From a virus, in IMG/VR virus record IMGVR_UViG_3300048113_000456, positions 1-55,005 of that record: a stretch of DNA of 55,005 nucleotides; one strand, 5' to 3'. Each line of letters starts with the position of its first letter. Within the stretch, counting starts at the first letter, position 1. The position numbers and the translations under genes were made by a program. Below the pieces are notes generated by a model. That model did not search any database. It worked only from the letters and a program-made list of their open reading frames with translations, and was not told the origin of the DNA. This document shows, piece by piece, positions 1 through 55,005 of the stretch.

Positions 1-879
1 AATCAATGGGCAAAAGAGGTTGAAAAAGTGTTCGGGGTCAAAGCGGGGATTATTGGTTCAGGACAATTTGATATGGATGCTCCAATTGTGATCGGAAATA
101 CTCAAACTTTATACCGTAATTTGGATAAAATAAAGAATGAGTTTGGAACAATCATTTTGGACGAAATGCACCACGTATCTAGCCCTACTTTTGCTAAAAT
201 TATTGATACAAACTATGCACGTTATAAGATTGGACTGTCTGGAACAATTGAGAGAAAAGATGGAAAGCATGTTGTCTTTCGTGACTACTTTGGTGCTAAG
301 CTCTTTCAGCCACCAAAAGAGAACTTTTTAACTCCTAACGTGCATATAGTTAAGTCTGAGGTACGTTTTATGGACGGAGCAAGCGTACCTTGGGCTAAAC
401 GAGTAAACGCACTTACAAATAACGAAGAATATGTACACACCGTTGCTATGCTTGCAGCAACTTACGCGGCTAAAGGTCACAAGGTACTCTTGGTGTCTGA
501 TCGCGTTCATTTTCTCAAAGCTTGCGCCGACCTGATCGGTGAAAATGCCGTATGTGTTACGGGCGAGGTCTCGCATGAGGAAAGGGAAAAACTCGTGTCT
601 GATATTTTACACAAAAAAGAAAAGAATGTCCTCTGTGGTACACAATCAATATTTGCAGAGGGTATTTCAGTTAACACACTAAGCTGTTTAATACTAGGAA
701 CACCTGTAAACAACGAGCCACTACTAACACAGTTAGTTGGTCGAGTAATTCGTAAGAATGAAGGCAAGGGAACACCTATCGTAGTGGATATTCACTTGAA
801 GGGAAGCACTGCATCTCGACAAGCCTCTAATCGTATGGGTTTCTATATGAAACAGGGATGGGACATAAAACAACTATGA
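1..879 (+). CDS. Superfamily 2 DNA helicase, C-terminal part (T5 D10 / T4 UvsW-like), 5' end outside window
   Basis: The reading frame is open from base 1, so the start and the Walker A motif lie upstream of the window. What remains shows helicase motif II as ILDEMHH (DEMH, a DEAH-box variant), motif III as GLSGT, and a RecA-like second domain ending with a QLVGRVIRKNEGK motif VI whose arginines match the arginine-finger region. This order is that of phage branch-migration/repair helicases such as T5 D10 and T4 UvsW, which unwind recombination and replication intermediates using ATP. It heads the replication/recombination cluster, and its TGA stop overlaps the next gene's ATG (ATGA), which implies translational coupling. 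The exact subfamily is inferred. Confidence 0.85.
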   Translation, partial: NQWAKEVEKVFGVKAGIIGSGQFDMDAPIVIGNTQTLYRNLDKIKNEFGTIILDEMHHVSSPTFAKIIDTNYARYKIGLSGTIERKDGKHVVFRDYFGAKLFQPPKENFLTPNVHIVKSEVRFMDGASVPWAKRVNALTNNEEYVHTVAMLAATYAAKGHKVLLVSDRVHFLKACADLIGENAVCVTGEVSHEEREKLVSDILHKKEKNVLCGTQSIFAEGISVNTLSCLILGTPVNNEPLLTQLVGRVIRKNEGKGTPIVVDIHLKGSTASRQASNRMGFYMKQGWDIKQL

Positions 880-1658
880 AATTCAAAGACTTTATAAGTC
901 CTCTTAATGAGCAGATATTTTTTGACACAATAGTTGACAAAAAACCTTTTGTAATTAGAGGCGATGATTACAAGAAAAAGTTCTTTTCCGAGATAACTAG
1001 CTGGGATCATATATCCAATTATCTTAATAATGATAGGGCCGTATCGGGGTTTCAGATGATTGCCCCTGGCGATATCAAATTATGTATGGAAAAGAAAGGT
1101 CTTGAGCCACCTAAGAAGTTTAGCTGGGGAAGAAACCCTCAGTGGGATAAGCAAAAAGCTCATAAACTATGGAACAATGGTCATAGTATGATACTTACCA
1201 AAGCGTCTCAAATTAGCCCTAACATGAACGCAATTTGTGGTGCAGTTGAAGAAGGTTTTCCAGGTGGAGCAGCTGATGCACACTTCTACTGTAGCCCTAA
1301 CAAAAGTGCAGCAACGTTTCCTTGCCATGCAGATCAAGATGATAATTATCTAGTGCATGCAATTGGTACAGTTCACTGGCAAGTTTGGTCGGTTCGTATG
1401 CAACGTGAGAAAGTTAATGGCAGATGGAGATATAAAGGTGCTAGTGCTTTAAATGAAAAGCAGGAAGCTACCCTTGGAGAACCTGCTATTGATGTTTACC
1501 TTGGACCTGGAGATCTTTTATATATTCCGGCAGGGTATTTTCACAAAGCAGAACCCGTGGGAGCCAGAGTGTCTATCTCTGTTCCGTTGATGCTTTCTGA
1601 CTCGGGTGAGACCCCGCTGAACAGAAATTACTTTGACTTTGGTAAAAATACTTCTTGA
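876..1658 (+). CDS. JmjC/cupin-like 2-oxoglutarate-Fe(II) oxygenase
   Basis: This 260-residue protein has the iron-binding facial triad expected of JmjC oxygenases of the ribosomal-oxygenase (YcfD/ROX) type. HAD (H151, D153) sits in the CHADQDDNYLVH segment, and H223 sits in the LYIPAGYFHKA segment, where GPGDLLYIPAGYFH is the typical cupin strand. Family members hydroxylate protein or nucleic-acid targets; the substrate here cannot be told. I chose ATG 876 because it overlaps the helicase stop as ATGA. An in-frame ATG at 858 would add six residues. A strong promoter begins inside the last codons. It is unusual in a phage replication cluster and could modify a host ribosomal protein, a phage protein or DNA. 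Confidence 0.72.
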   Translation: MKFKDFISPLNEQIFFDTIVDKKPFVIRGDDYKKKFFSEITSWDHISNYLNNDRAVSGFQMIAPGDIKLCMEKKGLEPPKKFSWGRNPQWDKQKAHKLWNNGHSMILTKASQISPNMNAICGAVEEGFPGGAADAHFYCSPNKSAATFPCHADQDDNYLVHAIGTVHWQVWSVRMQREKVNGRWRYKGASALNEKQEATLGEPAIDVYLGPGDLLYIPAGYFHKAEPVGARVSISVPLMLSDSGETPLNRNYFDFGKNTS

Positions 1659-1683
1659 CTTTGGCAGCATACACTGGTATAAT
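1655..1683 (+). promoter_or_regulatory. Sigma-70 promoter TTGACT-N17-TATAAT
   Basis: The -35 TTGACT (1655-1660) and a perfect -10 TATAAT (1678-1683) are separated by 17 bp, with an A-rich stretch just upstream. The -35 overlaps the oxygenase stop codon. It should drive the ssDNA-binding, SbcCD-like, resolvase, exonuclease and nrdAB genes. It belongs to the same promoter class as the late-block promoters. Confidence 0.85.
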
Positions 1684-1685
1684 AT

Positions 1686-2075
1686 ATGTTCTTATTTAGT
1701 TGGAAGAAGATTTATGAAATAAGTGCTGGGAGCATCCCTACCATATTTCTAATTTTTAAAATGCTCGTAAATAGTGAAATACCTAAAAACAAGTATGACC
1801 CGATTTATAAGTATTACGATAAAGACTACTCTGGACAGTCTTTCTTAGTAAATCCAAAAGACTTACTATACAATGCGTTCAGATACAAAAGAAAAGAAGT
1901 GGTTGAGTATTTAGTACTAGCATCTTACAGATCTTATACAGATTATTTAATGTTTGGCACTACAACACTGAAAGTGTTAAACTCACCACTTCCATTACAT
2001 AAACTTAAACAAAATAGACTACTACGAATAGACTCAGAAGATAATATACACTTCCTATTCGAGAAGTCAACATAA
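1686..2075 (+). CDS. Hypothetical protein, about 105-129 residues
   Basis: I do not recognise this protein. It is rich in Lys, Tyr and Leu and has no clear motif. The first ATG (1686) lies only 2 bp after the -10 box at 1678-1683, so a transcript from that promoter would start downstream of it. Either translation from this ATG uses read-through mRNA, or the real start is internal, for example ATG 1758, giving 105 residues. Neither start has a good Shine-Dalgarno. It ends 13 bp before the ssDNA-binding gene, and the codon use resembles its neighbours, so a real gene is likely. Confidence 0.55.
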   Translation: MFLFSWKKIYEISAGSIPTIFLIFKMLVNSEIPKNKYDPIYKYYDKDYSGQSFLVNPKDLLYNAFRYKRKEVVEYLVLASYRSYTDYLMFGTTTLKVLNSPLPLHKLKQNRLLRIDSEDNIHFLFEKST

Positions 2076-2088
2076 GGAAAATAAAACA

Positions 2089-2715
2089 ATGGCAATTTCA
2101 TTCAATAAAGTTAAAGGCGAAGCTCAAAAATCATCAATCACTACCTACAAATATAACGAAGGTGACAACAAGATCCGTTTAGTCGGTGACGTTCTAGCTC
2201 GCTACGTATACTGGGTAACTGGTGAAAACGATAAGAACATTCCACTAGAGTGTTTATCTTTTGATCGTAACCAAGAACGCTTTAACAACCAAGAAAAAGA
2301 TTGGGTTCGCGAGTTCTATCCTGACCTAAAATGTGGTTGGTCTTACGCAATGCAGTGTATTCACAATGGTGAAGTAAAAGTAGTTAACTTGAAGAAAAAG
2401 TTATGGGAACAGATTCTAACTGCTGCTGAAGACTTAGGCGACCCTACAGATCCAGATACTGGATGGGATGTTTGCTTCAAGCGTGTTAAAACTGGCCCTC
2501 TAGCATACAATGTTGAGTATCAACTACAAGCATTAAAATGCAAGCCACGCGCATTAGACGCAGACGAGCAAGAGTTAATTGCTAGTTTAAAATCTATGGA
2601 TGATGTTATGCCTCGTCCTACGCCAGATGCACAAAAAGAGTTGTTAGACCGTATTCACGGTGCTACAGCAAATGAGATCGACGAGTCTATTGAAGACGAA
2701 TTTAAAGTAGACTAA
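2089..2715 (+). CDS. Phage single-stranded DNA-binding protein (gp32-like)
   Basis: This 208-residue protein begins with a basic N-terminal segment and continues with the phrase GDNKIRLVGDVLARYVYWV, which resembles the OB-fold entry of phage ssDNA-binding proteins. It ends in an acidic tail (ESIEDEFKVD), the usual partner-binding tail of SSBs. A good Shine-Dalgarno (AAGGAAA) lies 9 bp upstream of the ATG. As the second gene after the strong promoter and directly before the gp47/gp46-like pair, it should coat ssDNA made in replication and recombination. The assignment rests on composition, tail and context rather than on a full zinc motif as in T4 gp32. Confidence 0.72.
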   Translation: MAISFNKVKGEAQKSSITTYKYNEGDNKIRLVGDVLARYVYWVTGENDKNIPLECLSFDRNQERFNNQEKDWVREFYPDLKCGWSYAMQCIHNGEVKVVNLKKKLWEQILTAAEDLGDPTDPDTGWDVCFKRVKTGPLAYNVEYQLQALKCKPRALDADEQELIASLKSMDDVMPRPTPDAQKELLDRIHGATANEIDESIEDEFKVD

Positions 2716-2716
2716 T

Positions 2717-3670
2717 ATGATCTTATTTACCGCAGATTGGCACATTAAGTTGGGACAGAAAAATGTCCCTAAAGAATGGGCTTACAAACGATACGCACTG
2801 TTCTACGAGCAAGTACGTGAGTTAGAAAGTAAAGTTGATTTGCATATAATTGGTGGCGATCTTTTTGATCGTCTTCCCAATATGGAAGAGTTAGAGTTGT
2901 ATTTCGATTTTGTTCGTGATGTAACCGTAGAGACTATTATCTTTGACGGAAACCACGAAGCAACTAAAAAGAACAAAACGTTCTTTGATCAGTTACGAAA
3001 CGTTACTACAGCTCTAAATCCTCTAGTTAAAGTTGTTACGTCTACTACAGAGTATGATGGTTATAGTATACTTCCGTATGCTGATATTCATAAGAAAAAC
3101 ATCTTTGATACACTAGACAAATCTAAGGCTTTATTTACTCATGTACGTGGTGAGATTCCACCGCACGTAAAACCTGAAATAGATTTAGAGTTACTAGCAG
3201 ACTTTCCTGTAGTATTTGCAGGAGATCTACACTCTCACAGTAACACACAACGTAACATTGTATATCCAGGTAGTCCAATGACAACTTCCTTTCACAGAAA
3301 CGAAGTCTCAACGGGGTATCTACTAATAGACCCAACTACGTGGGGATGGACATGGCACGAATTTGAGCTACCTCAACTAATTCGTAAAACAGTGTTAAGT
3401 CCAGATGATATGCTGCCTACAGACTATCATCATACAATTTATGAAATTGAGGGCGATATTCAAGAGTTATCGCAGATACAAAACTCAGAGTTGCTTGATA
3501 AGAAAGTTGTCAAGAGGGCTACAGAAGCTACATTAGTTCTTAATAAAGAAGCTACGATAGAAGAAGAGCTAGTAGAGTATCTAACCTATATTCTTGAATT
3601 AGACGAAAAACGTATACCAAACATTATAGGAACATTCAATGATTACGCTTCAAAGGTTGAAATGGAGTAA
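2717..3670 (+). CDS. SbcD/Mre11-like exonuclease subunit (T4 gp47-like)
   Basis: A calcineurin-like metallophosphoesterase of 317 residues. The metal-binding motifs appear in order: DWH (D7, H9), GGDLFDR (near residue 48), GNHE, and later GDLHSH, followed by the YPGSP strand found in SbcD/Mre11 proteins. With the next gene it should form the nuclease-ATPase complex that processes DNA ends for recombination-dependent replication and degrades host DNA. It starts 1 bp after the ssDNA-binding gene's stop and overlaps the SbcC-like gene by 32 bp, so the two are co-translated. Confidence 0.9.
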   Translation: MILFTADWHIKLGQKNVPKEWAYKRYALFYEQVRELESKVDLHIIGGDLFDRLPNMEELELYFDFVRDVTVETIIFDGNHEATKKNKTFFDQLRNVTTALNPLVKVVTSTTEYDGYSILPYADIHKKNIFDTLDKSKALFTHVRGEIPPHVKPEIDLELLADFPVVFAGDLHSHSNTQRNIVYPGSPMTTSFHRNEVSTGYLLIDPTTWGWTWHEFELPQLIRKTVLSPDDMLPTDYHHTIYEIEGDIQELSQIQNSELLDKKVVKRATEATLVLNKEATIEEELVEYLTYILELDEKRIPNIIGTFNDYASKVEME

Positions 3671-5438
3671 TGTTTTTAGTTATGGTCCAGACAACGAACT
3701 AGACCTATCTGAAAGCAATGTTACTCAAATCATTGGTACTAACGGTATGGGCAAATCGTCCATACCTCTTATTGTTGAGGAGGCTTTGTATAACAAAAAC
3801 TCCAAGGGTATCAAAAAAGCAGATATTCCAAACCGTTACTTAAAAGATGGCTACAAGATAGAACTTGAATTTACTAAAGATACTAAGACATATGTCGTTA
3901 AAATCAATCGTAAAGCAAGTATCAAAATAGCCCTTTTTGAGGACGGTGTAGATATTAGTAGTCATACGGCTACAAATACTTACAAGACGCTTCAGGATAT
4001 TATTGGTATTGATTTTAAAACCTTCTCACAGTTGGTTTATCAAAATCCAAATACTAGCCTACAGTTTCTAACTGCTACTGATACAAACCGTAAAAAGTTC
4101 TTAATTGACTTATTACATTTAGACAATTATGTGAAGTTATTTGATTTATTCAAAGATGAAGCAAAGAGAGTTAGTACGAATATTACCAGTCTTCAATCTA
4201 AGTTAAATACGATTGAAAAGTGGTTGGAAAACAATAAACTTGAGAGTACCGAAGTATTAGAACTATTAAATATTTCTATTGACACGGAAGATGACGAGGA
4301 AGCTTTAAGTTCTTTACGAGTAGAATTAGAAAATATTTCGGAAAAAAATAAAAAAATCTCAAAAAACAATCAGTACAAAGAACTACTGAATCAAGTTGAT
4401 ATTAACGAGATCAACAATATAGACGCTACAGAAAAGCTATCCTACGATAAGTTACAATCTGAAGTAGGTAGTCTTAAACAAACCGTAGCGGGTGCAAAGC
4501 AAGTCCTAACAAAACTGGAAAAGTTGGGAGATAGTTGCCCCACTTGTGAACAGTCTGTTGATACTGAGTTTAAAAACTCTATGATTGAAGCAGAGCAGGA
4601 TAAAATAGAAGCGGCTAAAACTAGAAATGCGGAAATCCAAAAGCAGATTGCTGAGATTAAGACGAACAACTTGGAATATGAGCGTAAAGTACGAGGACAA
4701 AAAGAGTGGGAAGAATTGTACCGAAGTGTCGACAATGACCTGCCCTCTACTCCTTTGGATCGAAGACAGCTCGAATCAGAGTTTAAAGAAATACAAGCCC
4801 GTATTCGTGAAGCTCGAAGTAAGCTCCAAGAAATAGCAGATGAGAACGAAAGACGTACTAAGCAAAACACACGTATTTCCATCATCAAAGAGCAAACTGA
4901 TGAGTTTAAAGATCAACTTGATGAAGTATCAGCTTTACTAAGTGAAGAACAGTCAATATCTTCTAATTTAGAAGTATTAAAAAAGTCGTTTAGTACAAAC
5001 GGATTACTAGCATATAAGATAGAGAATCTTGTAAAAGAGTTAGAAGAACTTACAAATCACTATCTTGCAGAATTATCAGATGGTAGATTTACACTTGATT
5101 TTAGCATTACGAATGACAAGTTAAACGTAAACGTCACAGATAACGGCAACGTAGTTGATATTCTAGCACTGAGTTCAGGAGAATTAGCACGAGTAAATAC
5201 TTCAACATTATTAGCAATACGCAAACTAATGAGTAGTATTTCCAAGTCACAAATCAATGTACTATTTCTTGATGAAGTTATATCAGTACTTGATGAAGTA
5301 GGTAAAGAAAAGCTAGTAGAAATACTAATAGCAGAAGAAAACTTAAACAGCTATCTTGTTAGCCACCAGTGGCAACATCCACTTCTTGAAAAGATTGAAG
5401 TGGTTAAAGAAGATAATATAAGCAAGTTGGAGGCTTAG
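3639..5438 (+). CDS. SbcC/Rad50-like ATPase subunit (T4 gp46-like)
   Basis: 599 residues with the SMC/Rad50 layout. Walker A is GTNGMGKSS (33-41). A long coiled coil follows, interrupted by a CPTC zinc hook near residue 300, then a second coiled coil, the ABC signature LSSGELARV (about 510) and Walker B INVLFLDE (about 540). It pairs with the gp47-like nuclease encoded just upstream. The coiled-coil arms are short compared with bacterial SbcC (about 1,050 residues), as is usual for phage gp46. Confidence 0.92.
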   Translation: MITLQRLKWSNVFSYGPDNELDLSESNVTQIIGTNGMGKSSIPLIVEEALYNKNSKGIKKADIPNRYLKDGYKIELEFTKDTKTYVVKINRKASIKIALFEDGVDISSHTATNTYKTLQDIIGIDFKTFSQLVYQNPNTSLQFLTATDTNRKKFLIDLLHLDNYVKLFDLFKDEAKRVSTNITSLQSKLNTIEKWLENNKLESTEVLELLNISIDTEDDEEALSSLRVELENISEKNKKISKNNQYKELLNQVDINEINNIDATEKLSYDKLQSEVGSLKQTVAGAKQVLTKLEKLGDSCPTCEQSVDTEFKNSMIEAEQDKIEAAKTRNAEIQKQIAEIKTNNLEYERKVRGQKEWEELYRSVDNDLPSTPLDRRQLESEFKEIQARIREARSKLQEIADENERRTKQNTRISIIKEQTDEFKDQLDEVSALLSEEQSISSNLEVLKKSFSTNGLLAYKIENLVKELEELTNHYLAELSDGRFTLDFSITNDKLNVNVTDNGNVVDILALSSGELARVNTSTLLAIRKLMSSISKSQINVLFLDEVISVLDEVGKEKLVEILIAEENLNSYLVSHQWQHPLLEKIEVVKEDNISKLEA

Positions 5439-5642
5439 ATGAGAGATCAAATATTACACGCTTTATATAATCATGCCAAAGGGCATATATCAAAGCACAT
5501 CGCTAACGTAGAAATCTACTTAGCAAACCCAGCTGGGATTGGTGAGCATCCAGATGTATTAGATGCGATTGAACACGAATTAAGCGAAATTTCAAAGTAC
5601 CACGACCAATTAGAAGTCCTGGACGAGTATTTCAACGAGTAA
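5439..5642 (+). CDS. Small conserved-type phage protein, 67 residues, helical
   Basis: A 67-residue mainly helical protein with a short loop, NPAGIGEHPD, between two predicted amphipathic helices, so a helical-hairpin fold is plausible. The style (GHISKHIANVEIYL, then HELSEISKYHDQLEVL) resembles small proteins common near recombination genes of tailed phages, but I cannot name a function. It begins directly after the gp46-like stop (TAGATG) and sits between recombination nucleases. A counter-defence role is possible for such hairpins but is speculation. Confidence 0.65.
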   Translation: MRDQILHALYNHAKGHISKHIANVEIYLANPAGIGEHPDVLDAIEHELSEISKYHDQLEVLDEYFNE

Positions 5643-5644
5643 TT

Positions 5645-6088
5645 ATGGTAGACAGCAGAGCAAAAGGAGCAAGAGGAGAATATCTTGTAAGAGATATGTT
5701 AAGGGAAGCAACTGGCTACAAGTTCGAAAGAGTACCTGCTTCAGGTGCTCTCGAATATCTCAAAGGTGATTTATATGTTCCAAATGAAAAGAACTTATAT
5801 TGCATTGAGGTTAAGAACTACGAAGATTCTCCTTTAAATGACAAGGTATTTACAGCCCCTAAAACCAACAATTTAATACGTTGGTGGAAGAAAGTAGAAA
5901 TACAAGCAGAAGGCGGTGGACAAGAGCCTATGCTATTTTTTAAATATAACCGATCAAAAGTATTTGTAGTAGTACGTATCGAACCAAAAGAGTCTGAGTA
6001 CTTTTTTATTAGCAAGTTAAATTGTTACGTATGTCTAGCAGAAGAATGGTTGGAAAAAGAACAGGTGGAGTTTTTAGGTGGCGTTTGA
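5645..6088 (+). CDS. Hjc-like Holliday-junction resolvase / PD-(D/E)xK nuclease
   Basis: 147 residues. The N-terminus reads KGARGEYLVRDML (Glu near residue 12), then RVPASGA, GDLY (Asp near 42) and CIEVKN (E-x-K near 54-56). This is the order of catalytic residues in archaeal-type Hjc resolvases and related PD-(D/E)xK nucleases. It should cut branched DNA intermediates before packaging or during recombination. It lies between the gp46/47-like complex and the flap exonuclease, and its end overlaps the exonuclease start by 11 bp. Confidence 0.78.
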   Translation: MVDSRAKGARGEYLVRDMLREATGYKFERVPASGALEYLKGDLYVPNEKNLYCIEVKNYEDSPLNDKVFTAPKTNNLIRWWKKVEIQAEGGGQEPMLFFKYNRSKVFVVVRIEPKESEYFFISKLNCYVCLAEEWLEKEQVEFLGGV

Positions 6089-6917
6089 TTTTAGTGACAT
6101 TTTAGATGCAGAAACAACAAACACTACATTAGTAGTAGATGCTCTAAACCTAGCGTTTAGATACAAGCATCAGGGTCGCAACGACTTTCGTTACGATTAC
6201 CAAAAAACCGTACAATCTTTAGCAAAATCTTACAACTGTAGTAAGGTAATTATTACAGCTGATTGGGGATCTTCTAGCTACAGAAAAGAAATTAACTCTG
6301 AATACAAACAAAATCGTAAGGACAAGTTTGCAGAGCAGACAGAAGAAGAACGTATAGCTTTTGAAGAGTTCTTTGAAGAGTTTGAAGAAACACTAGAAGT
6401 ACTCGCAGAAGATTATGTAGTGCTAAGGTACAAGGGTGTAGAGGCTGATGATATTGCAGCTCACATTGTAAAAGAAAAAGAACAGTACGGATTAGAAAAT
6501 ATCTGGATGATATCAAGTGACCGAGATTGGGACTTAATGATTCAGGAAGGCGTTGGTAGATTCTCTTATGTGACGAGGAAGGAAGTCACGCTAGAGAACT
6601 GGAGTGAACACTATGATGTATCTCCAGAAGATTATATATCTTTGAAGTGCCTAACTGGAGATAAAGGTGATAACGTTCCGGGTATCCCAGGTATTGGACC
6701 AAAGAGAGCGCAGACTCTCATAGAAGAATATGGTACAGCATTAGATTTATATGATGCAATACCAATAAGTGGTAAGTATAAATATATTGAGTCTCTAAAT
6801 GAAAATGCAGAGCAACTCTTACAAAACTACGAACTAATGGATTTAATTACTTTTTGCGACGACGCAATAGGGTCTGACAATATAACAGACATAAAGGAAA
6901 AGTTAAGTGAAATATAA
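6078..6917 (+). CDS. 5'-3' flap exonuclease (T5 D15 / T4 RNase H family)
   Basis: 279 residues starting at GTG 6078. It has the FEN-family metal sites: VVDALNLAFR (first Asp), the arch region ending in EADDIAAH, SSDRDWDLM, and GDKGDNVPGIPGIGPKRA, which is the helix-three-turn-helix with the last acidic ligands. It removes RNA primers and 5' flaps during lagging-strand synthesis. It overlaps both neighbours by 11 bp, which points to a tightly coupled operon. Confidence 0.92.
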   Translation: MAFDFSDILDAETTNTTLVVDALNLAFRYKHQGRNDFRYDYQKTVQSLAKSYNCSKVIITADWGSSSYRKEINSEYKQNRKDKFAEQTEEERIAFEEFFEEFEETLEVLAEDYVVLRYKGVEADDIAAHIVKEKEQYGLENIWMISSDRDWDLMIQEGVGRFSYVTRKEVTLENWSEHYDVSPEDYISLKCLTGDKGDNVPGIPGIGPKRAQTLIEEYGTALDLYDAIPISGKYKYIESLNENAEQLLQNYELMDLITFCDDAIGSDNITDIKEKLSEI

Positions 6918-8688
6918 TATTAACATTGATTACAATAGAGACAAGTATCTATCAGAGTTCGGGATTATCACTTTAAAAGATAGATATTTAGTGGCAGGTG
7001 AAACCTCGCCACAAGACGGCTTCGCAAGAGCAGCATGTGCTTTTGCAGATGATGAAGCACACGCACAGAGGTTATATGATTACGCTAGTAAATTGTGGTT
7101 TATGTTCAGTACTCCTATTCTTAGCAATGGCGGTACTGATCGTGGTTTGCCTATCAGTTGTTTTCTTAATCATGTTGAGGATTCTAGGGAAGGTATTACC
7201 GGACATTACACCGAGAATGCGTTTCTTTCTAGTGTTGGTGGCGGTATTGGTGGCCACTGGGGAGCCGTTCGTTCAGTAGGTAGCAAGACTTCAAAAGGTA
7301 GTGAATCTACTGGTGTTATTCCTTTTATTAAAGTAGTAGACGCTGAAATGTTAGCGTTCTCTCAAGGTGTAACACGCCGAGGTAGTTATGCTGCGTATCT
7401 TGATATATCGCATCCGGAAATTGAAGAGTTTTTGGACATTCGTAAACCTACTGGTGGTGATGTTAACCGTCGCAGCACTAATCTTCATCATGGCGTTGTT
7501 TTATCAGATGCTTTTATGGAGCTTATCGAAAAATGTACTATTGACAAGTCTTTGGATGATAGCTGGCCTTTGGTCGATCCGCACTCTGGGGAAGTAAAGA
7601 AAGTAGTATCAGCTAAGGCATTATGGGTTAAGATTATTCAGAATCGTGTAGAAACTGGCGAACCATATGTAATGTTTGGTGATACAGTCCAAGCGGGGCT
7701 GCCACAGACTCAACAAGATATGGGACTAAAAGTACATCACTCAAATTTATGTAGTGAGATTACTTTACCAACTGATGCAGAACGTACAGCAGTTTGTTGC
7801 TTATCTAGCGTAAACTTAGAAGAGTATGACGAATGGTGTGACAATGAGCAGTTTATTCCTGACTTAGTACGTATGTTAGACAATGTATTGACTCATTTTA
7901 TTGAGTGTGCGCCGAATGAGCTTGAAAAAGCCAAGTTTAGTGCTTTCCGTGAGCGGTCGATCGGACTTGGAGCGATGGGTTTCCATGCCTATTTACAACG
8001 TCATTCGATTCCATTTGAAAGCGTAATTGCAAAAACTAGAAACGAACAAATGTTTAAGTCTATAAAGGAGCAAGCACTTGAAGAATCAAAACGACTCGCA
8101 GAAAAATTTGGAGAAGCCCCAGATGCAATGGGTACTGGCGTTCGTAATATGCACCTTATGGCTATTGCCCCTAATGCTAGTAGCTCTATTATATGTGGTA
8201 ATACAAGTCCTTCTATTGAGCCTTTCCGCGCTAACGCTTATGTGCAGAAAACTAAATCCGGTACTTCTTTGGTTAAAAACGAATACCTCCAAGACTTACT
8301 ACAAGATATTGGCATGGATACGGATGAAGTATGGCGTTCAATTGCGAACAATAGAGGCTCGGTTCAGCATCTTGATTTCCTCGATGATTTTACTAAAGAC
8401 ATCTTTAAAACGTCGGTGGAAATAGACCAAAGTTGGGTTATAGATTTTGCAGCAGATAGACAGAAATACGTATGTCAATCTCAGTCTTTAAATCTGTTCT
8501 ACCCATCTAACGTAAGTAAGCTAGAGCTTCACTTACATCACATGAAAGCGTGGAAACGTGGTGTGAAAACTTTATATTATGCTCGATCAGAAGCATTTAA
8601 ACGAGCAGAGTCTGTATCAGACCAAGCATTACGTCAGCAAATAATCGACGTAGCAGACGGCAACGATTGCGTCATGTGTGAAGGATAA
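6907..8688 (+). CDS. nrdA: Class I ribonucleotide reductase, alpha (catalytic) subunit
   Basis: 593 residues, GTG start. The active-site residues of class I enzymes are present: C85 (LPISCFL), N280-L-C282-S-E284, C297 (AVCCLSS), the tandem tyrosines Y557/Y558 (TLYYARS) that carry the radical, and a C-terminal C588-x-x-C591 pair re-reduced by thioredoxin or glutaredoxin. It reduces ribonucleotides to deoxyribonucleotides for phage DNA synthesis. Compared with E. coli NrdA (761 residues) the N-terminus is short and the ATP-cone allosteric domain is missing, so dATP feedback inhibition is probably lost. nrdB follows 6 bp later. Confidence 0.95.
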   Translation: MKYNINIDYNRDKYLSEFGIITLKDRYLVAGETSPQDGFARAACAFADDEAHAQRLYDYASKLWFMFSTPILSNGGTDRGLPISCFLNHVEDSREGITGHYTENAFLSSVGGGIGGHWGAVRSVGSKTSKGSESTGVIPFIKVVDAEMLAFSQGVTRRGSYAAYLDISHPEIEEFLDIRKPTGGDVNRRSTNLHHGVVLSDAFMELIEKCTIDKSLDDSWPLVDPHSGEVKKVVSAKALWVKIIQNRVETGEPYVMFGDTVQAGLPQTQQDMGLKVHHSNLCSEITLPTDAERTAVCCLSSVNLEEYDEWCDNEQFIPDLVRMLDNVLTHFIECAPNELEKAKFSAFRERSIGLGAMGFHAYLQRHSIPFESVIAKTRNEQMFKSIKEQALEESKRLAEKFGEAPDAMGTGVRNMHLMAIAPNASSSIICGNTSPSIEPFRANAYVQKTKSGTSLVKNEYLQDLLQDIGMDTDEVWRSIANNRGSVQHLDFLDDFTKDIFKTSVEIDQSWVIDFAADRQKYVCQSQSLNLFYPSNVSKLELHLHHMKAWKRGVKTLYYARSEAFKRAESVSDQALRQQIIDVADGNDCVMCEG

Positions 8689-8694
8689 GAGAAA

Positions 8695-9654
8695 ATGAGT
8701 AATTTATTAGAAGAAAGAAGTTATTTTAAACCGTTCAATTACCCTTGGGCATTTGAACACTATAAAACCCAGCAGCATATGCATTGGCTACCAGATGAAG
8801 TGCCTATGGCTGACGACATTAAAGATTACAACGAGAATCTCCCTGAGTCAAGCAAATCTCTACTGAATAACTTGTTTACGTTTTTTACTCAAGCTGATGT
8901 AGATGTTTGCTGTGGGTATGCAAAACATTATTTACCAACATTCAAGCAACCAGAAGTACGCATGATGTTAGCGGCCTTCGCCGCAATGGAAGCAGTACAC
9001 CAAGAGGCTTACTCTTTATTGTTAGAAACGCTAGGATTTGGCGATGATGTTTACAAAGAGTTCATGAATCACAAAGAGATGATGGACAAACATGAGTATC
9101 TAAACGATTTCGGTATGGATACTAAAATGGATATTGCAAAGACTATGGCTATATACTCAGGTTTTACCGAAGGTGTTCAGTTATTTAGTTCTTTCGCAAT
9201 TTTGTTGAACTTCCCACGACATGGTTTAATGAAGGGCATGGGACAGATTGTCTCCTGGTCAGTTCGGGATGAGTCATTACATGTCGAGGGAATGTCTCAA
9301 CTTTTCCGTACTTTTATTCAAGAAAATCCAGAGTTATGGACAGACGAGTTAAAGTACGAAATTTACTGTGCAGCAGAACGTACAGTGGAGTTGGAAGATG
9401 CGTTTATTGATCTTTGCTTTAAGGATGCTGAAATTAAAGGCCTTACAGCATTGGAAGTAAAAGAATATATTCGCTATATAGCAGATAGACGACTACTGGG
9501 TCTAGGATGTAAGAAGATTTTTGGAAGTGAAGAAAACCCTCTTCCTTGGATTGATTATATGACAAATGCAGTAGAACACACAAACTTTTTCGAAAACAGA
9601 CCTACCGAGTACTCAAAAGCGAGTACAACCGGTAATTGGCAAGACATTTTTTAA
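8695..9654 (+). CDS. nrdB: Class I ribonucleotide reductase, beta (radical) subunit
   Basis: 319 residues. The di-metal ligands and radical tyrosine are visible: an Asp in FTQADVDVC, the EAVHQEAYS motif (Glu, His and the radical Tyr), Glu in TEGVQLF, and DESLHVEG (Glu, His). The C-terminus NWQDIF is the usual peptide that docks into NrdA. It follows nrdA with a 6 bp gap and a purine-rich ribosome site (AAGAGA). Keeping the Tyr suggests an ordinary tyrosyl-radical enzyme. Confidence 0.95.
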   Translation: MSNLLEERSYFKPFNYPWAFEHYKTQQHMHWLPDEVPMADDIKDYNENLPESSKSLLNNLFTFFTQADVDVCCGYAKHYLPTFKQPEVRMMLAAFAAMEAVHQEAYSLLLETLGFGDDVYKEFMNHKEMMDKHEYLNDFGMDTKMDIAKTMAIYSGFTEGVQLFSSFAILLNFPRHGLMKGMGQIVSWSVRDESLHVEGMSQLFRTFIQENPELWTDELKYEIYCAAERTVELEDAFIDLCFKDAEIKGLTALEVKEYIRYIADRRLLGLGCKKIFGSEENPLPWIDYMTNAVEHTNFFENRPTEYSKASTTGNWQDIF

Positions 9655-9666
9655 GGAATCATATAT

Positions 9667-9894
9667 ATGAGTAACATTCAACAACTAAACCCAGAAGATC
9701 GTAACATGGTAACAATCGACGACGTAGAATACGTATTTGAAGACTTACCTGAAGATGTTCGCAATATCTTAGCAGAGTTAAACTATGTTAATGAAAAGAT
9801 CAATGATCTTGGAGTGGAGCAACAGCGACACGAAATGATGCGATCAGGATACATCACTGTCTTAGGACAGGAAATGAAAAAAGTCCAACAGTAA
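9667..9894 (+). CDS. Small acidic coiled-coil protein (DUF6447-like)
   Basis: 75 residues with a small N-terminal beta hairpin (MVTIDDVEYVFEDLPEDV) followed by a long helix with heptad-like spacing. The hairpin-plus-helix layout resembles the DUF6447 family of small phage proteins, which have no known function; this match is from memory of the motif. AAGGAA precedes the ATG. It is the last gene of the + strand cluster and runs into the shared terminator. Confidence 0.7.
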   Translation: MSNIQQLNPEDRNMVTIDDVEYVFEDLPEDVRNILAELNYVNEKINDLGVEQQRHEMMRSGYITVLGQEMKKVQQ

Positions 9895-9928
9895 GAAAAA
9901 AGAAACCCAGCACTACGCTGGGTTTTTT
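9895..9928. terminator. Bidirectional rho-independent terminator between convergent gene blocks
   Basis: An 8-bp perfect stem AACCCAGC (904-911) / GCTGGGTT (917-924) with a 5-nt loop. It is followed by a T-run on the + strand and preceded by an A-run that is the T-run of the - strand. The stop codon of the - strand gene (9913-9915) lies inside the loop, so one hairpin ends both transcripts. Confidence 0.92.
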
Positions 9929-10644
9929 AATGACAGTTCTAAATCATGGAATCCCTTCCGCAATTTCGAAATTCTATGTTTAGACTTGTCTGCTAGGCGG
10001 AGAATATTATCACGTATACTGGGATCAATACCATCACAATATTCTTCTAACCTATCAAAGGCATAAGCATACGTCTCCCGAACAGTAGCTTTTCCTGAGA
10101 TAATATGAGGTACGTAGTTCAGCACTGCGGCATGCTCTGACCCCATTCCATATTTTACCGCTTCCATACAGTTTATGCAACTTGATATTAACGGATCTGT
10201 TCTATGATTCATATATCTTGGCATATATAAAACTTTCTTTTCATTTAATATTCTTGTATCACTAGCAGGAACTTCATACCATTTCTCTGGATTTATAATA
10301 AATACCGACAAGTCTATATGGCCTGGAGTCATATTTACTCCAATCATTTCATAGTTCTTTGCCTGTCTTTTATGATCAGAGTACACCCCGCTACGACTAG
10401 CGCAGATATGGTACTTTCGTATAGTTTCTATAGGCGGTAAGTCATCGTGTCTAATGTTGAGTACAAGTCCCGAAACTACCACTAGGGTAGGCTCAGTAAC
10501 ATTTGCTAGTGCAGTACCTATCTTACTTTTTCCACACTTTACAACACTCCACTTTGCTCGTGGCGTGTTTTTCTGTATAGAATTTATTGTAAGTTGTGTA
10601 AGCTTTGGATTAGTTTCAAGAATTAGAATTTTTAGGCTTGACAT
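9913..10644 (-). CDS. Putative sugar-transferase-like protein (GT-A-like), 243 residues
   Basis: The start was set at the ATG at 10644 because an exact AAGGAG lies 7 bp upstream; an ATG at 10668 is in frame but has no ribosome site. The N-terminus (LKILILETNPKLTQLTINSI) resembles the first beta-alpha unit of GT-A glycosyltransferases, and VVVSGLVLN is followed by a DD pair, but no canonical DXD is certain. The C-terminal third is helical and basic. It overlaps the preceding sugar-transferase-like gene and is the last gene of the Thr-rich fibre operon, so a role in decorating that fibre is plausible but unproven. Confidence 0.5.
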   Translation of the reverse strand: MSSLKILILETNPKLTQLTINSIQKNTPRAKWSVVKCGKSKIGTALANVTEPTLVVVSGLVLNIRHDDLPPIETIRKYHICASRSGVYSDHKRQAKNYEMIGVNMTPGHIDLSVFIINPEKWYEVPASDTRILNEKKVLYMPRYMNHRTDPLISSCINCMEAVKYGMGSEHAAVLNYVPHIISGKATVRETYAYAFDRLEEYCDGIDPSIRDNILRLADKSKHRISKLRKGFHDLELSLKNPA

Positions 10645-11491
10645 GTTCAAACTCCTTAAACTTTTCAAAAAACAAATCTACATACTCTTGAGGATTTTCT
10701 GCGTTAACAGGTATAATGCCAGATGTTTTGCTAGAAAATAATCTTTTTAAGTTGTCTTCTCTATCTTCTCCATCTTTAAAAACTGCTTTATACAAAGAAC
10801 TATAGGTATAGTTGTTGTTTGCATTTCCAAATAAGTATACTTTCTTACCTTTAGCTACAGCAATTAGACCCATTTCTGAATTATCGCAAGCACCTACAAT
10901 TGAAGCATCTTCTAAAAGTTGGTGGCCCGATAGTTTTTTATCTAGTATATTATCTGCCCCAAACTCTTGTTTAAGTTTAGTTACAGCCCAGTTTGCAGTA
11001 ATTGGATGACACTTAAGTTTTGCTCCCTGCTTTACAGCTCGGTGAAGTTTACCGAAGTCACAAGCATCATATAATATATTAGTACCTGGAAGAAAGATTA
11101 CAAAGTCATGTGTCTTTCTATTCTTTCTTAGTCTATACTTATCTACGCTATTATTTTTAATATCATTATAAATTTTTAAACCTTCTTCGGTAATTTCAGA
11201 CTGGCAGGCATCTGCCATTTGTTTGTCGGACCAATACTTACCTGCAATACGTATAAGTATAAACTTACTCATCATATCTGTGTAAGTATATCCATGTATT
11301 CTTTTGTTGTCACCCATGTCATACCATATATCGTATTCGACATTTGTACTATTTGGACCATTTTTTGGTAATAAGTCTTTTAATGCTGCAACATTATCAT
11401 TAAGTTTATTTCTAACGATATTTCCAGATTTAAAGAAATGTGTGGCTGTATCTCCCAGCTCGTCTACATTACTCAGTCTTTCCAAGGCCAT
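10616..11491 (-). CDS. Putative GT-B-like glycosyltransferase (capsule-synthesis-like), 291 residues
   Basis: ATG 11491 is preferred: GAGGAG lies 7 bp upstream, whereas the GTG at 11494 is closer. The central part has features of the GT-B sugar transferases of capsule/Kdo type: a KCHPIT segment, then an SGHQLLEDASIVGAC loop, a Glu (SEMGLIAVAKGKK) and VYLFGN, which matches the pattern of the donor-binding HP...S..E...G motif. It is encoded two genes after the Thr-rich fibre and overlaps both neighbours, so it is co-expressed with the fibre. The enzyme class is inferred from motif order only. Confidence 0.5.
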   Translation of the reverse strand: MALERLSNVDELGDTATHFFKSGNIVRNKLNDNVAALKDLLPKNGPNSTNVEYDIWYDMGDNKRIHGYTYTDMMSKFILIRIAGKYWSDKQMADACQSEITEEGLKIYNDIKNNSVDKYRLRKNRKTHDFVIFLPGTNILYDACDFGKLHRAVKQGAKLKCHPITANWAVTKLKQEFGADNILDKKLSGHQLLEDASIVGACDNSEMGLIAVAKGKKVYLFGNANNNYTYSSLYKAVFKDGEDREDNLKRLFSSKTSGIIPVNAENPQEYVDLFFEKFKEFEHVKPKNSNS

Positions 11492-11648
11492 CACGTAGCT
11501 CCTCTATGTCGTCCCCAAAGCCTTCCAAGCGATCTTCGGTATCTTCGAAGTGCTCCATGATAATGTCTAAAGTAGTCTCTAGACGACGACGCATATTTTT
11601 TACGTCGTCTTGTAGTTGTTTAAATTCTTTTTGTGTTACTCTGTCCAT
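11469..11648 (-). CDS. 59-residue coiled-coil mini-protein
   Basis: A small gene that can easily be missed. ATG 11648 overlaps the end of the giant fibre gene by 13 bp and its TAA overlaps the next gene's start. The product begins MDRVTQKEFKQLQDDVKNM and continues as one charged amphipathic helix with heptad spacing, rich in Asp, Glu, Arg and Leu. GGGATGG upstream serves as a ribosome site. The position between a fibre and its candidate glycosyltransferases suggests a small chaperone or fibre partner; function is unknown. Confidence 0.7.
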   Translation of the reverse strand: MDRVTQKEFKQLQDDVKNMRRRLETTLDIIMEHFEDTEDRLEGFGDDIEELRDGLGKTE

Positions 11649-14600
11649 TCTGAACCATCCCAGTAAATTGTATTATAATCAGATGCCGAAGATACTTCTG
11701 TAAATACGTTGCCTGATCCTGTATATCTCCCATACACAGTGGTGTCTGTATCTCTAGAAGTGCCTGTAGCACGGTTTGTAGATACAACAGTGTCAAATAA
11801 TGTGACAAATGCGGTTGTTGTATCAAATGTTGTCGATGCCGAAGTATCGAAAGTAGTTACATATACACTGCCTGTAGATCTTGAAGTAGCTCGGCTAGTA
11901 CTTCTGCTAGTGTTTCTAGAAGTTTGTGTAGCTAGGGTAGTACCTCTACTAGTATTAAACGTAGTGTTAAATGCAGTCGTTGTGTTAAACGCAGTACTTC
12001 TATTTGTGTTAAACGTAGTAGTTGTATTTCTGCTTGTATTAAAAGCAGTTACATTAGACGTTTCAGTAGCTAAAGAAGTTTCTGATGTTGTTTCAAATGT
12101 TGTGTTAAATGCCGTAGTAGTAGCAAGGGTTGTATTAAACGTAGTAGTTGTATTAAACGCTGTAGTACTACTTCTAGTTGTATTAAACGTAGTAGTTGTG
12201 TTAAATGCTGTTGTACGAGAAGTTTCATTTGTCGTATCAAAAGCTGTTACAAACGTAGTAGTTGTGTTAAACGCAGTAGTTGTGTTAAATGCTGTAGTAG
12301 TTCCACGGTCTGTACCGGTAGTTCTAGTAGTAGCAAAAATACTATAAGTAGCTCTACTTGTGTTAAACGTAGTTACTGTACCAAATGCAGTATAAGTACT
12401 ACGGCTTGTGCCTGTTGCTCTTGAAGTATCAAAGTAGCTAGTGTACGATGTTACTGTAGCAAATGCAGTAGTTGTGTTAAATGCAGTTGTTGTACTACGA
12501 CTTGTACCAGTAGTTTTACTTGTGTTAAACGCAGTAGTTGTGTTAAATGCAGTTGTTGTATTAAACGTGGTAGTTGTGTTATTACCAGTACCCGTTGTAC
12601 GTGTGGTATTGTACGTAGTAGTAAATGCTGTATACGTGCTGAACGCTGTTACAGTATTAAACGCAGTTGAAGTACCACGACTTGTACCAGTACCTTTGCT
12701 AGTATTAAATACCGTGCTTGTATTATACGTAGTGGTTGTATTAAACGCAGTAGTTGTATTATTACCTGTGCCAGTATTTCTATTCGTGTTAAAGTTTGAT
12801 ACATACGCAGTGTACGTAGCAAAAACAGTAGTTGTGCTAAACGCTGTATTAGTGTTACGACTTGTACCCGTACCTCTACTGGTGTTAAATGCAGTAGTTG
12901 TATTATACGCAGTAGTAGTTGTAAAGGTAGTAGTAGTGTTTAGACCCGTACCCGTTGTACGACTAGTATTAAAGTACGAAGTGTATGCAGTATACGTAGC
13001 AAATGCAGTTGTAGTAGCAAACGAAGTTGTAGTGCCACGACTTGTGCCGGTATTTCTATTTGTATTAAATACAGTACTTGTAGCATACGCAGTAGTTGTA
13101 GTAAATGCTGTAGAAGTTGTTATACCTGTTCCAGTAGTTCTACTTGTATTAAAGTTTGATACATAAGCAGTATAAGTACCAAAAGTAGTTACAGTAGAAA
13201 ATGCTGTGGTAGTACCACGATCAGTGCTAGTAGCTTTACTAGTATTAAACGCAGTAGTTGTATTATACGCAGTAGTTGTCGTAAAGGTAGTAGAGGTGTT
13301 TAAACCAGTACCCGTTGTACGAGTTGTATTAAAGTAGCTAGTATATGCAGTATACGTCGCAAATGCAGTTGTAGTAGCAAAGGAAGTTGTAGTACCGCGA
13401 CTTGTACCCGTACCTCTGCTAGTATTATAAGTTGTGCTTGTATTATACGTAGTGATTGTATTAAACGCAGTAGTTGTATTATTACCTGTACCAGTATTTC
13501 TATTCGTGTTAAAGTACGAAGTATACGCAGTATAAGTACCAAAAGTTGTTACTGTAGAGAATGCAGTATTAGTAGCTCTGTTAGTAGCTGTAGTTTTGCT
13601 AGTGTTAAATACTGTAGTTGTATTATACGCAGTAGTTGTCGTAAAGGTAGTAGTAGTATTCTTACCAGTACCTGTTGTACGCGTAGTATTGAAGTAAGAT
13701 GTATACGCAGTATAGGTAGCAAATGCTGTAGTAGTAGCAAAAGATGTTGTAGTTCCACGACTTGTACTTGTGCCTCTGCTAGTATTGAACGAGGTCGTTG
13801 TATTATACGCAGTAGTAGTTCCAAATACCGTAGAAGTATTTCTACTTTCAGCAGTATTTCTGCTAGTATTTGTAGCATATACAGTAGTGAAGGTAGTTGT
13901 AAACGCAGTACTAGTATTAAAAGAAGTAGTTGTGTTACGACCTTCAGCAGTATTTCTAGACGTAGCAGTACCGTATACAGTTACAAACGTAGTATTGAAG
14001 CTAGTAGTTGTTCCGAAGGATGTAGTTGTGTTACGACCTTCAGCAGTGTTTCTAGAGGTAGATGTAACTCTAGAAGTACCTCTAGACGTAGCAGTGGCTT
14101 TACTAGTGTTAAACGTAGTTGCTGTAGTATATGCAGTAGTTGTATTATATACAGTAGTAGTATTTCTGCTTTCCCCTGTAGTTCTGCTCGTGGCAGTAAC
14201 AAATACCGTAGTAAATGCCGTAGTAGTATTACGACTTGTAGAAGTTGCTCTACTTTCACCTGTATTTCTTGAAGTATTACGAGAAGTGTTACGATATTCG
14301 GCAGTGGCTCTACTTGTTGCAAATGTAGTAACAAATGTAGTAGTACGATACTCAGCCGTAGCTCTGCTTGTATTGAATGTAGTTACAAACGTAGTAGTTC
14401 GTGATGTATTGTAATACGTTAAGAATGTAGTAGTACGGTACTCAGCAGTAGCTCTTGAAGTGCCTGTAGCTCTGCTAGTATTTCTAGACGTGTCAAATAC
14501 GGTAGTAGTATTAAAACTAGTAGTTGTATTATGGTCAACAGTACTACGAGAAGTATTACGATACTCAGCAGTGGCTCTAGAAGTACCCGTAAGTCTAGAA

Positions 14601-17600
14601 GTATTAAAACTTACATTCTGTCTACGTCTAATTGTAAAAATATAAGTTTGGCTAGAACTATTATATACATAGCTAGTACCTTTTTGATACTCGTAACCAT
14701 TAGTGATTCGTGTAGTTGAGCCAAATAATGTACCTATGCCTGCTTGGTTCCATATACCTCCACCACCTTGGCTATATACAGAACTAATCTGCTCAACACC
14801 ATAGTAAACATAGTAACTATAATAACTTCTTTGGTAAGCAGTGTATGTTCCAATTACAGAAGTTACGAATGTAGTAGTAGTATTAAAGCTGGTAGTAGTA
14901 TTATGGTCTACAGTAAGGAAAGTAGTAGTACGATACTCAGCAGTAGCTCTCGAAGTTCCTGTAGCTTTAGAAGTTGCGTATACAGTACCAAATGTAGTAG
15001 TCGTGTTAAAACTTGTAGTAGTATTATGATCAACAGTACTACGAGACGTATTTCTTGAAGTATCAAATACTGTGGTACGAGATGTGTTTCTCGATGTATT
15101 AAAAGTTGTTGTAGTATTATGATCTACAGTACTACGAGACGTATTTCTTGACGTATCAAATGTAGTTGTAGTATTATGGTCTACAGTTAAGAATGTAGTC
15201 CCAAAAACAGTAGACGTAGTATAGGACGTAGTAGTATTAAAAGCAGTAGACGTACCTCTGCTAGTTCCTCTACTTGTGTTCGTTCCAAATACTGTGCTTG
15301 TATTATAAGCAGTAATGGTAGTACGACTTGTAGAAGTTGCTCGACTTTCTCCTGTATTACGTGCAGTATTAAAGACTGTAGTAGTATTAAATACAGTAGT
15401 AAAGGATGTAGTAGTTCCAAAAGTAGTAGATGTTGTATACGCTGTATAAGTCGCACGACTTGTACCAGTAGTACGTGACGTTCCGCGAGTAGTGTTTCTG
15501 CTAGTATTTGTTGAGAACGTTGTACTTGTAGTATAAGCAGTGTAAGTAGCTCTGCTTGTTACCGTTGATCTAGACGTTCCGCGAGAAGTGCTTCTGCTAG
15601 TATTAGTTGCGAATACTGTATTTGTTGTATAAGCGGTTAGGGTAGCTCTACTTGTAGCAGTAGTACGACTTTCCGCAGTTGTACGAGTAGTGATAAATGT
15701 AGTAGTTGTATTAAATACTGTAGTAGTTCCACGACTTGTACCAGTTGATCTTGTAGTTGTAGTATTTTTACCTGTAGCAATAGAAGTAGTAAATGTAGTT
15801 ACAGTATTGAATGCTGTGTATGTTCCACGACTTGTAGCAGTACCACGAGACTCTCCAGTTGTACGAGAGGTGTTAAATACTGTAGTAGTACCAAATACTG
15901 TGGTTGTGTTACGGTTAGTACCAGTATTTCTACTTGTAGCCGTGTTTCTACCTGTAGCTATACCTGTAATAAATACAGTATTTGTAATAAATGCAGTGTA
16001 TGTGTTACGGCTTGTACCTGTAGCTCTACTTTCTGAAGTTGTACGAGATGTGTTAAATACTGTAGTAGTATTAAACGCAGTAGTAGTACCGCGACTAGTA
16101 CCCGTTGCTCTTGTAGTTGTGGTATTTTTACCTGTAGCAATAGAAGTTACAAACGTAGTTGTAGTGTTGAAAGCAGTATAAGTATTGCGACTTGTAGCAG
16201 TACCACGAGACTCACCCGTTGTGCGAGTAGTAATAAATGTAGTTGTGGTGTTAAATACTGTTGTAGTTCCACGACTTGTACCAGTATTTCTGCTTGTAGC
16301 AGTATTAAGACCTGTAGCTATACCTGTAATAAATACGGTGCTAGTGTTAAAAGCAGTATAGGTATTTCTGCTGGTACCAGTTGATCTGCTTTCTATGGTA
16401 GTACGTGAAGTATTGAATACTGTGTTTGTGTTAAATGCTGTAGTAGTACCACGGCTTGTACCGGTAGATCTAGTTGTAGTTGTATTTACACCAGTAGCGA
16501 TAGAAGTTACAAACGTAGTTGTAGTATTAAATGCTGTGTATGTGTTACGACTTGTAGCAGTGCCGCGAGACTCGCCCGTTGTACGAGTAGTAATAAATGT
16601 AGTTGTCGTGTTAAATGCAGTAGTTGTGTTTCTGTTTGTACCAGTTGTACGACTGGTTGCAGTGTTTAAGCCTGTAGCTATGCCTGTGATAAATACAGTA
16701 TTTGTGATAAATGCAGTGTATGTGCTACGACTTGTGCCAGTAGATCTACTTTCTGAAGTTGTGCGAGAAGTATTAAATACTGTAGTAGTGTTAAACGCAG
16801 TAGTAGTTCCACGACTTGTACCAGTTGCTCTAGTAGTTGTAGTATTTCTACCAGTACCTAAACTTGTATTAAATGTAGTAACAGTGTTGAAAGCAGTATA
16901 AGTGCTACGAGAAGTAGCTGTGCTCTTAGACGTACCAGTTGTACGAGTAGTGATAAACGTAGTTGTAGTATTAAACGCAGTGGTTGTACCACGGCTTGTA
17001 CCAGTAGTTCTTACCGTAGTAGTGTTTCTGTCTGTACCAATACTTGTTTGGAATGTAGTGCTGGTGTTGAATGCAGTAGTAGTATTTAGACCAGTTCCGG
17101 TAACGTTATTTGTGTTAAATACAGTAGACGTGGTTGTACCAGTATTAAACGTAGTTGTAGTATTAAACGCTGTAGTAGTATTACGACTAGTTCCAGTTAC
17201 TTTAGATGTAGCTGTGGTTCTAGTCGTGTTTCTAGAAGTAATAAATGTGGTGTTGAACGCAGTTGTACGACTAGTCTCTGTAGACTTTGAAGTGTTAAAC
17301 GTTGTCGTTGTGCTACGGCTAGTACCAGTTGCTTTTGAAGTTTCAAATACAGTATTTGTACTACGAGAAGTTCCACGAGACGTATTAAACGTGGTGTTGA
17401 ATGCTGTGATTGTGTTAAACGCAGTTGTACGAGTTGTTTCAAATACTGTACCGCTTTCACGAGTAGTTTCAAAAGTAGTAGTACGAGAAGTTTCTGTAGC
17501 TAAAGTAGTTCCGCGAGAGGTATTAAACGTAGTGTTAAACGCAGTAGTTGTATTAAATGCTGTAACAAATGTAGTAGTAAAAGTTGTAGTAAATGCTGTA

Positions 17601-17890
17601 GTTGTGCTTACAGTAGTATCTACACTTGTTGCAAACGTAGTAGTACGACTAGTAGCAGTACTAGCAGAAGTTCCTAAAGAAGTTTCAAATGTTGTGTTAA
17701 ACGCAGTAGTAGTATTAAAAGCTGTAGATGTTGCTGTAGAAGTAGCTGTTATAGCCTGCCACGCAGTAGAAAAAGTTACGTCACCTTTTGCTAGTACGTA
17801 TCCAACAGAACGTAAAGTGCCTGCGGTGGCCTTTACTATTATTTGCTTTGGCTCTACTAGGGCGGAGCCATTCCACACCTTGATAGTCAT
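11636..17890 (-). CDS. Giant threonine-rich hexapeptide-repeat tail fibre, 2,084 residues
   Basis: The N-terminus VWNGSALVEPKQIIVKA resembles modules used by tail fibres to attach or trimerise. Nearly all the rest consists of six-residue steps, bulky-x-Thr-x-Thr-x (for example FNTTTA, FNTSRT, RSTGTS), broken by four-residue steps. The steps assemble into a 60-residue super-repeat. A non-repeat Tyr/Gly-rich island occupies about residues 1008-1094, the middle of the chain. The C-terminus is again non-repeat (SASDYNTIYWDGSEWTE). Alternating Thr with a bulky residue every six suggests a beta-structured fibre with Thr ladders. It follows a small fibre gene by 1 bp. I do not know a named family for the repeat. 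Confidence 0.85.
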   Translation of the reverse strand: MTIKVWNGSALVEPKQIIVKATAGTLRSVGYVLAKGDVTFSTAWQAITATSTATSTAFNTTTAFNTTFETSLGTSASTATSRTTTFATSVDTTVSTTTAFTTTFTTTFVTAFNTTTAFNTTFNTSRGTTLATETSRTTTFETTRESGTVFETTRTTAFNTITAFNTTFNTSRGTSRSTNTVFETSKATGTSRSTTTTFNTSKSTETSRTTAFNTTFITSRNTTRTTATSKVTGTSRNTTTAFNTTTTFNTGTTTSTVFNTNNVTGTGLNTTTAFNTSTTFQTSIGTDRNTTTVRTTGTSRGTTTAFNTTTTFITTRTTGTSKSTATSRSTYTAFNTVTTFNTSLGTGRNTTTTRATGTSRGTTTAFNTTTVFNTSRTTSESRSTGTSRSTYTAFITNTVFITGIATGLNTATSRTTGTNRNTTTAFNTTTTFITTRTTGESRGTATSRNTYTAFNTTTTFVTSIATGVNTTTTRSTGTSRGTTTAFNTNTVFNTSRTTIESRSTGTSRNTYTAFNTSTVFITGIATGLNTATSRNTGTSRGTTTVFNTTTTFITTRTTGESRGTATSRNTYTAFNTTTTFVTSIATGKNTTTTRATGTSRGTTTAFNTTTVFNTSRTTSESRATGTSRNTYTAFITNTVFITGIATGRNTATSRNTGTNRNTTTVFGTTTVFNTSRTTGESRGTATSRGTYTAFNTVTTFTTSIATGKNTTTTRSTGTSRGTTTVFNTTTTFITTRTTAESRTTATSRATLTAYTTNTVFATNTSRSTSRGTSRSTVTSRATYTAYTTSTTFSTNTSRNTTRGTSRTTGTSRATYTAYTTSTTFGTTTSFTTVFNTTTVFNTARNTGESRATSTSRTTITAYNTSTVFGTNTSRGTSRGTSTAFNTTTSYTTSTVFGTTFLTVDHNTTTTFDTSRNTSRSTVDHNTTTTFNTSRNTSRTTVFDTSRNTSRSTVDHNTTTSFNTTTTFGTVYATSKATGTSRATAEYRTTTFLTVDHNTTTSFNTTTTFVTSVIGTYTAYQRSYYSYYVYYGVEQISSVYSQGGGGIWNQAGIGTLFGSTTRITNGYEYQKGTSYVYNSSSQTYIFTIRRRQNVSFNTSRLTGTSRATAEYRNTSRSTVDHNTTTSFNTTTVFDTSRNTSRATGTSRATAEYRTTTFLTYYNTSRTTTFVTTFNTSRATAEYRTTTFVTTFATSRATAEYRNTSRNTSRNTGESRATSTSRNTTTAFTTVFVTATSRTTGESRNTTTVYNTTTAYTTATTFNTSKATATSRGTSRVTSTSRNTAEGRNTTTSFGTTTSFNTTFVTVYGTATSRNTAEGRNTTTSFNTSTAFTTTFTTVYATNTSRNTAESRNTSTVFGTTTAYNTTTSFNTSRGTSTSRGTTTSFATTTAFATYTAYTSYFNTTRTTGTGKNTTTTFTTTTAYNTTTVFNTSKTTATNRATNTAFSTVTTFGTYTAYTSYFNTNRNTGTGNNTTTAFNTITTYNTSTTYNTSRGTGTSRGTTTSFATTTAFATYTAYTSYFNTTRTTGTGLNTSTTFTTTTAYNTTTAFNTSKATSTDRGTTTAFSTVTTFGTYTAYVSNFNTSRTTGTGITTSTAFTTTTAYATSTVFNTNRNTGTSRGTTTSFATTTAFATYTAYTSYFNTSRTTGTGLNTTTTFTTTTAYNTTTAFNTSRGTGTSRNTNTAFSTTTVFATYTAYVSNFNTNRNTGTGNNTTTAFNTTTTYNTSTVFNTSKGTGTSRGTSTAFNTVTAFSTYTAFTTTYNTTRTTGTGNNTTTTFNTTTAFNTTTAFNTSKTTGTSRSTTTAFNTTTAFATVTSYTSYFDTSRATGTSRSTYTAFGTVTTFNTSRATYSIFATTRTTGTDRGTTTAFNTTTAFNTTTTFVTAFDTTNETSRTTAFNTTTTFNTTRSSTTAFNTTTTFNTTLATTTAFNTTFETTSETSLATETSNVTAFNTSRNTTTTFNTNRSTAFNTTTAFNTTFNTSRGTTLATQTSRNTSRSTSRATSRSTGSVYVTTFDTSASTTFDTTTAFVTLFDTVVSTNRATGTSRDTDTTVYGRYTGSGNVFTEVSSASDYNTIYWDGSEWTE
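12350..13760 (-). repeat. 180-bp tandem super-repeat, C-terminal block of the Thr-rich fibre
   Basis: Segments such as TAYTSYFNTTRTTGTG recur every 60 residues (180 bp), and the DNA phrase GCAGTATACGT recurs at matching spacing. Units are diverged at wobble positions, so this is an old, selected repeat rather than a recent slippage product. Boundaries are approximate. Confidence 0.8.
14607..14866 (-). other. Central non-repeat Tyr/Gly-rich island of the Thr-rich fibre
   Basis: About 87 residues with no hexapeptide pattern: clusters of Tyr (RSYYSYYVYYG), a Gly run (SQGGGGIWNQAGIG) and YQKGTSYVYNSSSQTYIFTIRRR. The repeat resumes immediately on both sides. The island sits at the midpoint of the 2,084-residue chain, so it may be a knob, hinge or receptor-binding tip. 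Confidence 0.75.
15440..17090 (-). repeat. 180-bp tandem super-repeat, N-terminal block of the Thr-rich fibre
   Basis: Across this stretch the sequence lines up with itself at 180 bp: ACGACTTGTACCAG-like phrases recur near 15730, 15910, 16090, 16270, 16450, 16630, 16810 and 16990. Each unit encodes about 60 residues with the spacing of bulky residues 6-4-6-6-6-6-6-4-4-6 or a close variant. The unit length equals that of the C-terminal block although the sequences differ. Boundaries are approximate. Confidence 0.85.
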
Positions 17891-17891
17891 G

Positions 17892-18275
17892 TTATACTAT
17901 ATACCAGACATAGCCAGTTGGCTTCCCAGACCCATCAGTAGGTACAGTGCTTGTAACTTCAGAAATATCATTATTAAAGTCTGATAAATTATCTGGCGTA
18001 CTATAACTGAACACACCCGTAGCGGCATTGTAAGCAAGATCCCCAGTAGCAGAAACTGCATTTCTAGCTCGGGTTGTTGAAAAGTAAGGTTTGCTAGGAT
18101 CTTCGGCGAGATCGGCAGTAGTTCTGTCGTTTATACGTATAACAGTGCCGTCGCTTTTTTTAATATACATAAGACCGTCATATGTATTTATAGCAACTTC
18201 ACCTAAGGCTAGTTGTGATGCATTTGGTGCGGTATCTGGCGAAGCCGAACGCTTTAATTTAATAGTTTGTGCCAT
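17892..18275 (-). CDS. Small tail-fibre protein with Mtd-N-like N-terminus, 127 residues
   Basis: The first 50 residues (AQTIKLKRSASPDTAP, LALGEVAINTYDGLMYIKKSDGTVIRI) follow the pattern found at the N-terminus of many phage fibre and receptor-binding proteins, including the major-tropism-determinant N-domain. The same opening is seen in the protein encoded at 18423-19673. It is the first gene after the promoter at 18335-18363 and ends 1 bp before the giant fibre. It may be the adaptor that joins that fibre to the tail. Confidence 0.7.
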   Translation of the reverse strand: MAQTIKLKRSASPDTAPNASQLALGEVAINTYDGLMYIKKSDGTVIRINDRTTADLAEDPSKPYFSTTRARNAVSATGDLAYNAATGVFSYSTPDNLSDFNNDISEVTSTVPTDGSGKPTGYVWYIV

Positions 18276-18334
18276 GTGGCTCTCCTAGAGACTTGCGTAT
18301 ATACGCAGGAGTGGATATCGAGGTTTATAGGAGA

Positions 18335-18363
18335 ATTATAGCGTAAGAGGATTAGAAAGTCAA
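18335..18363 (-). promoter_or_regulatory. Late promoter TTGACT-N17-TATAAT for the Thr-rich fibre operon
   Basis: On the - strand, TTGACT (18363-18358), a 17-bp spacer and TATAAT (18340-18335). A run of seven A lies a few bases upstream of the -35, as in the other late promoters. It drives the adaptor, giant fibre, coiled-coil mini-protein and two sugar-transferase-like genes. Confidence 0.88.
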
Positions 18364-18383
18364 GGAGTTTTTTTGGGAAGGTA

Positions 18384-18408
18384 GCTGAGCAACGAGTTGT
18401 TGCCCAGC
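18384..18408. terminator. Hairpin between fibre operons, possible terminator
   Basis: A 10-bp stem GCTGAGCAAC / GTTGCCCAGC with one mismatched position (G-U in RNA of the - strand) and a 5-nt loop. On the + strand it is followed by ATTTTTA. On the - strand only TACC follows, so as a terminator of the upstream - strand gene it is weak; it may stop antisense transcription. Confidence 0.5.
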
Positions 18409-18422
18409 ATTTTTAGAGCTTT

Positions 18423-19673
18423 TTAGAAAGTACCGCCGTCTAGTTCGGTAATTTGTGCTTCGAAGTTAGCAACTGTAAGTAGGTTAGAATAGTTAGTTCC
18501 ATCTACGGTAGTTTGCCAAATGTCTGTAGTTTCGTTCCAACGTAAAGAAACGTTTGCAGAAGTTCCACGTTCTACTTCAATACCTGCGTGAGCGCTTGGA
18601 GTACCAGCTTCATCTTTGTTTAAAACAATGATGTTATCGCCAATCTCTACAGTAGTAGAGTTAACAGAAGTTGTAGTACCTTGTACAGTTAAGTCGCCTG
18701 CAATAATTACATCAACACCTGATCCATCACCTAATGTAAGGTCAGCACCATTATCTGTAGTAATTGTGGTACCATCTAAGCTAAGGTTATCTACGCCTAA
18801 TGAGGTTAGTCCAGTTAAGTCAGACTCACTTGATCCTAAAGTTAAAGTAGTTGAACCTAAAGTTGTACTAGAGTTTGCTAGATTGGCGTTAGGTAACGCA
18901 CCAGAAACATCTGCTGCTAAGTCAATAGCACCCAAAGTGATTTCTTGACCACTTAAAGATAAATAGTCATGAGAAGTAGTATTAAGAGTTACATTAGTAG
19001 AGTTATCAGTACCTGCTACATCTACATTTATTAGAGTACGTACTTCACCAGCTGTAATACCTGTTTCTAAAGCAGGTGTTCCTGCATTATCATAAATAGC
19101 AGGAGTTTCGCCAGAGTAGGCAAATGTTATTGTATTATCTGTAACAGTAGTAGTAATGTCTGTACTACCAGTAAATGTTAGTGTTTCGCCCGTATTATAA
19201 GTATCGGTATTGGTACCATCACTAAGTGTAATGCTACTAGATGATGGAGCTTGCCATGCAGTTTGTCCAGAACCATTGGTAACAAGAACATTTCCTGCAT
19301 TACCGTCTGCTTGTGGCCAATTTACACCATCTAATACTAAGTCACCAGTACCATGTGGAGTTAATGTTAAAGCACCATTTGTGTCGGTACTTGTAATAGC
19401 ATTACCATCAATAGTAATATTATCAACGTTTAACTGATCAATTTTCTTGCTAGAATCTACAATAATAGCACTTGAAGCTGTTAAAGTACCTGCTGTGTGA
19501 TCAAGCATATCGGTAAAGTATTTACCACCGATTACTGTAACATCGCCTGTACCAGGATTACCAATAAATAGTTTATTACTGGTACCTTCTGATGAATAAG
19601 CTAATTCACCTTGGTTTAGTGTTGCGGGAGTAGCCGTAGTGCTACTGCGTTTTATCTTAATTACTTGAGCCAT
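18423..19673 (-). CDS. Tail fibre/baseplate protein, 416 residues
   Basis: It opens AQVIKIKRSSTTATPATLNQGELAYS, the same module as the 127-residue protein downstream. The middle is rich in Ser, Thr, Asp and Gly with short beta-type repeats (TLTASSAI, TITTDNGADLTLGDGSGVDVIIAGDLTVQG), and the end carries LRWNETTDIWQTTVDGTNYSN. Such composition is typical of trimeric phage fibres. An SD-like GGAGA precedes the ATG. It ends EAQITELDGGTF, which is close to the GVQDGGAF end of the upstream 116-residue protein. Confidence 0.7.
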   Translation of the reverse strand: MAQVIKIKRSSTTATPATLNQGELAYSSEGTSNKLFIGNPGTGDVTVIGGKYFTDMLDHTAGTLTASSAIIVDSSKKIDQLNVDNITIDGNAITSTDTNGALTLTPHGTGDLVLDGVNWPQADGNAGNVLVTNGSGQTAWQAPSSSSITLSDGTNTDTYNTGETLTFTGSTDITTTVTDNTITFAYSGETPAIYDNAGTPALETGITAGEVRTLINVDVAGTDNSTNVTLNTTSHDYLSLSGQEITLGAIDLAADVSGALPNANLANSSTTLGSTTLTLGSSESDLTGLTSLGVDNLSLDGTTITTDNGADLTLGDGSGVDVIIAGDLTVQGTTTSVNSTTVEIGDNIIVLNKDEAGTPSAHAGIEVERGTSANVSLRWNETTDIWQTTVDGTNYSNLLTVANFEAQITELDGGTF

Positions 19674-19697
19674 ATTGGTCTCTCCAGTAGCCTTTAA

Positions 19698-20048
19698 TTA
19701 AAAGGCTCCTCCGTCCTGAACACCATCCTCTTCGGCAGTGACTAAAGGAAACCAATCAGTAGTTCCTTCAACAGTTCGGTAAACATAAAAAATGTCATTT
19801 GTTGTATCGTACCAAGTATCACCAATTTCTACATTGGAGCCAGAAGGCTGCGCAGGGGTACGAAAATCCTGAGCTGCGATTTGTTCGAGAGCCCCTTGTA
19901 AATTTGTTGCACTAATGTATCCAGTAGGATTTACAACAACAGAAGTTGCCCCTACATCTGCAAGAGCTAAATTAGCTTGTACTTCAGTAGTAGTACTAGA
20001 GACAGTAACTTCTGTAATATACGGTGCAATTTGTATGCTAATAGCCAT
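19698..20048 (-). CDS. Small tail-associated structural protein, 116 residues
   Basis: A beta-rich protein with the phrase GDTWYDTTNDIFYVYRTVEG, a pattern common in phage fibre/appendage proteins, and a GYISATNLQGALEQIA helix that recurs in fibre N-termini. Its ATG overlaps the stop of the preceding gene. No enzyme motif is visible. The shared DGGxF C-terminus with the 416-residue protein suggests they are partners or relatives. Confidence 0.6.
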   Translation of the reverse strand: MAISIQIAPYITEVTVSSTTTEVQANLALADVGATSVVVNPTGYISATNLQGALEQIAAQDFRTPAQPSGSNVEIGDTWYDTTNDIFYVYRTVEGTTDWFPLVTAEEDGVQDGGAF

Positions 20049-20386
20049 TATTTAGTTACTTCCGCTACAACAGTTGCCTGCCCCTCCAAGAGTCTAGTTA
20101 CCATATCATCATTTTCAGTAAAAAGCTCTAGGTCATAAAAATATATTCCTGCCGTAAGTGCAGTTGTGGTAGAGTTTCCGAGTGCCATTTTTACTTGTCC
20201 ATTAGCAGCATCTGTCACAGTACAAGTAAACGTAGCAGCCGCAGACGCGTCAGTTTTCTTTTGACGCATTTGAGCACGAGCTGAGTAGCCCGTTAAGTTT
20301 TTAGCGGATCCGTCCTCAGACAGTGTTAACTGAATCGCAAAATCAGATCCCTGTTCGATCGTTAAGTTATATGTTGCTGCTGGCAT
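20048..20386 (-). CDS. BppU-like N-domain structural protein, 112 residues
   Basis: The sequence follows the layout of the N-terminal domain of phage baseplate/fibre-anchoring proteins of the BppU type: an NLTIEQGSDFAIQLTLSEDG opening strand pair, NLTGYSARAQMRQK, a YFYDLELF strand and a LLEGQATVVAEVT ending. It probably anchors fibres to the tail. It is the first gene after the promoter at 20409-20437. Confidence 0.68.
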   Translation of the reverse strand: MPAATYNLTIEQGSDFAIQLTLSEDGSAKNLTGYSARAQMRQKKTDASAAATFTCTVTDAANGQVKMALGNSTTTALTAGIYFYDLELFTENDDMVTRLLEGQATVVAEVTK

Positions 20387-20408
20387 TTATCTTTCTCCTA
20401 TGTGTGAA

Positions 20409-20437
20409 ATTATATCAAGGTGATCATTTTTAGTCAA
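20409..20437 (-). promoter_or_regulatory. Late promoter TTGACT-N17-TATAAT
   Basis: TTGACT (20437-20432) and a perfect TATAAT (20414-20409) with a 17-bp spacer; AAAAAAATAAC lies directly upstream of the -35. It serves the three fibre/baseplate genes 20386-18423. Confidence 0.88.
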
Positions 20438-20466
20438 GTTATTTTTTTGGGTAGGTATATAAGTAT

Positions 20467-21345
20467 TTAGTTATTTAAAAATTTTCTTAGCCAATTCTCT
20501 TTATCTAAATGGGTCATAAATAGAGGTCTGTATATAATGGGCAATTCCCAAATACTACTACGCCATTTAGGTACAGTGTTAGAAACCTTTTCTTTAAATA
20601 AAGCTACAGAATCTTTTTGGGCAAACTTTTTTTGTATAGAGCCCTCTGTGGTTCTATCTACTATGTACATGTCACTTGACATAGTTAAACAGTAGCATAA
20701 ATTACCTTTTTGATGCTCTGCTAGCAGTTGATAAGAATACAAATGATCTTCTGCTACAGGCAAGTCTTCGCTCATCTTTATTTTAGCTGATTTTTTACTC
20801 TGAAGTATAATAAAATCCGTAGATTTTGGTAAATCTTCTGACCATATATGAGACTCTCCTATGCCTAATTTTTTACTCGGAGTAACTAAACTAATACCCC
20901 ATACTCCGGCTTGTAAATCTTCCGAAACTTGAGCTACGTGTCCTGCATTTACTTTAGTATTTAAAATATCTGTAGGTATAACCCCAAGTACATCAATACA
21001 AGGAAACTGTTTTATGTGGCTATATAAGGACTTTATATAGGAAGGATATAATAAGTCATCTCCATCTATTTGGCTAATAAAGTCACAGTTACTATTTAAA
21101 AATAAGTCTAAACAAGAGTTTTTACCTTTTCCAGGTAATCCATTACTTTCTGTTTGTATAACAGGATACGGCAGCTTTAACTTTAATACTTCTTGAAAAT
21201 AGTTAGAATTAGTAGAATTTACTACTATAATAGGAGTAAGTTCAACCTCGGGTATTTGTTTAATTTCTAATAAATTATTTACAATTCTTACTAACTTTTC
21301 TATACTATTTGTGGTTAGTATAGTAAGCATTATTTTTACCTTCAT
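20467..21345 (-). CDS. Family-2-type glycosyltransferase, 292 residues
   Basis: A GT-A enzyme with a Rossmann-like start (LTILTTNSIEKLVRIVNNLL), a GKGKNS loop (72-77), and the metal/nucleotide-sugar motif DGDD (94-97) 19 residues after the loop lysine. An EDHLYSY segment further on matches the family's catalytic acidic region. It lies 2 bp after the 2OG oxygenase and in the same operon as the collagen-containing tail protein, so it may glycosylate a virion protein. A second protein with the same GKNS-19-DGDD spacing is encoded at 52552-53457. GAGG lies 8 bp before the ATG. Confidence 0.8.
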   Translation of the reverse strand: MKVKIMLTILTTNSIEKLVRIVNNLLEIKQIPEVELTPIIVVNSTNSNYFQEVLKLKLPYPVIQTESNGLPGKGKNSCLDLFLNSNCDFISQIDGDDLLYPSYIKSLYSHIKQFPCIDVLGVIPTDILNTKVNAGHVAQVSEDLQAGVWGISLVTPSKKLGIGESHIWSEDLPKSTDFIILQSKKSAKIKMSEDLPVAEDHLYSYQLLAEHQKGNLCYCLTMSSDMYIVDRTTEGSIQKKFAQKDSVALFKEKVSNTVPKWRSSIWELPIIYRPLFMTHLDKENWLRKFLNN

Positions 21346-21347
21346 AC

Positions 21348-21896
21348 TTAATCCTCTGTATTAAAGAAAAAAGTCTGAAAAAGTCTGGCATTAGTTTTAT
21401 CTGTACCAAAACCTGGAAGTACACTTCTATGGTAGTAATTAGCATCGTATATCACTGCTCTATTATATAAATTTTTAGCTTCTGCTATAATTTCCCAATC
21501 CGATTCTAAAGTTTTATGTTTGTTAAAGTCTACTAGGGCTTCTTTTGAGTGTTTATATATGCCCGTAGGTTTATGTCTGTAAATAGCAGTGCCAGAGTCC
21601 AGAGGAGCATCTGGTGTTAGGTAAACTACACATGCCCAGCTTGTCTGATCGTGATGTATCCAGGTAGTTGCATCTTGTGTAGTATATTGAAACGCAGTGT
21701 TGTACTCTGCAGGCCAATAAGTTATTTTTTTGTTAAGTATTTTTTCAAAAGTTTTTTGAATTTCGTAAAACCATGCACCTCCACAAGCTTTAGTGCGTTT
21801 TCCAGGGTAGTTCCCTGTTATATTAAACTCCCAGGATAGTGCTAGTTTTCTAACACTATCCGGATCTTGATAAAAATTATCTTGTATTATAAACAT
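21348..21896 (-). CDS. 2OG-Fe(II) oxygenase (DUF6445-like / prolyl-hydroxylase-like)
   Basis: 182 residues with the double-stranded beta-helix triad: H81-x-D83 in TWIHHDQTSW, H156 in YYHRSVLPGFG, and R171 for 2-oxoglutarate. The strand VVYLTPDAPLDSGTAIYRH is characteristic of the DUF6445 group. These enzymes hydroxylate side chains; prolyl hydroxylases belong to the same fold. The gene starts 5 bp after the collagen-containing giant tail protein, which makes that protein an obvious candidate substrate. That link is inference; a sugar or other small substrate remains possible. Confidence 0.75.
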   Translation of the reverse strand: MFIIQDNFYQDPDSVRKLALSWEFNITGNYPGKRTKACGGAWFYEIQKTFEKILNKKITYWPAEYNTAFQYTTQDATTWIHHDQTSWACVVYLTPDAPLDSGTAIYRHKPTGIYKHSKEALVDFNKHKTLESDWEIIAEAKNLYNRAVIYDANYYHRSVLPGFGTDKTNARLFQTFFFNTED

Positions 21897-21901
21897 ATAT
21901 G

Positions 21902-24900
21902 TTATCCTAGGTTGCCGATTTTTACTCTGATATTACCAGATCCATCGTATATTAAAATTCTATTGTTAGTTCCGTCTATCCCTAGCACGTTTTCGTTCGT
22001 ACCTCCCGGCGTATAATTAGACGCTCTAGAATACTCTGTAAAAGTTGTGCCAGATCCAGAATATTCCCAAGCTCTATCTGAAGGTATATGCCAGTATACG
22101 TCTCCTGCTAAAGCAGGGCTTTTTACATTTTCTATTGCTACTTTTTTATTAGCGTCTGTAGCTATAGTAGAACCTGTATCAAATGCTATAGTGTTTCCTG
22201 CCGCGCCTTGTGCTCCAATCTCCCCTTGAGGACCTGTTTCACCTTGAGCACCTTGCTGTCCTTGAGGGCCTTGAGCACCTTGGGGCCCTGTTTGACCTTG
22301 GGCTCCTTGTTGTCCTTGTGGACCTTGATCACCTTCAGCACCTTGAGGCCCTGTTTCACCTTGTGGACCATCATCACCCTGAGCACCTTGGTCACCTTGA
22401 GCACCTTGAGGTCCTGTTTCACCTTGAGGACCATCATCCCCTTGAGGACCTTGATCACCTTCTGCACCTTGAGGTCCTGTTTCACCTTGAGGACCATCAT
22501 CCCCTTGAGGACCTTGATCACCTTCTGCACCTTGAGGACCAGTAATACCTTGAGCACCTTGTTCGCCTTGAGGACCTTGATCACCTTCTGCACCTTGAGG
22601 ACCAGTAATACCTTGAGCACCTTGTTCGCCTTGAGGACCTTGGTCACCTTCTGCACCTTGAGGACCAGTAATACCTTGAGCACCTTGTTCGCCTTGAGGA
22701 CCTTGGTCACCCTCAGCACCTTGAGGACCAGTAATACCTTGAGCACCTTGTTCGCCTTGAGGACCTTGGTCACCTTCAGCACCTTGAGGGCCAGTAATAC
22801 CTTGAGCACCTTGTTCGCCTTGAGGACCTTGGTCACCCTCAGCACCTTGAGGACCTGTTTCGCCTTGAGGACCATCATCACCTTGTGGACCTTGATCACC
22901 CTCAGCGCCTTGAGGTCCTGTAATACCCTGTGCACCTTGCTCACCTTGAGCACCTTGGTCACCTGTAGCACCTTGAGGGCCTGTAATACCTTGTGGACCT
23001 TGCTCACCTTGTGGTCCTTGCTCACCTTGGTTACCTTGCAAGCCTTGAGGACCTTGAGCTCCTTGCTCTCCTATAGGACCTTGAGCGCCTACTACTAGGA
23101 AAGCAGAATATGCATGAAAACTAGAAGCATCTATAGCAGAGGAGGAGGCTTCCTGAGCGTAAGTTTGGTAATTTATATTAGTAACACCTCCCGGCACTCC
23201 GGTAGCTATTCCGTATATAGAGTAAGTTCCACCTACAGTTGAAAAACTTGCATTTACTGTTTGTTTTCCTACGGGTGTTAGTTTATTATAGTTTATTATT
23301 TCATACCATAAAGTATCTACTAAGACATCTTCTACTAACTCTTGGGTCCCAGGCTCTTTATTAGATACGGAATCATCTCCTCCCCATACCCAGTGTTTCC
23401 CTGAGTGTAAAACAAGATCTCCATTATCATAGCTAGTAGAAGAAGACCAGGCACTTTGATTAGCAGGGGCACCTCCATAATCTTCATCAGAAGGATCTAA
23501 ATAACCTCTAGGAGCATTTGAGTAGTAAGGAAAGACTGTTTCTCCAGTATCTCCTACAGCTCCCTGCAGTCCTGCACCTCCTTGTGGGCCAGTAATACCT
23601 TGAGGACCTGTCTCACCTTGAGCACCTTGAGGGCCTTCACCACCTTGTGGACCAGTAATACCTTGAGGACCTTGGTCACCTGTAGCACCTTGAGGACCTG
23701 TCTCACCTTGAGCACCATCAGCACCTTGAGGACCTTGGTCACCTGTAGCACCTTGAGGACCTGTCTCACCTTGAGCACCATCAGCACCTTGTGGACCTTG
23801 ATCACCTGTTGCACCTTGAGGACCTGTCTCACCTTGAGGACCATCATCACCTTGAGGACCTTGATCACCTATATTACCTTGAGGACCTGTTTCACCTTGA
23901 GGGCCGTCTTCACCTTGAGGACCTTGATCACCCTCAGCACCTTGAGGACCTGTTTCACCTTGAGGACCGTCTTCACCTTGAGGACCTTGATCACCCTCAG
24001 CACCTTGAGGACCTGTCTCACCTTGAGGACCGTCTTCACCTTGAGGGCCTTGATCGCCGATGTTACCTTGAGGACCTGTCTCACCTTGAGGACCGTCTTC
24101 ACCTTGAGGGCCTTGATCACCGATGTTACCTTGAGGACCTGTTTCACCTTGAGGACCGTCTTCACCTTGTGGACCTTGATCGCCTATGTTACCCTGTGGA
24201 CCTTCTTCACCTTGAGGACCGTCTTCACCTTGAGGACCTTGGTCACCTATATTGCCTTGAGGGCCTTGTTCTCCTTGTGGACCTTCTTGACCTTGAGGCC
24301 CTTGATCACCTATATTACCTTGAGGACCTGTTTCACCTTGAGGACCCTCTTCACCTTGTGGACCTTGTTCACCTTGAGCACCTTCTTCACCTTGAGGACC
24401 TTGATCACCTTCAATGCCTTGAGGGCCTTGAGCACCACGAATAGACTTAGTAAAGGTTTGAACTCTAGTGTAGGTTGTTTCACCTCCTACGCCATCTACA
24501 ACAACTATCGTAAAGGTAATACTTCCGGTATTTGCACTAAGAGCTGTAATACTACCTAGTGTGTAAGAATTTGAGTCTGTAGTAGGAGTGCTATCTTCTG
24601 TAACATTAGTAGAAGATACATTAGTAACTCTAAACGACGGAGTTTGGTATTCTTCACTATCATCATAAGGTATATAAGTATTTCCTATAATTGCTTTGAT
24701 AGTAGTACTTGTATTGGTAAAATCTAATGTGTCGTTTTCAAGAACTGGTACACTACAGTTTTCATTACTAAGTACTATATTTACGCCGTCTACTACTCCG
24801 TCAGCTACGCCCTCTACGCCTGGGTATCCGCTTAAAGGATGATACGCAGAGTATAGTCTAGAAACTTTATTTCCGTTTTGAGTATCAATCTGCGTAACTA

Positions 24901-27900
24901 CATGTCTTATCCAGTAGTATCTAGTCTCTGTTTCTGTAGAAAGTATTTTATCCAGGAATATATTGCCAGAGGTAGTACCTATTTTTTCCGCATTAGCAAA
25001 ACTATCGTCTGTGGATCTCCAGATTTCTGTATCAAAAGCAGCTTCATTAAAGTCTGAAGAATTAGTCCAAGTAAGTTCTATACCACCTTTTCTTGAGTTT
25101 AAATTTTGTGCTAAATCTGAAGGAGAAAGTACACGTACAATTGGACTTGCTTGTGGAGCTTGATACATTGGAGCTACAGCTGAATTTAAACGCTCTAATA
25201 TATAAGCATCATCATTATGCTCTACGGCTACAACCTGTACAAGATTATTAGAGTCTGCTTTCAGTGTTTGTATTCTAAATAATTTCTTTTCCCAGTTAAA
25301 TCTAGGATAAGTTATGGCAATTATTTCTCCAGAAAGAAGTAAGTAAGACTTAGGAGACAACGTTAACGATATAGATAAACCCGCTCTTGATTCGTCAAGA
25401 AGTTGTTTAATATTTAGACGAGCATTATAGTAGTTAGAGATACCACCTGCTTTAAAGTTTCCTTGACGTTTAATACCTTTATCTTCTTCCAAATAAACTG
25501 AATTAAAGAAAGATAAACTTCTAGTATTGAATGAGTTAGAAGGGTCTACTATAGATGCTGTAATAGCATTATACGTTTTATTTATACCCTTATCTTCTAA
25601 CTTTATATCACCTATAATATCATCTTCTGTGATAATTTCAATAGCAGGATCAAAGTTTTCAATAGCTTTAGCTTTTGTTTTTACTTTTAAATAGTATTTT
25701 CCTTGCTGGTATCGTAAAATACCATTAAATTGGCTCAGTAAATTATTTACGTTTTCAAAAACAGATGTAGAGGTATCAATAACAATATTTGTCTGGTGTC
25801 TAGTAACGTATCTTTGGTCTTGGCTGTCCCAACCTAAGTACTTCCAGTAGAGAACAGAATCAGAGTCGTACAAAGAGTATCCAGTAACAACAGCAGTTTC
25901 ATTGTTGTCTAGAGTAGTGATTTGTTTAACGATAGGATTTTGATCTCCACCGTTCATAACATCTGTACTAGTGTTTACTGTTATATCGTTAGAAGTTCCA
26001 GTTAATGTCAGAGTTCCAAAAGCACCTGTAGGCTTAACAATAGTTCCTTTAGAGGTTACAATTGAAGCGGTTAAAGTGCTGTCTTCATAATGGTAAACTA
26101 AGTCGTTTACTTCATACTCTTTCCAGTCAAACCATTTTTTACCTAATTTTCCTATAACGTCTGTAAATACTACTTGTTTGTATGTAGTACCTTTGTATGT
26201 TTTTAACTCTACAGACTCTACAGTACCTTTAAACATTAACTGGCCTGTAGCAGGGTATCTATATTCTTGACCTACTTGTACAGTAGAATATTGACCACAT
26301 AAAATTGTTACGTCAGAACGCTGTTCACAAGCTAATGCTGACTCGTAAAAACTAGGTAAATCAATTAAATCTAAAGACAAGCCTTTACCGTATCGCTCAC
26401 TAGTTAAGTAATCTAACAATTGTAGCGCAGGGTTTATTGTAACCCTATAGTCTCCGAAGTTATTTGTAGAAACTATAGAAGTAGAGTGCCCATAGCTATA
26501 TGAGTAACCAGTAAGATCTAAAGTACCTTCTACTATTAAAATGTTATTAGTGTCAATAAAAGTCTGAAAGCTTGAGTCCTCCGGAGAAAGTACGGACTTA
26601 GTATATGTAGTGCTGCCCTCTTTTGTGAATTTTACATTTAAACTACTTATTACAGATAGTGCAGATGTGTCTGAGCTGTCTCTTGTATAGGCGCTTACAT
26701 TTTTAAACTCTAAATCTACAGAATCTATTGTTACACTTTGAGTATCAGAGTATAAGTCTACAAGCTCTCCTGAATTTTGTAAAGTATAAGTAGGATTTGA
26801 AAAGAATTGATCAAGATTTGAGTTTTTCTGCACTACTCTTGCTTTGAAGGTAGTAGTATTTATAGAGTAAAGAGTTACTCTAAATGTTGCATCCGTTGTG
26901 CCCTCTGTAAGAGAAAGTTGCAGAGAAAAAGCCTGGTCATTAGTATTTTTTAAGGCTTTTATTAAGTTTTTGTCAAAAGTAGATAAACCTGATAAGTCAA
27001 TATCATAGTATGCTGATACTAAATCGCTAGGAGTTCTTTTTAATTCTGGGTCGTAAGAAAATACTTGCTTAGTAGATACTCTTGTTAGACTAACATCAGT
27101 TAAGTCTGAGGGATTAAGTCTAGAGCCTACGTCATACTCATCGCTTGTAGCTGCGGTTGTACCAGAGAAAGACTCTGATACCATGACCCAAGAATCGCTT
27201 CCAGAGGTCATAGTTATGCTTTTAGCCTCCCCAGCGTCTATTATATCTTGTACAGATTGAGTAGCACATTTTACTTTAAAACGTACGTCTAAACTGCCGT
27301 CAGCACTGTACAAAGTAAACTTATCTACAATTTCGGCTGAAGAAGTTTGTCCAGTATTTAAAGTTATGGTTACTGTTTGTCCTAAGTAAAAGTTATCTGC
27401 TTCTGCTGGATCAGTAGTACCTCTATAAGTACCATCATAGTTTTGACAATTTACATATTTGCCTTTTACTACATAAGAATACTCTCCTGCTTTTCCACTT
27501 TCTGAGGTAACAGTATCTTTTGTTACAACGTATGCAGTGTCAAGTAACTGGTGGTTAGCTGTCCAATATTCGCTAGGGTCTTTATCGTAGTAGTCATTTT
27601 GTACTAAAAATTTACCTTGAGAGGCGTTTTTAACTAAGGTAGGGTCAGCTCTTTGGTTATCGAGCCCTGCGTGGAAAGTAAAATGTAAATCATTATTTGA
27701 TTTCCAAGAAAATGTTTTACCGTGTGTAATACCCGTATTACTTACAAGTCTATGTTGAAACGCATCACTTAATTCATAAGATGCCTGATACAGTCTATTT
27801 GTAGTTGGAGTCTGTATTCTTTCATAGTTTTCGTCGCCTAGTAAGAAAGCTTCAGTTTGTATGGCAGAAGATTGATCTAAGGTATAAAAGTCTGCTCCGC

Positions 27901-29242
27901 CTAGTACATCGCCTTTGTCCATTCTTCCAATACAGGCTACTCCTGCTTCAGCGTCACTTCCTACATAGCGACTGTCATAGTCTGCTTTATTAGAGCATAT
28001 TAAACCTTTGTTATTATCAGTGTATACGTCATAGACTCCACCAATAGGACCTTCACACAATACATTAGCTGTATATAGCTCTGTTTTACCTTCTGCAATA
28101 TTATCAGATGAGTTACTATCACGGGTAATAATTACATCGGCAAATACAGGTACAGCATCTATTTTTTGAACACCATAAACTACAGGTATGAATTTAGCTT
28201 GTAAATTAAAGCTAACGTCAAGCTCTCGCTCTACTTCATAAGTTTCTATGGAGGTTTTTTGCATCCCAAAAAGACCTGCCAAACCACCACGTTTACGTAT
28301 TTTTGGTCGTGTAGCTGTATCTGTGTATTGTGCGCTTACATTTAAAGCCGAGTCTGCGTGCTCAAAACCTTTGTCATCTTTATACGCTGGAGAAATTAAG
28401 GCTCCTTCTGAGGAAAACCCTGACGCGTCTAGTGCTCTGTGGTACTCATCTGAAGTTAAACGTCCTTGAACGCCTACAAAGTCTGCCCAGTGGCTAGTAA
28501 GATTCCATGTGATTGCTGCCTCTCCAGATGCCTTATCTGAAATAGAAGACTTACTAATAATTCCCTTAAAGAAAAAGATAGGGTCTGTATGATACCACTC
28601 TCCTGTAGTAGGATTTGAATAGATTTTATAAATGTCAACAGAACGGTTTACATAGTTCGAGTAGCTAAGAGATGCAGTGTTAGGTATAAGTCCAGAGACT
28701 TCAGGGTTAGCATATTCTATATCAAAAGCAGTACTTAAAACTGTAGGAAAGCCTGCGTCATCTAGTGCCGTATACTCTACTTCAGTTCCAGAACTTTTTA
28801 ATTTATCAATTCGTACATTGTGTACATTAGAAGTAGATCTAGAAGATAGAACTATAGTGTCGCCTGGATAAAACCCAGACTTAAAAAGGTCAATAGAAGT
28901 GGTAAAAGTACCTGTAGATCCTTTTGCTGTTGAAGTATTGTTTGTTATGGTAGATACTGCGTAGGCACCTAACTTAGCAGCAGAAAGAACCAAGTTTGAG
29001 TTACTTGCTTTTGCTTGAGTAGCTTCTTCAATTGCACCTACTTTTAAAAGTGACCCAGGTCTATACGTCTGTCCATCCCATTCTACATCATGAGGTGCGT
29101 CAGTTAAGTAAACAAAATCTAAGGCAGAATCTGACTCTTTTTTGTTCGAAGGTTTTTCAAATTTTACTAGGTGAAAAGTATTAAAAGGATTGTTAGCTAT
29201 AAGCGCATCTTTTAAACTTTGCGGAAGATTTCTGATTGCCAT
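21902..29242 (-). CDS. Giant tail-tip (gpJ-like) protein with two collagen-like blocks, 2,446 residues
   Basis: Domains in order: a tail-hub-like N-terminus (about 1-320, [39 protein letters not shown]); a long gpJ/central tail-tip part (about 340-1400, with [14 protein letters not shown] and [15 protein letters not shown]); a fibronectin-like domain (about 1370-1490, [23 protein letters not shown]); a collagen block of about 100 Gly-X-Y triplets; a 150-residue globular insert; a second collagen block of equal size; and a C-terminal beta domain (about 2350-2446). It should form the tail tip that contacts the host. Promoter 29297-29325 lies directly upstream. The length and the fusion of hub, tip and collagen fibre are unusual. 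Confidence 0.88.
22195..23090 (-). repeat. Collagen-like Gly-X-Y repeat block 2 (distal)
   Basis: About 99 uninterrupted Gly-X-Y triplets, mostly [15 protein letters not shown] and GAE. A unit [19 protein letters not shown] is repeated with few changes, which also makes the DNA internally repetitive (TTGAGGACC-type phrases). Pro is in the X position. Boundaries are approximate. Confidence 0.92.
23540..24441 (-). repeat. Collagen-like Gly-X-Y repeat block 1 (proximal)
   Basis: About 100 Gly-X-Y triplets. The proximal part is richer in NIG and EDG triplets ([16 protein letters not shown]) and the distal part in ATG/ADG triplets. It is equal in length to the second block and separated from it by a 150-residue non-collagen domain that contains [18 protein letters not shown]. 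Confidence 0.92.
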
Positions 29243-29296
29243 GTAAGTACTCGATTAACTTTAGGCGGAAGGCCTGTTACATTTATAATTTTCTAA

Positions 29297-29325
29297 ATTA
29301 TAACAAGACCTACCTTAGTTGTCAA
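29297..29325 (-). promoter_or_regulatory. Late promoter TTGACA-N17-TATAAT for the tail-tip/collagen operon
   Basis: TTGACA (29325-29320), 17 bp, TATAAT (29302-29297): a full consensus sigma-70 site, with a run of A upstream of the -35. Confidence 0.9.
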
Positions 29326-29342
29326 GTAATTTTTTTCCGACG

Positions 29343-29984
29343 TTATACTAAACACTCTTTCAGCTTGAGAGATAAGCTATATAAGCCATTAGTATCAATA
29401 GAATAAGATATAGTATCAGAATCTGCAAGTACTTGCATTTTTGGATAAGCAAAAACCGCATCCGCTGAAGTATTTCCTAATACTTTTTTCTGCAAAGAGG
29501 GAGAGATAGTAATACTTGTAGATGTAGGTATGGTAGTTACCTGATACGCCTTTACATGGGTATCATCACCCGGATCTGCAATATAAAACATATCACCAAC
29601 CTCTACTCCAGTAGTATTTGCAATAGTTAAAGTAGACGACCCCGCTTCAGCGGTAGCTGTTACCTCTTTATCTAATACAGATGGTTTATAGTGTTGCGGT
29701 AAACCTACTAAGAAAGGCTCTAGGCTTGCTTGGTGTTTTAGTAAAAATCCATATACTGTATTAAACTGGGCTTTAGTAAGTGGATTATACTTTATACTTA
29801 CGTTCCACTCATGAAACATATTTATCTGTCTAAAAGAAATACCAGACCTAGATCTATTAGTGACTACTGGTTGTACAGATTCTACAGTCATACTGGCAAA
29901 GCCAGGACCGTAAGATCCTAGCGCTGCTTCCCCTTCTTCATCTATAGGACTTAGTGGGTCTGGTAGTGTATTTTGAATTGCCAT
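29343..29984 (-). CDS. Minor/distal tail protein, 213 residues
   Basis: A beta-rich protein encoded between tape measure and tail tip, the position of distal tail or gpM/gpL-type proteins. It has RQINMFHEWNVSIKYNPLTKAQFNTVYGFLLKHQASLEPF, a pattern seen in the N-domain of distal tail proteins, and an inserted domain (EVTATAEAGSSTLTIANTTGVEVGDMF) typical of add-on beta modules. It probably forms the ring that joins tube and tail tip. It begins 1 bp after the tape measure stop. Confidence 0.68.
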   Translation of the reverse strand: MAIQNTLPDPLSPIDEEGEAALGSYGPGFASMTVESVQPVVTNRSRSGISFRQINMFHEWNVSIKYNPLTKAQFNTVYGFLLKHQASLEPFLVGLPQHYKPSVLDKEVTATAEAGSSTLTIANTTGVEVGDMFYIADPGDDTHVKAYQVTTIPTSTSITISPSLQKKVLGNTSADAVFAYPKMQVLADSDTISYSIDTNGLYSLSLKLKECLV

Positions 29985-29985
29985 G

Positions 29986-32900
29986 TTATGCCTCTAAAGT
30001 ATTGACACTTTCTAAGAAAGTCTCTCCGTTTGAATTTGCTGCTTCTCGTAGCATTCCAATAATATTTCCGCGCTGATTTAGAAGAACTTCTTCCACGCCT
30101 TGTGCGTCTACCGCTGATATGTTTATGTTTGCATTTACAGTTGGCTGTAAGCCTGCCGCTGTTTCGTCTGCTGGTACTATAGTACCTGGACGATCTGGAA
30201 CAAACATTTCTGGTCCTTGCTCTCCAACTACAAATGCTGTGTTACCACCTGCGGCTCTATATTTTGCACCAGTAAATGCAGGAGTAAAGTTATTAGCTCC
30301 ACCAATACCTTGATTTCCTCTCATATAACCTAATTCACCGGCTGCAGATCTAGAGCTTGCCATATCTATAGAAGAACCTCTTTTACCTGCAGACACTGAA
30401 GTAGGTGCAGAAGTATCAGCAGAAGCTGATCCTCCATTATATGTCATTCCAGATATTAAGGATACTTGAGCCATACCCATAGCACCTACGAGTCCTGCTA
30501 GTATCATATTATAAGGTGCTGGTGCTGAAGATAGAGCTTGAGTTATACCTGTTGCTGTACCGATAATAGCTTGAGCCATTTTCATTTTTTTGTCTTGCTC
30601 AAAAGCTTTACGCTTCATTGCTTCTTTTTTAGCTTCTAGAGATTTTAACTTAGCTACGCTTTCTGCTGATTTTCCATCTAAGGCTTTTTCTCTTTCTATC
30701 TGCTTATCAATTCCAGCGATTGCACTTCTAGAAGCTGCACTCATTGCAGATGCTAATGCACTTACGGAAGCGCCTACTACCTGGAGTGCGGCACCTACTA
30801 CCTCGGCTTGCTCTGCTAAATTCATGCTACTAAATGCTTCAGACATTGAGGTAAAGTTACTCTTAGTTCTTTCATTAAAAGATTTAAGGACAGAAGTAGA
30901 AACTTCTCCAAAGTGCATAACACTGTCAGTGATCTTAAACATGCCTTCTTGCAATCCAGCAATCAGCTCTCCTTCAGGACCTAGCTTACGTAACTCTTCT
31001 CCTAAAGGCTGTAGCATATTACCCATAGCAGCAATTTTATCTCTAGTACTAGCTTCGTCTATACTAAATAAACCTCCGTCTCCAGTAGCTGCCTGTAGTC
31101 TTTCGTAAAAAGACCCTGTTGCAGTTTTTCCAAACTCAATAGCTTTTGCAGCGGCATCCGCCAAAACATCTGCATTTACGGATTTTTGGTGCTCTGCTTG
31201 ATCATCAATATCTTTTAAGGCGTCTTTTCTGTTTGATCCAGAACCTACTTGTGCTGATGTTATATTAGATTGAGAGGCTGTTAACTTAGTCGCTAAATCA
31301 ACATCACCTGCCTCATTAGCTTTTTTAATTTGCATATCTAACTGAGCCGAAAGTAAAGCATACTGCGCGTCTATTAAGTCATACTCTATTTTAACTTTAG
31401 TTTTTAAAACCTCTAGCTGTGCGTCTCTATTTTTCGCTTCTAACTCTTGAGTCTTTTTAACTATTAAGTACTCTTCTTTTGGGCCTAGGTCTCTAGAAGT
31501 AGATCCAGGTTCAGATGCTTTTTTCAATTTTAACTGTATTCTGTAAGCTTCTACACCTCTAGCCGTAGCTTTTTCTGCTAACTGCAATTGCTTTTCTTTC
31601 ATAGCTAGACTGGCTTTTTCAATTTGCTGTATAAACTGAACTATAGCTAACTCACCTTTTGTTACCTCTACCAAGTTTTCTGCTTTATCAATTGCTTGCT
31701 CATCGAGTGTGTTAAGTTTATTTTTATTTGCTCTTATTTTATTAGTGAGATTTATGTACTCGGCGCTCTGTTTATTTATATCTGTAACGCCGTTTTTATG
31801 CTCGTCCATAGACTCTAAAATCTTTTGATCTGCATCTATTGTAGCTTGTACACCAGCTTTCTGTGCTTTTATAACATCGTTAGTTAACTTTAATACGTTT
31901 TTAAGTGTTCTTGTAGATAAGCCACCCTTAGCTTTTTCAGTTGCTAATTGTTCTTTAGCTACTGCTAAAACACCTTTGTTTGTTTCTAAAGTTTTTGCAG
32001 AAGCAGTAAGTACTGTAGTAACGCCATCTATGTTTTTGTCTATAACATCTTTAGCTTCTTTCTCTATTGCTAGGTTTTTCTTTTTGAGAGCAGCGGCTTT
32101 ATCTAGTAGTTCTTGTGCTTTCGCTCGCTGTGCATTCTCTTCATCAATAGTAGAACTAAAACTAAATAAGCGGAAACCTTGATTTTGTAAAGGAGCTAAA
32201 ATTGCGTTAGCTTCTTTTTCTAGATCTTGAGCAGCTTTTTTATTTAATTCTACTTCAATTTGTTTCTCTGATACTCCAAGTATTGCCGCTTGCATAGCAG
32301 ACAAGCTTTCAAGCACTATCGTTGCACTTTCTCCAAGTTTAGCAGACATTGCTTTTGAAGCCTCGCCTACTTGCTTAAGCCCAGAAGCCATTTCACTAAT
32401 AGGGCTTTTAGGCTTTAACGAATTCATGTATTCATCTACAGATTTTCTAGATGCCTTAGCGGCTTCTTTAAAAACTGTTACAGTATTGGCAGCTTCTTTT
32501 TGTCCTTTTATAAATTCATTGAGTAAAGAAACTGCTTCTGTTTGATTTTTTGCATTATCAACGAGCTCTTTAGCATTGGCTTTATATGCTTGTGTAAGTA
32601 CTGAACTAGACCCTATTAAGTCACGAATAGCTTTTTCTTGTGCATCCAAAACATCCCCATTGTTAGCGCCAGCTACATTAAGTGTATCATAAGACCCTTG
32701 AAATTGAGCCAAAATATTATCTAAGGCTGTATAGCTCGCTCCCAGAGTAAATATCTTAGTACTAGTCCCCGCAAAAGCTTTATCTACTTCTTTTAGGTTA
32801 TCAGCCAATTCTTTATGAACTTCGCTTAAAGCTTCTATGTTCTTTTCTAACTCTTTTGTACCAGCACCTTTAAAGCCTTCGTATAAAGCTTTTGACGCTT

Positions 32901-34494
32901 GCCATACTAGAGTTATTACGAATATAATCTGACCTATAATAGGTATAGCGTTTAGCAATGCACTACCGAATAGTGTTGCCGCACCTGCTGCTGCTCTTAA
33001 ACCTACGGCTATTTTAGAGCCTATGCCTGCTTGCTTTCCTATTTGTCTGAATTGAGCTGATGAATACCCAGCAGCAATTTTAACTTTATCCCAAGCTCCT
33101 GCAAGGTCGTCTGTAGTTTCTGCCATTTTTTGTAAGCCTCCGGCAGTTAGCTTAGACGTTCTAGAAGAACCTATAGCTTTTCTTTCAGTACTAGACTTAC
33201 TTCCTCTTCCAGATTCTTTTTCTTGTAAAGATTGAGCTGTTGCAAGTAATTGTTGTGTTACTGCAAGCTCTTTTTTCTTTTCATTTGTAAGCTCTTTTGC
33301 TCCGTTAAGCCTAAATTGTTCAGATTTTTTTAGCTCTCGTATAGTAGTTTTTAAAAACTTAGCTTTATCATCTGCGTTCTTATACTCTGTAGCAAATTTA
33401 GCTACAGTTTTAGGTGCTATACCGCCACTTTTTAATTTAGCATTAGCATTGTTTATTTTTTGAAAGCCAGCTATTGTTTCTTGCTCTGCTTTTTTATAAC
33501 TAGCACTTACTTTTCTGGAAGCATCTTTTGCTGATTTAGCATAAGCTTCGGCAGATTTTTTAGCGGCTTGTGCAGTCATCTCAATTCCAGGTACTATTTT
33601 AGATACTATTGAGGAGGCAAATACTGCCATTACGCCTATTAGAGCTGTAGGAGAAGAAGCTAAAAAAGACACTAATGGTTTGAGTACAGTATTTACAAGA
33701 CTTAAGGCATTTTTACTTAAATCAGCAAAAGTTGCTGCTAGTCTATTATAAGGATTAGAGTCTACCTCATTGCCTATAGCTCCAAATTTAGCCTGAGCTT
33801 CATCTAATACAGCATTTGCAAACGCTTGTCGTTTTTCAAAGTTTGTAAGCTGGGCTGTAGTTTTGCCTACACTTCGAGCATAGTCTGCTGATGCAGTATC
33901 TAGTCTTACAAAAATACCTAATTCATCGAGTAATTCTGGCTCAAGTTTTGTTATACCGCGTGTAAGTCGTTGTATAGAGTCTTGCATATCTCTACCAAGA
34001 GCGGTAGACGCGTTTCTAGCTGCGACTGTTAGCTCTTGTACTTTAGAGGGATCTAAGCCTGCACTTGTTATAGATATAACTGAACGCATAGCCTCTTCCA
34101 TACTTAAAGCAGCTCCACTAGCTTCTATCATACCCTTAGATAGGCTAGTCATAGCAAGACCTGAAGTTCTACCTAATTCACGTAAACCTTGAGTTAACTG
34201 GTCTACTTGAGCAGCTCTCTGTAAAACGCCAAAAGCCGCGGTAACGGCAAAGACGTTCGCGGCTAAGGTTGCGTAGGCAGGAACTAATCCACTATCAATA
34301 CCTGTGGTCATTTTTGAAAATGCTTTGGTACTATTAGAGGTTGCGCCTGCTACGCCTTTTTGTTGTTTCTGGTAATTATCACCTGATTTTGCTAAGTCAT
34401 CGTTTGCTTTTTTGGCTTTTTGGGTGTCTTTTTCAAGCTGACCCATGCCTTTGGAGTCTACATTAACCTTTACGTTGACGTCATTACTAGCCAT
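29986..34494 (-). CDS. Tape measure protein, 1,502 residues
   Basis: A very long protein dominated by alpha-helix and coiled coil, rich in Ala, Lys and Glu. It has a hydrophobic stretch around residues 500-540 (ALLNAIPIIGQIIFVITLVW), a second near the C-terminal third, and the typical C-terminal phrase VGEQGPEMFVPDRPGTIVP (about 1420-1445). It sets tail length and crosses the host membrane during DNA entry. At about 0.15 nm per residue, as in lambda, a tail of roughly 220 nm is expected. It follows the tail chaperone genes with an 8-bp overlap, as in most siphoviruses. Confidence 0.95.
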   Translation of the reverse strand: MASNDVNVKVNVDSKGMGQLEKDTQKAKKANDDLAKSGDNYQKQQKGVAGATSNSTKAFSKMTTGIDSGLVPAYATLAANVFAVTAAFGVLQRAAQVDQLTQGLRELGRTSGLAMTSLSKGMIEASGAALSMEEAMRSVISITSAGLDPSKVQELTVAARNASTALGRDMQDSIQRLTRGITKLEPELLDELGIFVRLDTASADYARSVGKTTAQLTNFEKRQAFANAVLDEAQAKFGAIGNEVDSNPYNRLAATFADLSKNALSLVNTVLKPLVSFLASSPTALIGVMAVFASSIVSKIVPGIEMTAQAAKKSAEAYAKSAKDASRKVSASYKKAEQETIAGFQKINNANAKLKSGGIAPKTVAKFATEYKNADDKAKFLKTTIRELKKSEQFRLNGAKELTNEKKKELAVTQQLLATAQSLQEKESGRGSKSSTERKAIGSSRTSKLTAGGLQKMAETTDDLAGAWDKVKIAAGYSSAQFRQIGKQAGIGSKIAVGLRAAAGAATLFGSALLNAIPIIGQIIFVITLVWQASKALYEGFKGAGTKELEKNIEALSEVHKELADNLKEVDKAFAGTSTKIFTLGASYTALDNILAQFQGSYDTLNVAGANNGDVLDAQEKAIRDLIGSSSVLTQAYKANAKELVDNAKNQTEAVSLLNEFIKGQKEAANTVTVFKEAAKASRKSVDEYMNSLKPKSPISEMASGLKQVGEASKAMSAKLGESATIVLESLSAMQAAILGVSEKQIEVELNKKAAQDLEKEANAILAPLQNQGFRLFSFSSTIDEENAQRAKAQELLDKAAALKKKNLAIEKEAKDVIDKNIDGVTTVLTASAKTLETNKGVLAVAKEQLATEKAKGGLSTRTLKNVLKLTNDVIKAQKAGVQATIDADQKILESMDEHKNGVTDINKQSAEYINLTNKIRANKNKLNTLDEQAIDKAENLVEVTKGELAIVQFIQQIEKASLAMKEKQLQLAEKATARGVEAYRIQLKLKKASEPGSTSRDLGPKEEYLIVKKTQELEAKNRDAQLEVLKTKVKIEYDLIDAQYALLSAQLDMQIKKANEAGDVDLATKLTASQSNITSAQVGSGSNRKDALKDIDDQAEHQKSVNADVLADAAAKAIEFGKTATGSFYERLQAATGDGGLFSIDEASTRDKIAAMGNMLQPLGEELRKLGPEGELIAGLQEGMFKITDSVMHFGEVSTSVLKSFNERTKSNFTSMSEAFSSMNLAEQAEVVGAALQVVGASVSALASAMSAASRSAIAGIDKQIEREKALDGKSAESVAKLKSLEAKKEAMKRKAFEQDKKMKMAQAIIGTATGITQALSSAPAPYNMILAGLVGAMGMAQVSLISGMTYNGGSASADTSAPTSVSAGKRGSSIDMASSRSAAGELGYMRGNQGIGGANNFTPAFTGAKYRAAGGNTAFVVGEQGPEMFVPDRPGTIVPADETAAGLQPTVNANINISAVDAQGVEEVLLNQRGNIIGMLREAANSNGETFLESVNTLEA

Positions 34495-34879
34495 TGTTTT
34501 TTCTCTTTAGCTTTTCTAGCTGTCTTTTGATTTCCTCAGAAGAAGCTTTTATAGCTCTTGAGTCAAGAAACGTTAGCACATCTAACGCCAACTCTCTGTC
34601 TTCAACTCCATATATATCAAACAATATAGGCAAGTTTGTATAGTCTTTGCCTATATAACCTATTTCAGGATATACTCTATCCCCTAAGGTATTAAAGATA
34701 ATCATCGCTACCTGAATAGCCTCTGGCAAATCATCCATATCTGGAGGTATATGCTTAGGGTCTGGTTCAGTACCTAGTTGCTCGCACATATTAAAATAAG
34801 ATTCACGAGTCATTTTTCCATCTAGGTTTTTATACAACGTCTCCAGCCGGTCTAGGGCTTCTTGCTTTTGGCTTTGCAC
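34487..34879 (-). CDS. Tail assembly chaperone, second frame (gpT-like extension)
   Basis: The frame opens at 34888 and has a GTG at 34879 without a ribosome site, and a later ATG at 34813. It encodes EQLGTEPDPKHIPPDMDDLPEAIQVAMIIFNTLGD and an IGYIGKDYTNL segment, a pattern seen in tail chaperone-type proteins upstream of tape measure genes. It overlaps the previous chaperone frame by 50 bp in the +1 frame. It may be made as a frameshifted fusion, or by re-initiation at ATG 34813, 16 bp after the upstream stop. Either way it should help load tail tube protein on the tape measure. Confidence 0.7.
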   Translation of the reverse strand: MQSQKQEALDRLETLYKNLDGKMTRESYFNMCEQLGTEPDPKHIPPDMDDLPEAIQVAMIIFNTLGDRVYPEIGYIGKDYTNLPILFDIYGVEDRELALDVLTFLDSRAIKASSEEIKRQLEKLKRKNNG

Positions 34880-35273
34880 GAAAGTAGTCTAAATCAAATA
34901 CTACCTCATTTAGCCAAGAATCAAATTCAGTAGAAGAAGATACTAATAACTCAGCGTTATCTGCGTTGTATTCAAGCTCTACACTTAACTGATCTTCCGA
35001 TACGTCAATAAGAAGTAAAGTAGATAAGTGGTCAAGAGTTAAACCTTTCCAACCTTTTACAGTGCTTTTAGTAAACTCAGTTACAAACTTCTCTTCATCT
35101 AAAGTTTCTGCTACAGCGCGTGTTTTTCGATCAAACTTCTGCACTGTGCAACGCTTGCGTAAACTGTTTAATTCCTTACGAGATAGATTAGCTACCTCTA
35201 CTTCAAATCCTGGTAATCCTGGGAAGTCTACCCACACTGATTTAGTGTCTACCATTAACGATTTAAGATCCAT
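34830..35273 (-). CDS. Tail assembly chaperone, first frame (gpG-like)
   Basis: 147 residues from ATG 35273, chosen for the AGGAG 6-7 bp upstream; a longer reading from 35339 has no ribosome site and overlaps the preceding gene. The sequence (SVWVDFPGLPGFEVEVANLSRKELNSLRKRC, and a long acidic helical middle) and the position between tail tube and tape measure match gpG-type tail chaperones. Its C-terminus KPKARSPRPAGDVV lies in the overlap with the second frame, where a shift could occur. Confidence 0.75.
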   Translation of the reverse strand: MDLKSLMVDTKSVWVDFPGLPGFEVEVANLSRKELNSLRKRCTVQKFDRKTRAVAETLDEEKFVTEFTKSTVKGWKGLTLDHLSTLLLIDVSEDQLSVELEYNADNAELLVSSSTEFDSWLNEVVFDLDYFRAKPKARSPRPAGDVV

Positions 35274-35281
35274 TATTTCTC

Positions 35282-36181
35282 CTAGTATGTGTTGTATGTA
35301 AAAACAGAAGATAATGTTGGGTTGTAATTCATTCTCCAACTATAATCTTCTATATAAATTTCTTCAAATAAAGCTGTATTGGTCCAGGTAACGCTAGATA
35401 AATTTAAGTCTAGTCCGTAGTCTGTTCCGCTTTCCGATTCTCCTAAAGTTAGTCTAAGAGACGTATCTGTATCAAAGTTTTGAGCATCTGATACCGAGGA
35501 TTCTTCTAAGTATTTTTTTATGTTCCCTGCTAATATGCGTTTTTCTATAGCATAGTCACTAGGGTACATGATTGAATCTACTCCAGATACTGATATAGCC
35601 TTATTTACAGTAGAATAAGGTGTCCATTTAATATCATTTTGTAGCTCTAAGCTCATAGATACTACATGATCAGAATAATCTGTGCCATTCCAATCAAAAG
35701 TAAGTATTTTTGCTATATTATATGTAGTAGTAGATGCCCTAGACTGTAAAGTACCTGGATAAGTATACGAGCTAGAAATTGCTGGTGCGTATAAACGCTT
35801 AGCTTGCCCACTTATATTCATTTTTAGTATAGAATCTTTAGAAATACTAACTGCGCCGTTTGTAATTATACAAGATTCTATTCTGAATACGTGCGAGTCA
35901 CCCTCTACATATAAGTCAAACTCTGCGTAATCAATAAGCCTATCAAATACAACAGAATAATCGTCCTCACGAATTAAGTGTATTGTAAACTCAAAGTTTG
36001 CCGGATTTGCTTTAGTAATAGTACTAGCTTCAAACATATTTTCCGTATGTAAAGTTTTAACTGGATAACTATTTTCTGTTAACGTTTGGCTGGCAGAGAT
36101 AGACTCTACCTCTACTGGGTAACGGTTCGCACCATAAACCACATAAACCTTAGTATTTGTTAAAAAGTTAAAAGAAGCCAT
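35282..36181 (-). CDS. Second tail-tube-like structural protein, 299 residues
   Basis: Beta-rich; its opening NFLTNTKVYVVYGANRYPVEVESISASQTLTEN aligns by eye with the opening of the 365-residue tube protein (YFSRDTKVFIEIGSAIWELPVLDGFSFSQATNA). It probably forms the end rings of the tube or a specialised tube layer. It is the first gene after promoter 36225-36253 and is followed by the tail chaperones. Confidence 0.7.
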   Translation of the reverse strand: MASFNFLTNTKVYVVYGANRYPVEVESISASQTLTENSYPVKTLHTENMFEASTITKANPANFEFTIHLIREDDYSVVFDRLIDYAEFDLYVEGDSHVFRIESCIITNGAVSISKDSILKMNISGQAKRLYAPAISSSYTYPGTLQSRASTTTYNIAKILTFDWNGTDYSDHVVSMSLELQNDIKWTPYSTVNKAISVSGVDSIMYPSDYAIEKRILAGNIKKYLEESSVSDAQNFDTDTSLRLTLGESESGTDYGLDLNLSSVTWTNTALFEEIYIEDYSWRMNYNPTLSSVFTYNTY

Positions 36182-36224
36182 AAATTCCTACATAGAATGG
36201 AGCGTAGCTCCTAGTTATACCGAA

Positions 36225-36253
36225 ATTATAGCGTGAGAGAGGTTATAAGTCAA
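36225..36253 (-). promoter_or_regulatory. Late promoter TTGACT-N17-TATAAT for the tail module
   Basis: TTGACT (36253-36248), 17 bp, TATAAT (36230-36225), with an A-run directly upstream (CTAAAAAATAGTCC). It lies just after the tube-gene terminator, so tube and tape-measure modules are separate units. Confidence 0.9.
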
Positions 36254-36275
36254 GGACTATTTTTTAGAGGAGTAG

Positions 36276-36301
36276 AAAAAAAGGGACCGAAGCCCCTTTT
36301 T
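36276..36301 (-). terminator. Rho-independent terminator with UUCG tetraloop after the tube gene
   Basis: On the - strand the RNA reads AAAAGGGGC-UUCG-GUCCCUUUUUUU: a stem closed by C-G around a UUCG tetraloop with one G-U pair, then a U-run. It lies 6 bp after the tube-protein stop and just before the next promoter. The A-run before the stem lets it work weakly in the other direction. Confidence 0.88.
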
Positions 36302-36306
36302 GTTAA

Positions 36307-37404
36307 TTATGCGCCTACGTATTTGATAGTAAGTTCATCGGTATCATCAACAGTAGAAGGTAATGCGTGGAAGTTAGTTTCCATTGAAATTACGTCTTCT
36401 ATAGAGTGAGATGGTACTTCTAAGTGACAGCTCGGCATGTTTAATTCGATGCGAGGAGTGTTTCCTCCACCAACTTTAAACAATAAACCAAATGAGTTAG
36501 TAACTCTATCAGTTGCTTCAATGATGTCTTCAAATAGCTCAGCACTTGAAGTGCCTTCTGCATTTAAGTAACAAGTAAAGTTACCTGACACAGAGCGAGT
36601 ACCTGTTACGTGACCTAGAGGTAAGTTTACTACGCCTAACGTTTCTGGTGTTAAGAAAGTTAAGTTGTTAGAAATAGTTACGTTACCACCAGTTAACACT
36701 AAGCTATAAGAATCTTCAAAGTCATCGTCTAAAGATGTAGTAGCTGTTAGTGTGGTTAAGCGGTTACGAATAAAGTTACTTGTAGAGCTAACGCCTTCAG
36801 TAATAGTAGCTGCTGGTGTTGAGGCTTCTTCAGTAATAACTTTACCAAAACCAGACCAGTTAATAGTAGCAATACCATCAATATCAAAGTCTAAACTTGC
36901 TTCATTAACACAACAGCCTTCAACTTTATATATAGTATTAGAAGTGTCTGATGCAGCACCTAATACAAAATAAATATTTGCAGTACCTAAAGTAGTTTTA
37001 TTTGAAGAGTCAAAGTCAATGTCTAAATCCGTAGTGTCTGCTGTAAAGCCTGTAAAAGTATTAGAAGCATATGCTGCATCTCCTACCATTAAAGCCCATA
37101 AAACTTCTTCTACTGCGTGATGGTTTGCTGCATCATCTGCTGCTCCAGTACCAGATCCTGCTGAGACAAATGGACGTGCATAAGTAGAGAAACTCCACTC
37201 CGCAGGTGCATAAGAATCAGTAAACATTTGACGAGCTCGACGAGAGCTTCCATCTGTAGCATTAGCCATTTCATTTAGTGTAATTTCAGAAGCATTAGTT
37301 GCTTGTGAAAAACTAAAACCATCTAATACAGGCAGTTCCCAAATAGCCGAGCCAATTTCAATAAAGACTTTGGTATCGCGACTAAAATATAATTTATCAG
37401 CCAT
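36307..37404 (-). CDS. Major tail tube protein, 365 residues
   Basis: A beta-rich protein with few charges, isolated as its own unit: a good Shine-Dalgarno (AGGAGAAAAC) at the start and a strong terminator at the end, as expected for an abundant structural protein. The opening YFSRDTKVFIEIGSAIWELPVLDGFSFSQ resembles phage tail tube N-domains. Its place after the tail terminator gene and before the tail chaperones supports the call. The extra C-terminal length may include an Ig-like or surface domain (GNVTISNNLTFLTP region). Confidence 0.8.
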   Translation of the reverse strand: MADKLYFSRDTKVFIEIGSAIWELPVLDGFSFSQATNASEITLNEMANATDGSSRRARQMFTDSYAPAEWSFSTYARPFVSAGSGTGAADDAANHHAVEEVLWALMVGDAAYASNTFTGFTADTTDLDIDFDSSNKTTLGTANIYFVLGAASDTSNTIYKVEGCCVNEASLDFDIDGIATINWSGFGKVITEEASTPAATITEGVSSTSNFIRNRLTTLTATTSLDDDFEDSYSLVLTGGNVTISNNLTFLTPETLGVVNLPLGHVTGTRSVSGNFTCYLNAEGTSSAELFEDIIEATDRVTNSFGLLFKVGGGNTPRIELNMPSCHLEVPSHSIEDVISMETNFHALPSTVDDTDELTIKYVGA

Positions 37405-37467
37405 AGTTTTCTCCTATGAGTATCTTGAAAAGACTTGGTCGTGAACTTTTGCTCGTGCCAGTCGTTT

Positions 37468-37920
37468 CTAGTAACGAACCTCTATAGTCATTTCACCGAC
37501 TCCAAAAGGTTCAAGTACACCTTCGTCAGTATCAATACTAACTATAGTGATTTGTTGTGTATGTTGAATATTACCAGTTCTTTCAACATATGCTAATCTA
37601 GAGTTTTCTTCTAGAACAGTTTCTACGTCTTCCATTAGTTTTTCTAATGCGGTTACAGCGTCTTCCTCATTTACATAACAACGTATTGTTATGTTTAAGT
37701 ATCTGTCTTTGTAACCTCCTCCTTGGTAAACACGAGCTTCAGAGCCTGCGTTTAAATGGACAGAAGGGAATTCCTCAACTTCATCCCAGAATTTTAATCT
37801 AGGACTTACTTGATTGAATAAGTTTGTAAGATATTGATTTGTTCCGTCAATTTCTTTTAATTTTTCTACTATAGCATCTACAATAGCAAGTCGTCTTGTT
37901 GTATAATTTCTTTCTGACAT
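37468..37920 (-). CDS. Tail terminator protein, 150 residues
   Basis: Length and pattern match phage tail terminator (gpU-like) proteins: an N-terminal helix RRLAIVDAIVEKLKEID, the strand FPSVHLNAGSEARV, YLNITIRCYVNEEDAVTALEKLMEDVETVL, and a final strand GVGEMTIEVRY. It caps the tail tube and joins it to the head. It starts at the stop of the neck protein gene (1-bp overlap). Confidence 0.78.
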   Translation of the reverse strand: MSERNYTTRRLAIVDAIVEKLKEIDGTNQYLTNLFNQVSPRLKFWDEVEEFPSVHLNAGSEARVYQGGGYKDRYLNITIRCYVNEEDAVTALEKLMEDVETVLEENSRLAYVERTGNIQHTQQITIVSIDTDEGVLEPFGVGEMTIEVRY

Positions 37921-39305
37921 TATAATCTCCTAGTGTAGAATCTGCCGATAGCTAATTCTGCTGCAATTTCTCTAATACTTTCGTTTATTAGCGTTCGTGG
38001 ATCTCTATCTGGATCTCCTTGTGCAAAACCTGGTTCAAAGGTTTGATAAGGACTTTTCATATAAGTATATCCAAAGCTATTAAAACCCTGTGGTGTTTTT
38101 TGTACGTCTACAACTCTGACACTAGAGGCAAATCTTCCTGATCTATAGTTTAAAGCAGGAGAACCCATATTAGCAGCGACTGTTTGTGGCAATCTTTGAT
38201 TAAGTATACCAAGTATCATACTAATGTTTAAAGTAGAAGACGGGCTTGTTTTTTGAGCCGGTCTTTGAACGGGTTGTTTATTAGATCCCTTATAACGAGT
38301 CCCTGCATTTTTTGATTTTGTACGTACAGGTTTTTTATTTCTTTTTGGTTTTTTAACTTTTTTAGTTGCTGTTACATTCTTAGACTTAGTTAAAGTTTCT
38401 TGTATAGAATAAGCTATACCATTAAGACCATCTTTTTTCAAAGAGTTACTTCCTGGCATATTCCACCAGTCTTGGCCTTTAGCCCACTCGGTTACTTCTT
38501 TTACTAGTTTTGGTTTTAGAACTTTCCAATCGTGAGGCTCTGAACCACCAAAGTTTTCAGTATAACTATCTATACGTATTTCTATATTAGCCCCTTCTTG
38601 AAGGGAAAAATTATCTAAGTCACTGTTATATGTTATTACCGCATCTATGTGTCCGAAAACATCGTGTAGATTTTTTGCGTTATCTTCGGATAAAAACCCA
38701 TCAAAGCTCATATCACCATCAGAAGCCTTGCTTACTAAGGATAAGGCTTTTTGTAATTGTGCGATACCTACAGTACTTTTTCCAGAGTGAAGCATTTCTA
38801 TGCCCTTATTGAGCTGTCCTACTTCGCTTCTCTTAGCTGCTGCCTGCCAACTCATTCCAGGTGTTCTTACATCACGAGCTGTGGTTAAGCCTCTGCCAAG
38901 AGTGCTTTTTAGTTCTTTTGTTATGTTATTGGTAAAAACTTTTTTTATATCTTTAACTAACTGTGTGTTAGAGTTATTTACCAAAACAGTAATTATAGTT
39001 GGAGTATTTAAAGTGCTATAAGTTGCTGTGACACTCTTTTTCCTAGGGTTTTCTGCCGATTCTTTAACTAACTGTAGTGCTTCTTCGGCAGACCTATTAA
39101 AAATATCTGAAAAAGTTAAGTCTGGGTACTCTGTTTCAGGATTATTTATAACCATTAAATTATAGGTATTTGTAAAAGCCCTTTCTAGACTAAGTAAATC
39201 AAAAGTTATTAAAGTCTTTTGTTTATTTAACTGAGTACGCACAGGCCCATAAGCTAATTTATGTATACACTCATCTAGTACTTTTTGAGTGAATGCTTTA
39301 CTCAT
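37920..39305 (-). CDS. Head-tail neck protein, 461 residues, with basic linker
   Basis: The N-terminal part is helical and not recognised. It is followed by a very basic Lys/Arg/Pro linker (about 310-365, KKVKKPKRNKKPVRTKSK) and a C-terminal domain, SGRFASSVRV...TYMKSPYQTFEPGFAQGDPDRDPRTL, that resembles HK97 gp10-type tail-completion proteins. Location between connector and tail terminator supports a neck role. The large extra N-terminal part is unusual for this family and may be another virion protein fused to the neck domain. Confidence 0.65.
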   Translation of the reverse strand: MSKAFTQKVLDECIHKLAYGPVRTQLNKQKTLITFDLLSLERAFTNTYNLMVINNPETEYPDLTFSDIFNRSAEEALQLVKESAENPRKKSVTATYSTLNTPTIITVLVNNSNTQLVKDIKKVFTNNITKELKSTLGRGLTTARDVRTPGMSWQAAAKRSEVGQLNKGIEMLHSGKSTVGIAQLQKALSLVSKASDGDMSFDGFLSEDNAKNLHDVFGHIDAVITYNSDLDNFSLQEGANIEIRIDSYTENFGGSEPHDWKVLKPKLVKEVTEWAKGQDWWNMPGSNSLKKDGLNGIAYSIQETLTKSKNVTATKKVKKPKRNKKPVRTKSKNAGTRYKGSNKQPVQRPAQKTSPSSTLNISMILGILNQRLPQTVAANMGSPALNYRSGRFASSVRVVDVQKTPQGFNSFGYTYMKSPYQTFEPGFAQGDPDRDPRTLINESIREIAAELAIGRFYTRRL

Positions 39306-39889
39306 TAGAAGTTCTTATATAAATCTAGTACTCGTTTAATATGGTCAGGAAAAGCTACGTTATTACGCTGACTAGTACTAGCCTGGTTCTGCACACTTGC
39401 ACCCGCTAAAGTTCTGCGTTCTTTGTGTTCGTCTTTTAAGTAGTATGTAATCAAATCAAATACTGCTAGTTTTAAATCTGCCGGTACTTCTTCATAGCCT
39501 GCATTATATGTAACTTTTACAGAGCCCGGGCCATGCTTCCAATTCTGTTTCTGGCCTGTACTAGATACCTTAAAGATACTGTCTGTAATAGAATCTAAGT
39601 AATACTCTGAAGAAGTTAAAGTTGTGTAGTCAGAAGAGAAGTTATCTCTTTCTTCTACGCTAATTATGTGTCTAATTGGACTTTCTGTAAGCTGTATCAT
39701 TGAAGTATTCCAGTCTATACTGAACTCCTCAACTTTATTTTCAGCCCAAAAGTCTACAATACTATTACCGCAGTAAGTTTTTACTAATTGGCTCACACTT
39801 TCTACAAGTGTAGTTAAGCGAAGGTCTTCTTTTACCGAAGTAATGCCTTCTGCATCTTTATATTCTTCTACTGTAACTAAATTTGTCAT
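39305..39889 (-). CDS. Head-tail connector (gp6-like adaptor), 194 residues
   Basis: It has the helical head-tail adaptor layout: an N-terminal LVTVEEYKDAEGITSVKEDLRLTTLVESVSQLVKTYCG helix pair, a beta hairpin region with RHIISVEERDNF, and DLKLAVFDLITYYLKDEHKERR. This matches HK97 gp6-type connectors, which sit under the portal. Its stop and the next gene's ATG share a TAATG. Confidence 0.82.
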   Translation of the reverse strand: MTNLVTVEEYKDAEGITSVKEDLRLTTLVESVSQLVKTYCGNSIVDFWAENKVEEFSIDWNTSMIQLTESPIRHIISVEERDNFSSDYTTLTSSEYYLDSITDSIFKVSSTGQKQNWKHGPGSVKVTYNAGYEEVPADLKLAVFDLITYYLKDEHKERRTLAGASVQNQASTSQRNNVAFPDHIKRVLDLYKNF

Positions 39890-39905
39890 TTGTAAACCTA
39901 TTAGT

Positions 39906-39932
39906 AAAAACTCAGGGAGAATTAACTCCCTG
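39906..39932 (-). terminator. Terminator after the capsid gene
   Basis: Stem CAGGGAG / CTCCCTG (7 bp, 6-nt loop TTAATT) followed on the - strand by AGTTTTTA. It lies about 20 bp after the capsid stop and before the connector. No consensus promoter is visible between it and the connector gene, so read-through probably feeds the neck genes at a lower level. Confidence 0.8.
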
Positions 39933-39953
39933 GTTTTAATACTCTATGCTCTA

Positions 39954-41300
39954 TTAAGAGTCAGCTGAGTTTGCGATAGCAACAGATGGCTCATGGCCAT
40001 TTCCGCCAGCTACTAACTCTGCGAAACCTAAAGACTGAGTAGCAACGATAACACGACGTTGGTTCATTACTTCATAGTCTTGCTCAACAGATACACCGCG
40101 TAAACGTGGAATCACGTAGTTGCGAGTGTTAACAGCGTATGCTACGTCAGTACCAGCGTCATCAGCAGGGAACTCTTCAGATACAACAACTGCTGAACCG
40201 AATACCGCACCGATTGTACCAGTAACACGTACTGCTAAATCAGAACCAACTTCATCAAGAGTTTGGAAGTTAGCGTCGTCTAGTAAGTCATAGTAACCTT
40301 TCTGAGATACAATGTAAACAACTTCTGATGGTACAAGACCATATTTACCCATTGATTGACGTGCGTCAAGCAACTTAGCAGCAGTTAGGATTGAAGTACC
40401 TAAGTCATGATTACCAGCAAGTGTAACACCAGCAGATGCAACATCAGCAAGACCAGAAATCTTACCAGATACACCGTTAAGGATAGCGTTTTCAACTGCA
40501 CGAGCGTGTGCACGAGCAACACCTTCTACAAGCATTGGCATTAAGTTAACAAGAACTTGCTCGTCTACTTCATTATCCATGAAAGTACTAGAAATCAAAC
40601 GGTGAGCCGTTAAAGTGATTTGCTTAGCATTGTATTGGTTAGCAGTAACTTGTGGATCGTTTTCTAAGTTACCAGAAGTTGCATTGGTTGCCCAAGATGC
40701 TAAACCAGTTTCTGTTTGTAGTGGTAGAATGGTAGATGCGCCATTTACTGTGATTTCACGGAATAAAGCTGCAACTTTAAGGTCACGCATGATCTCTTTT
40801 TCAATTTGCATTGAAACTTCTTGATCAATATCACCAGCGTTAGCTGCATAGTTAATACCAGCTTTTTCTTGAAGATCCATAGCGAAATCAGTGTTCATAC
40901 CTTTTTGAGTCATTACACCCAAGATATGAGCTTTCATGAATTCTTGGCCCCACTGCTTCACGTCAGACTTTTCTGCACGATCAGCGAATACTTTTTTGCT
41001 ATCACGCATTTTTTCGATTTCCTGATTTTTCTCTTCAAGTTCAACTTGTAGAGCTTTTTGAGCTTCTTCAAGCTCTGCTTGTTTTTCTGCCATTTTAGCT
41101 TCAACGTCTGCTAAGATAGCTGCTTTTTCTGCTTCTAAAGCTGCTTTTTGAGCTTCTTCTGCTTGTGCTTTTTCTAAAGCTGCTTTTTCAGCTGCTTTTT
41201 CTTTCGCTTGTTCCATTTTGATTTGAGCTGCAGTATCAGCCGCAACTTTCTTCGCAAATGCTTCCAAGTCGATTTCTGGAGTTTTATTTACTTCAGACAT
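39954..41300 (-). CDS. Nested in-frame start: scaffold plus major capsid protein without protease, 448 residues
   Basis: Inside the protease-capsid gene an in-frame ATG at 41300 is preceded by a strong AGGAGA 6 bp upstream, far better than a chance match. Translation here gives MSEVNKTPEI, a delta-domain-like coiled coil rich in Ala, Glu and Lys (about residues 25-100), then the HK97-fold capsid domain. This would supply the bulk of capsid subunits while the full-length protein supplies a few protease-bearing copies. Confidence 0.75.
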   Translation of the reverse strand: MSEVNKTPEIDLEAFAKKVAADTAAQIKMEQAKEKAAEKAALEKAQAEEAQKAALEAEKAAILADVEAKMAEKQAELEEAQKALQVELEEKNQEIEKMRDSKKVFADRAEKSDVKQWGQEFMKAHILGVMTQKGMNTDFAMDLQEKAGINYAANAGDIDQEVSMQIEKEIMRDLKVAALFREITVNGASTILPLQTETGLASWATNATSGNLENDPQVTANQYNAKQITLTAHRLISSTFMDNEVDEQVLVNLMPMLVEGVARAHARAVENAILNGVSGKISGLADVASAGVTLAGNHDLGTSILTAAKLLDARQSMGKYGLVPSEVVYIVSQKGYYDLLDDANFQTLDEVGSDLAVRVTGTIGAVFGSAVVVSEEFPADDAGTDVAYAVNTRNYVIPRLRGVSVEQDYEVMNQRRVIVATQSLGFAELVAGGNGHEPSVAIANSADS

Positions 41301-41906
41301 GTTTTTCTCCTGTTCGATAGTCTCTTTGACTATATTACTTTGTGTTTCATCGGATTCTTCGGAAGTAATAACTTCTTCCGAGTCTTTTTCAACACTGTTA
41401 ATTAAAGATTTTTTAAACTCTTCGTACTCAGAAACTGAGTCAAAAGACTTTGCTAGTGAGAAAGTGGCTGCTTGATTACAAGGAACGGAAACAACCGAAA
41501 CTTCAAACAACTCAGCATCCTTTACCATTATTCCATCGGTTTCCTTTATATAATCAGCATCCTTGACTCGAAAACCGACGGAAAATGCGCCGAGGATACC
41601 TTCTTTAACTAGTTGAGCTACGTGATCTGGTGCAGATTTAGAAATTTTAGCTTCCATCTCCAAACCGTTTTGCGTAACTTTTAACTTCGTTGCACGACCA
41701 ATAGGCTTATTATAATCGTGATTGAAAAGAATAATAGGATTCTTTTCAAAGTTATTTAAACCACCTTTTGCCCAAGCCTCTGCTGGAATCTGATCTCCGG
41801 CGCGGTCAAAGTCAGCGGTACTTGCCATACCACGAACTAAGATGCTACCGTCATCGGACTCATCGAAAGCTTTGAGCGTAGATGTTAGATTGAAAATCTT
41901 TTCCAT
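39954..41906 (-). CDS. Prohead protease - scaffold - major capsid fusion, 650 residues
   Basis: Residues about 1-160 are a U35-type prohead protease with H63 (LFNHDYNKPIG), S109 (GAFSVGF) and an acidic partner in AELFEVSVVS. Residues about 200-300 are a coiled-coil scaffold, and about 310-640 are an HK97-fold capsid protein (LPLQTETGLASWATN, AHRLISSTFMDNE, VSQKGYYDLLDD). In HK97 the protease and capsid are separate genes; here they are one frame. The protease should cut itself and the scaffold away during maturation. The nested start at 41300 would give excess capsid. Confidence 0.9.
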   Translation of the reverse strand: MEKIFNLTSTLKAFDESDDGSILVRGMASTADFDRAGDQIPAEAWAKGGLNNFEKNPIILFNHDYNKPIGRATKLKVTQNGLEMEAKISKSAPDHVAQLVKEGILGAFSVGFRVKDADYIKETDGIMVKDAELFEVSVVSVPCNQAATFSLAKSFDSVSEYEEFKKSLINSVEKDSEEVITSEESDETQSNIVKETIEQEKNMSEVNKTPEIDLEAFAKKVAADTAAQIKMEQAKEKAAEKAALEKAQAEEAQKAALEAEKAAILADVEAKMAEKQAELEEAQKALQVELEEKNQEIEKMRDSKKVFADRAEKSDVKQWGQEFMKAHILGVMTQKGMNTDFAMDLQEKAGINYAANAGDIDQEVSMQIEKEIMRDLKVAALFREITVNGASTILPLQTETGLASWATNATSGNLENDPQVTANQYNAKQITLTAHRLISSTFMDNEVDEQVLVNLMPMLVEGVARAHARAVENAILNGVSGKISGLADVASAGVTLAGNHDLGTSILTAAKLLDARQSMGKYGLVPSEVVYIVSQKGYYDLLDDANFQTLDEVGSDLAVRVTGTIGAVFGSAVVVSEEFPADDAGTDVAYAVNTRNYVIPRLRGVSVEQDYEVMNQRRVIVATQSLGFAELVAGGNGHEPSVAIANSADS

Positions 41907-41907
41907 C

Positions 41908-42243
41908 TTATTTCTCTTTTTTAACTACTGGCTGGGGCTTTGGCTTTGGCGCTACCTTTGCAGGCGCTGGCTTAGCTTTTGGCTCAGCAGGCTTAGGGGC
42001 AGGCTTAGGTGCCGCCTTTGGTTTAGGGGCATGAATTTTTGCCCATAATTCCGGCTCTTGTGTTTGCATTGCATTAAGTAACGCACCCCAAGCTCCAAAA
42101 TAACAAGTTAACTGAGAAATGCGTACTGGTGCATTTTCAATACTACCGTAATCTCTTCGATTCTCAGGTACTCGACCTATTTCTAGAAAAAACTCTGCTA
42201 GAGTCTTTACGATAGCTTTACGTTGTCTTAAACGAATTGCCAT
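41908..42243 (-). CDS. Hypothetical protein with Lys/Pro/Ala-rich tail, 111 residues
   Basis: The first 70 residues form a small helical domain (RLRQRKAIVKTLAEFFLEIGRVPENRRDYGSIENAPVRISQL). The last 40 are a low-complexity KPAPKPAEPKAKPAPAK-type tail, probably extended and basic. It lies between portal and protease-capsid genes, 1 bp before the latter. A role as a scaffold, capsid or packaging accessory is possible. I do not recognise a family. Confidence 0.65.
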   Translation of the reverse strand: MAIRLRQRKAIVKTLAEFFLEIGRVPENRRDYGSIENAPVRISQLTCYFGAWGALLNAMQTQEPELWAKIHAPKPKAAPKPAPKPAEPKAKPAPAKVAPKPKPQPVVKKEK

Positions 42244-43442
42244 TATTGTTCTCCTTCTCCGCCTGTGTCTTCTACCGGTCGACCCCCTTCATCAGGATTA
42301 GCTGCCGACCCAGCAATATTTGCAGGCACTCTTAATTCGTCGTGTCCTTCAATAGGATCAAATCCTAGTGCAAGACGTGCCTCGTTAGGCGATATAATTC
42401 CTGTATTGACCAGTGCTGAATAGTACTGTGATTGATCACGTAGTTCAGGTTGTAGGGCAGGAATATCTGTTGCATCTTCTTTTAGTTCAAAACCAAAAAA
42501 GCGTTCTAAGCCTTCGTTTAGTTTTCTAACGATAGGTAAAACAGTTTCTAAATAATAAAGTCTCATGTTAGGACGTAAGTTCGCATTATTACCAGAATCT
42601 AGTAAAATTGGAGGAACGCCTAAGGCCTTTAAGATAATTTTTTCGTTGTCTGCTATTGAAGATTGAAAGTCTAACTCTTTAAAGTTTACATTAGAAATAC
42701 TATCAATCTCAATTCCACCATCTAAAATAAGTGGACGTCTACCGCCGCCGGTAGGGTTATAACGCATAGACCATGATTGGATCATACGTTCTTTAATTTT
42801 TTCAGATAAAGTATTAGGAGACTTTAAAACAAGTCCTGGAACTGCACCGTTTTTAAAGAAGTTGTCTTGAAATTCTCGCATACGCATCATAAGAATCATT
42901 GTACGTAATGCAGGTTTTAATCTAGAAATACCTCGATATATTGAATAAAAAGAGTTTTCTTTTACGTGTATAATTTCTTCGGTAGAAAACTTAATTCGTT
43001 CTTTAAATGTATAGTGGCTAATATAAGTTTCTTCATCTGCATGAATAATCATGTGTTGTGCAGGAAGATGGTAAAGATGTGCGCCGTCAAAGTAAATAAA
43101 TATGTTTCCATCAATCATAAAGTCAGTAATAAGGTTACGACGGAAAGTACTAATATCTTGATAAGGGTTTGGCTCCTGATTAAGAAGTACATTTACTTTT
43201 GAACGTTTAATTCCTTTTACAATATTAAAGTTACCTGTAATAGGATCGCCTACTTTAGTTTTAATCTCTGAAACATCATCTACAATCATGTTTACACCGC
43301 GATTTACTATTTCAAGCTGTTCGTATGCTTGTTCATACTTAAAAGTAGACTCACGACTAGATTCAATTTTATGGTCGTAAAAAGGTTGAGCAGGATTTGC
43401 TTTTTCTTCCTCTTTACCAAATATTTTGTTAATCCAGCCCAT
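42243..43442 (-). CDS. Portal protein (HK97 type), 399 residues
   Basis: It shows the phage portal pattern: a basic N-terminus (GWINKIFGKEEE), VNRGVNMIVDDVSEIKTKV, LLNQEPNPYQDISTFRRNLITDFMIDGNIFIYFD, and LKALGVPPILLDSGNNANLRPNMRLYYLETVLPIVRKLNEGLERFF, the helical stem. The C-terminus is acidic and Gly-rich. It forms the dodecameric DNA gate. It overlaps the HNH gene by 14 bp. Confidence 0.92.
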   Translation of the reverse strand: MGWINKIFGKEEEKANPAQPFYDHKIESSRESTFKYEQAYEQLEIVNRGVNMIVDDVSEIKTKVGDPITGNFNIVKGIKRSKVNVLLNQEPNPYQDISTFRRNLITDFMIDGNIFIYFDGAHLYHLPAQHMIIHADEETYISHYTFKERIKFSTEEIIHVKENSFYSIYRGISRLKPALRTMILMMRMREFQDNFFKNGAVPGLVLKSPNTLSEKIKERMIQSWSMRYNPTGGGRRPLILDGGIEIDSISNVNFKELDFQSSIADNEKIILKALGVPPILLDSGNNANLRPNMRLYYLETVLPIVRKLNEGLERFFGFELKEDATDIPALQPELRDQSQYYSALVNTGIISPNEARLALGFDPIEGHDELRVPANIAGSAANPDEGGRPVEDTGGEGEQ

Positions 43443-43812
43443 TTTTCTCTCTTTGAATACCTACCCATCGCATTTGCTTTTTAGCAGTACCTAGACTAGG
43501 ATCTTTACCATAAATTTTATGGAGTTGTAAGTGGTGATGATGACAGAGCGTTACTGTCTCATCGTAAATCTTTCCGTGGTTATCTTCTATGAACTCATCT
43601 CTCCAGATTACGATATACTCATCTGTATAGTGTTCTGGGCGTTCTTTTTGTTTATTCTTTAACCACTCGTTTAATAAAGGTGTCATAGTGTAATAATGGT
43701 GAAAGTCTAAGTTTTCTGTCTCTCCGCATATATAACAGCTAGAGTCTTTTTCGTACTTAGATTTTGCCTTATCTCGTATGTATTTTATTTTGTCCCTTTT
43801 TAACTTAGACAT
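43429..43812 (-). CDS. HNH endonuclease next to portal and terminase, 127 residues
   Basis: CYICG near residue 26, then FHHY near residue 53, and LCHHHH in the C-terminal half, the HNH metal-binding arrangement. In HK97-like and other phages an HNH protein encoded beside the terminase helps DNA packaging and cos cleavage. The location here (first gene after promoter 43840-43868, with portal behind) fits that role; a homing role is the alternative. Confidence 0.82.
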   Translation of the reverse strand: MSKLKRDKIKYIRDKAKSKYEKDSSCYICGETENLDFHHYYTMTPLLNEWLKNKQKERPEHYTDEYIVIWRDEFIEDNHGKIYDETVTLCHHHHLQLHKIYGKDPSLGTAKKQMRWVGIQREKNGLD

Positions 43813-43839
43813 TTCTTTTCGTCCTTTATTTATATGAGA

Positions 43840-43868
43840 ATTATAACGTGGGGGAGTTGATAAGTCAA
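43840..43868 (-). promoter_or_regulatory. Late promoter TTGACT-N17-TATAAT for the head module
   Basis: TTGACT (43868-43863), 17 bp, TATAAT (43845-43840), with CTAAAAAATAGTTG directly upstream. It lies in the gap after the large terminase and drives HNH, portal and capsid. Confidence 0.9.
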
Positions 43869-43890
43869 CAACTATTTTTTAGACCCCTAA

Positions 43891-45195
43891 TTAAAACCCG
43901 GTGTTACTAGTTTCAAAAGAATAGATTGCATATCGTAAAGCATCAGCCATATGCGATGCTCGATTGTGTTTAGGCTTTTCTTTTGCAAGGTTTGGATTTG
44001 GATCCCATTGATACTGATCTAAACAGGCCATTGTTTCTGCACATCTTTGATCTACGAGTAGAGTTTCATTATCTACTACCGCGGCTACTTTGGCTATACC
44101 ATCTAAAACCGACTTTTTAGCATTGATAGTAGAAATATCGTATTGCTGTGCAAAATCAAATCGAGTCTGTGCTGCTGCGGAATCAATGTAGATATAATCA
44201 ATATCCCATTTATCTATCATATGCTGTATTTCTTCAGCATGTTTTTCTGTTGTTTTTTCCGAGTCGTAATACTCGTCTAAAACATAATAAAGTTCCTCAT
44301 CCCAGTCGTACCCAATAACACAGAAAGCAGTAGGATCGCGATAACCCACATCGAGCCCAGCAAATATGTCCATGCCTCTAGTGTTAATTTCTTCAAAATT
44401 TCCAACACATTTTTCATGGTTAAAGTTCCAAATTTGTCCTTCGAACTGATTAAAGTCAGCTTCATATTCTTGTTTAAATTCTGCTTCGGACATACTCTTA
44501 CGAGCTTCCTCAACATCTTGTTCGGTCATTCTAGGATTATCTTTGTAAGTGGCTTTTATAGAACACCACTCAGGAAAGTCATCGTCGAAACCTCTATCAA
44601 AAAATTCGGCAAACCAGTTATTACGGCCCCGAGGTGTAGAGATAAAGATGGCTTTGGAGCCAGGCTTGTCAAGTGTAGGACGCAAGGCCACGTTAAAGGC
44701 ATCTTTACCGTTTGCTAACGCTGCTTCATCAAAAATTATCAAATCGTAAGATCGACCAACACAGGAGTCTACCTGACTCACAGAGCCCATCCTAACAGTG
44801 CTACCATTGCCCATCTCTATTACCTTGTCTTTAGCGTTATCTCGTTTAACTTCTAATTCGAAGTGCTTAATGAGATTTCTTTGTAGATCGAAAGAAATTT
44901 GAGAAAGTGAGTAATTAGGTGACATTATTAGAATATTGGAATTAGGAACTAGAGAAACTAGTTGCCCAATAATATTTGCTATATACGTTTTGCCTTGTCG
45001 TCGTGAAAGAGCTCCACAGACAAAACGGTATTTAGGATTGTTTACAGCATTTAGTAAAGCAATTTGAGATGGGAGAGGGTCGATATTTAATAAGTTTAAG
45101 TACTCTGAGGAGTCTAACTTAAGAAAACGACTATCTTTTTGGTATTCGCAAAGATAGTCGCTAATAACATCGCTTCGGCTAATTGTTAAAGCCAT
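43891..45195 (-). CDS. Terminase large subunit, 434 residues
   Basis: ATPase and nuclease motifs in order: Walker A-like SRRQGKT (64-70), Walker B LIIFDEAAL (Asp156, Glu157), the coupling motif FISTPRG (near 190), then the RNase H-like nuclease with AGLDVGYRDPTAF (near 280), YIDSAA (near 345) and HMADALRYAIY near the end. It pumps DNA into the prohead and cuts the concatemer. The small subunit is encoded nine genes upstream instead of adjacent, which is less usual. Confidence 0.94.
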   Translation of the reverse strand: MALTISRSDVISDYLCEYQKDSRFLKLDSSEYLNLLNIDPLPSQIALLNAVNNPKYRFVCGALSRRQGKTYIANIIGQLVSLVPNSNILIMSPNYSLSQISFDLQRNLIKHFELEVKRDNAKDKVIEMGNGSTVRMGSVSQVDSCVGRSYDLIIFDEAALANGKDAFNVALRPTLDKPGSKAIFISTPRGRNNWFAEFFDRGFDDDFPEWCSIKATYKDNPRMTEQDVEEARKSMSEAEFKQEYEADFNQFEGQIWNFNHEKCVGNFEEINTRGMDIFAGLDVGYRDPTAFCVIGYDWDEELYYVLDEYYDSEKTTEKHAEEIQHMIDKWDIDYIYIDSAAAQTRFDFAQQYDISTINAKKSVLDGIAKVAAVVDNETLLVDQRCAETMACLDQYQWDPNPNLAKEKPKHNRASHMADALRYAIYSFETSNTGF

Positions 45196-45207
45196 TTAAT
45201 AAATCCT

Positions 45208-45387
45208 TTATAGTAGTTTTGAAATAGCAGCTATAGTTGTAAGCATATAACCTTTCATTTCCATATCAAGTGCATCATCTTCTATTTCGAGTGCTGCTTG
45301 AATATCTACAAGTAGTTCATTTGCTTCTTCGCTGGTCATAGTGCCATTCTCTAAGCCTGCTTTAATTTCGTCAAGTAACTTTTCCAT
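45208..45387 (-). CDS. 59-residue acidic helical mini-protein
   Basis: A short gene easily missed: ATG 45387, GGAG about 7 bp upstream, TAA at 45208-45210. Its ATG shares a base with the lipoprotein stop (TAATG). It begins MEKLLDEIKAGLENGTMTSE and is acidic and helical. It lies 12 bp before the large terminase. Function unknown. Confidence 0.72.
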   Translation of the reverse strand: MEKLLDEIKAGLENGTMTSEEANELLVDIQAALEIEDDALDMEMKGYMLTTIAAISKLL

Positions 45388-45734
45388 TAGTATCTCCGCA
45401 TGATAGCGTTAGCTATATCTTTACTCTGCTTTTGTAATATTTTCTTTTTGATTTTACAAACAGCAGGCTTTGTGTTCATGTTCAGTGTTTCTGCTGTTTT
45501 ATACATTTTAGACACCATAGACTGTACATCTTTAGATTTTTTACTCTCTGAGTACAACTTAAATTTAAGAACTTTAAACTTAACTCGCTGTGTTGGATAA
45601 TCGCAGTTTAAAGTTTCTACTGCGTATCGCACGTCTACAGCTAACATAGATTCATTATCATCATAAAGACTTGTATCTAAGAGTTGAGAGCAGCCTGTTA
45701 GACACAAGGCTGCAATAAATACTAAATACTTCAT
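45387..45734 (-). CDS. Phage lipoprotein, 115 residues
   Basis: The signal peptide MKYLVFIAALCLTGC ends in an LTGC lipobox, so it should be lipidated at Cys15 and anchored in a membrane. The mature part is Lys-rich with two Cys residues (LNCDYP, AVCKIK) that could form a disulfide. It follows the holin-like gene. It could be an outer-membrane spanin subunit or a superinfection-exclusion lipoprotein like T5 Llp; the sequence does not choose between them. Confidence 0.75.
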   Translation of the reverse strand: MKYLVFIAALCLTGCSQLLDTSLYDDNESMLAVDVRYAVETLNCDYPTQRVKFKVLKFKLYSESKKSKDVQSMVSKMYKTAETLNMNTKPAVCKIKKKILQKQSKDIANAIMRRY

Positions 45735-46039
45735 TTCTTACTGGTGTATGCTTGTCCGCCAAAGAAGGCTGCAACAATTGCTGCTACAGATACAAAGTAT
45801 GTAGCTGCCATATCACCAAGTATTTTAGAAGCACCGTCTAATCCTACTAGGTCGCCTAACAATACTGCGAATGGATATAGTAATAAACCAAACAGAGCAA
45901 ACCAAGTCATATTTCGCTGTGCATCTCGCATTGCGTCTTGATCTTCTAATTCTTTACGTTTAAACTCCAAATACATTTGGTGCTCTTCTGGAGTGACAAT
46001 GCCATCTCCATTAGTATCTGCTGGATGATGTTCTGACAT
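45731..46039 (-). CDS. Holin-like membrane protein with an N-terminal EF-hand-like loop, about 102 residues
   Basis: The start is placed at ATG 46039, which overlaps the previous stop as TAATG; an ATG at 46045 would add two residues. The N-terminus has DTNGDGIVTPEE, a good match to a 12-residue EF-hand calcium loop. Two hydrophobic segments follow (about 48-66, and about 78-97), separated by a short loop, then YTSKK at the end. Size and two-segment topology fit a class II holin; the calcium loop is an unusual addition. No endolysin is seen nearby. Confidence 0.68.
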   Translation of the reverse strand: MSEHHPADTNGDGIVTPEEHQMYLEFKRKELEDQDAMRDAQRNMTWFALFGLLLYPFAVLLGDLVGLDGASKILGDMAATYFVSVAAIVAAFFGGQAYTSKK

Positions 46040-46377
46040 TACCATTTAACCTTATCTGCCCAATAAGCTGCGCTCATTTTGCCTTTTGCAATGTTTTTAC
46101 GGTGACGCGCTTTAAAAGATGCACGTTTACGTTTCATTGCTTCGCTTTCACCCTTTTTAGGCTTACCAGCAGTTTTTGCACCCTGCTGACCAAAACGAAT
46201 AGTTTTAACTTTATCCCCAACTTTAGCTACAACAATGTGTGACTTTTTAGGGTGTCCTGGAGTACGCTTAGGTTTATTATAACCAGTTACACCAGCTCTC
46301 TTTAATCTAGAGTCTTTTTTCTTACCGCCAGCCCTACGTTGTGTAGGTCCTCGACGTTTACCTTTTCTTACCGCCAC
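46039..46377 (-). CDS. Very basic small protein, 112 residues (DUF5872-like group)
   Basis: GTG start. About one third of residues are Lys or Arg. The C-terminal half reads KPKKGESEAMKRKRASFKARHRKNIAKGKMSAAYWADKVKW, a pattern found in small phage proteins linked to the DUF5872/DUF6321 groups. It is one of a run of small basic proteins between the terminase genes. DNA or RNA binding inside the virion is plausible. Function is unknown. Confidence 0.7.
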   Translation of the reverse strand: MAVRKGKRRGPTQRRAGGKKKDSRLKRAGVTGYNKPKRTPGHPKKSHIVVAKVGDKVKTIRFGQQGAKTAGKPKKGESEAMKRKRASFKARHRKNIAKGKMSAAYWADKVKW

Positions 46378-46651
46378 GTCTCATTTTTCCCTTTCTGGTC
46401 TTTTTCACGTAAGTGCTGACCATCTTAGGCTTTCCGCCTGGGTTTCCTGCTCTGCGTTTGCGACGAATTGCTGATTCTTTTTGTTTTTTCGTCATACGAG
46501 CAGCCTTAGCCGCTGGTACGCATTTTGGGTATTTTTTAGAAGATGCTTTCTTTCGTCCACAAGGAGCGTAACCGCCACCTTTCTTTGGACGAGAAATGTC
46601 TACCCACTTCTCTTTAAACCATTTGGTTAAACCACCGCTAGTTTTTGCCAC
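46358..46651 (-). CDS. Very basic small protein with Cys pair, 97 residues (DUF5872-like)
   Basis: GTG start. The phrase KWFKEKWVDISRPKKGGGYAPCGRKK, then KYPKCVPAAKAARMTKKQK, is the signature I associate with DUF5872 proteins of phages and large viruses. The C-terminus is almost wholly Lys/Arg/Gly. It overlaps both neighbours. A nucleic-acid-binding virion or packaging protein is plausible. Confidence 0.72.
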   Translation of the reverse strand: MAKTSGGLTKWFKEKWVDISRPKKGGGYAPCGRKKASSKKYPKCVPAAKAARMTKKQKESAIRRKRRAGNPGGKPKMVSTYVKKTRKGKMRRGGKKR

Positions 46652-46745
46652 GACGTTTTTTCCTATTAGTAGAAGTTCGAGAACCTCTCTTAGGTAGTTT
46701 ACGTTTTTTAGGCTTTTTGTATTTTGTCATACAATCACACGCCAT
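46638..46745 (-). CDS. 35-residue basic mini-protein
   Basis: An open frame from ATG 46745, which shares bases with the stop of the previous gene (TAATG) and has GGAGG 8-9 bp upstream. The product starts MACDCMTKYKKPKKRKLPKR and is mostly Lys and Arg. It ends at 46638, overlapping the start of the 97-residue gene. It fills what would otherwise be a gap in an overlapping run, so it is likely real. Confidence 0.6.
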   Translation of the reverse strand: MACDCMTKYKKPKKRKLPKRGSRTSTNRKKRRGKN

Positions 46746-46945
46746 TAGTATTTACCTCCGCGAGCTTTATAAGTCTTTACCAACCAACCATTTGCATAGG
46801 CTGATGGATATACTTTAAATTTCCTCTTCGCTTCCGCTTTCACTCTCGCGTATAACTTCTTGTTCTTCGGTGTCGACTTCTTCATCTTCGACTTGCCAAC
46901 CGTAGATCGGCGCTTCTTCACCGTTTTCCGCTTCTTTACTGCCAT
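46745..46945 (-). CDS. Basic small protein, 66 residues (AYxxGxLVKxYKxRGGKY type)
   Basis: The start was set at ATG 46945 with GGGAGA upstream; an in-frame ATG at 46966 is less likely. It begins MAVKKRKTVKKRRSTVGKSK and ends VYPSAYANGWLVKTYKARGGKY, a C-terminal motif shared by small basic phage proteins. Its first 130 bp overlap, in another frame, the coding region of an acidic tail (gene 46815-47066). Confidence 0.7.
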   Translation of the reverse strand: MAVKKRKTVKKRRSTVGKSKMKKSTPKNKKLYARVKAEAKRKFKVYPSAYANGWLVKTYKARGGKY

Positions 46946-47066
46946 GATCCATCTCCCATTCTGCACCTAGGCCTGCTGCTTTAGCAGCTTCTTCTTCGGT
47001 TTTGAATTTGTGGAGTTGCCCTTCTGCATCTCGAAAACAAAACTTTCCTCTTTTCTGATAAATCAT
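46815..47066 (-). CDS. Small protein with very acidic tail, 83 residues, overlapping a basic gene
   Basis: The start was set at ATG 47066. The N-terminal part MIYQKRGKFCFRDAEGQLHK is a small beta motif that looks conserved in phages; the rest is acidic (EEVDTEEQEVIRESESGSEEEI). The acidic tail is read from the same bases that encode the Lys/Arg-rich start of the downstream gene. Each ORF has its own start signal. Function is unknown. Confidence 0.65.
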   Translation of the reverse strand: MIYQKRGKFCFRDAEGQLHKFKTEEEAAKAAGLGAEWEMDHGSKEAENGEEAPIYGWQVEDEEVDTEEQEVIRESESGSEEEI

Positions 47067-47067
47067 A

Positions 47068-47394
47068 CTATCCTCCAAAGAAATATACTACTATAGACCC
47101 GATGATTCCAGTCAGAGTAGTCCAAAAAATTTTATTTATACTGTTTAAAGTAACATCACCTTTGTTTAAACGCTTTTCGTGCATATCTAAACGTTCCTCA
47201 TGCTCAGCTATACTATCCACCAGTTGAGTCTTCGAAGACTCTAGGCTAAGTAGTTTTTCTTCTGCACGCGCTAATGCTACAACAGTGTCTGAAAGTTTAT
47301 CGATTTTATCTTCAATTCGATCTAGTCTTGACTGATCTTGTTGCAGATGTTCTCTTAGTAAACTTTCAATATTACTCGAATTATTCCCCGTCAT
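47068..47394 (-). CDS. Coiled-coil protein with C-terminal membrane anchor, 108 residues
   Basis: A long heptad coiled coil (about 10-80) is followed by a single hydrophobic segment at the C-terminus (WTTLTGIIGSIVVYFFGG). This resembles XhlA/haemolysin-type proteins that sit with holins, which would place it at the cytoplasmic membrane in lysis. It follows the small terminase with a 14-bp overlap. Confidence 0.65.
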   Translation of the reverse strand: MTGNNSSNIESLLREHLQQDQSRLDRIEDKIDKLSDTVVALARAEEKLLSLESSKTQLVDSIAEHEERLDMHEKRLNKGDVTLNSINKIFWTTLTGIIGSIVVYFFGG

Positions 47395-47845
47395 TTTTAA
47401 GTAATTTTTCCATCAACTTGCCATAGTTGCCTTGTCCAAACGGTAAAGATTCGTTTATCTGGACATTTGTCTGATTTTTTATTTGTGCACTTTCAGCTTT
47501 TAACAGCTCTGCTTGTGCCTTGATTTCGTCCATACGCATTTTATGTGCCATCTGTAATAAGTCAGCAAGATCTTTTGAAGAATATACGCCAGTTTCCTGG
47601 GCTTCATCTAACTTGCTTTGAATCATTTCATCTAGCAGACTACCAATGTTATTTTTATTTCTATAACCAAGATCTAGATATACAGTATCTATATACTTCT
47701 TTACTTCTCGTTTATTTAACAGAGCAACTACCTTATCTTCAGATACGCCCATGTATTCGGTAACAGCTCTGATGTTTCCGAATTGTAGATAACAATTTGC
47801 TATCTCCAGACCTTCTGGTGATATGGTTGAAATTTCCTTACTCAT
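47381..47845 (-). CDS. Terminase small subunit, 154 residues
   Basis: The N-terminus carries a helix-turn-helix (GLEIANCYLQFGNIRAVTEYMGVSEDKVVALLNKREVKKYI), followed by helical oligomerisation segments and a charged C-terminus. This is the layout of phage small terminases, which recognise the packaging site. It is the first gene after promoter 47852-47880. Confidence 0.78.
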   Translation of the reverse strand: MSKEISTISPEGLEIANCYLQFGNIRAVTEYMGVSEDKVVALLNKREVKKYIDTVYLDLGYRNKNNIGSLLDEMIQSKLDEAQETGVYSSKDLADLLQMAHKMRMDEIKAQAELLKAESAQIKNQTNVQINESLPFGQGNYGKLMEKLLKNDGE

Positions 47846-47851
47846 GGTGCC

Positions 47852-47880
47852 ATTATATCCTTAGAGTTATTGTAAGTCAA
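47852..47880 (-). promoter_or_regulatory. Late promoter TTGACT-N17-TATAAT for the terminase/lysis module
   Basis: TTGACT (47880-47875), 17 bp, TATAAT (47857-47852). The -10 lies only 7 bp from the ATG of the small terminase, so the 5' leader is very short or absent. Confidence 0.88.
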
Positions 47881-47898
47881 GAGTTATTTTTAAGAGGT

Positions 47899-48378
47899 CT
47901 AATTTGCTAGAGGATTGTCCAGTGCTTGCTGCAATTTTTTATTCAGACGAGATTCAAGTGCATCCATCGCTAACCTATTGTCAGAAGCTAAACTATCCCG
48001 TTTTGCATCAAATCTCTCGGCAGCTCGATCTATCATCTCACCCACTTTAGTTTCTAGCTCGCGATTGTTGTCTTCAACTCTGTCCACATTTTGCTCCATG
48101 CGATTGAAGTCATCTCGTAAATCATTTTTAATTGAGCGAGAGTAATCTACGGCTTCATCAATGCGAAGAAGTGCATCGTCAAGTTTCTGTTCAATTATTT
48201 TGTTTCTGTTTTCAATAGAAGTAGTATCTATGTTTTGGATAATTTCTTTCATATCCATGTAATCTTTATAAAACTCAAAGCCACCCCAAAGTGTGCCGCC
48301 CAAAGTAGAAAGTGCAGTAAGTACTATCATCATCTTACCGCCTTTGAAGGTCATGCCTCCAAATTCAAACTCAGCCAT
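47899..48378 (-). CDS. Membrane-anchored coiled-coil protein, 159 residues
   Basis: A hydrophobic segment near residues 15-35 (MMIVLTALSTLGGTLWGGF) is followed by a long charged coiled coil to the end. It is the last gene of the operon of exported proteins and may be inserted in the inner membrane with the coiled coil in the periplasm or cytoplasm. Function unknown; i-spanin-like or secretion-associated roles are possible. Confidence 0.62.
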   Translation of the reverse strand: MAEFEFGGMTFKGGKMMIVLTALSTLGGTLWGGFEFYKDYMDMKEIIQNIDTTSIENRNKIIEQKLDDALLRIDEAVDYSRSIKNDLRDDFNRMEQNVDRVEDNNRELETKVGEMIDRAAERFDAKRDSLASDNRLAMDALESRLNKKLQQALDNPLAN

Positions 48379-48379
48379 T

Positions 48380-48784
48380 TTAGTTCTCGAATTTAAGTCG
48401 CTTTAAGTTTGCAACTTCTTGCTGAAGCTTTATTACTTCAAGTCTTTTTTTCTCCAGTTCTAGTTGGTATAACGTGTTGCAGTTAATGCGTTCTTTCGGA
48501 GCACCTATTGGTATTATTATTCTTGCGTAAACTCCAACATTTCTGTCGTTACTTCCAAGAATGTCTGTATTATTTGGAAAAAGATCGTCGTCTTCTTTAT
48601 TTATTACTCCCATTACTCCAAACTCTAAATTAGTAGAGGACCCTATTGCATTCGAACAATCGAGGGTACCTGTTCGAAATCTATCTGATTGATAGTTCGA
48701 TGGAGATGTTGGTAAGGATAGGTTTAAATTATTTCCTGCGAAGGCAGGCAACGATAGAAACAATCCTAGTAATAAGTATTTCAT
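48380..48784 (-). CDS. Exported protein, 134 residues, with C-terminal coiled coil
   Basis: Signal peptide MKYLLLGLFLSLPAFA (cleavage after about residue 16). The mature part has FRTGTLDCSNAIGS, GVYARIIIPIGAPKERINC (two Cys that may pair), and then a charged coiled-coil tail (LELEKKRLEVIKLQQEVANL). It is part of five overlapping exported genes. Unrecognised family. Confidence 0.68.
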   Translation of the reverse strand: MKYLLLGLFLSLPAFAGNNLNLSLPTSPSNYQSDRFRTGTLDCSNAIGSSTNLEFGVMGVINKEDDDLFPNNTDILGSNDRNVGVYARIIIPIGAPKERINCNTLYQLELEKKRLEVIKLQQEVANLKRLKFEN

Positions 48785-49158
48785 TCTTGTACTCGTGAAC
48801 AGATCCTTGATGCTATAACTGTCTGTGTTTTTTCTTTGTCTAGTATTTTACTAACAGAACAGAAGAATCGTACCTGGTTTTTATCCTCCTCTCGGATATA
48901 AATAGTTATTTGTTTGCGTTCGAGGTAAAACACAGGTACAATTCTTGACTCTGTAGCGAAAGGAAGAGCATTCCAGTTATCGTCATAAACGTTTAACTCA
49001 AAGTAGTCTACATCCTTTCGTATGTTAAAAAGTTCCATATCCACCTTTAGCACACCTTGCACGTATGAAGGTTCTAAAGTAGGATAGGTAGGCAAAAACT
49101 GGTGAGCACTAACTGGCCCACTCAGCATTGCTAATAGTAGTATTATTTTGCGATACAT
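48781..49158 (-). CDS. Exported protein with pilus-chaperone-like beta pattern, 125 residues
   Basis: Signal peptide MYRKIILLLAMLSGPVSA, then a beta-rich domain (LEPSYVQGVLKVDMELFNIRKDVDYFELNVYDDNWN, VPVFYLERKQITIYIREEDKNQVRFFCSVSKIL). The strand order is reminiscent of the first domain of PapD-type chaperones, though only by pattern. It ends in two Cys residues. It overlaps neighbours on both sides. Confidence 0.55.
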   Translation of the reverse strand: MYRKIILLLAMLSGPVSAHQFLPTYPTLEPSYVQGVLKVDMELFNIRKDVDYFELNVYDDNWNALPFATESRIVPVFYLERKQITIYIREEDKNQVRFFCSVSKILDKEKTQTVIASRICSRVQE

Positions 49159-49631
49159 TCAGCTTCTACCACTGCGTTGTAAGTTCCAGCAGGAAACGCT
49201 TTATCATAGCCGTAGTCTGCTTCAGAATCAATCTTAAACCAAGTACTACCTGCTAAAGTTAAGTCAAACTCTACTGTATTGTTGAACTCTACTTTTGCAG
49301 TTTCATAAGCAGCCATTTCAGCGTTTGAAACTTCTCCAACTGTTACGGCCCCGCTCCAGTTTACTGTATCAAGTAACTCTGGTGAAGAAGAGAAGTCGAT
49401 CGGATAGCTAATACGAGCTTTATAGTAATCTGCGCTTACTACATCGAAACGAACGATTGGAGTTACACCACCATCAGCTGCACCAGTGCTTAACTTGCTT
49501 GGGGTAGGGTTTCCGTACACACCGTCAGTATCAGTTGTAATAACACATTTAGACTCTACAGTACCACTAATAGGTACCTGAGCAAATGCACTCATTGTAC
49601 ATAGGGCTAAAAGTCCAGCTACGTATTTCAT
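49143..49631 (-). CDS. Exported beta-sandwich protein (pilin/spore-coat-U-like pattern), 162 residues
   Basis: Signal peptide MKYVAGLLALCTMSAFAQ. The mature protein has a CVIT segment near residue 29 and a CIAK near the C-terminus, which could form one disulfide, and alternating strands (FDVVSADYYKARISYPIDF, VEFDLTLAGSTWFKI, AGTYNAVVEAECIAK). The layout resembles fimbrial subunits or spore-coat-U domains, by pattern only. It lies beside the chaperone-like gene. Confidence 0.55.
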   Translation of the reverse strand: MKYVAGLLALCTMSAFAQVPISGTVESKCVITTDTDGVYGNPTPSKLSTGAADGGVTPIVRFDVVSADYYKARISYPIDFSSSPELLDTVNWSGAVTVGEVSNAEMAAYETAKVEFNNTVEFDLTLAGSTWFKIDSEADYGYDKAFPAGTYNAVVEAECIAK

Positions 49632-50515
49632 TTCTTATCTCCTCGTTGGTACTGCGATTGTACCATCTCTTCGTGTAATATTTGTTGTGCCAGGCCTACA
49701 CGTAGACCTTTTCTGTTTTCCGGAAGCTTAGTATCTGTCATAGACGCTTCTTCTTTGTATTGACCACCACGCATTTCTACGGCCTGATAGTTTTGTATAT
49801 GGTTGTTCATTGCAATCAGCTTATCGGCAGCAGCGACTGCCTGTGCTGTCATAAGTGCAGCATTTACAGCTCCAAGTGCAACTTCAAGTCTTTGTTCTTT
49901 TGAAGCCTCTTTCTCAGCTTCTAAACGCTCTTTTTCTTCGGTCTCTTCATCTTTTAACGATACTTCGTTATCAAGTGCGTCTTTTATAAATTCGTCATCG
50001 AGTGGATCTTTATATTCAAATACATTTTGTACTACGTAAGGGTCTATATACCCAGGACATTCTGGAGATGATTGAGGATCAAAACAAGGATCGTAGCTAT
50101 ACGAGTATACTACTGATGCATCTTGTACTGTCCCAAATCCCTCTACAGAAATAGATCCGGGACCCCATCTACTAATATCAATACCACCTGTAGCAACTAA
50201 TTTGTTAATTGTATTTCCGGGCTTTCCACTCCAGTCGTCTACTTCTCGAAAAATATAACCACTTCCGAGTGCATCTTCGTTTTGTACTGCTACGATCATA
50301 TCTGAAGCAGGATCCTTTACAGTTGTATACCTATAAAATACATTCGATACCTGTAGTCCAGCTTGTTGTGGTAGTACTTGAGACATTACCCAAGCATTTG
50401 CATCAGCAGCTGCATTTCCTGTTGTTCCGTAAACTACTTTTGTATCAGAGTAGGAGTAACAAGAGAAGCAGGATGCCGCCACTAGCAAGTAGGGTGTCAT
50501 CTTCACGTTTATCAT
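49628..50515 (-). CDS. Exported protein, about 295 residues, with helical C-terminal half
   Basis: The start is placed at ATG 50515; GTG 50527 and ATG 50500 are alternatives. The signal peptide is MINVKMTPYLLVAASCFSCYSYS. The N-terminal half is beta-type with two close Cys (YSYDPCFDPQSSPECPGY); the C-terminal half is a long charged helix (DEETEEKERLEAEKEASKEQRLEVALGAVNAALMTAQAVAAADKLIAM). This is the largest member of the cassette and may be a periplasmic or envelope scaffold. Unrecognised family. Confidence 0.65.
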   Translation of the reverse strand: MINVKMTPYLLVAASCFSCYSYSDTKVVYGTTGNAAADANAWVMSQVLPQQAGLQVSNVFYRYTTVKDPASDMIVAVQNEDALGSGYIFREVDDWSGKPGNTINKLVATGGIDISRWGPGSISVEGFGTVQDASVVYSYSYDPCFDPQSSPECPGYIDPYVVQNVFEYKDPLDDEFIKDALDNEVSLKDEETEEKERLEAEKEASKEQRLEVALGAVNAALMTAQAVAAADKLIAMNNHIQNYQAVEMRGGQYKEEASMTDTKLPENRKGLRVGLAQQILHEEMVQSQYQRGDKK

Positions 50516-50969
50516 CTTCTGTCTCACTAGGCTTTGCCGATGCGTCAGCTTCCCACGCTAATTTAGCTTCAGGACCAATAAGCCCATCTTTGGGGCATGG
50601 AGTTCCTGCATTCATCATTGCGTCAAACACACGCTTATCTTGACACATTGTAGAAACTGCCGCTACTTTCATACCCATATCAAAAAGAGTCTTGGATAGC
50701 TTTAGTCTTTCACAATTCATGTCTCGCACAGTTTTACCTGCCGAAAGTCCAAGTATTTGCGTTTGTACAGCTCCTGCAATTCCCACAGTACATAAGTCAC
50801 TGTTTGCATTATTCATAGTCGGAATAATTGCAGAAGGTGGTGGAGAGTTGAGTGTAGTACTTGAAGTACTATTTACAGTGCTCTCTGTTTTTGATTCTGT
50901 CTTAATTATGTCCTCTTGTCCAATACTGCTAAAAGACAGTAGTAAGAGGCTCAATAATACACGTTTCAT
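50445..50969 (-). CDS. Exported protein with Leu-run membrane tail, 174 residues
   Basis: Signal peptide MKRVLLSLLLLSFSSIGQ, a Ser/Thr-rich linker (SKTESTVNSTSSTTLNSPPPSA), then a domain with four Cys residues (SDLCTVGIAG, RDMNCERLKL, STMCQDKRVF, GTPCPKDGLIG) likely to be disulfide-bonded. The C-terminus is ASGGI followed by eight Leu, a membrane tail. I associate the Cys domain with proteins seen in many marine phages, without a known function. It is the first gene after promoter 50992-51020. Confidence 0.7.
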   Translation of the reverse strand: MKRVLLSLLLLSFSSIGQEDIIKTESKTESTVNSTSSTTLNSPPPSAIIPTMNNANSDLCTVGIAGAVQTQILGLSAGKTVRDMNCERLKLSKTLFDMGMKVAAVSTMCQDKRVFDAMMNAGTPCPKDGLIGPEAKLAWEADASAKPSETEDDKREDDTLLASGGILLLLLLLL

Positions 50970-50991
50970 TTATTTCTCCAGTTATTGGAAA

Positions 50992-51020
50992 ATTATCTCA
51001 TAGTAGGTAACTTTTGTCAA
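50992..51020 (-). promoter_or_regulatory. Late promoter TTGACA-N17-GATAAT for the exported-protein cassette
   Basis: TTGACA (51020-51015), 17 bp, GATAAT (50997-50992), with GGAAAAAAATAAC directly upstream of the -35, almost the same as at 20437. It gives the cassette its own expression unit. Confidence 0.85.
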
Positions 51021-51042
51021 GTTATTTTTTTCCTACCCAAGA

Positions 51043-51516
51043 TTATGGTTGTATTGGCCAAGGGGCATCTTCTACACACGTTTCGTCCCCGCTGAGATTA
51101 TCGGTAATATCTCGTAGCTCTTGTCTATATGTAGCCCACAGTGCTTTATCTGTTGCGTTTAATGGACTGTCTGGCATTTGTGTCCAATCACATTCAAATA
51201 ACTTTCGACTACGTTCTAACCGTACTTCGTTTAAAATTATAGCAGAGTCCCAGTTCCAGGCATGAGGTGTGAGACTAGTGTCCCAGTACGCGAAGGCGTT
51301 CGGCTTTTCTGGTACTTCTTTCCACCACTCAATTTCATTACACCATACGTGCCTTTGCATATACTCCCCTATATCAGAGTATTCACCTATATTATATATA
51401 CGGTGTATGATTAAGCCGTTGTCGGCTATATCCCCGTCCTGGCCGTAAGTGCCATTATCTGTTTGTGTTATGTGTATTACGCCGTAAGCGTCATGTAGTG
51501 CTACTATTGGATGCAT
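51043..51516 (-). CDS. Tail fibre assembly chaperone, 157 residues
   Basis: The C-terminal part LERSRKLFECDWTQMPDSPLNATDKALWATYRQELRDIT is the characteristic pattern of tail fibre assembly chaperones (CDWTQLPDxPL...YRQxLRDI). These help fibres fold and trimerise. It follows two small fibre genes in the same operon. Confidence 0.8.
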   Translation of the reverse strand: MHPIVALHDAYGVIHITQTDNGTYGQDGDIADNGLIIHRIYNIGEYSDIGEYMQRHVWCNEIEWWKEVPEKPNAFAYWDTSLTPHAWNWDSAIILNEVRLERSRKLFECDWTQMPDSPLNATDKALWATYRQELRDITDNLSGDETCVEDAPWPIQP

Positions 51517-51518
51517 AT

Positions 51519-52265
51519 TTAGTTCCCTAAAACTTGTTTACCGCGAAGATAGTATTCGCTTTGAAATCTTTCGTAGTTTGAATAAATACTAGCTTGTCCA
51601 TAATGGAATATGCCAGTACCTGCAAAATTGTATGGGAAAGGCCCAGAACCGTTATAAGTGCCAGTGTTATTTGAGAATAAGTATCCTACCCTAAACAAGA
51701 CTCCGGTTGCGGAAATCATTTGTAAGCTAGAAGTGTTATACCATTCTCCGTTATTTATAGTACCTAGTTGATATGTATGATCTCTTCTGCTAGGGGATAC
51801 GTAATCTATTTGTACTTCGTCTTTTGTAGTGAAAGTCCTAGAATCAAAGGTACGGATAGTGTAGGCACCTACTTTATCTAAAGTTTGCAATCCGTAATCG
51901 GAACCACCACTAATTTTATTCATAGGTCGTAGAACTACGTAACTGAGAGAGGTCGGAGCTGTTCCTGTAATAGAGTCTATTTTAAACCAGGTTTCGTATA
52001 TTCTAGCAGGGAACGTAGTAGTTAATTTTGTATACCCTGTTACTAAGAATCGAACATTCGTAGCAACATCTGCGGAAGGCTTAAATAGTACTATATCCTC
52101 ATCATTAAAAGATACGCTCGACCCACCTTGGTTATAAGGATCATAGTTACCTACTCCATTTATAATTCCAGACTCTACAACACTCATGCCTATGTAAGGG
52201 TCATTACTATCAAAAAGAGTAGATCCAGTTGTTTCCGAAAAAACTTGTATTCCATAATCTGCCAT
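51519..52265 (-). CDS. Distal tail/fibre protein, 248 residues
   Basis: Beta-rich. Its start, ADYGIQVFSETTGSTLFDSND, matches that of the 99-residue neighbour (AYGLKCFDANGYVTFDSTV), a motif common at the N-terminus of phage fibre-tip proteins (DUF6453-type). The C-terminal part has many aromatics and Gly (GTYNGSGPFPYNFAGTGIFHYG), as expected for a receptor-contacting tip. A fibre chaperone follows. Confidence 0.65.
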   Translation of the reverse strand: MADYGIQVFSETTGSTLFDSNDPYIGMSVVESGIINGVGNYDPYNQGGSSVSFNDEDIVLFKPSADVATNVRFLVTGYTKLTTTFPARIYETWFKIDSITGTAPTSLSYVVLRPMNKISGGSDYGLQTLDKVGAYTIRTFDSRTFTTKDEVQIDYVSPSRRDHTYQLGTINNGEWYNTSSLQMISATGVLFRVGYLFSNNTGTYNGSGPFPYNFAGTGIFHYGQASIYSNYERFQSEYYLRGKQVLGN

Positions 52266-52267
52266 AA

Positions 52268-52567
52268 CTACCTCGTAAACGCAATATAGTAATAAGTTTT
52301 ACTACTACTAGTAGGATTTTGTATTTTAAAGCTATTTGTTAGCTTATCTGTAATATTATACTTTTCTGCAGCACTTTCAGAATAAGATGAAACTTGTCCA
52401 GGCCACACGTAAATATAGTCAACCTCATTTGCTGTTATAGCCGCAGACGTAGAGCCTGCTGATACTGTTACATTGCCAGATGATGTTACTTTTAAAAATG
52501 TATCCATGACGGTACTATCAAAAGTGACGTATCCATTTGCATCAAAACATTTTAAGCCATATGCCAT
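52268..52567 (-). CDS. Small fibre-tip-like protein, 99 residues
   Basis: It shares the YGL.CF....G...FDS opening with the 248-residue protein downstream and ends after a short beta domain (TSSSKTYYYIAFTR). The pair could be a duplicated fibre module. The start overlaps the glycosyltransferase end by 16 bp. Confidence 0.65.
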   Translation of the reverse strand: MAYGLKCFDANGYVTFDSTVMDTFLKVTSSGNVTVSAGSTSAAITANEVDYIYVWPGQVSSYSESAAEKYNITDKLTNSFKIQNPTSSSKTYYYIAFTR

Positions 52568-53457
52568 TCTTTTACTCTCGTATTATGAAGTCTACCTTCA
52601 TCTTTTAGCTGTTGCATTGCGTCTTTCAAAACAATCATCCAGTCTACAAAACCTTTGCCACCTTCTTTCTGGCTTTGTAACACAGCAATTCCAGATATGC
52701 GGGCATCGTACATGTAGGTAGGACGCTTCTCGTCATGCGCTACTAGCTCTAACTCTCCTCGATCATGTAAGTCTTTTAACTCTAGAAACTGAAAAGTATC
52801 TTCTCCAACTACAAATCGAGGATCGTAGCGTACTTGTAAGGCTTTTCGTGACATAAATACTACACGAGCTGCTATCTCATCAATTCCCATACCATAATGC
52901 AGAAGAGAAACATAGTCTTGAAAACAGTTTAACTGAGTACCTGTAGTGCCTTTATAGTTATCAACTATCAATTCACCTTTTTTCAGTTCTTCCCAGTCTA
53001 CGACAGCAGATCCTATAGCCATTTGAAAGGGTAAAGTACTAGGATCTAAATGCTGTCGTGAGTCATCTACTAGAAACTCTTTTGATATTGTGTTAACTGG
53101 CCAGGTTTGACTAATTGCGTTTGTTAAAACAACCGCATCGGGTGCATTCTCTAATTCCGCTAGGGATTTGTAGTATTTTACTCCGTACTTTGTCAGGTAA
53201 TCATCACCGTCAATTAAAACTGCATAAGGTACGCCATCTTTGTCAAATTGGTCAAGGAATGAGTTTTTTCCTGTAGCCGCTGTACCGTCACTTTTTGTAA
53301 TAAAATGTCTAATTTTATTTAACTTGCAGTACTTGGACGCCAGAAGCTCGTAGTCTTTGTCAAGTGTGTTAATTATTACAGTTGTGTCCTCTTTCGAAAG
53401 CGTGTCAAACTGCCTTTCGAGAGCGTAAATATTGTGACTTGTAAGTACGTAAAACAT
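52552..53457 (-). CDS. Glycosyltransferase (GT-A, DGDD), 301 residues
   Basis: A GT-A type protein with a GKNS loop (63-66) and DGDD (83-86), 19 residues from loop Lys to first Asp, exactly as in the glycosyltransferase at 20467-21345; a VGEDTFQF segment matches the catalytic acidic region of the other (VAEDHLYSY). It is the first gene of the late block, driven by promoter 53485-53513, and precedes fibre genes. It may modify a virion fibre or the host surface. Confidence 0.75.
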   Translation of the reverse strand: MFYVLTSHNIYALERQFDTLSKEDTTVIINTLDKDYELLASKYCKLNKIRHFITKSDGTAATGKNSFLDQFDKDGVPYAVLIDGDDYLTKYGVKYYKSLAELENAPDAVVLTNAISQTWPVNTISKEFLVDDSRQHLDPSTLPFQMAIGSAVVDWEELKKGELIVDNYKGTTGTQLNCFQDYVSLLHYGMGIDEIAARVVFMSRKALQVRYDPRFVVGEDTFQFLELKDLHDRGELELVAHDEKRPTYMYDARISGIAVLQSQKEGGKGFVDWMIVLKDAMQQLKDEGRLHNTRVKEWHMA

Positions 53458-53484
53458 GTCAAATTCCTTTCAGTTAATGTAGGT

Positions 53485-53513
53485 ATTGTACAACTTCTGT
53501 AAAATTTTGTCAA
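53485..53513 (-). promoter_or_regulatory. Promoter TTGACA-N17-TACAAT at the head of the late block
   Basis: TTGACA (53513-53508), 17 bp, TACAAT (53490-53485), with GAAAAAACAAC directly upstream. It drives the glycosyltransferase and fibre genes and lies back to back with the + strand promoter at 53587. Confidence 0.85.
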
Positions 53514-53542
53514 GTTGTTTTTTCGTGTGGTCCTCATATCAG

Positions 53543-53552
53543 TGACCCCGTT
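53543..53552 (+). repeat. Direct repeat TGACCCCGTT, left copy
   Basis: An exact 10-bp match to 54528-54537, with weaker similarity beyond (both are followed by AGA after two bases). The two copies bracket the tandem-HNH gene with its promoter and terminator. Confidence 0.5.
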
Positions 53553-53586
53553 GCAGATTTTTTGGTGCGTACGTCAAAAAGGTTTG

Positions 53587-53615
53587 TTGACTTTTTTCAA
53601 AAAATTTTGTATAAT
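53587..53615 (+). promoter_or_regulatory. Promoter TTGACT-N17-TATAAT for the tandem-HNH gene
   Basis: TTGACT (53587-53592), 17 bp, perfect TATAAT (53610-53615), with an AAAAAGG tract upstream. It belongs to the same class as the late promoters but faces the other way. AGGAAA lies 6-7 bp before the ATG at 53647. Confidence 0.9.
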
Positions 53616-53646
53616 AGTACTTCGAGATTAAAAACTAGGAAATAAT

Positions 53647-54507
53647 ATGAGACGACCACAGAATTTATGTGACACAGGATTACTTCATTGGATAATGAAT
53701 AATGCACTAGAAAAAGAGCCTGAGAATTTAGAAGAAGATTGCTGGATAGCAGAAGAGTCAAAATGCGTTGGAAGAGATTCTAGGCCTATGTTTCGGTTTA
53801 AAAAGAAAAACTATCTGATGTACCGAGCAACTTGGGAAATGTGGCATGGAGTATCCTTTCCAAAAGGGTTACAGGCTAGGCATCTATGTGGTAACGCGAG
53901 GTGTATTAACCCATTACATATAGAACCAGGTACCCAAAGAGAAAATGAATTTGATAAAAAAGAGCCAAAAACAAGACAAACAACTCTTCCAATTACTCCT
54001 GCAAATATCTCTCCAGAAGAAAAAGTAGATTTTTGGCTTGAAAATCATACAAAAGATGTAGATGGTTGTTTAGAATTTTTAGGTTGTGTGGGATCTGATG
54101 GGTACGCTCGAAGAAGTGTGAGGTTTTCTGGAGTTCAGAAAAAACTTGAAGTCCATAGATACGTGTATGCGGTAAAAAATGGCTTAGATTATTTTGATAA
54201 ATCGTGGACAGCTCGACACACTTGCCATAATCGTAGTTGTATCAATCCTGATCATATAATCCCAGGCACAAGAAGTCAGAACTCAATAGACTCAAGAAGT
54301 TATAGCAAATCAACAAAACTTCGAGAGGAAGAAGTTCGAGAAATTATCGATAATTTTTTGAAGATTGAGGAGTGGCCTCTTGGAAGTAAGAAGTCTTTTG
54401 CAAACAAGCAAGCAGAAAAGTACGGAGTAAGTCCTAATACAATAACAAATATTGTATTTAGCAAAACTCGGTGGAAAGATATATTAGAAGAATACGGGCT
54501 ACTTTAA
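53647..54507 (+). CDS. Tandem-HNH endonuclease with C-terminal DNA-binding helix region, 286 residues
   Basis: Two HNH_3-type modules: ARHLCGNARCINPLHIEPG (about residues 77-95) and ARHTCHNRSCINPDHIIPG (about 194-212). Each has a His and Cys pair before CINP and a His after it. Between and before them are NUMOD-like stretches (DCWIAEESKCVGRD..., GCLEFLGCVGSDGYARRSV). The last 60 residues (KSFANKQAEKYGVSPNTITNIVFSKTRW) look like a helix-turn-helix for site recognition. It may be a homing endonuclease. It has its own promoter and terminator. Confidence 0.88.
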   Translation: MRRPQNLCDTGLLHWIMNNALEKEPENLEEDCWIAEESKCVGRDSRPMFRFKKKNYLMYRATWEMWHGVSFPKGLQARHLCGNARCINPLHIEPGTQRENEFDKKEPKTRQTTLPITPANISPEEKVDFWLENHTKDVDGCLEFLGCVGSDGYARRSVRFSGVQKKLEVHRYVYAVKNGLDYFDKSWTARHTCHNRSCINPDHIIPGTRSQNSIDSRSYSKSTKLREEEVREIIDNFLKIEEWPLGSKKSFANKQAEKYGVSPNTITNIVFSKTRWKDILEEYGLL

Positions 54508-54519
54508 GTAGCCTTTTTT
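54497..54519 (+). terminator. Rho-independent terminator after the HNH gene
   Basis: Stem GGCTAC / GTAGCC (6 bp, up to 8 with a tight loop) followed by T6 and G. It overlaps the last codons, CTA CTT TAA, of the HNH gene. Confidence 0.9.
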
Positions 54520-54527
54520 GTACGTGT

Positions 54528-54537
54528 TGACCCCGTT
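54528..54537 (+). repeat. Direct repeat TGACCCCGTT, right copy
   Basis: The partner of 53543-53552, lying 8 bp after the terminator's T-run. It may mark the right boundary of the HNH module. Confidence 0.5.
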
Positions 54538-54601
54538 ATAGACTCCTTTAATCGTTTTTGATTTTTACTTGTGGTTTACGTGTTGGGGTGCGCGCTCTGC
54601 C

Positions 54602-54616
54602 ACTGGTCGGACCAGT
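54602..54616. promoter_or_regulatory. Operator-like palindrome ACTGGTC-G-GACCAGT
   Basis: A perfect 7+1+7 inverted repeat. The half-site ACTGGTC recurs at 54633-54639 and in the palindrome at 54739-54757, so a regulator or replication protein may bind these sites together. Confidence 0.6.
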
Positions 54617-54650
54617 CAATTAACTGCCCCCCACTGGTCAACCACTTGTT

Positions 54651-54669
54651 GCGAATGATTCTCATTTGC
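54651..54669. promoter_or_regulatory. Fur-box-like inverted repeat
   Basis: GCGAATGA-TTC-TCATTTGC, an 8+3+8 inverted repeat with one mismatch. The core AATGATTCTCATT resembles Fur boxes: 13 of 19 bases agree with GATAATGATAATCATTATC by my alignment. It could be a host Fur site or only a phage operator. Confidence 0.35.
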
Positions 54670-54696
54670 ATTCAGTGTCATCTTGCTAACCAGGTC

Positions 54697-54717
54697 AAAT
54701 GCGAACGGTTCGCATTT
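54697..54717. promoter_or_regulatory. Perfect 10-1-10 palindrome AAATGCGAAC-G-GTTCGCATTT
   Basis: A strong perfect inverted repeat, 21 bp, upstream of two promoters. The GCGAA core is shared with the previous site. It could be an operator or a replication-initiator site. Confidence 0.6.
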
Positions 54718-54738
54718 GCATACTTATGCACTTTTTAT

Positions 54739-54757
54739 TCACTGGTCTGAACAGTGA
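54739..54757. promoter_or_regulatory. Imperfect 19-bp palindrome with ACTGGTC/CAGTGA
   Basis: TCACTGGTC-T-GAACAGTGA: the outer six bases pair perfectly and the interior has one mismatched symmetric pair. It contains the half-site of 54602-54616. It lies 20 bp before the -35 of the nearest promoter. Confidence 0.5.
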
Positions 54758-54776
54758 AATTAATTGCATTTAGGGG

Positions 54777-54804
54777 TTGCACTTTTTTTCAATCAGCGTA
54801 TAAT
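54777..54804 (+). promoter_or_regulatory. Putative promoter TTGCAC-N16-TATAAT
   Basis: A perfect -10 (54799-54804) with a moderate -35 (TTGCAC, 54777-54782) and 16 bp spacing. Downstream lies a very short open frame with a strong ribosome site. It is tandem to the promoter at 54865. Confidence 0.6.
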
Positions 54805-54824
54805 GATCTTATCGGTTAGGGGGA

Positions 54825-54851
54825 ATGAGCAAGAAAAAACTTGCAAATTAA
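54825..54851 (+). CDS. Possible leader peptide MSKKKLAN
   Basis: ATG 54825 with a strong AGGGGG ribosome site directly upstream, then eight codons and TAA. The frame is too short to judge by composition. It may be a leader peptide or a ribosome-docking site in the 5' leader of the gene at 54938. Confidence 0.3.
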   Translation: MSKKKLAN

Positions 54852-54864
54852 TTTAAAAAAACCC

Positions 54865-54893
54865 TTGACTTTAGCAGATAAATTTGAGATACT
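54865..54893 (+). promoter_or_regulatory. Promoter TTGACT-N17-GATACT with upstream A-tract
   Basis: TTGACT (54865-54870), 17 bp, GATACT (54888-54893). AAAAAAACCC lies directly upstream, as in the other promoters of this phage. It lies about 45 bp before the ATG at 54938. Confidence 0.75.
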
Positions 54894-54937
54894 AACACTG
54901 TCAATTAAGACATTAACTTTTTAAGGATACCATTATC

Positions 54938-55005
54938 ATGGCTTATACTACTACTATGATCGCGCAGATCGAAAATGCACAACCTCTTAACCTTGAAATC
55001 GCTAA
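54938..55005 (+). CDS. Start of a + strand gene, cut by the window end
   Basis: ATG 54938 with TTAAGGA about 12 bp upstream; the frame is open to the last base. The visible product starts MAYTTTMIAQIENAQPLNLE. It is too short to identify. Its two promoters and upstream palindromes suggest an early, regulated and perhaps abundant product. Confidence 0.65.
   Translation, partial: MAYTTTMIAQIENAQPLNLEIA

What the first reader, a model, noticed from the sequence alone, without database searches (positions are those of the whole stretch)
11636..17890. Threonine-rich fibre built from hexapeptide steps in a 60-residue super-repeat
Bulky residues (F, R, Y, L, K) recur every six residues, sometimes four, with Thr at alternating positions between them. 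The steps group into 60-residue (180-bp) units in both halves, with different unit sequences but equal length. I know no named family with this architecture. Thr ladders of this kind suggest a beta-solenoid or triple-stranded beta fibre.
Basis: seen in the sequence. Interest (0 to 1): 0.9.

Follow-up and report, generated by a model that had tools for sequence, protein, structure and literature searches.

The report
Self-complementary hairpin fibre protein in phages
A giant threonine-rich phage fibre protein whose second half is, read backwards, a chemical complement of its first half (every aromatic residue faces an arginine or lysine), so that the chain appears to fold back on itself like a hairpin of nucleic acid; in relatives the two complementary strands are made by two neighbouring genes.

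Summary
The repeat is real: a 2,084-aa minus-strand ORF, 38% Thr, with lag-60 identity 0.46 against 0.20 shuffled. The 60-residue unit is not the main point. The protein is a mirror. The N-arm (58-900) matches the C-arm (1204-2046) read backwards. Bulky residues face bulky residues and Thr faces Thr. Where both partners are aromatic or cationic, the pair is always aromatic with Arg/Lys (128 pairs, 0 aromatic-aromatic, 0 cation-cation). Five bulge motifs (VDH, AEYR) continue the pairing 5/5 to a central tip near residues 1003-1097. Across 46 representative proteins, pairing found blind to residue type gives 2,277 mixed pairs, against 39 and 12 like pairs (586 and 559 expected). In 18 other loci two adjacent genes are antiparallel complements of each other (1,093 mixed, 11 and 5 like). 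A cultured phage, Stenotrophomonas DLP6, has the same hairpin on a baseplate protein. Best reading: a tail-fibre shaft made of an extended antiparallel beta-hairpin held by an aromatic/cation ladder, probably trimeric, analogous to but not homologous with the T4 gp37 needle. No Pfam, PHROG or PDB family matches. AlphaFold failed on the arms, so the three-dimensional form is inferred.

The parts
11636..17890 (-). Thr-rich fibre gene, 2,084 aa
   Evidence: composition and lags
17720..17890 (-). N-terminal cap (residues 1-57), MTIKVWNGSA..EP..I.VK..AGTLR.V.YV, shared with relatives
15191..17719 (-). N-arm (residues 58-900), pairs antiparallel with the C-arm
15611..17080 (-). 60/120-residue repeat array of the N-arm (residues 271-760)
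14885..15190 (-). Outer N-arm with bulge motifs TVDHN at residues 902, 921, 952, 993 and AEYR at 984
14600..14884 (-). Tip domain (residues about 1003-1097), Tyr-rich, ending in TIRRR; distantly alignable with tips of relatives (..Y.YQRG....YRIRRR)
14282..14599 (-). Outer C-arm with AEYR at residues 1108, 1149, 1179, 1197 and TVDHN at 1117, the mirror partners of the N-arm bulges
11753..14281 (-). C-arm (residues 1204-2046), complement of the N-arm read backwards
12392..13861 (-). 60/120-residue repeat array of the C-arm (residues 1344-1833), opposite the N-arm array
11639..11752 (-). C-terminal cap (residues 2047-2084), ..SSASDYNTIYWDGSEWTE, shared with relatives
10616..11494 (-). orf292, conserved directly downstream of the fibre in relatives (142 of 143 loci where both are present); possible GT-B glycosyltransferase, weak evidence
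9913..10668 (-). orf251, second linked gene (55 loci), no family
17892..18275 (-). orf127, directly upstream of the fibre; tail-fibre N-terminal domain (phrog_17885); also directly upstream in 17 relatives
20048..20386 (-). orf112, L-shaped tail fibre assembly (phrog_3304), LtfC-like; places the fibre in a tail-fibre cluster

Best explanation
The gene encodes a tail-fibre shaft that folds out and back. The N-terminal arm (about 945 residues) runs from the virion end to a small tip domain near residues 1003-1097, and the C-terminal arm returns antiparallel, in exact register, so that both caps lie at the base. On one face of the two-stranded beta ribbon a rung occurs every 4 or 6 residues, in which an aromatic residue of one arm sits beside Arg or Lys of the other; Thr faces Thr between rungs. 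The spacing and the type of the rungs act as a code: only the right partner in the right register fits. In relatives the two arms are encoded by two adjacent genes and pair in trans. SHOWN: antiparallel mirror complementarity, in cis and in trans, in many proteins. INFERRED: that paired residues are beta-sheet neighbours; that three hairpins assemble into a six-stranded needle (some two-gene partners end in a Peptidase_S74 tailspike chaperone, and the T4 gp37 tip has such a needle); that the tip binds the host; a length near 300 nm if fully extended.
For: (1) Mirror of bulky residues: r = 0.67 in the window protein and 0.87-0.89 in three relatives, at i+j = n+18 or n+20; shuffling the order of the 4/6 steps gives at most 0.18-0.37. 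(2) Complementarity: in four proteins aromatic faces cation; F-F 3 against 72 expected and no R-R. In the window 128 mixed, 0 aromatic-aromatic, 0 cation-cation, of which 55 lie outside the repeat arrays and 117 have distinct sequence contexts. (3) 46 representatives, pairing located blind to residue type: 2,277 mixed, 39 aromatic-aromatic (586 expected), 12 cation-cation (559 expected); 40 of 46 had a reported stem, and the largest shuffled score was 49.5. (4) Bulge motifs VDH and AEYR pair 5/5 in mirror order in the window. (5) Arms co-vary in length from about 100 to 900 residues; the centre is a tight turn (DGKS, VGGKPSE) or a tip domain. (6) Prediction made and met: L174, whose two ORFs show no clear self-pairing, pairs between its neighbour genes antiparallel end to end (120 mixed, 2 and 3 like; parallel control 7 mixed, 32 and 15 like). 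Then 18 two-gene loci gave 1,093 mixed, 11 and 5 like (summed); L217 pairs 1,011 residues without a gap. (7) Found in a cultured phage: DLP6 gp265 residues 707-970 with 983-1246, 35 mixed, 2 and 0 like. (8) Not a DNA palindrome: reverse-complement identity at mirror positions 0.348 against 0.344 background. (9) Context: T5-like tail module, L-shaped-fibre assembly gene; relatives on T4-type baseplate wedge proteins; S74 chaperone above cut-off in L184.
Against: No structure. AlphaFold2 gave pLDDT 35 for a short relative; the tip model reached 59 overall and 70-79 in its core with no PDB match. The number of strands and which face points inward are not determined. Six of 46 representatives gave no reported stem: the two L174 ORFs and L175 belong to two-gene loci, and L170, L050 and L012 are short (314-380 aa) and scored below the threshold. 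Virion localisation is inferred from gene context only.
Confidence: 0.86

Rival explanations
1. Antiparallel homodimer (or higher even oligomer) of fully extended chains instead of a hairpin: residue i of one molecule pairs with its mirror residue of a second molecule running the other way, giving a bipolar rod.
For: Mirror complementarity alone cannot tell intra- from intermolecular pairing; two-gene loci suggest that pairing can be in trans.
Against: The mirror centre coincides with tight turns of about 4-12 residues in short members (L066, L065, L051) or with a compact tip domain. Caps would sit at both ends of a rod, which does not suit a fibre attached by one end. DLP6 and L087 carry the hairpin at one end of a baseplate protein.
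Confidence: 0.08
2. Beta-solenoid or triple beta-spiral of parallel coils, with the mirror reflecting a symmetric decoration along the fibre.
For: Thr ladders and hexapeptide steps resemble solenoid repeats on inspection.
Against: No periodic turn residues (one Pro in 2,084), strict alternation; parallel pairing at shuffle level for this protein; aromatic-cation exclusivity at mirror positions and in trans is unexplained by decoration.
Confidence: 0.04
3. Low-complexity, disordered Thr-rich linker or mucin-like stalk whose pattern is a by-product of DNA repeat slippage.
For: Tandem repeats at DNA level; AlphaFold low confidence in the arms.
Against: Slippage makes direct repeats, not protein mirror complements; DNA reverse-complement identity at mirror positions is background. 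Between repeat units at lag 60, 164 of 430 codons differ while encoding the same residue.
Confidence: 0.02

Closest known systems
T4 gp37 C-terminal needle (long tail fibre tip)
   Same: Trimeric phage fibre tip described as a six-stranded antiparallel beta needle with the receptor-binding head at the end (PMC9659904 and PMC7291167), so each chain must run out and back.
   Different: No sequence match of the window protein or L066 to any solved structure at a significant E-value. The gp37 needle is a short piece of a 1,026-aa protein (receptor-binding elements are its last 215 residues); here arms reach about 945 residues and carry an aromatic/cation code.
Peptidase_S74 (intramolecular chaperone) tailspikes and fibres
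   Same: The first gene of several two-gene pairs ends in an S74 domain (L184 above the Pfam cut-off, L182, L240 and L174 just below).
   Different: The window protein has no S74 match; the shaft is unlike known S74 fibres.
T5 / DT57C L-shaped tail fibre
   Same: The window has a T5-like tail module, and the gene lies near an L-shaped-fibre assembly homologue.
   Different: No sequence relation of the fibre itself to any phage in the INPHARED collection by tblastn.
T4-type gp7 baseplate wedge (DLP6 gp265, L087)
   Same: Carries the same kind of Thr-rich complementary hairpin at its C-terminal end.
   Different: In the window the hairpin is a free-standing fibre gene with its own caps.

Membership tests
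T4 gp37 needle | Out-and-back antiparallel chain with tip at the far end | tested here: met
   Mirror pairing around a central tip; this is sequence evidence, not a structure
T4 gp37 needle | Sequence homology to gp37 or Stf C-terminal domains | tested here: not met
   No Pfam, PHROG or PDB match for the window protein
T4 gp37 needle | Trimer, six strands | not testable with these tools
   No multimer prediction; S74 chaperone on some two-gene relatives is indirect support
T4 gp37 needle | HxH iron-binding motifs along the core | tested here: not met
   5 His in 2,084 residues, all in the five TVDHN bulge motifs; the HxH feature itself is from general knowledge
Beta-solenoid / parallel beta-helix | Parallel rungs with periodic turns | tested here: not met
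   Parallel pairing at shuffle level; continuous alternation, no turn residues
Phage tail fibre (functional class) | Located in tail-fibre cluster with assembly genes | tested here: met
Phage tail fibre (functional class) | Present on the virion tail | not testable with these tools
   No proteomics or EM

The most novel reading that the evidence does not exclude
Phages have evolved sequence-coded complementarity between protein strands: an aromatic/cation rung code with variable 4/6 spacing that sets partner and register over up to about 1,000 residues, in one chain (hairpin) or between two chains from adjacent genes, so that partner strands can be predicted from sequence much as nucleic-acid stems are.
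Probability: 0.75. Interest if true: 0.97.

Novelty: categorically new. Interest (0 to 1): 0.93.

Why it matters
I know of no natural protein that carries a readable strand-pairing code over hundreds of residues. The code lets one predict strand partners, register, turns and bulges from sequence alone, where AlphaFold fails. It covers many uncultured phages plus one cultured soil phage, explains an otherwise unannotated Thr-rich protein class, and makes testable how very long beta fibres keep register. It also suggests a natural template for programmable protein fibres.

Tried and rejected
AlphaFold2 of a short complete relative (L066, 9 sequences): pLDDT 35, pTM 0.18, arms not folded. Tip domain: pLDDT 59, Foldseek against PDB best E = 0.54, no use. 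tblastn of the window protein, its relatives' N-cap, L066, L029 and L217 against 50,697 phage records: nothing; BLAST's low-complexity filter may hide Thr-rich relatives; L034 and L087 led to DLP6. Two scans of 84,980 prokaryote genomes: no relative, so no prophage and no host assignment. DNA palindrome as cause of the mirror: rejected. Parallel pairing: rejected for this protein. Stretches of phages Melnitz-3, KVP40, Cr30 and Quill_5.2 that were fetched hold no Thr-rich hairpin. Literature searches (threonine-rich fibres; the peptide motifs as text; fold-back fibres) found no description; most subscription papers are not held. The fold of orf292: only weak hints to KpsC / Capsule_synth.

Full report
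What is there. The window is a 55,005-base virus record. Tail genes on the minus strand resemble those of T5-like siphophages: tape measure (31.9-37% identity in the listed Aeromonas, Vibrio, Escherichia and Pectobacterium phages), distal tail protein, terminase 48% identical to T5, and an L-shaped-fibre assembly homologue. In this cluster lies the 2,084-aa Thr-rich ORF at 11636-17890. It has no match in Pfam, PHROGs or the PDB.

Periodicity. The chain is an almost unbroken two-residue alternation. One face carries Thr and the bulky residues F, R, Y, K; the other carries T, S, A, N, G.

Mirror. In the first full-length relatives (L011, L013, L014) the N- and C-halves were of equal length around an irregular centre. 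Correlating bulky positions i and S-i gave a single sharp optimum at S = n+20 in all three (r 0.87-0.89, next best 0.38-0.46), and at n+18 in the window protein (r 0.67, next best 0.48) (0-based indices). Windows in L014 reach r = 1.0. Shuffling the order of the 4/6 steps, which keeps composition and step lengths, gives at most 0.18-0.37.

Complementarity. At mirrored positions F or Y faces R or K, and T faces T. F-F occurred 3 times where 72 were expected. In the window: 128 mixed pairs over residues 58-900 opposite 1204-2046, none like-like; 55 of them lie outside the repeat arrays, and 117 distinct sequence contexts all agree. In the remaining central stretch, bulge motifs TVDHN and AEYR pair with each other 5 of 5 in mirror order; as VDH is three residues and AEYR four, the register shifts there, which explains the mixed parity seen.

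Family. Four scans of IMG/VR with different queries gave 97 unique complete Thr-rich ORFs, 45 representatives plus the window protein. Stems located without reference to residue type, then typed: 2,277 aromatic-cation, 39 aromatic-aromatic (expected 586), 12 cation-cation (expected 559). Representatives share less than 30% of 10-mers, but are still related, so pairs are not fully independent; the effect is too large for that to matter. Some long members (L060, L034, L073) contain a second, shorter hairpin after the first. Aromatics may also face Q, L, I, N, V or H; cations almost never face anything but aromatics (101 cells against 2,277).

Trans pairing. L174 has two adjacent Thr-rich genes without clear self-pairing. 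The hypothesis predicted that they would pair with each other; they do, end to end, residues 2-1186 of the first with 1186-11 of the second: 120 mixed, 2 and 3 like, against 7 mixed, 32 and 15 like for parallel pairing. A fifth scan brought more such loci; in 18 non-duplicate ones the sum is 1,093 mixed, 11 and 5 like (my sum). L217 pairs 1,011 residues without a gap (143 mixed, 4 and 0 like). L238 and L239 may be one-gene members split by a frameshift or stop, and L040 (not counted) looks so. Several first genes end in a Peptidase_S74 chaperone domain (L184 above cut-off, three just below), the chaperone domain of trimeric tailspikes (general knowledge; see also the abstract of PMC8326128).

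Cultured example. Searching with L034 and L087 led to Stenotrophomonas phage DLP6 (KU682439.2), gp265, annotated as baseplate wedge subunit: after a gp7-like part, residues 707-970 pair with 983-1246 around the turn TNPGLSQYSVVF (35 mixed, 2 and 0 like; numbering from the stop-to-stop frame, two residues ahead of the annotated start). A text search of the isolation paper (PMC5349666) found no mention of threonine. A relative of orf292 occurs in DLP6 as well.

Mechanism. The simplest reading is an extended antiparallel beta-hairpin with caps at the base and the tip at the end; in the two-gene form the two strands are separate chains. A two-stranded ribbon alone is unlikely to be stable, so I infer a trimer of pairs, six strands with N- and C-arms alternating, in which each aromatic lies between two cations. 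This resembles the T4 gp37 needle (PMC9659904, PMC7291167) in architecture but not in sequence. If fully extended at 0.33 nm per residue the shaft would be near 300 nm. Strand number, inward face and length are not shown.

Linked gene. orf292, directly downstream in the window, is also directly downstream of the Thr-rich gene in 142 of 143 loci holding both (the 143rd is L174, where it follows the second gene); six loci with enough downstream sequence lack it: L073, L077, L087, L034, L060 and L175. Profile searches give only weak hints (KpsC in the PDB, E = 1.6; Capsule_synth in 3 of 20 members, best E = 0.023), in line with a GT-B glycosyltransferase. Glycosylation of the fibre is therefore a hypothesis only.

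Limits. No structure prediction of the arms succeeded. Scarcity in cultured phages rests on a search with a low-complexity filter. The literature held is incomplete. The host is unknown.

Noticed in passing
window 21902-29242 (-): 2,446-aa tail hub-like protein with two long collagen-like GPQG.. (G-X-Y) arrays; a second fibre-forming repeat in the same phage.
   Followed up: no
window 20467-21345 and 21348-21896 (-): A weak family-2 glycosyltransferase match and a DUF6445 protein inside the tail-fibre cluster.
   Followed up: partly
window 10616-11494 and 9913-10668 (-): orf292 and orf251, two genes linked to the Thr-rich fibre in IMG/VR relatives; orf292 shows weak KpsC / Capsule_synth similarity.
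   Followed up: partly
L060, L034, L073: Long members with a second short hairpin after the main one (turn VSDFTTVS in L060 and L034).
   Followed up: partly
L087 and L077: L087 joins a T4-type gp7 baseplate wedge domain to a long Thr-rich hairpin; L077 holds a Thr-rich hairpin with turn IDAETKEEVT.
   Followed up: partly
L040 9998-14381: Thr-rich gene split into two overlapping frames whose halves pair (50 mixed, 1 and 0 like): a frameshift, real or from assembly.
   Followed up: no
window 16902-17984 and other + strand ORFs inside 11636-17890: Long antisense shadow ORFs (V/L-rich) produced by the Thr-rich repeats; unlikely to be genes.
   Followed up: no
L177 (DLP6) gp265 residues about 590-700: A non-repeat domain inserted between the gp7-like part and the Thr-rich hairpin, resembling carbohydrate-binding modules by eye.
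   Followed up: no
pooled pairs: In some subfamilies glutamine faces phenylalanine (189 cells), as if Q can take the place of the cation.
   Followed up: no
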